DNA from: Candidatus Kaiserbacteria bacterium
GTDB lineage: Bacteria; Patescibacteriota; Minisyncoccia; Phycocordibacterales; Phycocordibacteraceae
Assembly (NCBI GenBank): GCA_026396675.1
Contig: JAPLWI010000010.1
Coordinates: 1 to 43,464 of the forward strand
Direction of reading: 5' to 3'
Length of the DNA: 43,464 bases
A model generated the notes under the pieces. It had not been told where the DNA came from. It ran no database searches and saw nothing but the letters and a program-made list of their open reading frames with translations. This document shows positions 1 through 43,464 of this stretch, one piece after another (the stretch's first letter is position 1; each line of letters begins with the position of its first letter). The position numbers and the translations under genes were made by a program.

Positions 1-131
1 CGAACCGCCGCCTTGTGGCGGGCGTGCTCGGAATTGATTTCAAAATGCCTTGGCAATTCTTGGCGGGAATCCCACCTGTCGCCCGCGCCGAAGGCGCGGG
101 CGGGGCGAATTTGGAGTCAAATCAAATTTGG

Positions 132-204
132 TGGACCATAGCGGACTTGAACCGCTTACCTCGTCAATGCGAATGACGCGCTCTACCAGATGAGCTAATG
201 GCCC
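132..204 (-). tRNA. tRNA-Ala (anticodon CGC)
   Basis: Reverse complement GGGCCAT-TA-GCTCATCTGGTAGAGC-G-CGTCA TTCGCAT TGACG-AGGTA-AGCGG TTCAAGT CCGCT-ATGGTCC-A folds as a full cloverleaf. Confidence 0.93.
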
Positions 205-245
205 GTGCAGGCGATTCTAACATATTTGGGTTATAGTATGTTCTC

Positions 246-319
246 GCGCTCTTAGCTCAGTTGGTTAGAGCGTACGCTTCACACGCGTAAGGTCGCAGGT
301 TCGATCCCTGCAGAGCGCA
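246..319 (+). tRNA. tRNA-Val (anticodon CAC)
   Basis: GCGCTCT acceptor pairs with AGAGCGC; anticodon arm TACGC TTCACAC GCGTA; T-arm GCAGG TTCGATC CCTGC. Confidence 0.93.
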
Positions 320-351
320 CCCGCCTCCGCTGAGCTTCGGCGAGGCAAGCA

Positions 352-422
352 CGGGCCGGAGTATGCCGGTAGTACGCACGCTTCGGGTGCGTGTAGACCG
401 GGTTCAATTCCCGGCGGCCCGA
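352..422 (+). tRNA. tRNA-Pro (anticodon CGG)
   Basis: CGGGCCG acceptor pairs with CGGCCCG; anticodon arm CACGC TTCGGGT GCGTG; T-arm CCGGG TTCAATT CCCGG. Confidence 0.88.
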
Positions 423-476
423 CAACCAGTGAATTAAATAGCTATATTACGCGTATCGTGTTATTATAACACTCAA

Positions 477-1718
477 ATGAAAGACGGTGCCATCGTAAAG
501 TTAATACGCGAAGAAACAAAAAGACAGGCGGAAACGCTTGATCTTATTCCGTCTGAAAATACTGTCTCACAAGATGTTCTAAAAGCGCTTGGGTCAGTTC
601 TTACGAATAAATATTCTGAAGGATACCCTGGCAAACGTTATTACGCTGGCAATGAATACATTGATAAAATCGAGAATCTGTGCCGCACACGAGCACTTAA
701 ACTTTTCCATTGTTCCCCTAAACAATGGGGTGTGAATGTTCAAGCATATTCGGGATCGCCGGCGAATATGGCCGTGTATTACGCACTTCTTCAGCCGGGC
801 GAAAAAATTATGGGAATGAGTTTACCGTTTGGTGGACATCTCACGCATGGTTGGAAGGCAAATTTTTCGGCTCGTTTTTATAAGTCGATTCAATATACTG
901 TCGGCCGGGATGGATATATTGATTACACAGCTTTGCGAAAAATGGCGAAAAAAGAACGCCCGCAAATTGTTGTGACCGGTGCTACCGCGTATCCGCGCGT
1001 CATTGATTTTAAAAAAGTTGCTGCAATCGCACACGAAATTGGTGCTTATTTTCTCGCGGATATTTCTCATGAAGCCGGGTTGATAGCTGCCGGCGTATAT
1101 CCGTCACCGTTTCCATATGCTGATGTAATTACAATGACAACGCACAAAACTCTTCGTGGACCGCGCGGCGCGATTATTTTCACAAACATAAAATCTAAAA
1201 TTGCGAAAAGAAAAAAATGCGATATCGCGAAGGAAATTGACCGAGCAGTGTTCCCTGGATTACAAGGAGGTCCGCACGATCATCAGACCGCCGCAATTGC
1301 CGTCGCGCTGCACGAAGCGGCACAGCCGTCCTTTAAAAAATATGGCCGGCAAGTTGCGAAAAATGCGGCATCGTTAGCTAAAGAACTCGCACGCTATGGG
1401 TTCAACTTAGTAAGTGGCGGCACTGATAATCACCTCATGCTTATTGATCTTACGAAGCAGAAAATTTCTGGTCGTAACGCACAAGATCGCTTAGAAAAGT
1501 CGGGGATTATCGTAAACAGAAACGCTGTGCCATACGACCAGCGTAAACCATTTGATCCTTCCGGAATACGCCTCGGCACACCAGCGTTGACCTCGCGTGG
1601 GATGAAAGAAAAAGAAATGAAAGAAATCGCAAAATTGATCCACACAGTGCTTATCAAAAACAAAAATGTTAAAAATGAGGTGGCGAAGCTTTGCCGGAAA
1701 TACAAAAATGATCGTTGA
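477..1718 (+). CDS. glyA: serine hydroxymethyltransferase
   Basis: 413-aa ORF with SHMT motifs LIPSENTVS, NKYSEGYPGKRYYAGNE, ADISHEAGLIAAG, TTHKTLRGPRGA (PLP lysine). Confidence 0.96.
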   Translation: MKDGAIVKLIREETKRQAETLDLIPSENTVSQDVLKALGSVLTNKYSEGYPGKRYYAGNEYIDKIENLCRTRALKLFHCSPKQWGVNVQAYSGSPANMAVYYALLQPGEKIMGMSLPFGGHLTHGWKANFSARFYKSIQYTVGRDGYIDYTALRKMAKKERPQIVVTGATAYPRVIDFKKVAAIAHEIGAYFLADISHEAGLIAAGVYPSPFPYADVITMTTHKTLRGPRGAIIFTNIKSKIAKRKKCDIAKEIDRAVFPGLQGGPHDHQTAAIAVALHEAAQPSFKKYGRQVAKNAASLAKELARYGFNLVSGGTDNHLMLIDLTKQKISGRNAQDRLEKSGIIVNRNAVPYDQRKPFDPSGIRLGTPALTSRGMKEKEMKEIAKLIHTVLIKNKNVKNEVAKLCRKYKNDR

Positions 1719-2511
1719 TGGAAAAAATATTGCGAATACCCTGCTAGAACGGCTCGCGGAATTGCCGAAACCGAATAAATTTTGTGCAGCGGTTTTGGTC
1801 GGTAATGATGCCGCCTCTGTTAGTTTCTTAAAGCAAAAAGAAAATACTGCAAAAAAGATTGGTGTTGATTTTAAGATTTATCAGTTCCCAGAAGAAATAA
1901 AAGATGACGAATTACGAAGTGAAGTAGAAAAAATCGCGGCCGATGAAACCTGCGGCGGAGTTATCATACAGCTACCATTACCGAGTCATCTTAACCGGAA
2001 TTATATTTTGAATGCTGTTCCGCTAAAGAAAGATGTTGATGTTTTAGGCGAACACGCACTTGGTGCGTTTTATACAGAACAATCAAAGACGCTTCCGCCA
2101 GCAGTTGGCGTCGTAGAATTAATTTGCGAAACGCAAAAATATGATTTGAGTTCAAGCCGTGTTGCGGTTGTTGGTCTCGGACTCCTCGTCGGCCGACCGA
2201 TTGCGAATTGGATAATGCGCAAGGCAAAAGAAACCATACTTCTTCGCAGCACGAGCGACCTCGCGCTACTTAAAAACGCCGACCTAGTGATTACCGGCGT
2301 CGGCAAAGCGGGTCTTATAAAACCGGAGATGTTAAAAGCCGGCGCTGCTGTTATTGATTTTGGATACGACTCAATGCGCGGCGATTTTGATTCTACAGGA
2401 CTAGCATCTGACAATCAGCATATTTCTTTCTACACTCAAACCCCCGGCGGCACTGGACCAATCCTCGTCGCAAAACTATTTGAAAATTTCTATCGTCTTA
2501 ACGTGAGCTAA
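1708..2511 (+). CDS. folD: bifunctional methylenetetrahydrofolate dehydrogenase/cyclohydrolase
   Basis: MIVDGKNIA..., GGVIIQLPLPSHLN, KDVDVLGEHALG, VVGLGLLVGRPIANW, TPGGTGPILVAKLFEN; start ATG at 1708 overlaps the glyA stop. Confidence 0.95.
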   Translation: MIVDGKNIANTLLERLAELPKPNKFCAAVLVGNDAASVSFLKQKENTAKKIGVDFKIYQFPEEIKDDELRSEVEKIAADETCGGVIIQLPLPSHLNRNYILNAVPLKKDVDVLGEHALGAFYTEQSKTLPPAVGVVELICETQKYDLSSSRVAVVGLGLLVGRPIANWIMRKAKETILLRSTSDLALLKNADLVITGVGKAGLIKPEMLKAGAAVIDFGYDSMRGDFDSTGLASDNQHISFYTQTPGGTGPILVAKLFENFYRLNVS

Positions 2512-2558
2512 TTTTGTGCTTGCACTGCGAAGCTCGTAGTAATCTACGAGCGAAGTAG

Positions 2559-2631
2559 TGGACCTGACCGGTTTCGGACCGGTTACCTCCTCATTGCAAA
2601 TGAGGCGCTCTACCAATTGAGCTACAGGCCC
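2559..2631 (-). tRNA. tRNA-Ala (anticodon TGC)
   Basis: Reverse complement GGGCCTG-TA-GCTCAATTGGTAGAGC-G-CCTCA TTTGCAA TGAGG-AGGTA-ACCGG TCCGAAA CCGGT-CAGGTCC-A. Confidence 0.94.
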
Positions 2632-2643
2632 GAGCTTTTTACT

Positions 2644-3606
2644 CTACCGCGAGAGCGCGAGATTTACCAGATGCGATAGAAATTCGTGAAATGGAACGCC
2701 GACCGCTGCGAGCGACTTCGGCATAAGTGAGTCGGCGGTAAGTCCCGGCAAGGTGTTCGTTTCAAGATAATAAACGCCTCTTGGAGCAACAATAAAATCG
2801 CTACGTGAATAATGGCGTAGACCTAAAGCGCGATGCATCACTTTCGCCGCTCGCTGTAATTCTTCTGCGCCAACTCGCGAGAATCTGCCTGGACAAATTT
2901 CGTGCGTCCTACCGCCATATTTCGCCTCATACGAAAAGAAATCATCGTCTTGTGGCACTATTTCAATTGGTGGAAGAGTATAAAGTTTTTCTCCGCGCAA
3001 CCCTTCCACAACACCAGCAGACGCCTCTTTCCCACGGATATATTCTTCAACTAAGACGTTTGGCGCGCCATCCGCAAAAAGTTGTTCAATTGCAGTAAGT
3101 ACCGGAGCATACCCGCCGACGATAGACACGCCAACCGACGAACCCCAGCCGATCGGCTTAACCACAACTGGTTGATGAAAATTGCGGATGATTTCTCGCG
3201 CAATATTTTCGCTCTCTCCAGCGTTCTCAACATACCGAAAATCAGGAGTGAAAAGTCCTGCTTCTTTCGCTCGCGTTTTAGCCATAAGTTTATGCATCGC
3301 GAGATATGAGCCGAATGAGTCAGCGCCAGTATAAGGAACGCCGAATTGTTCAAGGAGTTTTTGCACTTCCCCATCCTCGCCGTACTCTCCATGGAGACCA
3401 TTTAAAATAACATCAACTTGTCGCAAAATACGTTCTGGCAAAACTGGCCGACCACGATCGTGCCACTGTCCGTTTTTGTCAATGTAAATATCGTGCGTAA
3501 TGAATCGTTCTTCTGGAAGATTTGCGAGCATTGCCGCACCGGTCTTGAGTGATACCTCGTGCTCGCGTGACGGACCGCCTCGCAATACCCCGACGATAGT
3601 TTGCAT
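2644..3606 (-). CDS. ddl: D-alanine--D-alanine ligase
   Basis: GGPSREHEVSLKTG, LHGEYGEDGEVQKLLE, VVKPIGWGSSVGVSIV, YLETNTLPGLTADSLMPKS. Confidence 0.95.
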   Translation of the reverse strand: MQTIVGVLRGGPSREHEVSLKTGAAMLANLPEERFITHDIYIDKNGQWHDRGRPVLPERILRQVDVILNGLHGEYGEDGEVQKLLEQFGVPYTGADSFGSYLAMHKLMAKTRAKEAGLFTPDFRYVENAGESENIAREIIRNFHQPVVVKPIGWGSSVGVSIVGGYAPVLTAIEQLFADGAPNVLVEEYIRGKEASAGVVEGLRGEKLYTLPPIEIVPQDDDFFSYEAKYGGRTHEICPGRFSRVGAEELQRAAKVMHRALGLRHYSRSDFIVAPRGVYYLETNTLPGLTADSLMPKSLAAVGVPFHEFLSHLVNLALSR

Positions 3607-3746
3607 GTTTTTAGTATAACAGAGTCATAAATAAGTCCTTCATGTCGGCACTTCACAGTACTTGACATAATGATTTAGAAGTATACTCTGTGAATAGAAA
3701 TTTTGCGAGAAGTACATTCAATTAACCTGAAAGAGGAGGAATCGAA

Positions 3747-4163
3747 ATGGGTACAGACGCTTGTGATGCGCCGTGCATCGTAAATACGGCAGAAGGATTT
3801 AGTCCTGTGTTCTGTCAAAAAGAGCTCGGTCATGTTGGAGAACATTCTTTCAACATGCTGGACCAATCCGGCAAAGAAGTTACTGTGGAGTGGAATTATC
3901 TTGGGCAAGTAACTGAAGTTGGCGATTTTGAACTCCCACCGATGTTGGATCAGCGCTGCAAGGACTGGGCTCATATTCCTTTGTTCAAAGGATTTTTGCC
4001 CACTCCGGAAAAACGGCAGTGGGGACCCAATCTGATGCTATTCTCTGTCCTGCAGAAACTGAAAGCAAGTTTCTGCTGCGGAAAAACTCCAGGACATGAT
4101 GGGCCACACATCAGAAGCGGAGTTTTTGGTCCACTAGGCATTAAATGGGAAATCAAATGGTAA
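3747..4163 (+). CDS. hypothetical small protein with two C-x(n)-GHxGxH motifs
   Basis: SD AGAGGAGG upstream; TTGACA at 3662 with a TATACT-like -10; terminator downstream; FCQKELGHVGEH and FCCGKTPGHDGPH repeats. Confidence 0.8.
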   Translation: MGTDACDAPCIVNTAEGFSPVFCQKELGHVGEHSFNMLDQSGKEVTVEWNYLGQVTEVGDFELPPMLDQRCKDWAHIPLFKGFLPTPEKRQWGPNLMLFSVLQKLKASFCCGKTPGHDGPHIRSGVFGPLGIKWEIKW

Positions 4164-4168
4164 ACGAA

Positions 4169-4192
4169 GGGAGGTCATCTGACCTCCCTTTT
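4169..4192. terminator. rho-independent terminator
   Basis: GGGAGGTCA-TC-TGACCTCCC followed by TTTTCT. Confidence 0.85.
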
Positions 4193-5518
4193 CTATTTAG
4201 AATAATATTCGCGAACAAAATCCTCGCGATATTCGTCAAAATTCCCGTCAAGAATTGCCTCTCGCGCACCGGCGACGAGATCCAAGATAAATTTCAGATT
4301 GTGCATTGAAGCAATAGTCGCGCCGAGCATCTCACCACTTCGTAAAAGATGCGACATATATGCGCGAGTAAATCCAGATGTGATGGACTTCGTAAATCCA
4401 TCATCAGAGGATGGATTTACGAAGTCCCGACATTCCGAGAGCGGCGTGAAATCGGAGTGATATTTTTCATTTTTTAAATGAATCAAACCGTGCTTTGTGT
4501 AAATAGAACCGTGCCGCCCGAGGCGCGTTGCCGCGACGCAGTCAAAAAGATCCATACCATTCGCAATGCCTTCGAGAATATCTCCTGGCTCGCCGATGCC
4601 GAGAAAGTGCCGCGGCAATTCTTCGGGTAATTCGGCAACTGCTGCTGCAAGTGCGCCGCGCATATCTTCTTTTGAAAATGACCCGCCGATACCGATGCCG
4701 TCGAATCCTAAACGCGAAATCTCGCGTGCTGATTCCCTTCGTAAATCCTCGTGACGACCGCCTTGAACGATGCCAAAAAGTGCCTGTTTTTTATTCGCAT
4801 TAATATTCTGTCGATGCGTCTTCAGAGACCGTTCTGCCCAGCGATGTGTGCGCTCCATTGCTTCGCGTTGATATTCATATGGCTCGGTTGGCGAAGTACA
4901 TTCGTCAAACGCAAAAAATATATCTGCACCGAGTGCATGTTGTATTTCTACCGAGCGTTCCGGCGTGAAGCGGTGTAGTGACCCGTCAAGGTGTGAAGTG
5001 AAAGAAACGCCTTCATCATCAATGATTGCAAGTTGGCCATGTTGACTTGCTACTTCTTCATCAAAAACAGCGAGCCCATGTTTGGACTTCGTAAGTCCAT
5101 CATCAGATGATGGACTTACGAAGTCCTTCACATCATCGCGTGTAAATTTGGAAATGGTTTTGTTAAACGCAGCACCGAGAGAGAATACTTGGAAGCCGCC
5201 GGAGTCGGTCATTGTCGGCCCCCACTCCGCAGAAGCTCCGCGGGGCGAGCCCTTCCAATTCATAAATTTCGCCAAGCCGCCCGCGTTTTTTACAATCTCT
5301 TCGCCCGGCTGAAGATATAGATGATAAGTGTTCGCGAGCACAACTTCAGCGCCGAGCGCCACGAGTTGTTCTGGGAGAATTCCCTTTACGCTTGCTTTGG
5401 TGCCAACAGGAGCGAATGCGGGTGTGTGAATGGCGCCGTGAGGGGTTTCAATGACGCCAGCGCGCGCCCGGCAACCGGGCGCGCGTTGTTCTATTTTAAA
5501 ATTAATCGCTCCCATCAC
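4193..5518 (-). CDS. tgt: queuine tRNA-ribosyltransferase (Tgt) with several palindrome-encoded inserts
   Basis: ETPHGAIHTPAFAPVG, TDSGGFQVFSLG, FGIVQGG, MDLFDCVAATRLGRHG, SMHNL; extra segments RAPGC, SPRGASAEWG, DFVSPSSDDGLTKS and DFVNPSSDDGFTKS coincide with inverted repeats. Confidence 0.93.
   Translation of the reverse strand: MMGAINFKIEQRAPGCRARAGVIETPHGAIHTPAFAPVGTKASVKGILPEQLVALGAEVVLANTYHLYLQPGEEIVKNAGGLAKFMNWKGSPRGASAEWGPTMTDSGGFQVFSLGAAFNKTISKFTRDDVKDFVSPSSDDGLTKSKHGLAVFDEEVASQHGQLAIIDDEGVSFTSHLDGSLHRFTPERSVEIQHALGADIFFAFDECTSPTEPYEYQREAMERTHRWAERSLKTHRQNINANKKQALFGIVQGGRHEDLRRESAREISRLGFDGIGIGGSFSKEDMRGALAAAVAELPEELPRHFLGIGEPGDILEGIANGMDLFDCVAATRLGRHGSIYTKHGLIHLKNEKYHSDFTPLSECRDFVNPSSDDGFTKSITSGFTRAYMSHLLRSGEMLGATIASMHNLKFILDLVAGAREAILDGNFDEYREDFVREYYSK
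4385..4427. repeat. REP-like palindromic element, CGTAA superfamily, inside tgt
   Basis: GGACTTCGTAAATCCATC (4385-4402) and GATGGATTTACGAAGTCC (4410-4427): perfect 18-bp inverted repeat. Confidence 0.95.
5084..5126. repeat. REP-like palindromic element, CGTAA superfamily, inside tgt
   Basis: GGACTTCGTAAGTCCATCATC (5084-5104), A, GATGATGGACTTACGAAGTCC (5106-5126): perfect 21-bp inverted repeat. Confidence 0.97.
5461..5485. repeat. GC-rich hairpin in the 5' part of tgt
   Basis: CGCGCGCCCGG-CAA-CCGGGCGCGCG perfect 11-bp stem. Confidence 0.9.
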
Positions 5519-5537
5519 TCACAACTATGCCCTACAA

Positions 5538-6290
5538 TCAGAGCGTTGTCACTGTTGCAGAAATGCTGTTGTTATTCGTATTTGATTCTGGCGATTGAAG
5601 TTGGCGATTCGGGTCAATGGTGATGGTAATGGTGTGTGTGCCAGGAGTGTTATTGGCGAAGTGTACGATGTACTCGCTCGGCTGACCTGGAGCAAGTGAT
5701 GCTTGTGTGAAGCTCTTATTCGCAGAATTACTGCCAGAAATGTTCATCGCCCATTGTCCAGACACATTCGTACCAACATTTTTCACCAAGAATTTCACCG
5801 CGATTGGAGTGTTCACAGGAATCGTTGTAGCCGAGACGATGGCATTACCAGAACTGTATCCAATGGTTTCTATGATAATCGCAAGATCGGGCGAGCCGTA
5901 GTAATTCTGGATTGCAGGCCCATCGGCAATAGTTATTGAAGTTCCTGGAGTCCAATATTGTTTTGATATTGAAGTTGTCTTCACAGGCGTTGAAGTTGCA
6001 ATTGTTGAATCAGTTGAACTCGCCTCTCCGAAATAAATCACCGACGGCATCGTTGTAGAAACAGTCGGGGCACTGTTTTTAAATGTTGAAGCAAAAACTG
6101 AACCAACATACACTACGGCCGCACCTGTACGATTCACAATAATCGGCACGAAGCGCGTCGAATAGATAGCAAGCCACATACCCGCCACGACAAGCGCGAA
6201 GAAGCCAACAACCGCAAGGCCGTTCACTGCCGTCCGGCGAGGTCGCGAGATGGTTTGAAAGTTATTCATATGTGGTGTTATGTTTACCAT
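5538..6290 (-). CDS. membrane-anchored CARDB-like domain protein
   Basis: N-terminal TM; PDLAIIIETIGY...VKFLVKNVGTNVSGQW...TITIDPNRQLQSPESNTNNNS (CARDB-like). Confidence 0.75.
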   Translation of the reverse strand: MVNITPHMNNFQTISRPRRTAVNGLAVVGFFALVVAGMWLAIYSTRFVPIIVNRTGAAVVYVGSVFASTFKNSAPTVSTTMPSVIYFGEASSTDSTIATSTPVKTTSISKQYWTPGTSITIADGPAIQNYYGSPDLAIIIETIGYSSGNAIVSATTIPVNTPIAVKFLVKNVGTNVSGQWAMNISGSNSANKSFTQASLAPGQPSEYIVHFANNTPGTHTITITIDPNRQLQSPESNTNNNSISATVTTL

Positions 6291-6318
6291 ATTATAATTT
6301 TTATGTCAAGACATTTGA

Positions 6319-8286
6319 TTATGCACCGAGAATCGCGAGTGCTCGGGTGAGAGCGAGCTTCGCGCCCGTCACGCTATCCGAATAACTCGAGTCAATCGCG
6401 GTCGTGAGTGAAGCGACGAGCTTCTCGAGGACTGGTGTCGAGAGTCGTGCCGTTCGACGCGCAATATCGGCATCGCAGGAAGTACCATCAACGCGGGCGC
6501 GATACACATCGTCGAGAGCGAAGACAGCGGCGCTGATTAGTTGTTCAGGTGCACCGCCTCCACGCACCTGTTGTCGAAGTCCTGCGAAGACACCAGCGCG
6601 ATCGCCTTCGATAAGCGCGATGGCAAATCCGCGAATATGCACAGGGACTCCGGTGGTACGCGCTACAGGAATATCCGCAGCAATCGGTTCAACATTTTCA
6701 TATATCGGTTCGACTTCTTCGTACACTGGCTCAACATTCACCTGTACTGGCTCGACATCAAGTATCGGTTCTGCGACGCGTTCGAGAATCGACGAAGAAG
6801 TGCGTTCTTCGTGTGACAAACTCTTCACGATATCTTCTATTGAAAGCGCGCCATTATGAGAGAAGGACTTGAATCCATCATACGAAGAATATCCGCGCGG
6901 CGCTTCGGGTGATTTTTCCACAGGAATCTCAACCGAAGCCGGCGCATGGAATGGAGCCGAATAAGCTGGAGCGCGGACTGGCTCTGGCGCGTTAAGCACC
7001 GCAGAGACACGAGCCATAAAATTGCGCGCGCGGCGATTCACAAACGGCACTGCACCAAAAAGAATCAGGTACGCGAGCGCGAGCGCGAAACAAATAAGCA
7101 CAAGCCAGTACACAATCGTACCAACTGGCCCCAAATCAAGACCAGTGTATGGAATCTGTGACAGCGAGAGATATGCGAGCGGCTGTGCGCCACCTTCAAG
7201 CGTTATGATTGGAATGATTGGATGGCCGCCACCACCACCTCCGCCGCCTCCACCTCCGCCACCACCTCCGCCGCCGGTCACAGTGAGCACGGCAGTACAG
7301 GTAAGTGTCTGCCCATTGGTCGCATGGAATGTACCTGTATAAGTGTATGCTTGTATTGCCGTAGGAGAAACAATTATCGATCCGGGAGTGGTTGTCCCCG
7401 TCGCAATACTGTTATCAATATCAACGGTTCCAATTCCAACACCTCCCCAAGAAAGTGTTGCTGAACCGCCGGTCGTGTAGCTAGCCGGCGAAACATCGAG
7501 CGTACAAGACGGACCGCCGCCTCCACCGCCACCATTTACCGTAACGATGGCTGTGCACTGCACAGAACCTCCAGCGCCGGTAGCAGTGCCTGTGTAAGTA
7601 ACGGTAGAAACTGGCGAGACAGATTTTGTACCGGAAGCGACCGGAGTAACGGAACCGATGCTGTTATCAATTGAAAATGAAGTGGCGTTCTTGGTTGTCC
7701 ACGAAAGTATGGATGAGCCGCCAGTCGTAATAGAAGTCGGATTCGCCACAAGCGTACAGGTAGGGGCTGGTGTAATTACTGGGTAGGTACAAATCACTCC
7801 TGACTGACTCGTCGCTTTCGAGTTGTAATTAATTGCTACTGGATCCATACAGCCGTAGATTACCGGCGGAGGAGGTGTTGGATAGGTGCAAGTCACTCCT
7901 GACTGACTCGTCGCATTTGGATTGTAGTTCGTAGCGGTACTGTCCATACATCCGTACACAATGACTGGAATTATCGGAACTGGAATCACAACTGGAACTG
8001 GCAATGGCTGTGGCGGAACAGGTGGAATCACTGGAGAAACAACTGGCGGAATAACCAGAGGCGGAACAACAGGAATCTCGCAACAAGGCGGGAGAATTGG
8101 GACTGGTGCTGGAACAGGAATATCGCAACATGGCGGCAATACTTGGGCTAAAACTCTAGCGGGTGTGGTAAGACCAGTCGCAAAAGCGATTGACATACCA
8201 AAAATAATCGTAAGAAGTACGGTAAAGAGACCGGTTAGAATCGGTCGTTTGTTCATATATGAGAAAACCTTGTCAAAATTTTTCAT
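6319..8286 (-). CDS. CPR surface protein with GCMD repeats, Ig-like domains, poly-Gly tract and an IPYTG-TM segment
   Basis: Start chosen at MKNFDKVFSYMNKRP (8286) because the ORF-track start runs into the upstream gene; two GCMDxxAxNYNxxAT repeats; IPYTGLDLG-TM-NRRAR. Confidence 0.8.
   Translation of the reverse strand: MKNFDKVFSYMNKRPILTGLFTVLLTIIFGMSIAFATGLTTPARVLAQVLPPCCDIPVPAPVPILPPCCEIPVVPPLVIPPVVSPVIPPVPPQPLPVPVVIPVPIIPVIVYGCMDSTATNYNPNATSQSGVTCTYPTPPPPVIYGCMDPVAINYNSKATSQSGVICTYPVITPAPTCTLVANPTSITTGGSSILSWTTKNATSFSIDNSIGSVTPVASGTKSVSPVSTVTYTGTATGAGGSVQCTAIVTVNGGGGGGGPSCTLDVSPASYTTGGSATLSWGGVGIGTVDIDNSIATGTTTPGSIIVSPTAIQAYTYTGTFHATNGQTLTCTAVLTVTGGGGGGGGGGGGGGGGGHPIIPIITLEGGAQPLAYLSLSQIPYTGLDLGPVGTIVYWLVLICFALALAYLILFGAVPFVNRRARNFMARVSAVLNAPEPVRAPAYSAPFHAPASVEIPVEKSPEAPRGYSSYDGFKSFSHNGALSIEDIVKSLSHEERTSSSILERVAEPILDVEPVQVNVEPVYEEVEPIYENVEPIAADIPVARTTGVPVHIRGFAIALIEGDRAGVFAGLRQQVRGGGAPEQLISAAVFALDDVYRARVDGTSCDADIARRTARLSTPVLEKLVASLTTAIDSSYSDSVTGAKLALTRALAILGA
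7224..7276. repeat. low-complexity GGN (poly-glycine) tract
   Basis: ccgccaccaccacctccgccgcctccacctccgcc... encodes about 17 consecutive Gly on the minus strand. Confidence 0.9.
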
Positions 8287-8366
8287 TTTCACTGCCACTT
8301 GCGTGGCGTATAAAAAGGGAGTGAGTGTGGCGACTTGTTGAAAATTGCCGTCACACTCTTTTCCCG

Positions 8367-9440
8367 TTAACGCGCCCATTCGCCCCAAGGCCAGTACAGT
8401 TGGGGCATACCTTTTGGAATCTCTCCCTGGGTATACCACACTGTGGCCTTTTTGATTCCCGATTTGGTGTTCAGATAGTCGAACCACCTGACACCAATTC
8501 CGTCCGAGTGACTGGCAATCCACTCTTCACGCTTCTCACCATACTCGGTCGCCTGCGCGAACGAGACCTCGCCTTTCGGAAGTTCCGGCCAGACGGTTTT
8601 GCCGCGGTCCAGACAAAGGACCGTGACAAATTTCGAACCTTTTTCCGCAACAAATGCGGGAAGGCGTAAAACGTGCTCGCCCGGCGCGGGAGCGTAGCTC
8701 CCTTTGAGTTGGACCGGTTGTCCAACTACTGCGACATCTGCAGAGAAGTCGCAGTGCATATTTTCGCACTCCTTCGCCCAGATACTTTCGAAGTCAGTTT
8801 CGCCTGCGCGTTTGACCCCGATACATTCATTGGAAACATCGGTGGGACCAAGAAGTGCGAATCTGACCGCAGTGTCCTGTGCTTTTGTGAAGAAATGAAT
8901 CTCCACACAGCGCTCCTTTATCGGCTTTTCAACCGGATTGGTGCAATCGCTGGCGAGTACGATCCTCTTTGTCTTCGGATCGACCCACACCTTCTCTTCT
9001 GACTTGAATGAGCGGGAGAGACAATGAAGAGTCGGCTTAAACGTGCCTTTGCCCGAGGGTTTCAGGCATGAAATCCAGTACTCTCCTCCTGGCGCTGGCA
9101 CTACTTCGAGCGTCCGCAAGAACGCCGGTACATTGGCAATCTCGGTGAGATTTGCTGCCGGATCCGACACCTTGAACATCTCAAAGTAATCGCTCGGTGT
9201 TGCACACGACCCGTCGCGCTTACAGCGAACAGGGTCTAGCATGCTAGTCCCTTTCGGATTCTTCGCGAGCGATGCCTCAATCTTGCTCGCGAGCTCCTCG
9301 GGGCTGCTAATACCGTGCAGAAACGGTTTCCCAGCCGGAGCGGCACAGGCGAAACAAACAAAAATGACAAGAATCGCCGCTATAATTCCCAATGCAATTA
9401 CAAATTTCCAACTTCCTATGATTTTTTTTATCTTCATCAC
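8367..9440 (-). CDS. hypothetical secreted/membrane-anchored Cys-containing protein
   Basis: N-terminal hydrophobic segment; SD AAAGGAGG before ATG; no family recognised. Confidence 0.75.
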   Translation of the reverse strand: MMKIKKIIGSWKFVIALGIIAAILVIFVCFACAAPAGKPFLHGISSPEELASKIEASLAKNPKGTSMLDPVRCKRDGSCATPSDYFEMFKVSDPAANLTEIANVPAFLRTLEVVPAPGGEYWISCLKPSGKGTFKPTLHCLSRSFKSEEKVWVDPKTKRIVLASDCTNPVEKPIKERCVEIHFFTKAQDTAVRFALLGPTDVSNECIGVKRAGETDFESIWAKECENMHCDFSADVAVVGQPVQLKGSYAPAPGEHVLRLPAFVAEKGSKFVTVLCLDRGKTVWPELPKGEVSFAQATEYGEKREEWIASHSDGIGVRWFDYLNTKSGIKKATVWYTQGEIPKGMPQLYWPWGEWAR

Positions 9441-9505
9441 TGCCTCCTTTGCCGCTTACAGCGGCTAATTTTTTATTGAAAGAACATCTCTCCTCTTTGC
9501 GGAGA

Positions 9506-9543
9506 GTCACGCGATTCCGTTAATTAAAACGGAATCGCGTGAC
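9506..9543. repeat. 15-bp perfect hairpin spanning the sortase stop codon
   Basis: GTCACGCGATTCCGT (9506-9520), TAATTAAA, ACGGAATCGCGTGAC (9529-9543). Confidence 0.9.
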
Positions 9544-10204
9544 TTTCAACAAAATCCGCGACGACAACAAATCGGTCTTCTTTCTTGGCGAACGAATCGC
9601 AGGTCGAGAGAGTGAGTTCTTTCCCCACAACCGAAAGCGGAATCACTGCGTCGTTCGCATTTTCCTTCGTCACGCTTTTCACTCGATAGGTATAAGCCAT
9701 ATCAGATGAATAGACGGTGACCGCATCTCCCGCTACGAGCTTCTGGATGCCATTGAATGTTTTATATGCCTGATTATTTACAATCGGCAGATAACTCGAA
9801 TGGCCGAAGAGGACAACATTGCCGTCTTCACCAAGTCGCGCAGAGGTCGGATATCTTACCGCGCCTTTCATCAATTCTTGGTCGAGAACTGTCGTGTCGG
9901 CTGTTGCTGGATTCGCGATAGTTGTCGAAAGATTAATCGTTGGAATCTCTATTTTCATCGGTAGTTCCGGAAGCATTGGTGTCAAAGCATTCAAGCTTAT
10001 CGCAGCAATCTGATTTGTCGCACCGCCTAATACATTTTCTCCGCCTTTTGCAAAAACTATAGAAGGCAATAAATCAAACCGAGCGAGCGAGATTACGCTA
10101 ACAAAGAACACGAACACGAAAATGCTAAGGAAGATTCCCTTCCTCAAATACGCTCGTTGACCCGCGCGGATAATCCGTGCGGTGAATGCAATAAGCCCCT
10201 TCAT
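9524..10204 (-). CDS. sortase
   Basis: IEIPTINL, GNVVLFGHSS, KELTLSTCDSF...R (TLxTC...R); start set at MKGLIAFTAR. Confidence 0.85.
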   Translation of the reverse strand: MKGLIAFTARIIRAGQRAYLRKGIFLSIFVFVFFVSVISLARFDLLPSIVFAKGGENVLGGATNQIAAISLNALTPMLPELPMKIEIPTINLSTTIANPATADTTVLDQELMKGAVRYPTSARLGEDGNVVLFGHSSYLPIVNNQAYKTFNGIQKLVAGDAVTVYSSDMAYTYRVKSVTKENANDAVIPLSVVGKELTLSTCDSFAKKEDRFVVVADFVESHAIPF

Positions 10205-10250
10205 ATCGTCTTCTACATACATACAGCATCGTGTCAATTCTGTCAAGCGC

Positions 10251-10279
10251 TTGACAAAATATAGTATATAGAGTATCCT
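10251..10279 (+). promoter_or_regulatory. sigma70-type promoter upstream of 10323
   Basis: TTGACA-N17-TATCCT, followed by SD AAGGAGG. Confidence 0.65.
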
Positions 10280-10322
10280 CTCAAACAGATGTAAATTTGA
10301 AAACAAAAAGGAGGTCTTTTCG

Positions 10323-10871
10323 ATGAAGACAAAAATGAGTAGTTTGTGGATCGGATTCGCCATGTTAGTTGTGGCGATGATGTTGGGAGGTTGTGGCGCC
10401 GGACAACTCGTGAAGATTCCGCTGACGATGCCGGACGGTGAAAAGGCGACTCTCGTTGCTCACAATCAGACCGCGCCTGACTGGATGATACGAAGCGGAG
10501 CTATGAAGCTTAATTTCGTAGTGAGGGGCGATGTTTCTGAAAAGCAGCTTCTTGCTGTGGCACGCGTAGAGGATGCTTGCCGAATCTATACCAAGACCGT
10601 GCGGCCAAACGCTTTGGTCGCTGTGTTATCAAGCGGTGTGCTCTATGCCGCTGCAGGATACCTTGGCGTTGGGTTCGGATCGCAGGCATTTGCAGGAGCA
10701 GTGTTCAGCGAGTACGCAAAGTATGGTGCTATGGCAACTGGCGCCGCTGGACTTGCGAACGGCGTTATATCTCTCGGGGGTAAGACCTATACTTTCGAGA
10801 ACTGCGGGTCTCAGGTGTTGGGTCTGTTCCCCGGATACGATGTCCGGGTTCTCCAGAAAAGTCCGTACTAA
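10323..10871 (+). CDS. hypothetical lipoprotein
   Basis: Signal peptide with lipobox-like LGGCG; strong SD; own promoter and terminators. Confidence 0.78.
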   Translation: MKTKMSSLWIGFAMLVVAMMLGGCGAGQLVKIPLTMPDGEKATLVAHNQTAPDWMIRSGAMKLNFVVRGDVSEKQLLAVARVEDACRIYTKTVRPNALVAVLSSGVLYAAAGYLGVGFGSQAFAGAVFSEYAKYGAMATGAAGLANGVISLGGKTYTFENCGSQVLGLFPGYDVRVLQKSPY

Positions 10872-10883
10872 GGAGAGTACGGA

Positions 10884-10914
10884 AATGGGCGTCCTTCTAT
10901 GGAGGACGCCCATT
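10884..10914. terminator. hairpin terminator
   Basis: AATGGGCGTCCT/AGGACGCCCATT; a second hairpin AACAAGGTTTAACCTTGTTTTTATTTTT follows. Confidence 0.7.
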
Positions 10915-10945
10915 ACTATTTTAAGAACAAGGTTTAACCTTGTTT

Positions 10946-11458
10946 TTATTTTTGTACTTTCAAAAGTTCCACTTCAAAGATAAGCGTGGAATTACCCGGA
11001 ATCGAACCATAATCATTTGGACCATAGCCGAGCGATGGCGGGACAACGAGCTTGCGTTTCCCTCCCACCTTCATGCCGACAACACCATCATCCCAACCTT
11101 TAATTACATTCCCTGCTCCGAGAGTGAAGGTGAATCCATTCGCGGTTTCCGGATGTTTTGATGAAGCATCAAAAACCGTGCCGTTCGTAAACGAGCCGAC
11201 ATAGTTGACGGTTACGCTATTGCCAACGGCGGCAACAGCACCTGTGCCAACAACTTCATCGGTCACTTGCAGTTGTGTCACATTTTCAGTTGGCATGGTA
11301 GTTGGTGCATTTGAATTGGTAGTGGTAGCTGTCTCGATTGTAACTTCCTGAGATGGCTGAGTCGAGATCGAGAAGAGCGACATCCCATTAAAAACAAAGA
11401 AGAAAATAACTACAGCGAGTGCGAGTGCAACGGCGATACCGGTTTGGGTTGGGTTCAT
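10946..11458 (-). CDS. FKBP-type peptidyl-prolyl cis-trans isomerase
   Basis: VTVNYVGSFTNGTVFDASS, GWDDGVVGMKVGGKRKLVVPPSLGYG, STLIFEVELL. Confidence 0.95.
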   Translation of the reverse strand: MNPTQTGIAVALALAVVIFFFVFNGMSLFSISTQPSQEVTIETATTTNSNAPTTMPTENVTQLQVTDEVVGTGAVAAVGNSVTVNYVGSFTNGTVFDASSKHPETANGFTFTLGAGNVIKGWDDGVVGMKVGGKRKLVVPPSLGYGPNDYGSIPGNSTLIFEVELLKVQK

Positions 11459-11465
11459 AGAATAA

Positions 11466-11768
11466 TTATTTATTAAATTCTTTAAATCGCTTCACTTCAT
11501 CGGCAACCGCGGCTTTCGCCAACTCCTCGTGTTCAGGAACTTCCTTGTCAAGAAATGTCTTCAGCGCCGCCGCATCGCCTGTTTCAGCGATCTTAGCGAA
11601 TTCACTTCGCTTCTCTTCAGAAAGTTTACTGAGCACCGATATCGTCGCGGCCTTCAACGCTACCTCGCCGAACTGCGCTATAAGCGTCTTTTGTTCTTCT
11701 GGTGGAAGACCGTTGATACCGAGGTCGGTGGCGATGGCGGCGGTTAATTCATCTTGCATAGGTGGCAT
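11466..11768 (-). CDS. hypothetical helical protein (DUF5663-like)
   Basis: DELTAAIATDLGINGLPPEEQKTLIAQFGEVALKA. Confidence 0.65.
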   Translation of the reverse strand: MPPMQDELTAAIATDLGINGLPPEEQKTLIAQFGEVALKAATISVLSKLSEEKRSEFAKIAETGDAAALKTFLDKEVPEHEELAKAAVADEVKRFKEFNK

Positions 11769-11779
11769 TGTATCATTTA

Positions 11780-13708
11780 TTATTGAATAAGTTTCCCCAG
11801 TTCATCTGGTTCAGGTGCTTTCATAAATGATTTGAAGAATCCGAAGAATCCGCCGGTTCTCACCGGTGTACCAACGGGAATTACTTTACCATCAACAAAA
11901 CCCCAAGGAATGCGATACATACCGCTGTTGTCAGCGGTGCTGTAAACAATTTTGTCCGGATTGGCAATAAGATAATTCTGAATTACATTAGCCTGCTCTG
12001 TCGTTGAACCCCCAAACGCGAGCAGGTGTTTGCCGACCGCATCGGCATAAATATGCGGTTCGGAAATTGATACTTCAAGACCAGAATTATTTATAATGCT
12101 GTCGGTATAAGTACTATTACGAGCCGCCTCGGACCATCCGGCAGTATGTTCTTGGGTTTCGGGGGGAGGAGCAATTGGCGCTTCAGGATGTGTAGCAGAT
12201 ACTGTTTCAACTGGAGGTGTTGGTTGAGTTTCTGGACGCGGGGCAGGTGCTTCTGGAGCAGGAGCCGCTGGTGGCGCTTCAGGAATTTTTTCGGCTGGTG
12301 GTACGGTTGAATGTGGACCTGGATATTCTGGAGACGTCGGCTCTTGTACAGATGACGACGTCCCTGCAGGAGGTGGTTCAGTAACTGGAGCAGAAACAGG
12401 CGTTTCGGTCAAAGGAGTAACTGGCGTTTCTGGATGGTAAGCGGGAGTCCAATGATCTTCAACACTACCGGTAGTATCAATCTCAATATTCCCATGCGCA
12501 TCAAGAGTCATTGTGTCGTCGAGATTGATTTGGATACTCTTACCAGTAGCAGTATCAAAAAATTCATGTTTTTCGGCGAGGTCATGCACAAGTTTGTTTA
12601 TTGAGTTTTCATCTGAGTTGATGAGCTTCGCGAGATCGCTATCAGGGTCAAGATTTGGTGGTTTAACAAATCCAGATTCGTGAACCTTATTCCAGAGCTG
12701 CTTCGCCATGTATTCGTAGCCATGGCCTGATGACGCATCAACTGAAATTACGGGCAATTCAGATGTGACAGGAATTTCTGGCGCCGCTTGAATAGCGGAT
12801 ACTCCGGCAACTTCGTACGCATAAGGATTTTCTAGCGGAGTTTCGTATGCATAAGAAGGATTTTGCGTAGCGGCTGGTACAACTGTAGTATGACCGAACG
12901 CGTGTCCGAGCCAATCAGAAAGTTTTTCCATTGCATAACGACCAGCGATCGCAGTTCCGCCCATATACACAGCGCCAAGTACGGCAGCGTAAGTATTTTT
13001 AAATTTGTCAGACCTTCCTTCGAGCTTCACGCCGAAGTATGTTGCATCTTTATTGACGGCAAGTTTCTCTTCCATTTTCTCGCGGCGCTTCAACGCGAAG
13101 CCAGCACCACCAAGCACGCGCTGTCCGTACATAAGGCCTGCAAGAGTAGATGCGAGCGGCGGGAGTCCGGCTGCGGTTGCGAGCGCACCGCCACCAATTA
13201 AAGATGCAGTGATGTACGCCTTCTGGCGAAATGGTAATTTGTTATAGCCCTCAACAAGTTTCTTCAAATCAGTTTTTAACTTCTCGCCCTTTTCGTCGAG
13301 CGTTTTGCTCCTGTCTGCGAAGTAACTCGCGTAATCTTTCGCTTTTTCAGCGCCTGTTTTTATTTTCCCAAATGATTCTGCAGGATTCGCAACCATATGT
13401 GCGATTCCCTCACCAGCGGCTTTGAAATCGCCGACGACATCCAAGCCAATTTTTTTCAAACCATTGCCGAGTTCAGTGCTCCGATTAGTTAAATATTCCT
13501 TTGCTTTTTCTATTTTTTCTTTCACTTCTTTCGCACCTTCAGGAAATTTATCAACGAGTCCGCGTAATTTCTCGCGCCACTCTGACTGCGTGCTTTCGGT
13601 GTTTTCTTTTTCCTCTTGTTGTTCTAGCGCAATTTTAATATGGTCAAACTCTGGACCACTGAAATCAAGAAGATCTGAAGCTTCTTCTCTTGGTTTCTTT
13701 TCAGACAT
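11780..13708 (-). CDS. large hypothetical membrane protein with coiled-coil N-terminus and Pro-rich region
   Basis: 642-aa ORF directly downstream of the VirD4-like gene on the same strand; TM/Gly-rich segment and PEAPPAAPAPEAPAPRPE region. Confidence 0.75.
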   Translation of the reverse strand: MSEKKPREEASDLLDFSGPEFDHIKIALEQQEEKENTESTQSEWREKLRGLVDKFPEGAKEVKEKIEKAKEYLTNRSTELGNGLKKIGLDVVGDFKAAGEGIAHMVANPAESFGKIKTGAEKAKDYASYFADRSKTLDEKGEKLKTDLKKLVEGYNKLPFRQKAYITASLIGGGALATAAGLPPLASTLAGLMYGQRVLGGAGFALKRREKMEEKLAVNKDATYFGVKLEGRSDKFKNTYAAVLGAVYMGGTAIAGRYAMEKLSDWLGHAFGHTTVVPAATQNPSYAYETPLENPYAYEVAGVSAIQAAPEIPVTSELPVISVDASSGHGYEYMAKQLWNKVHESGFVKPPNLDPDSDLAKLINSDENSINKLVHDLAEKHEFFDTATGKSIQINLDDTMTLDAHGNIEIDTTGSVEDHWTPAYHPETPVTPLTETPVSAPVTEPPPAGTSSSVQEPTSPEYPGPHSTVPPAEKIPEAPPAAPAPEAPAPRPETQPTPPVETVSATHPEAPIAPPPETQEHTAGWSEAARNSTYTDSIINNSGLEVSISEPHIYADAVGKHLLAFGGSTTEQANVIQNYLIANPDKIVYSTADNSGMYRIPWGFVDGKVIPVGTPVRTGGFFGFFKSFMKAPEPDELGKLIQ

Positions 13709-13712
13709 ACTT

Positions 13713-16505
13713 TTACTGCGAGAGATAGCGCTCGCGAATCATATTTTCAACAGTAGCACGATCACGACCGTAGGTGAGCGAAGAAAGGTGAATAAGATCG
13801 TCCACCTGCGCCGGATTTGCCGCAGGCAAATCCGGCGTCTTCATATCAAACGCCTTTTGCGGCACACCGGATACGAGGATTTTCACATACGCATTGCGAT
13901 TTTCTATATTAACGAAGTCACTGGCTTCAAAAACCGGTGCGAATTGTTTTGCAAAAAATTCGGCATCTTCTTCGCCGACGCGGAAAATCGCCATATTGCC
14001 GACATTCCCGAAGACGGCATCGCGTGTTTTATCCTGAATTTGCGCGAGGAACTGGTGCGCCATTGAAAGTGCCAATTTATATTTCCGCGCTTCCGAAAGA
14101 ATCCCCGGAATTGAATCGGTTGTCACATTCTGAAATTCGTCGATGTAGAGATAGAACGGCGGATACGACGTCGTGCCCGCCAGCTGGCGGGTGTCAGCGC
14201 GCGACAAGGCCGCCATAAACAACTTCCCGACGACGATAAGCCCAAGTAGGTTCGCGTTTCTTTCACCGAGACGACCTTTGGAGAGATTGATGAGCAAAAT
14301 CTTTTTCGTATCCATCACCTCGCGGAATTTGAATGATGATTCCTGTTGACCGACGATCGGTCGGATGAAATCGTTCGCAGTGAAGTCATCAAATTTGTTG
14401 GTGATGTATGGAACGATATTTTCAAGTGCGGCATCGCCGCCTGCCTTCGTCGCAATTTCATTCCAGAATTGGCTTACAATCGGATTCATGCATTTCTCCA
14501 ATTTCTCGCGGCGGAAATCGCTATTCGCGAGCACGCGTGCGATATCGAGCATTGTCGAACCGCTTGAAGGATCTTCCATCACGAGCAACGTGGCGTTGCG
14601 GAAATATTGTTCGAACGCAGGACCCATACTCTCCGGCACATCGCCATACAAGCGATGAAAGATTGCAAGCAATTCGTTCACGATGAATGTTTTCTGCTCC
14701 GGTCGCGAAAAATCGTACTCCAAGAAATTGAGGCCAAACGGACGCGAGAGGTCAGCCGGATCAAAATAAATGACATCTTTATACCGCTCGGGCGGCACAG
14801 CTGCGAGAATATCCAAAATGTCAGAACCGTGTGGATCAATAAAACAGCATCCTTCGCCGTTTTTAATATCCTGCATAATCATTGATTTCATCAGGCCGGT
14901 TTTACCGGTTCCTGTCTGACCGATGATGTAGAGGTGACGCAGACGATCTTCCGGATCGAGATACACGAGTGTTTCTTGCCCGCGATAATTATTGATGCCG
15001 AGTAACGCGCCTCCGCCAGCTGGCGGATTGCGGAGTTCCAGAGGCGCGGGTGCATGCGTGAAGCGCGCTTGTTTTAGGTGCGGAGAAGATTCAATCCCAG
15101 ACGGTGGAAAATGGTAGAGAGTGGTCAATTCACGAAGCGACAAAGGAAGTGCCGATCTGTCAGGCATACGGAAGGAGAAATCTTCGCACACGAGTGCTGT
15201 CTGCTTGTTATTTGATGTGCGTTCAAATTTCAATTTATTTCCCTGCGTATTCGAGAATTGGTTGAATGCTGATTCTATCTCGCCGAGAACTTGATCTGCC
15301 TTCCGTTCGTCACTGGACGAAACGACGAGTCGGATAGTCGTGCCAACAATTGGCGTCGCGATTTTTTTCTCAACCTGTTCGATATACGCTTTGTTCTCTT
15401 CAACCTGCCGTGTTTCGGCTTCTTTCGCCTTTTGTTCATCTTTCGGTTTGTTTGAAAAAAGTGTGCGGCTGATGTCTCGTGCGAAGTCGCCGAGTGCTGT
15501 TTCTGGAGTGCTGAATGCCGATTGACGCTTTTCACCTTTCCGTAATGCTTGGAGAATTTTTTGGTAATGTTTCGTATACCGTTCATCACGCGGTTCAATA
15601 ATAATCTGCAACGCCGCTCCTTCTCCAGTTTGTTCTATTTTAGCGAAGGCATTTGTAATTGTGTTAATCGGGTCATAATCGAAGTCAGTGTAATCCTTGA
15701 GCGGCAATGAAGGATGTTCAACGAATTTCGCAACTGATACGAGTACAGAACCGGTTGAAGCAAAAATATTGTAATCGGACGGTTGTAACACTAATTCGGC
15801 ATTCGGAAAAATAGCGAGAAGTTGCTTTTCAAAAAGAGAACACTTCCCTTTCGGTATCGCAGCGTAGAACTGAAGTTCTGAAGTATGTGCGGGGACGGCG
15901 AGCTCAAGCGCGAAATAGTTTGGATCGCTACTTGAGGCGTCAGCGACTGAGAGAAGCCCTGAATAAAATTGCTCCATCGCAGAAATAAGTTCCTTCAACG
16001 ACTTCGCGCGCACTTCGCCAGCTGGCGAACGGCTCTTTGGACCCGGAAGTGAGATTTCATACAACGCCATGTGAAGCGCTTGAAACTGTGGTGCTTTCTC
16101 ATCCGCCTCAAGTGCCGGTAATCCGGCTGCAACATACCTTACGAGAAAGCGATGGAAATCGTCAGTAATATGCGGATCGTGCAATTTCTCAAGCACTGAA
16201 AGTGTGTTTTTTATCCCTTTTTCTTCCATTGTTTGTTGGAGGCCTTTAATTGTTTGTTCGCTATCACCGAGATTTAATTCAGCGAGAATCTTCTCGGCAA
16301 TATCATTTATCGCTGGTTCGCTAGCGCGATATTCAGGCGCAAGTATTTCTGGAGAAACAGCGTGGTGTTCATGAATTTGCTCTGAAATAATTTTTACGCG
16401 TTCAAGAGTTCCGGTTTTCGCGATTTCTTTTTCTTTATTCACAACCTGCTCGCGCAAATACGCGAGTTCTTCTTCAGGCGTGGACAACTTAGGTGTGGAT
16501 TCCAT
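13713..16505 (-). CDS. VirD4/TraG-like type IV secretion/conjugation ATPase
   Basis: HLYIIGQTGTGKTGLMKSM (Walker A), CFIDPHGSD, YLYIDEFQNVTTDSI (Walker B), SMAHQFLAQI. Confidence 0.88.
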   Translation of the reverse strand: MESTPKLSTPEEELAYLREQVVNKEKEIAKTGTLERVKIISEQIHEHHAVSPEILAPEYRASEPAINDIAEKILAELNLGDSEQTIKGLQQTMEEKGIKNTLSVLEKLHDPHITDDFHRFLVRYVAAGLPALEADEKAPQFQALHMALYEISLPGPKSRSPAGEVRAKSLKELISAMEQFYSGLLSVADASSSDPNYFALELAVPAHTSELQFYAAIPKGKCSLFEKQLLAIFPNAELVLQPSDYNIFASTGSVLVSVAKFVEHPSLPLKDYTDFDYDPINTITNAFAKIEQTGEGAALQIIIEPRDERYTKHYQKILQALRKGEKRQSAFSTPETALGDFARDISRTLFSNKPKDEQKAKEAETRQVEENKAYIEQVEKKIATPIVGTTIRLVVSSSDERKADQVLGEIESAFNQFSNTQGNKLKFERTSNNKQTALVCEDFSFRMPDRSALPLSLRELTTLYHFPPSGIESSPHLKQARFTHAPAPLELRNPPAGGGALLGINNYRGQETLVYLDPEDRLRHLYIIGQTGTGKTGLMKSMIMQDIKNGEGCCFIDPHGSDILDILAAVPPERYKDVIYFDPADLSRPFGLNFLEYDFSRPEQKTFIVNELLAIFHRLYGDVPESMGPAFEQYFRNATLLVMEDPSSGSTMLDIARVLANSDFRREKLEKCMNPIVSQFWNEIATKAGGDAALENIVPYITNKFDDFTANDFIRPIVGQQESSFKFREVMDTKKILLINLSKGRLGERNANLLGLIVVGKLFMAALSRADTRQLAGTTSYPPFYLYIDEFQNVTTDSIPGILSEARKYKLALSMAHQFLAQIQDKTRDAVFGNVGNMAIFRVGEEDAEFFAKQFAPVFEASDFVNIENRNAYVKILVSGVPQKAFDMKTPDLPAANPAQVDDLIHLSSLTYGRDRATVENMIRERYLSQ
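13809..13837. repeat. 13-bp perfect hairpin in the VirD4-like gene
   Basis: CGCCGGATTTGCC-GCA-GGCAAATCCGGCG. Confidence 0.92.
14176..14191. repeat. CGCCAGCTGGCG palindrome, copy 1
   Basis: CCCGCCAGCTGGCGGG perfect 16-bp palindrome. Confidence 0.92.
15012..15027. repeat. CGCCAGCTGGCG palindrome, copy 2
   Basis: TCCGCCAGCTGGCGGA perfect 16-bp palindrome. Confidence 0.92.
16014..16029. repeat. CGCCAGCTGGCG palindrome, copy 3
   Basis: TTCGCCAGCTGGCGAA perfect 16-bp palindrome. Confidence 0.92.
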
Positions 16506-16595
16506 TTATTTCAGTATAATGCATAGCCGCCTGTACAAGGAGTGCGAAGGTGCTAAACTGCCGCTTTTTCTATTTTTCTGATAGGATGAAAGTGA

Positions 16596-17219
16596 ATGAC
16601 CGAATTTTTTACTGCGATTCTTCATCTCGACCCGATGGCTATAGTAAAGGCGGGTGGATATATCGGTATCGCGATTCTTGTCTTCGCCGAGAGTGGAGTC
16701 CTGCTCGGTATATTTTTCCCTGGCGATTCGGTTCTTTTCGTCGCAGGACTTCTCGCTGCTGGCGGATTTCTTTCATTCTGGCCGTTGGTTTTGATTGTCG
16801 TTTGCGCGGCGATAGTCGGCGATTCGGTCGGCTACTGGTTTGGTGTTAAGGCAGGCAATGCATTTTTCAAACGCCCGGACTCGCGATTTTTCAAACAAGA
16901 ATATGTTACGCGCACGCAGAAATTTTTTGAAAAGTATGGTGGTCGCGCGATTATTCTCGCGCGCTTTGTACCGATCGTTCGCACTATCGCGCCGATTCTC
17001 GCCGGTGTTGGCACGATGCACTACCGCCGCTTCCTTTCATACAATATATTCGGCGGACTTCTTTGGGGCGCTGGAATGGTCTCGCTTGGTTATTTCCTCG
17101 GATCGGTGATTCCAAATAGCGAGAAATATGTGTTTCCTATCACACTCATTATCGTCGTAATTTCCTTCTTCCCTATTATCGCCAATTTCGTTTGTAATAA
17201 AAAGACAGTTCAATCATGA
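16596..17219 (+). CDS. DedA/SNARE-associated family membrane protein
   Basis: LGIFFPGDSVLFVAGLLAAGG, FARFVPIVRTIAPILAGVGTMHYRRFLSYNIFGGLLWG. Confidence 0.93.
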   Translation: MTEFFTAILHLDPMAIVKAGGYIGIAILVFAESGVLLGIFFPGDSVLFVAGLLAAGGFLSFWPLVLIVVCAAIVGDSVGYWFGVKAGNAFFKRPDSRFFKQEYVTRTQKFFEKYGGRAIILARFVPIVRTIAPILAGVGTMHYRRFLSYNIFGGLLWGAGMVSLGYFLGSVIPNSEKYVFPITLIIVVISFFPIIANFVCNKKTVQS

Positions 17220-17229
17220 ATCATGATGA

Positions 17230-17970
17230 TTATACCATCTGCACAATCGCGTAGATCACGAATGCACCGAGAAGCGTCATGATTGTTGTAAGCGCACGAG
17301 GATGTCGGTGGTGACTCTCGGGAATAAGATCGCTTGCCGATAGATAGAGAAATGTACCGACAAAAATGGCGAGCACGAGTCCTATGAATGATTCAGGAAT
17401 GCGAAAGAACAATGTTGAGACAACACCGAGAACTGGAGCTACCGCATCTACAAATAACCACCTGAACGCCTGCCAGCGGCTTCCTTCATTTCGCAGAATA
17501 AAGCTCACGGTATTGATGCCGTCGGAAAAATCGTGCGTCAACACCGCGGTTGTAACGACAATGCCGACAATCGTCGATGCTTGGAAACTGACTCCAATCG
17601 CGATGCCATCAAGAAAGCTATGTGTGGAAAGTGTAAGCGCTCCGAACGCTCCGCGAGATCCACGAGGTGACACCTTACGATTTTCGTAAGGTGTCACCTC
17701 GTGGTCAGTGTGCGTATGTAGAAGAATAAGCCGGTCTAAAATAAGATAGCCGAAAAATCCGAGGGCGATAAATAACGTAACTATTGAAGCATCGTGCCAG
17801 CCATTTCCAAGCTTGATTGCCTCAGGAAGAAGGTCAAAGAGTGCGACGCCGGCGACTGCACCAGCAGAAAATCCTAAAATGAGATGTAACCGATCACGGA
17901 ATCGTAGCGCGAATAAGCCGCCGACTAGAGTCGCGACGAATGCGGCGCAACTAATTAAGACAACGGTCAT
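17230..17970 (-). CDS. ZIP family metal transporter
   Basis: GFSAGAVAGVALFDLLPEA, THSFLDGIAIGVSF, LTHDFSDGINTVSFIL. Confidence 0.93.
   Translation of the reverse strand: MTVVLISCAAFVATLVGGLFALRFRDRLHLILGFSAGAVAGVALFDLLPEAIKLGNGWHDASIVTLFIALGFFGYLILDRLILLHTHTDHEVTPYENRKVSPRGSRGAFGALTLSTHSFLDGIAIGVSFQASTIVGIVVTTAVLTHDFSDGINTVSFILRNEGSRWQAFRWLFVDAVAPVLGVVSTLFFRIPESFIGLVLAIFVGTFLYLSASDLIPESHHRHPRALTTIMTLLGAFVIYAIVQMV
17660..17704. repeat. palindromic element, CGTAAGGTGTCACC subfamily, inside the ZIP gene
   Basis: CCACGAGGTGACACCTTACGA-TTT-TCGTAAGGTGTCACCTCGTGG perfect 21-bp inverted repeat. Confidence 0.96.
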
Positions 17971-18689
17971 TACTTCAACAATGCATCAATTGCCGTTTGG
18001 AAACTTGCGTATGGATACGCTCCCGCAATTGCCTGCGTACCAATAACGAAAGACGGCGTTGCGTTGATGCCGACTTTAGCAGCTTCGGCTTTGTCGGCGT
18101 CCATCGCTGTTTGGTAGATGCTCATATTTGCTTTTACATCCGCAGCGACTTTTGCTACATCAATGCCAGGAATAGTTGCGGTAAGTTTGTCGATAGACAC
18201 AGCGTTGCCGAAACCCTGATCGCCTTCTTCATCCTGCGCGGTGTACATCGCGGTACGCCACGCGAAATATTTATCAGGATATAGTTTCCAGATTGAGCGG
18301 CTGTAGACAGCACCTATGACTGAATCATTGCCGAGAAATGCAAAATCCATAAAGACGATTTTTACTTTTCCAGTGTCTACATAATTTTTGATAATTTCGG
18401 GGAAAGCTGCTGGTGTAGTTATTTGAGGAATACCGCCAACTTCAAATGCTTTACAAAAAGTGCATTGAAAGTCAGACCAGAACGCAATTGTAACCGGTGC
18501 GTTTGCCTGACCTATAAAAGGATTCCCGTCGATTTTCACATCCGCAATATTTACTTTCGGTGCTGTTGGGGCTTGCCCTGAGCTTGCCGAAGGGTGAGAA
18601 CCGTTCCAAATTACTGCGCCTGCTATAAAAAGTCCAGCGAGTATAACTGCGACTGGTAAAAAGAATTTATTGGTTGTTTCGTTGTTCAT
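17970..18689 (-). CDS. DsbA-like thioredoxin-fold oxidoreductase
   Basis: N-terminal TM; FWSDFQCTFCKAFE (CxxC), NATPSFVIGTQAIAGAYPYASFQ; start set at MNNETTNKF. Confidence 0.9.
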   Translation of the reverse strand: MNNETTNKFFLPVAVILAGLFIAGAVIWNGSHPSASSGQAPTAPKVNIADVKIDGNPFIGQANAPVTIAFWSDFQCTFCKAFEVGGIPQITTPAAFPEIIKNYVDTGKVKIVFMDFAFLGNDSVIGAVYSRSIWKLYPDKYFAWRTAMYTAQDEEGDQGFGNAVSIDKLTATIPGIDVAKVAADVKANMSIYQTAMDADKAEAAKVGINATPSFVIGTQAIAGAYPYASFQTAIDALLK

Positions 18690-18721
18690 ATGCAGGAGAT
18701 AGTACCATCTCCAATTGCGAC

Positions 18722-18749
18722 TTGACAAATATGTTGAGTCGTGTATACT
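18722..18749 (+). promoter_or_regulatory. sigma70-type promoter upstream of 18786
   Basis: TTGACA-N16-TATACT, then SD GAGGAGG. Confidence 0.7.
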
Positions 18750-18785
18750 AATGGTAGAAATCAATTAAGTTCCTGAGGAGGAAAA

Positions 18786-19376
18786 ATGAAGAAAATATGT
18801 TCTTTGATAGTTGTGTTAGCAGTTCTGCTTCCCTTCTTCGCACTTGCGACAGAGACGGAAACAGAGAAAGAAGAATTGGGTTTCTGGTTTGAGACCCAAG
18901 CGGTAGGAAGCAACAAACCGTGGAAGGCAATCGGCTGGTATGAACCGCCGACAAAAGGCCAGTTTGGATTCTTTATGTTGGCAGAGTATGAGTCCGACGG
19001 TTATCGCTCGACTTATGCAGGTCCAACATGGAAACCTATCTCATGGTTTCGGGTTGGTGCTGGAGTCGGCGCAGAACAAGCACCGGAAGAAAAAATCAGA
19101 TCAATCCGTGGAGCCATGTTCTTCGAGATTGATCGTGAAAAATTCAATGTATTCGCGATCTTCGAAAATGGAGGCACTGGACCGTGGCACAAAGTCACAG
19201 CCACTTACAAACCGAACGAGAAGTTCGGCATTGGCGGGATGAAGGAGACCGATCTCGGCGTTGGGCCGAGAATCGAATACAACATCCGAAAAAATGTGCA
19301 GTTGTGGGTAGCGATACTTCACGACATCGACACAAAAACGAACACACCAATGTTCGCCATCAATTTTTCGTTCTGA
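18786..19376 (+). CDS. hypothetical exported protein, beta-barrel-like
   Basis: Signal peptide; alternating amphipathic strands; C-terminal ...FAINFSF; own promoter, SD and terminator. Confidence 0.75.
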   Translation: MKKICSLIVVLAVLLPFFALATETETEKEELGFWFETQAVGSNKPWKAIGWYEPPTKGQFGFFMLAEYESDGYRSTYAGPTWKPISWFRVGAGVGAEQAPEEKIRSIRGAMFFEIDREKFNVFAIFENGGTGPWHKVTATYKPNEKFGIGGMKETDLGVGPRIEYNIRKNVQLWVAILHDIDTKTNTPMFAINFSF

Positions 19377-19385
19377 TGGTAAACC

Positions 19386-19413
19386 AAAAGCCCTGACTTC
19401 GGTTGGGGCTTTT
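19386..19413. terminator. rho-independent terminator
   Basis: AAAAGCCC ... GGGCTTTT followed by ATTATTT. Confidence 0.8.
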
Positions 19414-19422
19414 ATTATTTAT

Positions 19423-19437
19423 GGGTTTACGAAACCC
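19423..19437. repeat. intergenic REP unit, CGTAA superfamily
   Basis: GGGTTT-ACG-AAACCC. Confidence 0.75.
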
Positions 19438-19442
19438 TTATT

Positions 19443-20495
19443 TTATTGATACTGAATATAAATCGGAGCGGGAGTAAGAGCGAGAACTTCGGCAGGTGTG
19501 AGCATACTGACACCGGTCGAGGGCGACGCGTTGTCGTTTTTATAAAAAAGTTTGATACCGGTGAACTGCACAGGTTCTGATTTGACTGTCCTTAAATAAG
19601 TATTCTGTTTTTTCGCTTTCGACCCGAAGCCATCCATATCCATCACAATCTGTATCTCAGACAATGTCTGTATTTTTTTATAGTTCGTCACCATATCTTG
19701 CGTAAAACGATGCACAACAAGAATCTTCGGCGGCAGATGATTATCGCGCACGATGCCTGCGAGATATTGTGCCGCATAATTTATATCAGCCGCATCCATA
19801 GTGCCGATGACCGTACCGGGAGAATTTCCGAATTTCATAGAGAATTCCGGATCAATGGCGAGATGAACTTGCGGCATTTTCAAATATTTTTCCAACATCG
19901 GGAGCTCGTGCTGTACTGTACTCTTCCCCACCTGCACATCGAGAATCACAATGCCATTTACCTGATGGGCGAGGTCGAGCGCATGATCTATTTGGTCATC
20001 CGGCATTCGGAGAATGTACTTCCCTTCTTTCCCGGCACTCGCTTGTGCGACAACCGCAATGTATTGAATTGCTGGTACAACCGGAGTCGTAGGATCAGCG
20101 GATTTCCAATGCTGCATTTCTGTCTTAAGCATCGCGAGCATTTGATCAGTTGGATATTGCCCGAGCACGCCCATTCCTTTGGAATAAAAATTCCCATAGT
20201 ACGCGACAATGCGGTTGAACGGCAGAATCGCGCCCGCGTCGGGATATGCAGTCTTCACTGGCCAGAGTCGTGGCGTGGTCGTAGAGGTTGAAGTTGCGTT
20301 AGGGTCAATATGCGCAAGCGCGAGAAGTCGTGCATCATAATCAGCCCGATCAAGCGCCGGCAATGGTATAAATTTTTCCGGATTATCAGCTGCTTCCGAA
20401 CGGTATTCCATTGAAAAGATATTTGAGAAAAACAACAGATACACGAGAGCGAGTATGACGACGCCTGCGCCTATGAGCAATATCTTGCGTGACAT
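19443..20495 (-). CDS. hypothetical membrane-anchored protein
   Basis: 350-aa ORF with N-terminal TM; family not recognised. Confidence 0.75.
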   Translation of the reverse strand: MSRKILLIGAGVVILALVYLLFFSNIFSMEYRSEAADNPEKFIPLPALDRADYDARLLALAHIDPNATSTSTTTPRLWPVKTAYPDAGAILPFNRIVAYYGNFYSKGMGVLGQYPTDQMLAMLKTEMQHWKSADPTTPVVPAIQYIAVVAQASAGKEGKYILRMPDDQIDHALDLAHQVNGIVILDVQVGKSTVQHELPMLEKYLKMPQVHLAIDPEFSMKFGNSPGTVIGTMDAADINYAAQYLAGIVRDNHLPPKILVVHRFTQDMVTNYKKIQTLSEIQIVMDMDGFGSKAKKQNTYLRTVKSEPVQFTGIKLFYKNDNASPSTGVSMLTPAEVLALTPAPIYIQYQ

Positions 20496-20507
20496 AACGA
20501 AAGCTTT

Positions 20508-20663
20508 TTACTTCTTCACCTCTTTGAAAACGACACGCTTGCGGAGGGTGGGATCGAACTTCGTAAGTTCTATTTTACGTTCGACTTTTTTCTTATTTTT
20601 CCGCGTCCAGATAATATGCTTGGACTTCGTGGACTTCAATTTGAGAAGGCGGTCTTGTGACAT
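20508..20663 (-). CDS. rpmG: 50S ribosomal protein L33
   Basis: Not in the ORF track (51 aa): MSQDRLLKLKSTKSKHIIWTRKNKKKVERKIELTKFDPTLRKRVVFKEVKK. Confidence 0.85.
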   Translation of the reverse strand: MSQDRLLKLKSTKSKHIIWTRKNKKKVERKIELTKFDPTLRKRVVFKEVKK

Positions 20664-20690
20664 ATTGCTAATCTAACAGAATCTACAGAT

Positions 20691-23369
20691 TTAAGCAACG
20701 GAAAGCTCTTTCTTGGTGTTTCTCCTAACCATCTTCTTCTTCACTTCAAAATGCGGTTCATTATTCTTTATAGAGATTGTGACTGTGCCCCCTTCCATTA
20801 CACCTTGCGCAACCATAAGCGACGCGAGCGGTGTCAGTATCTTGTCTTGAATCACGCGACGCAATGGGCGTGCACCATAGAGTGGATTGTGACCTTTCTC
20901 CGCGAGCCACTGCCGTACATCAGACGAGAATGCGAGCGCAATTCGCTTCTGTGCGAGTCGTTGTTTTACTTCGTCAATTTGATTATCAACAATTTTGATA
21001 AGTGAATCCTTCTCGAGCACATCAAAAATAATAATGTCATCAAGTCGGTTTAAGAATTCTGGGCGGAAATGCTCTCGCAAAGCGCTCATAACTTTTTCTT
21101 TCGTCTCTTCATAGCGCATTGCATCAGTGGCGCCGGCGGTGCCGAAGCCGATATGTGCGAGACGATCAATAAATTCGCCGCCGATATTACTCGTAAGCAC
21201 GATAATCGTATTCTTGAAATTGACCTTGCGCCCTTTACCGTCGGTTAAATGCCCAGAATCCAGCACTTGTAAGAGAATGTTAAACACTTCAGGATGTGCT
21301 TTTTCAATTTCATCGAATAGCACCACTGCATACGGACGATGACGAATATGTTCGGTCAGAGTACCTGATTCTTCGTAGCCGACATAGCCAGGAGGTGCAC
21401 CGATAAGTTTTGCAACTGAATGCTTCTCCATAAATTCGCTCATATCGATACGCACCAGTGCGTCTGTATCGTTAAACATAAATTCCGCGAGCTTCTTTGA
21501 AAGCTCGGTCTTCCCCACGCCTGTTGGACCGAGAAATAGAAATGAACCAATTGGACGATGCGGATCACTGATACCAACGCGCGAACGTTTGACGGCATCA
21601 GTTACTTTCTTAACTGCATCGTCTTGGCCGATGATACTGCCTTTCAGTTCATCCTCCATGCGGCTTAGTTTTGCCGCCTCTTCTTCAAGCATGCGTGCGA
21701 CCGGAATTCCAGTCCAACGGCTAACAACTGACGCGATATCTTGTTCAGTCACTTCTTCGTTCAATACGCGACGAGATTTCTGGAGTGTCTTCAAACGCTT
21801 TAATTTTATCTCAAGATCTTTTTGAAGATGTGGGATATGCCCATAACGAATTTCCGCGACCGTGCCGAGATCGGCGGCGATTTCAGCATTGTCCGCTTGT
21901 ATCTTGAGCGATTCGAGCTCGGTCTTCGCCGCGCGAATACCGCTAAGTACTTCCTTCTCATTTTTCCATTTAAGTTCAAGCTCGCTGGTTTTTTCTTTTA
22001 AATCGGCTACTTCCACATCAATATCTTTAATACGTTCTTTAATTTCTTTGCTTCGTTCACCTTCCAAATCCTTTTGAAGTGCCTGCCGCTCAATCTCAAG
22101 ACGACGAATTTTACGATCGGTTTCTTCGAGCAGAGGCGGTTTATTTTCAAGTGCGATGCGCAGTCCCGATGCGGCTTCATCGATGAGATCAATTGCTTTG
22201 TCCGGCAAAAAACGATCGCTGATATAGCGGGAGGAGAGTTCTACCGCGGCAATGATAGCACCGTCGGTAATGCGTACACCATGGAAAAGTTCATATTTGT
22301 CGCGCAGACCACGAAGAATTGCAATTCCATCTTCGACTGATGGTTCTTGGACAAATACCGATTGGAAACGGCGCGTAAGTGCTGCGTCTTTTTCTATATA
22401 TTTTTGATATTCTTTCAACGTCGTTGCACCAATGATACGAATTTCACCGCGCGAAAGTGAGGGCTTTAACATATTTGCAGCGTCCTGTGCGCCCTCGGCA
22501 TTCCCGGCTCCAACGAGCGTGTGAAGCTCGTCAACAAACAAAATTACTTTCCCTTCTGCGCGTGCGACTTCTTTCATTATGTTTTTCATGCGCTCTTCAA
22601 ATTCACCGCGATATTTGGTGCCTGCAATCATCATTCCGAGATCAAGCGATAGCAATTCTTTTCCTTTTAGCGATTCTGGGACATCACCCGTCGCCATCCG
22701 TGTTGCAAGCCCTTCTGCAATCGCCGTTTTCCCGACTCCCGCTTCGCCGATAAGCACTGGGTTATTCTTGGTGCGGCGCGCGAGAATCTGAATAACACGA
22801 TTTATCTCCACGTCGCGTCCGATAACCGGATCGAGTTTGTTTTCTGCAGCGAGTTTCGTGAGATTGCGAGCGTATTTAGTAAGTGCTCGGAATTGTTTCG
22901 GTTCTGAAACTTGTCCATCTTTGGAGTTTTTCAATTCTTTGAGAACCGCGAACGCCGCGGTCTGAGTTATTGAAAATCGCGCAAGAATGTCAGAGGTATT
23001 CCCAGGATATTCAATGATGGCGAGGAAAAGATGTTCTGTACCGACAAAAGTGTCGTTTATGCGCGCTGCAATTTTCCCGGAGACCTCAAGCGCTTGGGCG
23101 AGTTCTGGAGTCAGATAAATCTGATAGGACGGCGATAGCACGGTCGCACTTTCAGGTGCCTCAAGATGTTCAAGTACAGTGTCTGCAAGCATGATGGTGT
23201 CAACCTCCATTCGATCAAGCATAGAGAACACCAACGACTCTTCCTGCAATACAAGAGCCGCGAGTAAGTGCAGTGATGACACATGATTCTGCCCGCGTTC
23301 GATAGCGAGTTCATGTGCACGGCGCACTGCTTCTTTCGCTTTGGCTGTGAAATTATTGAATGGGGGCAT
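20691..23369 (-). CDS. clpB: ClpB/ClpC-type AAA+ chaperone (ClpB-like, long middle domain)
   Basis: N-domain; [49 protein letters not shown], coiled-coil middle region. Confidence 0.9.
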
Positions 23370-23373
23370 ACAA

Positions 23374-24141
23374 CTAATGCGCTGCAGTTGATGTTGCGGT
23401 TGTCGAAGTAGCGGTCAGAAGCGTAGTGATAATGTCCGCGCTAATAAGGAGACCGGGTGTTATTCCCGCGCCGATACCGACAAGATTGCCTGATAGATCA
23501 ACCGCCGCGCTACCAGCGCCGATATCTGGAAGTGTTGTATGAATACCTGATTTACCAACGCGTGCGACAATGCCGGTGGCAGCAGAACCGTCGGCGCTTA
23601 GGGCGAGTACGGTTTCACCAAGTTTCAACTCGCTCGCCGTTCGTAAAGTAGGTGATGACGTTTTTGGCAATACTGCACTGTCCGCAAACCCATAAATCGC
23701 AATACCTTCGCCTTGATGCGCAAGAGACGCTGCGATGTATATATTACCCGGGAATCCAATTAAAACTTCTTTCGGTAAGGCATCTTGCGCCGCGGTTGCA
23801 ATAGCGCGCGCCTTAGGAAGATAGGTACCAATAGAAATCGCCAGAGTTGAGGTGCCGGTTTTAGCAGAATAAATGGTCACTGTGCGAGTTGCATCCGCTC
23901 CGATTGCCGCCATAACAAGGTCTTGGTTTGACGGTGCAGGCGCTTGAATAATCGCGGCCGGCGCTGCTTTTGCAACTGTTTCTATCGTACGTTCAACAAC
24001 GTGGTTCACCGTCTGAGTGACAAATGGCGGTGCTTGATCAAGAAGAGAAACAGTCAAAATACCGGTTGCAACCGACATGACAAAATTCACAAGAATCGTG
24101 AGCAATATGAGTTGTGATTTGGAAAGTTCCTCTATATTCAT
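23374..24141 (-). CDS. hypothetical membrane protein, degenerate trypsin-like fold
   Basis: N-terminal TM; LKLGETVLALSADGSAATGIV...GAGSAAVDLSGNLVGIGAG resembles HtrA-like protease without a clear GNSGGP. Confidence 0.6.
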   Translation of the reverse strand: MNIEELSKSQLILLTILVNFVMSVATGILTVSLLDQAPPFVTQTVNHVVERTIETVAKAAPAAIIQAPAPSNQDLVMAAIGADATRTVTIYSAKTGTSTLAISIGTYLPKARAIATAAQDALPKEVLIGFPGNIYIAASLAHQGEGIAIYGFADSAVLPKTSSPTLRTASELKLGETVLALSADGSAATGIVARVGKSGIHTTLPDIGAGSAAVDLSGNLVGIGAGITPGLLISADIITTLLTATSTTATSTAAH

Positions 24142-24172
24142 GTATCTATAATGCTACCGCTGACTATTACTG

Positions 24173-25345
24173 TCAATCCACCATGGTTCCGATAGTACTG
24201 TCTTGGCTGACGAACGCAACTGCTCGCGCAAGCGCCTTTCGGAAGCGAACAAACGCACGCGGGCGAATGTCCGGACCCCAAGAAATGCGCAACGTCGCAC
24301 GAGCGCGCGTTGTGTCTCCAGTCAGAGCAAATACCGCACGCGAGCCATTTTCAGAATCGGTCTCGCACGCACTTCGTGTAGAGACCGCGAACTCTTCTTC
24401 ATCAAGAAGCGCAACGATATAGTCAGTGTCTCGGTTCGGTAAGGAAATGTTGAGAATGTTAGAGGATTGGACACGGCCTTCATTTATATATACGGTCGGA
24501 AGTGTATTTTTGATGAACTCAATAAGTTTGATTCGTTCTATCTTCGCACTCGCACAAAATTTCTCCCGGCCGACAACTGCGGCAGAAAGATCAGCTGCAA
24601 AGTTTCGTGCGAGTTCAAACGGTTCGCTACCAGGACGTAATCCCCTTTCTTGTCCGCCGCCGCGGTACAACGGCTCTAGCGGAATGGTTCTATGCGCGAT
24701 GAGTGCGCCGATGCCGCGCGTTGTTCCTACTTTTGAAGAATCAAATGTCAGCATATCCGCGTCAAAATGCGCGCGAGAGATTTTTTCTGTGAGCGGCGCC
24801 TGACTCGCGTCGACGTGCAGAAGAATCCCTCGCTTCGCTCGGGATGGCTCGCGTATGACGCTCGCCACTTCTCTCGTGTTCCATACAGTACCCGTTTCGC
24901 CACATACAGCGTCCATCGAAATAAGAACTGTTTCTTTTCGTATCATTTTTTTCAGTGCTTCAATATTGACGCGATAATTGGCAATTGGCAGTTCTTCTAT
25001 TTCTACTCCTTCTCGCGAAAGTAATTTTATATTTTCAACTACAGATGCGTGTGCACTCGGCAGATACAGGACATGTAACGTGGACTTACGAAGTCCTGAC
25101 ATTCCGAATCCTGATATTAGGGACTTCGTAAGTCCTCGAACCGACCCGAGTATTGCGAGGGCATTTGCTTCGGTCGCACCGCTTGTGAAGATAACGTCAT
25201 CTGGCTGTACTTCAATCAGTCGCGCGATATCTGCACGCGCCCTCTCAAGCTGCTCTCGAGATCTTCGACCTTCCTCGTGCGGTGACGATGTATTTGCACT
25301 CGCACCCGCTGCACGATCGAGATTTATTGGCGTTGTTTTAAACAT
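24173..25345 (-). CDS. cysteine desulfurase family protein (NifS/IscS-like)
   Basis: DDVIFTSGATEANALAI, LLHVDASQAP, DMLTFDSSKVGTTRGIGALI, GGGQERGLRPGSEP, STRSACET. Confidence 0.9.
   Translation of the reverse strand: MFKTTPINLDRAAGASANTSSPHEEGRRSREQLERARADIARLIEVQPDDVIFTSGATEANALAILGSVRGLTKSLISGFGMSGLRKSTLHVLYLPSAHASVVENIKLLSREGVEIEELPIANYRVNIEALKKMIRKETVLISMDAVCGETGTVWNTREVASVIREPSRAKRGILLHVDASQAPLTEKISRAHFDADMLTFDSSKVGTTRGIGALIAHRTIPLEPLYRGGGQERGLRPGSEPFELARNFAADLSAAVVGREKFCASAKIERIKLIEFIKNTLPTVYINEGRVQSSNILNISLPNRDTDYIVALLDEEEFAVSTRSACETDSENGSRAVFALTGDTTRARATLRISWGPDIRPRAFVRFRKALARAVAFVSQDSTIGTMVD
24825..24845. repeat. hairpin inside the cysteine desulfurase gene
   Basis: ATCCC-TCGCTTCGCTC-GGGAT; encodes the extra EPSRAKRGI before LLHVDASQ. 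Confidence 0.75.
25082..25135. repeat. pair of inverted REP units inside the cysteine desulfurase gene
   Basis: GGACTTACGAAGTCC (25082-25096) and GGACTTCGTAAGTCC (25121-25135), 24-nt spacer. Confidence 0.93.
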
Positions 25346-25347
25346 AG

Positions 25348-26028
25348 TTAGATGCTCGGTCGTTCTTCTGGCTTGATAAGGAAGTATTCACGGTGGAAGA
25401 GATATTTTGAAATGTTAAATATACCGTAGGCCATAAATGGCGCAGCGAACACATCAATTGAGTAATGCACATGGGCGACAAGAACCGATATCCCAAATAT
25501 GAAAGAAACTGCAAAGCAGATATACCGAATTGTTTTTTTCTCCCAGAAAATAAGCGCCAAGAAATACGGCACGCAAGTATGACCTGAAAAGAATAACCCT
25601 GTTTGGAAATTAAAAAAGAGATACACACTATCGAACGCACCAAGACCCGGCTGTATATGATCTGGATAAATACCAATATGCGTAAGCGACATAAAAAGCG
25701 CGCGCGTTATGATGAATAGAGCTAATGTTTTCATCGTGAAAAGGACATAGCGCGATTGTGAGAGCACATACAAAATTCCTACGACAATCGCAATCAGCAT
25801 TCCTTCAACAATAATCGGATTCAAATCAACGACTGGTAGATTGTCTAAAATAATATCGCCGACATACGAAGAAGTCGGGCGAATCGCGTACGCGTGGGCA
25901 TAGACGAATGCGAAATGATTAGCAAGAAATGAAACGCTGAGAAGTATAAACCCCGTTATAAGTGAAGGCAGCCGTTCACGTTTGAACAGATATTTGTAGG
26001 TGGCGTGATATCTCTGAAGTATTTTCAT
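25348..26028 (-). CDS. PAP2-like / sphingomyelin synthase-like phosphatase membrane protein
   Basis: Multiple TM; FSGHTCVPYFLALIFW, AHVHYSIDVFAAPFMAYG. Confidence 0.75.
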   Translation of the reverse strand: MKILQRYHATYKYLFKRERLPSLITGFILLSVSFLANHFAFVYAHAYAIRPTSSYVGDIILDNLPVVDLNPIIVEGMLIAIVVGILYVLSQSRYVLFTMKTLALFIITRALFMSLTHIGIYPDHIQPGLGAFDSVYLFFNFQTGLFFSGHTCVPYFLALIFWEKKTIRYICFAVSFIFGISVLVAHVHYSIDVFAAPFMAYGIFNISKYLFHREYFLIKPEERPSI

Positions 26029-26167
26029 ACGGGGGGTTGCTTATAAGTATAACAAATGCTATACTTTCCTACATCAACCAGCGCTGGATCCAAAAGAAGT
26101 CGGGATCGAGCTTCTATCTTCGGCTACTGATTTGATATCTTAATCAAGCACTTATCTTATCTGCAGT

Positions 26168-26377
26168 ATGCAAAACGGTATAGTAATCAAAATGAACGAG
26201 AAGGGTTTCGGTTTCATCAAAGTTGATGGATCGAACGACGGCGACAAGGACCTTTTCTTCCATTCCAACGAGCTCAAGAACATTTCGTTCACGGAGCTTA
26301 AGGAGGGAGATAAAGTTTCTTTCGAAATCGGCGACAGCCCGAAAGGCCCGAACGCTCTTAATGTCAGCAAGGTCTAA
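26168..26377 (+). CDS. cold-shock domain protein
   Basis: MQNGIVIKMNEKGFGFIKVDG...KDLFFHSNEL...GDKVSFEIGDSPKGPNALNV. Confidence 0.95.
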   Translation: MQNGIVIKMNEKGFGFIKVDGSNDGDKDLFFHSNELKNISFTELKEGDKVSFEIGDSPKGPNALNVSKV

Positions 26378-26392
26378 CTCGTTAGATTAAGG

Positions 26393-26420
26393 AAACGCCC
26401 CGCTTTTGGCGGGGCGTTTT
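26393..26420. terminator. rho-independent terminator
   Basis: AAACGCCCCGC-TTTTG-GCGGGGCGTTTT. Confidence 0.9.
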
Positions 26421-26813
26421 CTATTCAGAAGTTATGCCATCAAAATGCTCCTCTTGTTCGTCCGCTTTGGTTGCCTGAATCGTTCCATCTTTATGATTCG
26501 GCGGTGAATAGAGAGTGTAGAGTTTCAACGGTCCGCTGCCGACGTTGACGACGTTATGTTGCGCTCCCGCTGGGACTATCACAGCGTCGCCATCCTTTAT
26601 TTCATGCTCAACGCCATCAATAATTACCTTTCCTTGTCCAACTTCAAACCTGAAAAACTGGTCTACGTTTTGATGCACTTCCATGCCGATTTCTCCGCCC
26701 ACCGCAATGCTCATTAATACCAACTGACTGTGTGCTCCGGTATAAACAACTCTCCGATAATCAGTATTATTTTTCGTCTCTTCTTCAATATGTGTTACAT
26801 ATCCTTTTTTCAT
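26421..26813 (-). CDS. cupin domain protein
   Basis: GGEIGMEVHQNVDQFFRFEVGQGKVIIDG...DAVIVPAGAQHNVVNVG. Confidence 0.9.
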   Translation of the reverse strand: MKKGYVTHIEEETKNNTDYRRVVYTGAHSQLVLMSIAVGGEIGMEVHQNVDQFFRFEVGQGKVIIDGVEHEIKDGDAVIVPAGAQHNVVNVGSGPLKLYTLYSPPNHKDGTIQATKADEQEEHFDGITSE

Positions 26814-26834
26814 ATTTATTTATTGTAGCACGCG

Positions 26835-26869
26835 CGAAATTCGCAAGGTGTCACCTTACGGAGATTTCG
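26835..26869. repeat. palindromic element, CGTAAGGTG subfamily, overlapping a stop codon
   Basis: CGAAAT-TCGCAAGGTG-T-CACCTTACGGAG-ATTTCG. Confidence 0.85.
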
Positions 26870-27500
26870 GCCATTCGAGGAAGGATCCGGCTTTGAGTTC
26901 CATCGCGTCGGCCTTGCGCACGAAACGCCAATTCTTTTCCGGTATAAGTTGATATCTCGCCTGCTCATCAAGAGCATCAGCAATGTTGTACAAATCCTTT
27001 TCGGTCGTAATCCAGTCAGTGCCGAAGCGCCGCATATCGAGCGGCTTAGAATAATATTGAAGCGACTTCACGCCCGTTGCGTTTGAGAACCATTCATGAA
27101 AATAAGAGAGTGCGAGTTCGCGCGGCGTGCGATACGCAGGGTCGCGGAATCGTATTGTCGCGTGATTCGTTTTGCTGATAGCGCCGATTCGTCCGTTACG
27201 TTTATAAAGTGTGATGACATGATCCACATCATCACCGCCGAATCGCCCCGAGAGATTCATAATAATTGGCGGCTCGCCATGAATCCAGAGTGCGGCGGCG
27301 GCGAAAAGAGCACCTTCAATACAATGGGATTTATTCTCACGAAGCACGCGACGCGGCGACATGTGCGTATCGCCTTTTGTTTCGTAATTTATGGGAATTG
27401 AATCAAGAAAATTCTGAATCAAAATCGGCGTCGAAAGTTTCTCCAGAATTTTGTATTCATCCAGAGTAAGTCCTGATTGTGGAAAGGTGAGACGCTTCAT
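26856..27500 (-). CDS. hypothetical protein, possibly transglutaminase/papain-like fold
   Basis: 214-aa ORF; NKSHCIEGALFAAAALW ... DDVDHVITLY suggests a Cys/His pair. Confidence 0.6.
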   Translation of the reverse strand: MKRLTFPQSGLTLDEYKILEKLSTPILIQNFLDSIPINYETKGDTHMSPRRVLRENKSHCIEGALFAAAALWIHGEPPIIMNLSGRFGGDDVDHVITLYKRNGRIGAISKTNHATIRFRDPAYRTPRELALSYFHEWFSNATGVKSLQYYSKPLDMRRFGTDWITTEKDLYNIADALDEQARYQLIPEKNWRFVRKADAMELKAGSFLEWPKSP

Positions 27501-27519
27501 ACGCCTCTAGTGTACCAAT

Positions 27520-28086
27520 TTATTTAACTGCGAGTGGGGCGCTTCCGTCTTTAACAATCGCGGCAAGTTCGGACTGTGTTTTTGGCATACGAGTATGAGT
27601 GAGATCGATATGACCAACGACACGAATTACTGCGCCATCGCAATTGCCAAGTATTGTGCTGGCATTTCTAACGCTTCCATCTACCGATGTATAATTTGAT
27701 TTCGTACTAAAAAGGACATCAATGTAATCTGTATACCGTGCGTTCATCGTATCCGCGATAACACGATAACCGATAATCGATGCAACTGTTTTGTATCCGC
27801 AAAAATCGTCTGTTACCGGTGGGTTTTTTATTTCAATAATAGTGCCAAACGGAAGTTCTTTCGCGAGATCCTGCGAACGCGCCGCGATAATTTCAGGGTT
27901 TGAGTATGCGCCGGATGCCGTAACGAATGGGTCGGCGTCGGTTTGCGCTGGCACAGCATTATAAGCGGTGAGAGTCACCGTGTAGTCGGGCGATGTTGGC
28001 GCCGAAGGCGCACTCGCGGAAGCCGGTAAGGTCATAACCGCGCCCGATAAAAGAAAAAGGCCCATAAGGGCTCCTAATAGTGGCAT
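27520..28086 (-). CDS. 3D-domain secreted protein
   Basis: Signal peptide; TVTLTAYNAVPAQTD, GYRVIADTMNARYTDYIDVLF. Confidence 0.75.
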   Translation of the reverse strand: MPLLGALMGLFLLSGAVMTLPASASAPSAPTSPDYTVTLTAYNAVPAQTDADPFVTASGAYSNPEIIAARSQDLAKELPFGTIIEIKNPPVTDDFCGYKTVASIIGYRVIADTMNARYTDYIDVLFSTKSNYTSVDGSVRNASTILGNCDGAVIRVVGHIDLTHTRMPKTQSELAAIVKDGSAPLAVK

Positions 28087-28282
28087 TGAATTTATTTACC
28101 GAAATAGCAAGCAGCTACCTCGTTATTTGGTATATTAGCATATTGACAATTTCATGTCAAGCGTCGTAATAAACGCGAAATATTCTCGCATGATAATACT
28201 ACGTGCGTTCGGAAATGAGAGATTCTGTGCATTATCCTCACCTACGAGTGCCCAGCGAATGCTATTGTGAAGAAAGCTTTGT

Positions 28283-29464
28283 ATGGACATTCTCTTTTTG
28301 ATACACATCATCGCACTGCTCTTTTCTTTCTTCGTTATTGGAGCGGTTCTTGGTGCCGTCTTCTCTGAAATCTTCCGACACAAGATTGTCGTAGTCGTGC
28401 GGCGACTTTTGCTCAACAAGTCCGACTCTAATCCAATCTTGAAACCTGGAACCAATGTTTGGGCTGCAGAAGCAGTAATGAATCCGGCTGCTGCTTTTTT
28501 TGATGGTCGCACACATCTTATCTATCGTGCTATCGGTTCTGATGGTGTTTCTCGACTCGGTTATGCGAGCAGTGCCGATGGTATTGTTTTCGACAAACAA
28601 CTTCCCTATCCGGCTTTCGTCGCAACGAGATTGCATCGGTCTCATATGCACAATATTGAACGTAGGTATTCCCTTACACTATATCCATCGGGTGGCAGCT
28701 GGGGTGGTTGTGAAGACCCGCGAATGGTGATGATTGACGGTCGCGTATATGTCACTATCAATATATTTGACGGCTGGAATTTCATTCGCGTCGCGTTCAT
28801 CTCGATTGCAGAAGATGACTTTCTCGCGGAGCAATTCGACAAATGGGAAGGCCCGCATCTTATCTCACCTCCGGGACAAATACATAAAAATTGGGTATTG
28901 TTCCCAGAAAAAATCGGTGGTCGGTTTGCAATTTTGCACAGCATCACACCAAATGTAGAAATTGCTTTCCTCGATGATATTGAAAATGTCGGTATCACCG
29001 AACCATTTGTCGAGAGCTGGGTCGGCGCGCGCGACTGCCTACCGGCGAGAGATGATTCATGGGACAGCTTTGTTCGCGGTGCTGGCCCACCGCCAATTCG
29101 AACAGATCGCGGATGGCTTCTTTTCTATCATGCGATTGATAATCGTGATCCTGGCCGTTATAAACTCGGTGCGATGTTGCTCGATCTCGCTGACCCGACA
29201 AAAGTGCTTTATCGTGCTGCCGCGCCGGTTATTTCTCCCGATGAGTACTACGAAAACGACGGCAAGCCAGGCATTGTCTACGCATGCGGCGCGGTAGTCC
29301 GCACCTCGACTGAGCTCGGGACAGGTGATAAAAAATTGTTCGTTTATTACGGCGGAGCGGACAAGGTCGTCTGCGTCGCGACCTCACCGCTGAACCACTT
29401 CCTTGATGCTCTCGTTGAAGGAAGTCAGGCATCCCTCACAGCAGTGCCAGCGCAAATTGTTTGA
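28283..29464 (+). CDS. GH130-family glycoside phosphorylase/hydrolase with N-terminal TM
   Basis: SNPILKPG, GGCEDPRMVMIDGRVYV, NWVLFPEKI, WLLFYHAIDN, YACGAVV, VYYGGADKVVCVATS. Confidence 0.85.
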   Translation: MDILFLIHIIALLFSFFVIGAVLGAVFSEIFRHKIVVVVRRLLLNKSDSNPILKPGTNVWAAEAVMNPAAAFFDGRTHLIYRAIGSDGVSRLGYASSADGIVFDKQLPYPAFVATRLHRSHMHNIERRYSLTLYPSGGSWGGCEDPRMVMIDGRVYVTINIFDGWNFIRVAFISIAEDDFLAEQFDKWEGPHLISPPGQIHKNWVLFPEKIGGRFAILHSITPNVEIAFLDDIENVGITEPFVESWVGARDCLPARDDSWDSFVRGAGPPPIRTDRGWLLFYHAIDNRDPGRYKLGAMLLDLADPTKVLYRAAAPVISPDEYYENDGKPGIVYACGAVVRTSTELGTGDKKLFVYYGGADKVVCVATSPLNHFLDALVEGSQASLTAVPAQIV

Positions 29465-29467
29465 CAT

Positions 29468-30529
29468 ATGGAGCAAAAAACATATTTCGAGCATCCAGAT
29501 AAAGCGGTTGGGGACAATCGTTTCAGTCATATGATGGCGATAACACTTGACCCGCGTTCTAAATACAAAGAAGGAATCATCCGCTGTATCACGAGCCGTA
29601 GCGGGGATATTGAGTTTCGTGGATATGTCGACCGAAGTGTACTTTACAAAGTGAGTGGCGATACATTAGAGAAGTTCTCTATTGATAACCAGCTTGTTAT
29701 AAAGGGCGCGGAAGAAATGGTGCAACGACTCGGCGGAGATTTGTGGGATTTTATTGGATTTGAAGACCCTGATATTTGGATTGATGAATTAATGGGGAAA
29801 ATGCATTTGTATTTTACAATTGCTCTTATCAGCAAAGATCGGTCAAAAGCACATTCAATTATTTCTCTGGGACATGCTGAGGGGGACGATCTTGATTCTC
29901 TTTCGATGACCGCTCCCGTATTGCTGGGAGATAAATATGAGTATTCAAATCACAAGGCAAAAGAGATTTCCGTCGCGCCAATAAACAAAAACGGCGTCCG
30001 TTTGAATCTCTTTGAATCAGGAGACCGTCGCAAAGACCCTTACTACGATACGAGCAAATTCGGCAAAGACACTTCATTTTCAACAGTGCGTGTCGCCATT
30101 GCAAAAGATATGAGTAAAGAATGGGAGTGGGGAGAAATCGTTTTCCATCCTGCCGATCATAAAATTCCGTGGATTGCGGAGCATGCGTCGCCGGGTCCGC
30201 TTCTGCCGCGTTCATTTATTAATATTGGGGCTGATAAATTGCTCGGCATTATGAATGGGCGCGAAGCAAGCAGATTAGATGCTGCGAACAAGCCGATTCA
30301 TTATCGAAAATTTTCAATCGGACTTTTTATCTATAATTATGAAAATGGGAAAATAGAATGGGTATCGCCAGAACCGCTTATCCGCGATAGTGAAGCGAAA
30401 ATAATTACCTTCGCTAGCGAATTCGTGGAGACGAAATCTGGTGAAGGAATTTTGTATGCTCATGTTGACGACTCTTTTGTACGCGCATACACACTGTATG
30501 CTGAAGGTATTCGAGCATTGCTCCCTTAA
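29468..30529 (+). CDS. divergent GH130/GH43-like beta-propeller protein
   Basis: FIGFEDPDIWIDELMGKMHLYFT and propeller-like repeats; between two GH130 genes with 3-nt gap. Confidence 0.6.
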   Translation: MEQKTYFEHPDKAVGDNRFSHMMAITLDPRSKYKEGIIRCITSRSGDIEFRGYVDRSVLYKVSGDTLEKFSIDNQLVIKGAEEMVQRLGGDLWDFIGFEDPDIWIDELMGKMHLYFTIALISKDRSKAHSIISLGHAEGDDLDSLSMTAPVLLGDKYEYSNHKAKEISVAPINKNGVRLNLFESGDRRKDPYYDTSKFGKDTSFSTVRVAIAKDMSKEWEWGEIVFHPADHKIPWIAEHASPGPLLPRSFINIGADKLLGIMNGREASRLDAANKPIHYRKFSIGLFIYNYENGKIEWVSPEPLIRDSEAKIITFASEFVETKSGEGILYAHVDDSFVRAYTLYAEGIRALLP

Positions 30530-30531
30530 TT

Positions 30532-32511
30532 ATGTTTGTCATTAGACGAGAACCACATAATCCGATACTCGCACCGCTTCAAGAGCGGCCGTGGGAGTCA
30601 GTGGCGACCTATAATCCTTCTGCTGTGCGTACCGAGGATGGCGTGCGGCTGTATTATCGCGCGCTCGGTAATCCGAGCGCGCTTGCGACACCGCTTGCTG
30701 AAATGTCGACTATCGGCACTGCTTTTTCCGAGGACGGTGTCCACTTCCATTCGCGACAACAGATTATTATGCCCAGCGAATCGTGGGATCAATTCGGCTG
30801 TGAAGACCCGCGTGTCACATTTTTTGAAGGTCGTTGGTATTGTTTCTATACTGCACTCGGCGGTTACCCTTTTGGTCCTGACAATATTAAAGTCGCGGTC
30901 GCTATTGGTGACTTGCCAGACAATTTCATCGAGCGACATTTGATTACGCCCTTCGACGCGAAGGCCGCAACAATTTTCCCCGAACGCATCGACGGCGACA
31001 TCGTGATGCTCCTCACCGCGCACACTGACTGGACGCCAGAACATCCGCGGCCGACCATCGCGCTCGCTCGCGCAAAGAAAATCGAGGACTTTTTTGATAC
31101 AAACTATTGGAACGAATGGCACGACCATCTCGCTGACCACGCGCTCGGCGATTTGCGCCGCGATAACGATGTTCACATAGAAGTTGGTGCATCGCCTCTC
31201 TTGACTGACGCGGGCTGGCTGCTCATTTATTCTTACATTCAGGATTATTATGACGAACACAAACGCATCTTCTCGATTGCGGCCGCGCTGCTTGATGCAA
31301 AAAATCCGCAAAATGTTATCTCGCATACCGAATCAATTCTCGTGCCGCAAGAATTTTATGAAGAATATGGTCTCATCCCGCACATCGTATTCCCGACGAG
31401 TGCAACCATCGACCCTTCGACTACGCTCGGGGTAAGCGACCGACTTGAAATATGGTATGGCGGAGCCGACACGGTCTGCGCGAAGGCGAGCGTGAAATTG
31501 CATGACCTCCTGCGCGCGCTTGACCCAAATCGGCCTGCGCGTACCTTCACTCGAGCGCCAGAAAATCCAATTCTTTCGCCGCAAGGCAACGGATTCGAAA
31601 GCCGCGAAGTGATGAACGCCGCAGCGATTGAAATTAACGACTCGATTTATATTCTCTATCGCGCGATGGACGCGGAGAACACCTCTACCGTCGGACTCGC
31701 GATTTCTAAAAACGGCGTCGTTATTGACGAACGATTACCGGAGCCAATTTACACTCCGCGCGCTGATTTTGAAATGAAAAAAGGAAGTCCAACTGGTAAT
31801 TCTGGTTGTGAAGATCCACGCATTGTGCGTATTGAGAATACGCTTTACCTGACTTACACGGCATACGATGGCGTCCATCCGCCATCCGGTGCGGTCTCGT
31901 CAATCAGCGTTGATGATTTTCTCGCGCGGAAATTTGAGAAATGGAGTATGCCACTCATCCTGACACCTGATGGTGTTGATGATAAAGACCTTGCTCTCCT
32001 GCCTGAAAAAATAAACCTGTCCGGTCAGGATGGAAATTATTTGCTTTATCATCGCATTAATAATCAGATTTGTGCCGACCTTCTACCCGACATTGTATCC
32101 GGTAAACGGGCGAGCCGATGTATAGAAATCATGGGCCCGCGACACGGCATGTGGGATGGAGTGAAAGTTGGTGTTGCCGCACCACCGATTAGAGTCGGCC
32201 TGCCCCCTGACCGGGCAGGTGGCCAGGGCGACAAATGGCTAATGATTTATCACGGTGTGTCGCGCCACGCCCGCTACCGCCTAGGCGCCGCGCTTCTCGA
32301 CACTGATGGTCTTACTGTTCTCGCACGTACTGCAGACCCGATTTTTGAGCCACTTGAGAAATACGAGAAAGAAGGAACCGTTCCAGACGTTGTCTTTTCT
32401 TGCGGCGCAGTTGTATGTGGCGATACTTTATATCTCTACTACGGTGCCGCCGATAAAGTGCTCGGCGTTGCGACGGCGTCGCTCGCGCATATTGTTGATT
32501 CCCTTTCATAA
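30532..32511 (+). CDS. tandem two-domain GH130 protein
   Basis: Two full GH130-like halves: FGCEDPRVTFFEGRWYCFYTA and SGCEDPRIVRIENTLYLTYTA; EIWYGGADTVCAKAS and LYLYYGAADKVLGVATAS. Confidence 0.88.
   Translation: MFVIRREPHNPILAPLQERPWESVATYNPSAVRTEDGVRLYYRALGNPSALATPLAEMSTIGTAFSEDGVHFHSRQQIIMPSESWDQFGCEDPRVTFFEGRWYCFYTALGGYPFGPDNIKVAVAIGDLPDNFIERHLITPFDAKAATIFPERIDGDIVMLLTAHTDWTPEHPRPTIALARAKKIEDFFDTNYWNEWHDHLADHALGDLRRDNDVHIEVGASPLLTDAGWLLIYSYIQDYYDEHKRIFSIAAALLDAKNPQNVISHTESILVPQEFYEEYGLIPHIVFPTSATIDPSTTLGVSDRLEIWYGGADTVCAKASVKLHDLLRALDPNRPARTFTRAPENPILSPQGNGFESREVMNAAAIEINDSIYILYRAMDAENTSTVGLAISKNGVVIDERLPEPIYTPRADFEMKKGSPTGNSGCEDPRIVRIENTLYLTYTAYDGVHPPSGAVSSISVDDFLARKFEKWSMPLILTPDGVDDKDLALLPEKINLSGQDGNYLLYHRINNQICADLLPDIVSGKRASRCIEIMGPRHGMWDGVKVGVAAPPIRVGLPPDRAGGQGDKWLMIYHGVSRHARYRLGAALLDTDGLTVLARTADPIFEPLEKYEKEGTVPDVVFSCGAVVCGDTLYLYYGAADKVLGVATASLAHIVDSLS
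31413..31437. repeat. short dispersed-repeat-like insert in the GH130 gene
   Basis: CCCTTCGACTACGCTCGGGGTAAGC; encodes DPSTTLGVSD. Confidence 0.6.
32199..32219. repeat. hairpin insert in the GH130 gene
   Basis: CCTGCCC-CCTGACC-GGGCAGG; encodes GLPPDRAGG, absent from the paralogous halves. Confidence 0.75.
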
Positions 32512-33257
32512 TGAACAAACTCATTGTTTTTGACTTAGATGGAACGTTAACTGAGAGCAAACAGCCGCTCGACAGCGAGATGGCATCGCTCGTTGCGAAA
32601 CTTCTTGCTGTCACGAAAGTCGCGGTCGTCTCTGGCGGCGCGTTGCCGCAATTTTTGAAACAGGTGTTCGCACGGCTTCCGAATGATGCGAATTTCGCAA
32701 ATCTTTATTTATTACCGATATCCGGTGCTGCACTTTATGAGTTCTGCGAAGTTGGTTTGGGAAAGATTTATGAAGAACGCCTTTCAGAAAAAGAAGCGCA
32801 CACTATAGAGACCGCGATGCGCGAAGCGGCGAAGGAAACTGGTCTTATCAACTTCTCCGAACCCGCGTGGGGCGAGCGTATTGAATACCGCGGCGGTCAG
32901 GTAACAATGTCGGCACTCGGACAAGAGGCCCCGCTCGCCGAGAAAAAAGCGTGGGATCCCGATCACGCGAAGCGCCGAAAACTGCAGGCGGCTATCGCTG
33001 CACGATTACCAGAATTCTCGGTCGGAATGGGCGGTGCGACAACAATTGATGTAACAAAACGTGGCATTGATAAGGCCTACGGCATCCGGCAACTTTGTAA
33101 ACGCCTCGGCATTCCTGAATCCGAAGCGCTCTATGTCGGCGACGAACTTATGGCTGGCGGTAATGATGAAGCCGTGTATAAAACTGCCGCGCAAACAAAA
33201 AGTGTAAAAAATCCTGCTGAAACTGCGAAGATTATCAAGTCGTTGCTTTTAAATTAG
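32511..33257 (+). CDS. HAD-IIB phosphatase, eukaryotic-type phosphomannomutase-like
   Basis: FDLDGTLTESKQPLD, VVSGG, IEYRGGQVTMSALGQEA, FSVGMGGATTIDVTKRGIDKAYGI, YVGDELMAGGNDEAVY. Confidence 0.82.
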   Translation: MNKLIVFDLDGTLTESKQPLDSEMASLVAKLLAVTKVAVVSGGALPQFLKQVFARLPNDANFANLYLLPISGAALYEFCEVGLGKIYEERLSEKEAHTIETAMREAAKETGLINFSEPAWGERIEYRGGQVTMSALGQEAPLAEKKAWDPDHAKRRKLQAAIAARLPEFSVGMGGATTIDVTKRGIDKAYGIRQLCKRLGIPESEALYVGDELMAGGNDEAVYKTAAQTKSVKNPAETAKIIKSLLLN

Positions 33258-33287
33258 AAAACCCCGCGACAACAAGCGCGGGGTTTT
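33258..33287. terminator. rho-independent terminator
   Basis: AAAACCCCGCG...CGCGGGGTTTT. Confidence 0.9.
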
Positions 33288-33302
33288 ATCGCGGAATTGG
33301 CA

Positions 33303-33671
33303 TTAATTCCAGCATGGGTAACAAGGGCAACGGCGTCCTTCTCTGTCTCCAATGCAGTCGAGGAATGGGGTTAGACGACTCTCATCATCTTCCTTAATTT
33401 CCCATTGTTCTCCCGATATCTTTTCAGCTATCAGGATTTGCCGTTCAGGAGAGAACTCGATGATTTTCCACTCATCCGAATCCATTCGAACCGACAAACG
33501 AGTAGTCATGTTGGTAAATGTCGCAGCGGCGACGCTACCAACATAGTCGAATAGTGTTGTTATCTCATCGACGATTTTTTCTCTAAAGTTACGGGATTCC
33601 GTGTATGTCTCTCCGCCAACAATGATGGAAACTTTAAGCGGTCCGTGGAAAGGATCATCTAGCGATTTCAT
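33303..33671 (-). CDS. hypothetical small protein with C-terminal CPCYPC
   Basis: SD AAGGAGG before ATG; upstream TTGACT-N17-TAATCT on the minus strand (33731-33759). Confidence 0.7.
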   Translation of the reverse strand: MKSLDDPFHGPLKVSIIVGGETYTESRNFREKIVDEITTLFDYVGSVAAATFTNMTTRLSVRMDSDEWKIIEFSPERQILIAEKISGEQWEIKEDDESRLTPFLDCIGDREGRRCPCYPCWN

Positions 33672-33770
33672 ATTGCCTCCTTACTTTTTCTTTTTCTTTT
33701 TTTATATTTTACAGATCTAATCTGAAATTAAGATTAACATATCATCTAGCCAGAGTCAATTTGAAGTTAA

Positions 33771-33787
33771 GCGAAGTCAGACTTCGC
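33771..33787. repeat. short hairpin upstream of RAYT
   Basis: GCGAAGTC-A-GACTTCGC. Confidence 0.7.
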
Positions 33788-33857
33788 TACTGTTGTGCAA
33801 AAAACTAGATTTTAAGCCATATTTTCATAATCAAAGCTCTATATCTTGTAAAAAAGT

Positions 33858-33880
33858 TGAAAGATTTCGTAAACCTTTCA
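33858..33880. repeat. REP unit at the RAYT 5' side
   Basis: TGAAAG-A-TTT-CGT-AAA-C-CTTTCA. Confidence 0.85.
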
Positions 33881-33886
33881 TGTATT

Positions 33887-34579
33887 ATGGAAGGCATGGA
33901 ATTATGGCATGTATTAAATCACGGGGTTGAAGGACGAGACTTATTTCTTGACACACAAGATTACGCGCGTTTTGTGCATAATCTCTACGAATTTAATGAC
34001 TCTGCTCCTGCCGATAATCTTTGGCGCCTCTTTGATCCGTCTGGAATGAAAGATTTCGTAAACCCTTCATTTAGAAAAGCGAGACGGCTGCTAGTGGACA
34101 TTCACGGTTGGGTACTAATGAAGAATCATTATCACCTGCTCCTTTCAGAACGCGCGGAGAACGGAATCAGTTTATTTCTTCGCAAATTGAATGTTGGCTA
34201 TTCGAATTATTTTAATGCACGCTACAAGCGTCGCGGAACTTTATTCCAAGGTCGCACAAAAAAGATTTTGATAGAAAATGAATCGCATTTCTTATACATT
34301 CTTCATTATTTGCATCTTAATCCTCTCGATTATCTTGAGGGTGCCAAGGAATGGCGTCTACGAAACAAGAGTGGAATCAAGAACATGAATGATGCACTGG
34401 AGTATCTCGACTCATATCGCTGGAGCAGCTATCTGGACTATATTGGGAAAAAGAATTTTCCGTCTGTTATTACGACTGCATTTTTTAATAGTTCACTTGG
34501 CGACTACCGCACCTCGCTTAGCGAATATCTTCGCGATGCCGAATACGATAACGACTTCACCAAGCTGATGTTTGAATGA
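33887..34579 (+). CDS. REP-associated tyrosine transposase (RAYT, Y1_Tnp/IS200-like)
   Basis: ELWHVLNHGVEGRDLFLDTQDYARFVHNL, WVLMKNHYHLLL (HUH), NVGYSNYFNARYKRRGTLFQGR, YILHYLHLNPL; ORF track extends to a TTG at 33857 inside the REP. Confidence 0.93.
   Translation: MEGMELWHVLNHGVEGRDLFLDTQDYARFVHNLYEFNDSAPADNLWRLFDPSGMKDFVNPSFRKARRLLVDIHGWVLMKNHYHLLLSERAENGISLFLRKLNVGYSNYFNARYKRRGTLFQGRTKKILIENESHFLYILHYLHLNPLDYLEGAKEWRLRNKSGIKNMNDALEYLDSYRWSSYLDYIGKKNFPSVITTAFFNSSLGDYRTSLSEYLRDAEYDNDFTKLMFE
34046..34070. repeat. REP unit inside the RAYT ORF
   Basis: ATGAAAGATTTCGTAAACCCTTCAT imperfect palindrome; encodes MKDFVNPS. Confidence 0.85.
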
Positions 34580-34610
34580 AAGGTTTTGAAAGGTTTACGA
34601 AACCTTTCAT
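34576..34610. repeat. REP unit at the RAYT 3' side
   Basis: ATGAAAGGTT then TGAAAGGTTT-ACG-AAACCTTTCA perfect 10-bp arms (34587-34609). Confidence 0.92.
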
Positions 34611-34613
34611 TTT

Positions 34614-34908
34614 TCATTTAGAGCGCATGAGGCGGACTAGGCGGATTGTTTCAAATGAATGGCGGCCACCGAGTGAATGGAAAACGGGCGAGAGGCGATC
34701 GCTCTTTTCATCTGAGAGCGCTTCATGTATTTCGTCAACAACACTAATCGGGACGAGATGTGCGAAGTCAGCGCGCCTTAACTTCCCTATTTCTGACAAC
34801 TCTTCCAAATGCTTTACGATAGTGCTCATTGTCAGTCCACGCGCTTTCGCTGTCTCTTTTAAACTTCTTGTATCGCGCGCGGCTTGAAGCGTTTCTGCAA
34901 GTCGACCA
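34614..34908 (-). pseudogene. frame-shifted C-terminal HTH part of the PIF1-like helicase
   Basis: RLAETLQAARDTRSLKETAKARGLTMSTIVKHLEELSEIGKL resembles the HTH_40 tail common on such helicases; out of frame with 34768..36297. Confidence 0.6.
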
Positions 34909-36297
34909 GGAAGTCCGGCGGAGCCGGACTTCCCACTTTCCATCAAACCACGCCCCACCCATTGCCTTCACAAACTTCTTCTGCATATCAATTACTTCTG
35001 CCTTCGACATTTCAGCAAACGCATCGCGCGCCGCGTCTGACGCGGCGCGAAAATCCCTGTCCTTCTTCAAAATTTCCGGATGCACTTCGAGCGCGCGTTC
35101 ATTCAATCCAGTGAGATATACCCCGGAGAGCCGCCGCACTCTAGAGAGGGCGACATAGCCCTGTCCATATTCAAACGCCTTTGAGAGATCCATAATCGCG
35201 GCGTCCATACTCATTCCTTGGCTTTTATGCACCGTCATCGCATAGGCGAGCCGGAGCGGAATTTGCGAAATGCTCGCCTTCACTTTTCCTTGTTCTTCAA
35301 GTTGCCACTCCATTGGCTCGGTCGTTATTTTCAAACCATCTTTTGTTTTTATGATGGGCGAACCGTCTGCACCCCATCCACTCACAATACCAAGCGTACC
35401 GTTTACGAACCGCCCTTTGTGGCCCGAAGGTCCCGAGTAAGTCGAGGGGGAGTTTTTTGTGAACATTACCGCCGCGCTTTCTTTCAATTCAAGAATTTCT
35501 GGCGAGAGACATCCGCGCATCAAACCCTCCACGAGCGAATCCTTGCCCTTTGAACTCATATGGAATTTTTTCGCTTTGCCGGAAATCTTTTCAAGCTCTG
35601 CCGCATTGATTCGATCAACGTCGGCATTATGCGAAAAGAGTTTCGGTGCCTCACATTCGTTCGGCATCTCCGACAAGATTACTTGTCTCGATACAAGTTG
35701 TTCGCGATGCACTTCTTCGACCTCGCCCGACCGAATCGCCGAAAGTATGCCGAGAAATTCAGCATCGTCCTGTCTATACTGTTCTGTGAGGTAACAGATA
35801 ATTGGATTCAATTCTCGCCAGACCGGCGATGCGAATGCGAATTCAACATCCTTCGCGCGTGACACTGGCGGTAACTGGAAAAAATCTCCAACTAGAATAA
35901 CTGTGAGCCCGCCGAATGGTTTATCAACGCGTCGCACCTCGCGGCATATTGAATCCGCCATCTCGAATGTTGCCGCGCTAAGCATCGAGATTTCTTCAAT
36001 AATCAGTACCTTCGCTTTCGCAATCCGCTTCGCGATATGTTCTTTACTCGCGATTCGGTCCACATCAGCTCTCGTGAGCGAATCACTAACGCCGATGCCA
36101 CTCCACGAGTGAAGCGTCATACCGCTAACATGCGTCGCCGCGATGCCAGTCGCTGCAGTTACCGAGGGTTCAATTCCAGAGGCACGCAACCATGCGATAA
36201 ATTCATTTATCGTGTGCGTTTTCCCACTTCCGGGTTCACCGGTAAGGAAAACGTTGGCGCCCGTTTTTAATATTGTAAGCGCCTCGCTTTGTGTCAT
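34768..36297 (-). CDS. PIF1-like/RecD2-like DNA helicase (C-terminus apparently frameshifted)
   Basis: VFLTGEPGSGKTHTINEF (Walker A), VLIIEEISMLSA, VGDFFQLPPV, LRLAYAMTVHKSQGMS, YVALSRVR. Confidence 0.9.
   Translation of the reverse strand: MTQSEALTILKTGANVFLTGEPGSGKTHTINEFIAWLRASGIEPSVTAATGIAATHVSGMTLHSWSGIGVSDSLTRADVDRIASKEHIAKRIAKAKVLIIEEISMLSAATFEMADSICREVRRVDKPFGGLTVILVGDFFQLPPVSRAKDVEFAFASPVWRELNPIICYLTEQYRQDDAEFLGILSAIRSGEVEEVHREQLVSRQVILSEMPNECEAPKLFSHNADVDRINAAELEKISGKAKKFHMSSKGKDSLVEGLMRGCLSPEILELKESAAVMFTKNSPSTYSGPSGHKGRFVNGTLGIVSGWGADGSPIIKTKDGLKITTEPMEWQLEEQGKVKASISQIPLRLAYAMTVHKSQGMSMDAAIMDLSKAFEYGQGYVALSRVRRLSGVYLTGLNERALEVHPEILKKDRDFRAASDAARDAFAEMSKAEVIDMQKKFVKAMGGAWFDGKWEVRLRRTSWSTCRNASSRARYKKFKRDSESAWTDNEHYRKAFGRVVRNREVKAR
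34909..34933. repeat. 25-bp hairpin at the helicase frameshift
   Basis: GGAAGTCCGGC-GGA-GCCGGACTTCC perfect 11-bp stem. Confidence 0.93.
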
Positions 36298-36314
36298 CCA
36301 AACACTTTATCAGT

Positions 36315-36686
36315 TTAGCCCAGATAGAACAGGAATAGCCCAGCGATGACCGCGACAAGTCCGTAGAGATTAAGTTCACCGAAAATCTTTTTACTGACCA
36401 TTTTCTGCAACGTTCCTGGAATGAATATGTAGGCCAGTCCTTTCAGAAAAACGAGCCATGCGAAGATGGTGATGACCGTACGCCAAGTTCCATCCCAAAT
36501 ATTATTCTGAATAAGCAAAAGTACCGATAGAAAGATCAAAATAATACCGGTCAGATACACGATGGCCGGATGGCCGAAAAAGTCCTTAAGCAAGTGCGGA
36601 ATTGTTTTCCCGCGGAAAATCAGAAACAAGCCGCTGACAATCAAATACACTCCCAATATTTCCGCTGTAACAAGTGAAATATCCAT
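36315..36686 (-). CDS. hypothetical integral membrane protein
   Basis: 123 aa with about four predicted TM segments. Confidence 0.7.
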   Translation of the reverse strand: MDISLVTAEILGVYLIVSGLFLIFRGKTIPHLLKDFFGHPAIVYLTGIILIFLSVLLLIQNNIWDGTWRTVITIFAWLVFLKGLAYIFIPGTLQKMVSKKIFGELNLYGLVAVIAGLFLFYLG

Positions 36687-36711
36687 AACGAATGGCTAAT
36701 TGTTAATTCCT

Positions 36712-37632
36712 TTATTGTACCATCCTCCATTCGGAGGATATTTGTATCCTTGGCGCATCTTTACTATTGAAAAATAACAGCCCGACCAGAACCAGAAGAA
36801 TAAACAGACCACCAGCGATAATTTCCACATATTGAATACGAACTTTTACGACAATAGCAATAATGAGCAATATACAGATGATTGCAGCAAGAATGGAAAG
36901 AATGTAAGTGATTGTGAGTGTTGGCGATGTGGCGATAACTTGCGTCTGCACGCCGAGCACTTTGGCTGCTGGTATCTCAGTGACTGTTTCAGCCGATTCA
37001 GCAACAGAAGACGACGCAGTTACGACAGCGACTTTCTGCGACTGTGATGAAACAGTTGTTGGAGAACCGAAAAACTGAACGACAAACGCTGTTTCCTTCC
37101 CTTGATACATTCCGCTCGCAACGCCGATGCCAACTTGTGTGTATTGCGGTTTTACGATATTCGCGTGATGAGCTGGAGACGTCATCCACGCACTTTCAAC
37201 ATTCAATGAATCAGTGAAGTTCACCGCAAGATTCTGACCTGCATATTGGTATTTATATCCAACTAAATTGAGCCAGTACCACGGATCCTTGCCGTCTGGA
37301 CTAATGTGCGAGAAATATCCTTTCGACGCCATATCGTTCGCGGCGGCCTGCGCTGCCTGTGTGAGTTGTGTATTTTCAATCACCGCAGAAAGATTGTTTG
37401 CTGCACGGTCTTCATTCGTGAGAGAAATAAGCGCCCCAGGGAGCACTGCTCCGAGAAAATTCGTGTGTGGAAACACGATTTTAATTTGAGTGAGATACGC
37501 ACCCTCAAGAACGATGACCGCGAGCACGATACTCGCTACTGATGCGAGACGGAAAATGTGTGGCTTGTAGCCATTCCGCTTGTGCGGAAGAAAATAGTGG
37601 TGAAGCCGGTTAAGGATTGAACGCTTGCGCAT
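36712..37632 (-). CDS. CAP-domain (SCP/PR1-like) membrane protein
   Basis: LTNEDRAANNLSAV...NDMASKGYFSHISPDGKDPWYWLN...AGQNLAVNF...AWMTSPAHHANIV. Confidence 0.9.
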   Translation of the reverse strand: MRKRSILNRLHHYFLPHKRNGYKPHIFRLASVASIVLAVIVLEGAYLTQIKIVFPHTNFLGAVLPGALISLTNEDRAANNLSAVIENTQLTQAAQAAANDMASKGYFSHISPDGKDPWYWLNLVGYKYQYAGQNLAVNFTDSLNVESAWMTSPAHHANIVKPQYTQVGIGVASGMYQGKETAFVVQFFGSPTTVSSQSQKVAVVTASSSVAESAETVTEIPAAKVLGVQTQVIATSPTLTITYILSILAAIICILLIIAIVVKVRIQYVEIIAGGLFILLVLVGLLFFNSKDAPRIQISSEWRMVQ

Positions 37633-37657
37633 GCAAGCTTAATAGTACCAGATGTTA

Positions 37658-40600
37658 TTACTCTCCGAGCGCGGTGCGAACTTTGTCTATAATCGCTTGA
37701 TCAACACCGAAGGATTGGAGAACGGTGATAATAGAATTTACCTGCGAGGTCGTGAGGTTTGATTTTGAGGAGGTTTCCGGAGTCGTCGCAATGATTCCTT
37801 TGTTGAGTTCAGCGCGGGTCAAAGAGCCGACGGTGCCGGTCTGGACGATATGGTGCGCCTTTTGGAAGGCGATGACTGCGGCCCTGGTTTGTGCGCCGAA
37901 ATTGCCTGTGGCGCCTGCCGATATTGCGTACCCCGAATCAATAAGTAATTGTTGGAGTGCCGTCACATCGCTGTTTTTCGAGCCGACACTGAGATTCTTC
38001 GTGAAGTTGTATGTTGCCGCACCGAGTACTTGGCCCTGATTAAGAGTTGGTGAACCCGTGGTCGTTACCGTCCTAGGAATACAAGATGTCGTGGCAGTAT
38101 TCCAGACAAAACCGTCACCGCATCCGCCCCCGCCTCCGCCAGTAGAATTAGTCGTCTGTGTATAAGTCGCGAAAGTTGTGAAGTGTTTGGTCCAAATTAC
38201 GAGGTCCGAACCGTTTGCGGCATCGATTTTACACTCGCTGTCTGCGTCGAGAGCATCACCAGCTACTTGAGTGTCCGCGCTACAGGTGTTGGTGATTTCA
38301 GTAAATGCTGTACCAGTTCTAACATAACCAGCTCTCTTGCCGGCTTGCCCGACGAGCAAAATTCTCACCGCTTTACTGAACGATAATTTTTCTCCAGAAA
38401 AACCAACTTCAATCGCGGTGCTGAATGTTTTTGTTTGTCCTGAAGTTACCGGCAAGTCCACTGTTGTAACTGTCGGAGCAGCTATAACGCCGTTCCAGGT
38501 CGTACTAGCGGAAGTCACGATTGTTGAAGCAGGAATTTCTACATCGGTGTTGTTCGCATTCGCCGATGTGATAGTGATCGCCGGCAAGGTTCCTGTTCCT
38601 CCGGTAATGAATGCGCTCACATCAATCGTCGGATTGGTCGTGCCACTGCTGATGGTGACATCCACTGCTTGCGTTGGATTTGTGATAACGACTTCTGGGG
38701 TAGTTGAATCAATCGTCGCGTCGCCACTCGCGTCTGGTGCCTTTTGAGTTTCTTCTAGAACAGTCACTTTCACTGCATATGCCTGTGTCGTTGAGTTCGC
38801 GACTGTAACTGTGTAGGTACTTGTCGCGGTGAAATCCTTGGTCGATCCGGAAGTTGGGCTTATTGATGCTCCGGTAATCGAGATGGTCGGAACGAGTGTC
38901 GTCACATCCGTCCCGTGAGGAACATTCACTGCGATTGTGTGAGCCGTTTCGTTAATGACGCCACTCGCCGCAGGCGTTGCAAAACTGAAAGCGGTGATTG
39001 CTTTAATATTGCTTAAAGTCGTCTTTGCTTCATCAATATAATACGGCTTAAAGGTAACACCGCTGGTAATTTTTGCCGCTACTGTTGCTAATACCGAACT
39101 GCCCCACCAGTTGTTGGCGGCGTTTGCGGATCCTGCATAGACACTAAGATCGCTGTTACAAACTCCGTATTTTGGACTAGTACATGCTGTACCTGCGGAA
39201 TCGTTGCCAGTAATTTTATTATCCTGCAACACGAATGTCGCTCCAGTTGCACCTACTTCAACGCCAAAGTCGTTGCTGAGAACACGGTTATTGTTAAACT
39301 CAGCGGTCTGCACATTGGCGGACACGCCGCCTGAGTGATTATCGTGAATGTAATTATTGTTGATTTTTACACCAGTGGCACCGCCATCTATAACAATGCC
39401 AGCATAGCCATTCACATCGTAAATTTCGTTGCCATCAATATTGGCGTTTGTCGCGGCAGTGTTAATTTGAATGCCCCTCTCACTCACATCGTAAATCGTG
39501 TTTCCATGAATGCTGAGACTTGTACCGCCGGCCTGCGCCAAGACACCGTTATTACCAGTCCCAATGCCGTGTATCGTGTTAAGACCTACATCTGCTGTAC
39601 CGGAAAAATTGCCGAGATTAATTCCAGCATAAGTTGAACCGTCAATAGTGTTTCCGGTAATTGTAAGATCGTGAGGTCCAAAGAACTCCATCGGACGAAC
39701 AGTGTTAGTTAGTGTGTTGTCGGTAATTGTAAGGTTGCCATTGTTATAAGCCGTAATACCTCCAAATGTCTGATTGGAAATCGTGTTGTTCGCTATGGTG
39801 GTAAGCCCAGTAATGCCCGGAGGCCCATCAAATTGTATAGCGCGTTGTCCGCCGGCGATGGTGTTGTACTTTATTGTGTTGCTGCCCGTTCCTACATCGG
39901 ATTGCATGTAGATTGCATAAAGAAGTCCAGTACCGCTCGTCGCCATGGTGATAGTATTTCCATCTGCCGATGTATTTCCACCGATGGTATTGAGATTAGA
40001 ACCATTGCTAAGACCGATTCCGGTTACATCGGCGCCGTTGGTGGGGCCGTTAATCGTGTTGCCCGATACTGTGTTACTGTCCGCGTCGGACAATTGAATA
40101 GCTCGGTCAACATTGTGTGTCAATGTGTTATTGGCGATCGTCGTATTATTAGCAACATCTAGCTCAATTCCGATGAAGTTGTCATGGATTTGATTGGCGT
40201 CGCCCGAACCACTGCCGCCGATAATTACATTGTTGGAGTTAGAAATCAGAATTCCATAACCGGTTGGCGAAGTTCGTGTGTTGCCGGAAATATCGTTCCC
40301 TTTTATCGTTTCAATTCCGCCGCCGAATGCCAAGATTCCGTAGCCCGCGTTGGAACCTGTCAGTACATTGTCATGAATTGTCACATTTGGATCAGCCGCC
40401 GATCCATTGTCTCCGTCAGCATCTATTCCAAACGAGGTGTAGTTGCTGATGGCGTTATCATCAACAGTGAGTGTGGAATTGCCTTCCACCATAATCCCAG
40501 AGTTGTCCGTAGCCGAGCCAAAATTCTGTATGGTACTTGAGAATAAACCAGCAGTCGTACCGCCAGCATCGAGAACATCCCCAAAGAAAACGCCGTCAAA

Positions 40601-42232
40601 TCTAGTTGTGCCACTCGTTTTGTTTTTCCCGTTGGCGTCAATCGTAAAGCCCTGGATGCGAACATCAATCGTTGAACTAAGCGCGTAGGCCGCAACGACA
40701 TAGTCGTTGGTTTCAGCTCCTCTGTTCGTTGAGCGTGCCACACTGCCAGTTCTTATGGCCGGAGCAAGAATTGTTGTAGTTGTTTCGCCAGCGCCAATAA
40801 GATCCAAGGACTTGGTAATTGTTATCTGTTCTGTATATGTCCCAGCTGAAACATTAATGGTGTCGCCGGAATTCGCAGCATTAATAGCCGCTTGAATGGT
40901 ACCGTCGTCATTTGGTCTCAATGCATTAACATAGACGGTATCCGCACTCGGAGCTACTTGTCCACTGATGGTAATGTCTTTTGTGCCAAAGATTGTCGAA
41001 CCGTCATTCGCTAAAGCTTTCACCGTAACGGTCCCATTTGCAACCGCAGTCAGCAAACCGCTTCCATTGATGGTTCCGAAATCAGTTCCTGAAGTAATGG
41101 ACCATGTGACTGTTTTGTCGGTTGCCTCTGCTGGAAGAACCGTTGCACTCATCTGAAGTGTCCCGCCATTTGTAGAAATGGTGGTGGCGTCGCCTGCGCT
41201 CGTGACAGTAATTCCAGAAACTTTAGTTGGCAAATCGAATTGTGTGAAGTGAGAAGCAGAAAAAGATAGTTGCCCACTATTCGACCCGCCAGCTGAATAC
41301 GCGATGGAGTTCACAATTCCAGAGCCATCGATCACGGTGCCTCCGTCATTTTTTACAATTATGCTCGGTTGGCTCGTAAAGCCGAGTGCATCCAATCCAT
41401 ACATATAGATTTTTGCTCCTGTTGCATTCATATCTGCAGCAGTCGTAGAGTCAAACTTTATATGCCCAGCTGACATCTCCATCGCTGTACCGAGTGACTG
41501 CAAAACAGCGACTGTACTCGTGCTTGTCAGGTTTAATTCTTTTTCAAATACGATTTTTCCTCTTCCGGTCTTTTCGAAGTAAAGGGCTCCTGCACCTTCG
41601 GTGGCTGGTGTTGCTGAAGGATTAGCGAGTTCTCCCATATTTGTCTCTACTTCTGCATCATGCAAGTTAGAATCAATTGTACTTAACAATGGCGCTTTAT
41701 CTTGTTGCCCGGCATCATTGAACCAGCCCTTAGTCGGCGTTCCGATGGTCCAAGACGAAGGAACGGATCTGTAGGCGGATTCGCTAGTGGAACTAGGGGC
41801 GCCAGTTACATGTTCCCCACCGCCAAAACTTATCGAGCCATAACTCACGGCGTGAATCTGAACGCCGCTGGCATCATAAAGAGTCATCATGTCGCCTTCT
41901 TGATTGAAACCGCCTGTGGTCGGCACTATAACGACAAGACCGTACGCAGGAATAGTCACCGCGCCAATAGTTGTCGTAGCCGTTCCGCCTATATGAGCCA
42001 TTGTTGCGGTCTGTCCTCCAAAAGTTAAATCGGTGAGTTTCCATCCGGACAGAGAAATATCAGCACCGGTTGTGTTCTGAAGTTCAATCCAATCAGAACT
42101 TGAAATTCCATCGGAGCTAAACTCATTGATAATCACATCGCCAGGTGATGCGGCAAACACGCTCGGAGCAGCGGCACCGAACGCGAGAATTGAAATCAGA
42201 ACGGGCAGAGAAATACGCAGTGCATTTTTCAT
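37658..42232 (-). CDS. giant surface protein: lamin-tail, Ig-like, right-handed beta-helix and peptidoglycan-binding domains
   Basis: GDVIINEFSSDGISSSDWIELQN; TIQAAINAANSGDTINVSAGTYTEQI; many GNTI/NNTI beta-helix coils; LSVGSKNSDVTALQQLLIDSGY...TRAAVIAFQKAH; start set at MKNALRISL. Confidence 0.88.
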   Translation of the reverse strand: MKNALRISLPVLISILAFGAAAPSVFAASPGDVIINEFSSDGISSSDWIELQNTTGADISLSGWKLTDLTFGGQTATMAHIGGTATTTIGAVTIPAYGLVVIVPTTGGFNQEGDMMTLYDASGVQIHAVSYGSISFGGGEHVTGAPSSTSESAYRSVPSSWTIGTPTKGWFNDAGQQDKAPLLSTIDSNLHDAEVETNMGELANPSATPATEGAGALYFEKTGRGKIVFEKELNLTSTSTVAVLQSLGTAMEMSAGHIKFDSTTAADMNATGAKIYMYGLDALGFTSQPSIIVKNDGGTVIDGSGIVNSIAYSAGGSNSGQLSFSASHFTQFDLPTKVSGITVTSAGDATTISTNGGTLQMSATVLPAEATDKTVTWSITSGTDFGTINGSGLLTAVANGTVTVKALANDGSTIFGTKDITISGQVAPSADTVYVNALRPNDDGTIQAAINAANSGDTINVSAGTYTEQITITKSLDLIGAGETTTTILAPAIRTGSVARSTNRGAETNDYVVAAYALSSTIDVRIQGFTIDANGKNKTSGTTRFDGVFFGDVLDAGGTTAGLFSSTIQNFGSATDNSGIMVEGNSTLTVDDNAISNYTSFGIDADGDNGSAADPNVTIHDNVLTGSNAGYGILAFGGGIETIKGNDISGNTRTSPTGYGILISNSNNVIIGGSGSGDANQIHDNFIGIELDVANNTTIANNTLTHNVDRAIQLSDADSNTVSGNTINGPTNGADVTGIGLSNGSNLNTIGGNTSADGNTITMATSGTGLLYAIYMQSDVGTGSNTIKYNTIAGGQRAIQFDGPPGITGLTTIANNTISNQTFGGITAYNNGNLTITDNTLTNTVRPMEFFGPHDLTITGNTIDGSTYAGINLGNFSGTADVGLNTIHGIGTGNNGVLAQAGGTSLSIHGNTIYDVSERGIQINTAATNANIDGNEIYDVNGYAGIVIDGGATGVKINNNYIHDNHSGGVSANVQTAEFNNNRVLSNDFGVEVGATGATFVLQDNKITGNDSAGTACTSPKYGVCNSDLSVYAGSANAANNWWGSSVLATVAAKITSGVTFKPYYIDEAKTTLSNIKAITAFSFATPAASGVINETAHTIAVNVPHGTDVTTLVPTISITGASISPTSGSTKDFTATSTYTVTVANSTTQAYAVKVTVLEETQKAPDASGDATIDSTTPEVVITNPTQAVDVTISSGTTNPTIDVSAFITGGTGTLPAITITSANANNTDVEIPASTIVTSASTTWNGVIAAPTVTTVDLPVTSGQTKTFSTAIEVGFSGEKLSFSKAVRILLVGQAGKRAGYVRTGTAFTEITNTCSADTQVAGDALDADSECKIDAANGSDLVIWTKHFTTFATYTQTTNSTGGGGGGCGDGFVWNTATTSCIPRTVTTTGSPTLNQGQVLGAATYNFTKNLSVGSKNSDVTALQQLLIDSGYAISAGATGNFGAQTRAAVIAFQKAHHIVQTGTVGSLTRAELNKGIIATTPETSSKSNLTTSQVNSIITVLQSFGVDQAIIDKVRTALGE

Positions 42233-42363
42233 GTTTATAATTATTTTTATAAAAACCAAATAAACCTCCGGCGCCCCGCCGATGGATAGTAGAATTGTCT
42301 ACCTGTCTATCCCATTGTCAACTCTCTTGTGCGGTATAATAAATGTGAGGTAATTATCACCCT

Positions 42364-43113
42364 ATGCGCATCTTTTTTATCGCCTTTTCTGTCTTGTTTC
42401 TCTTCCCTATTGCCACGCATGCGGCAGATGCGTCAACGACAGATTCGACAAGCTCACTGCAGGCACCCGCCGCCGGCTTCGCCACTGCGCCGCTCTGGAT
42501 TTCAAAAGCGTCGCCTATTGATGGCGACGCGCTGAAACTATTCGCGGTGGTAAACAACGCTTCTTCGGCGACGGTGAGCGACACGGTGTCATTCCTCGTT
42601 GACGGAACAGCAGTCGGCTCGGCGAAAGTGTCTCTTGATGCCGGCGCGGCGCAGATTGTCTCTACCGCGTGGACTGCGGTGGCTGGTACGCATTCGTTGA
42701 CGGCTACTTTTTTTGGAACTGCCGCGGGGCCATTCTCGATAATGGTTGCTGAGGCGCCGCCGAAGCCAGTGGTGCTTCAATATCTCGACACCGCGATGAA
42801 CACAGGCAGTTCGGCACTTTCCGGAGCGCTCGCCGCCGTTGATAGCGCGCGGCAAAGTGGCGCGGATTATTTTGCAAAACAAATAGGCCTTGGTACAACA
42901 AGCCCCGCGCAACAAGGCCAAGTACTCGGAGCGGCAACCGAAAACCTCGCGAAAGCAGGCGCGGCTGCTGTAACCGCAGCAACATCTCACGGCTCTTTAT
43001 TTGATCGTCTGGCTTATTTCTTTTTCCAAAATCCAATCATTTTTTATCCAGCACTTATCATCCTCGTGTTCGTTGTATTGTGGATTCTATCTTGCGTCTT
43101 TTCTCGAAAATAA
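42364..43113 (+). CDS. hypothetical exported protein with Ig-like domain and C-terminal TM
   Basis: Signal peptide; LWISKASPIDGDALKLFAVVNNASSATVSDTVSFLVDG; C-terminal IFYPALIILVFVVLWILSCVFSRK. Confidence 0.75.
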   Translation: MRIFFIAFSVLFLFPIATHAADASTTDSTSSLQAPAAGFATAPLWISKASPIDGDALKLFAVVNNASSATVSDTVSFLVDGTAVGSAKVSLDAGAAQIVSTAWTAVAGTHSLTATFFGTAAGPFSIMVAEAPPKPVVLQYLDTAMNTGSSALSGALAAVDSARQSGADYFAKQIGLGTTSPAQQGQVLGAATENLAKAGAAAVTAATSHGSLFDRLAYFFFQNPIIFYPALIILVFVVLWILSCVFSRK

Positions 43114-43115
43114 TT

Positions 43116-43192
43116 CCGTAAGGTGTTTCCTTACGGCTCTGCGTAAGGTGACACCTTACGGATTTCCCCTCGCCGCGAGGTGTCACCTTACG
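43116..43192. repeat. cluster of three palindromic units, CGTAAGGTGTCACC subfamily
   Basis: CCGTAAGG-tgttt-CCTTACGG; CGTAAGGTG-A-CACCTTACG; CGAGGTGTCACCTTACG. Confidence 0.9.
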
Positions 43193-43236
43193 GGTTTACC
43201 TTCTGCTCCGGTTTAAATATTTTCTTCATATCTTGG

Positions 43237-43458
43237 CTAGGCACGATGCAGGCGATTCCAGATAATCGCCATGAAATAGCCGAGGATGGCACCGATAATC
43301 GATGTAACGACGATGAGCGTCACGGCCGCCGTAGCATCAAACGGCTTCACAACGAATGACAAGTTGAACATGTGCGCCCAAAAGATGAAGTCCATCAGTA
43401 TTTGTGCCCATCCGAACGCGACAAAAATGGACCAGACAAGATGTAAACCGCCGAGCAA
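43237..43458 (-). CDS. hypothetical membrane protein (may extend past the window)
   Basis: 73 aa, two hydrophobic segments. Confidence 0.5.
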   Translation of the reverse strand: MLGGLHLVWSIFVAFGWAQILMDFIFWAHMFNLSFVVKPFDATAAVTLIVVTSIIGAILGYFMAIIWNRLHRA

Positions 43459-43464
43459 AACTGC

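Follow-up and report, generated by a model that had tools for sequence, protein, structure and literature searches.

REP-associated tyrosine transposases (RAYTs) are domesticated transposases of the IS200/IS605-like HuH-Y1 type, and their benefit to the host is debated. In the gammaproteobacterial REPtrons of E. coli (TnpAREP), Pseudomonas and Stenotrophomonas, a single-copy Y1 gene is bordered by inverted palindromes, RAYT and REP co-evolve, and some RAYTs have cognate repeats elsewhere in the genome (PMC2817692, PMC8266576). REP copies inside the gene itself have been published for TnpAREP subclass 2.4 (RAYT group 4) of Cyanobacteria and Bacteroidetes, where they lie in the stretch that separates the HuH motif from the Tyr motif (Quentin et al. 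2018, PMC6006769). In-frame palindromic repeats in housekeeping genes are known as intragenic GTAG/CGTC REPs and as Rickettsia palindromic elements (PMC3733652). Our literature search, in which few subscription journals were covered, found no paper on RAYT/REP in Patescibacteria.

Here, we analyzed a window of 43,464 nucleotides from the genome of a Candidatus Kaiserbacteria bacterium (640 kb, scored 100% complete) that contains a gene for a RAYT/TnpAREP-like HuH-Y1 transposase of 227 aa at 33896..34579 on the forward strand, delimited through PF01797, NF047646, a fold match and a homology-based start. The protein reaches 23.7 bits (hmmscan) or 24.6 bits (genome search) against PF01797, for which the cut-off is 23, and 37.9 bits against the NCBIfam RAYT model NF047646 (REP-associated tyrosine transposase), which is under the cut-off of 80; the gene is therefore filed as RAYT-like, within the wider family and outside the curated one. 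Its AlphaFold model (mean pLDDT 86) has as its best PDB match 4er8, TnpAREP bound to a REP hairpin (E 1.5e-6), which agrees with the RAYT-like assignment made for this Y1 transposase in the preliminary description. The HuH-Y1 fold and the hairpin ends are shared with IS200/IS605 elements, but the IS608 and ISDra2 chains rank below 4er8 in the fold search, no identical multicopy elements were seen, and here the gene holds a copy of its own palindrome. H78, H80 and Y138 are invariant in an alignment of 65 homologues, with H78/H80 forming the HuH motif and Y138 presumably being the catalytic Tyr. The reading frame is open already from a TTG at 33857, within the upstream palindrome, but homologues set the start at the ATG at 33896 (MELWHV; MEL in homologues), so that this palindrome probably lies just outside the gene. 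A relative with 60% identity was found by sequence search in a Patescibacteria group bacterium (L125).

The REP-like palindromes that had been described on both sides of this gene and once within it are confirmed as units of 23 nt. The upstream unit, TGAAAGATTTCGTAAACCTTTCA (33858..33880, forward strand), is an imperfect palindrome with a CGT loop and is centred about 25 nt 5' of the start codon, while the downstream unit, TGAAAGGTTTCGTAAACCTTTCA (34587..34609, reverse strand), is inverted and has a perfect stem, so that the gene is flanked by its own palindromes in opposite orientation (33858 + / 34587 −). The internal unit, TGAAAGATTTCGTAAACCCTTCA (34047..34069, forward strand), is identical to the upstream one at 21 of 23 core positions and is read in frame as (M)KDFVNPS, within the segment MKDFVNPSF, in the loop joining helix A to beta 2, which falls in a low-confidence part of the model (residues 41-60, pLDDT about 54). 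An extra half unit seen in the sequence, TGAAAGGTTT (34577..34586, forward strand), contains the TGA stop codon and adjoins the downstream unit. All three units lack a GTAG/GTGG foot on sequence inspection and read TGAAAG..CTTTCA. Folded as single-stranded DNA, the downstream unit gives a hairpin of -8.6 kcal/mol (z -5.3), the upstream unit also folds (z -2.4), and the internal unit gives a weak hairpin (z -0.5). Compared with the gammaproteobacterial REPtrons, the single-copy Y1 gene and the inverted palindromes are alike, whereas here dispersed copies are few (none for the window unit), the GTAG foot is absent and an extra copy lies in the gene.

The 9-mer core TTTCGTAAA, found at 33865 (+) and, inside the ORF, at 34054 (+), with its inverse at 34594-34602, is by itself near chance and thus weak evidence: the window holds four copies against 0.9 expected, a number reached by 1 of 100 shuffles. 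The 23-nt units are far more distinctive. In a pattern search allowing up to three mismatches, the three at the locus were the sole copies of their family in the 640-kb genome, the only further match being the reverse reading of the downstream unit and the reversed-pattern control giving 0 (whole-genome counts are based on pattern searches and fetched stretches). That the likeness of the three sites is a chance product of AT-rich palindromes, as the near-chance 9-mer taken alone might suggest, has a negligible probability and is refuted by these locus-specific units and by the clade-wide tests given below. Present-day activity of the locus is not evident from its sequence, because the internal hairpin is weak and the window unit is without dispersed copies.

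The locus is probably a REPtron of a RAYT (we put the probability at about 0.78), in which the gene lies between cognate REP-like palindromes and an extra in-frame copy has been rewritten in step with the flanks. A RAYT match was obtained in 53 of 93 genomes of the genus, and in all 28 distinct RAYTs of the clade to which the window gene belongs, the stretch from FND (helix A) to IHGW (beta 2) contains a palindrome matching the upstream and/or downstream unit of the same locus. The mean score of the internal unit was 22.4 against its own upstream unit and 10.05 against those of other loci, and 21.4 and 10.1, respectively, for the downstream unit, with 0 of 10000 permutations giving own-flank matches as good. 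The match follows the flanks through considerable change, as the palindromes of the clade differ in their stems and have CGT, CCG, CGG, ACG, GTT or ACT loops. Among 14 disjoint nearest pairs, own beat cross comparison in 13, with one tie and none against (sign p 0.0002), and in 19 of the 28 RAYTs the internal core resembles the upstream unit of its locus more than it does the corresponding unit inside the RAYT of its closest relative.

Alternatively, the segment would be a conserved peptide, DFVNPS, whose DNA resembles the flanks through codon usage, and an (M)xDFVNPSF segment is indeed common to the close paralogues. This alternative is very improbable and is refuted for the clade, in which unrelated peptides (SGRTTSRH, VGHVMSDI, VGSTRPYI, NLDLRNPD) occupy the same site, in two frames and both orientations, and still match their own flanks. 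The centre of the palindrome falls in codon phase 0, 1 and 2 in 14, 13 and 1 cases (in the phase-2 case, L055, the centre is poorly called), and the internal units include loops of either orientation, CGT or ACG; because of these two reading frames and both orientations, it is the DNA, not the peptide, that is kept. The comparison of the MKDFVNPSF segment among orthologs that had been proposed earlier thus shows it to be conserved as DNA matching its own flanks. Seven errors in the stem are common to internal and upstream copies (L005, L039, L054 and others) against about 1.7 expected, which suggests copying between the two units. A RAYT remnant in another genome (L101; G024 contig 3, about 13740-13946) ends exactly at the internal unit and retains the upstream unit, the N-terminal codons and the internal unit, as if everything from there to the downstream unit had been cut out. 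The inner copy is thus a putative partner site of the enzyme that has been retained or rewritten, and its resemblance to the flanks is not fortuitous.

By analogy with the literature on E. coli TnpAREP, the encoded enzyme would act on the palindromes as hairpins of single-stranded DNA. The internal copy would have arrived at a place where the protein can accommodate an in-frame insertion, a flexible loop at the surface that joins helix A to beta 2 and precedes the HuH motif, and a copying process would then rewrite it from the flanks as the specificity of the enzyme changes, either by a REP-for-REP strand exchange performed by the enzyme or by gene conversion between the copies. The inner copy may also pay for itself, for instance if binding of the enzyme to the RAYT gene or its mRNA keeps expression low. 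A gene that has retained its own recognition site in frame while that site changed many times would document how enzyme and site evolve together.

Internal copies are more general than the preliminary description supposed when it called a REP copy inside the gene of the enzyme unusual. An HMM-based scan of the phylum gave 141 RAYTs, and 64 of them hold in frame a copy of the unit at their own flank: 44 among the 73 of the genus, and 20 among 68 from across the phylum, against 0.7% in mismatched controls. Such copies had already been published for subclass 2.4 (PMC6006769). Upstream-downstream pairs are present at 66 of the 73 RAYTs of the genus. The 64 internal copies lie at model positions 35-54 in 53 cases, 135-164 in 10 and 180-184 in one, and a tree of 65 RAYTs built without the loop columns requires six changes of the internal-unit label. 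Twelve RAYTs that form a sister clade have flanking units and no internal unit, and are a natural negative control. Copies reach 7.0 per kb in loop 1 and 0.075 per kb in neighbouring DNA, figures that count inherited copies, not independent insertions; in this copy-density count, no unit copies were found elsewhere in the RAYT ORFs outside the two loops. Local hopping was considered as the whole cause and judged insufficient: the 212 kb of neighbouring DNA yielded 16 copies, and loop 1 holds 43, inherited ones included.

A further 54 related RAYT loci, mostly of Bacteroidota, have their internal copies at model 75-87, between HuH (69-71) and Tyr (129), and so reproduce the position published for subclass 2.4 (PMC6006769). 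To judge from these positions, REPs have apparently come to lie in genes in three loops of one fold by separate routes. In the comparison with subclass 2.4, a RAYT gene with flanking REPs and in-frame copies in a variable, peripheral loop is common to both, whereas its REPs are GT[AG]G-footed and the units here are without the GTAG foot, and the copies found here lie before HuH (35-54) or after Tyr (135-164), not between them (PMC6006769). The internal copy in the window is placed 21 aa before HuH and thus outside the position that defines the subclass. What is new here comprises the loops, the phylum, the co-variation as measured and the occurrence of REP pairs in frame within tgt and other housekeeping genes.

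The in-gene site is a candidate for self-regulation of the RAYT, and it could be a selected cis-acting site: by binding this hairpin in the RAYT gene or its mRNA, the enzyme would hold down its expression or activity. In agreement with such autoregulation, none of the 28 clade members has lost the internal copy, although protein identity falls to about 50% among them, and it always tracks the flanks; in-gene units occur in at least three loops of the same fold, as if the gene mattered and not the place; and the centre of the upstream unit lies 17-42 nt before the start codon throughout. The distance of the internal unit from the start varies, however (about 160 nt in the clade and farther 3' for the other loops), which leaves no fixed regulatory position, the sister clade manages without an internal unit, and the shared stem errors suggest passive copying. 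We regard autoregulation as rather unlikely.

The recurrence of CGTAA in the window had led to the proposal that this RAYT mobilizes the whole set. About ten such sites do exist, but the motif is uninformative, since it occurs 83 times on both strands where roughly 85 are expected from base composition, and the proposal is not supported, because the RAYT's own unit is confined to its locus. Dispersed palindrome pairs at 4385-4427, 5084-5126 and 25082-25135 resemble more closely the unit of a contig-16 paralogue, which is 75% identical to the window RAYT over the alignment and has the same upstream, internal and downstream layout with the same 189-bp spacing of the first two units and a different stem, TGATGGATTTCGTAAACCCATCA. 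This stem differs at 2 of 23 positions from the unit of the dispersed pairs, TGATGGACTTCGTAAATCCATCA; cognate dispersed REPs are thus present for the contig-16 paralogue and absent for the window unit. Another family, CGTAAGGTG / CGTAAGGTGNCACCTTACG, far above chance at 17661-17703, 26842-26860 and 43117-43192, resembles a palindrome beside a RAYT on contig 29 (L003), and AGCGAAGTCAGACTTCGCT at 33770-33788, just 5' of the window RAYT, resembles one beside a RAYT on contig 18 (L002). The window contains several REP families, of which that of its own RAYT is restricted to its locus, and the idea of one mobilizer for all CGTAA sites was rejected because the palindrome families differ. The comparison with related genomes that had been suggested gave a divided answer: GGACTTCGTAARTCC is enriched with the RAYT clade of the window, occurring in at least three copies in 11 of 21 genomes with the clade against 6 of 70 without it (Fisher p=4e-5), but some genomes without the clade are also rich in it (G066 with 17 and G022 with 12).

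Several dispersed pairs lie in frame in housekeeping genes. In the window, tgt (queuine tRNA-ribosyltransferase, PF01702; 4193-5518, reverse strand) holds the pairs 4385-4427 and 5084-5126, which encode RDFVNPSSDDGFTKS and KDFVSPSSDDGLTKS, and a gene for an aminotransferase class V / cysteine-desulfurase-like protein (24173-25345, reverse strand) holds the pair 25082-25135; elsewhere in this genome, tatD, dus, gltX, tsaD and the gene for DNA polymerase III delta' are affected. The second tgt insert is missing from about half of 25 tgt homologues, and others have inserts of different REP families in the same loop. In-frame palindromes in housekeeping genes are also the hallmark of the intragenic REPs and Rickettsia palindromic elements (PMC3733652), the difference being that a cognate RAYT is present here: in genome G080, the tgt insert is the unit of that genome's own RAYT (L069), matching at 25/25 with a next best score of 13.5. 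Such pairs show that proteins of very small genomes, too, are being remodelled by this system.

These insertions bear on a reading by passive tolerance, in which REP units or pairs enter many genes, in-frame copies persist where they fall in surface loops, and the RAYT gene is one target among others. The in-frame pairs in tgt and other housekeeping genes, the tgt loop of congeners, which is free of these inserts or occupied by other REP families, and the low-confidence model loop that holds the internal segment of the RAYT all speak for it. We consider it a possible though doubtful explanation, as each of the 28 RAYTs in the clade has the internal copy and it changes along with the flanks, copies in neighbouring DNA are few, and a purely neutral relic would drift from its flanks. 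A wider proposal is that RAYT genes have been selected to hold their own hairpin in the coding sequence, independently in at least three loops, that the copy follows the flanks since recognition of its own gene is required of the enzyme as a means of self-limitation, and that the system also spreads coded peptides through the housekeeping proteins of minimal genomes; in this full form it seems unlikely. The genes with in-frame units are mostly tRNA-related, possibly merely since small genomes are rich in such genes. The units in tatD, dus, gltX, tsaD and the DNA polymerase III delta' gene were observed at L017, L023, L025, L121, L122 and L005 (1992-2999), and a further unit in this set of loci lies at the start of an mnmA-like gene.
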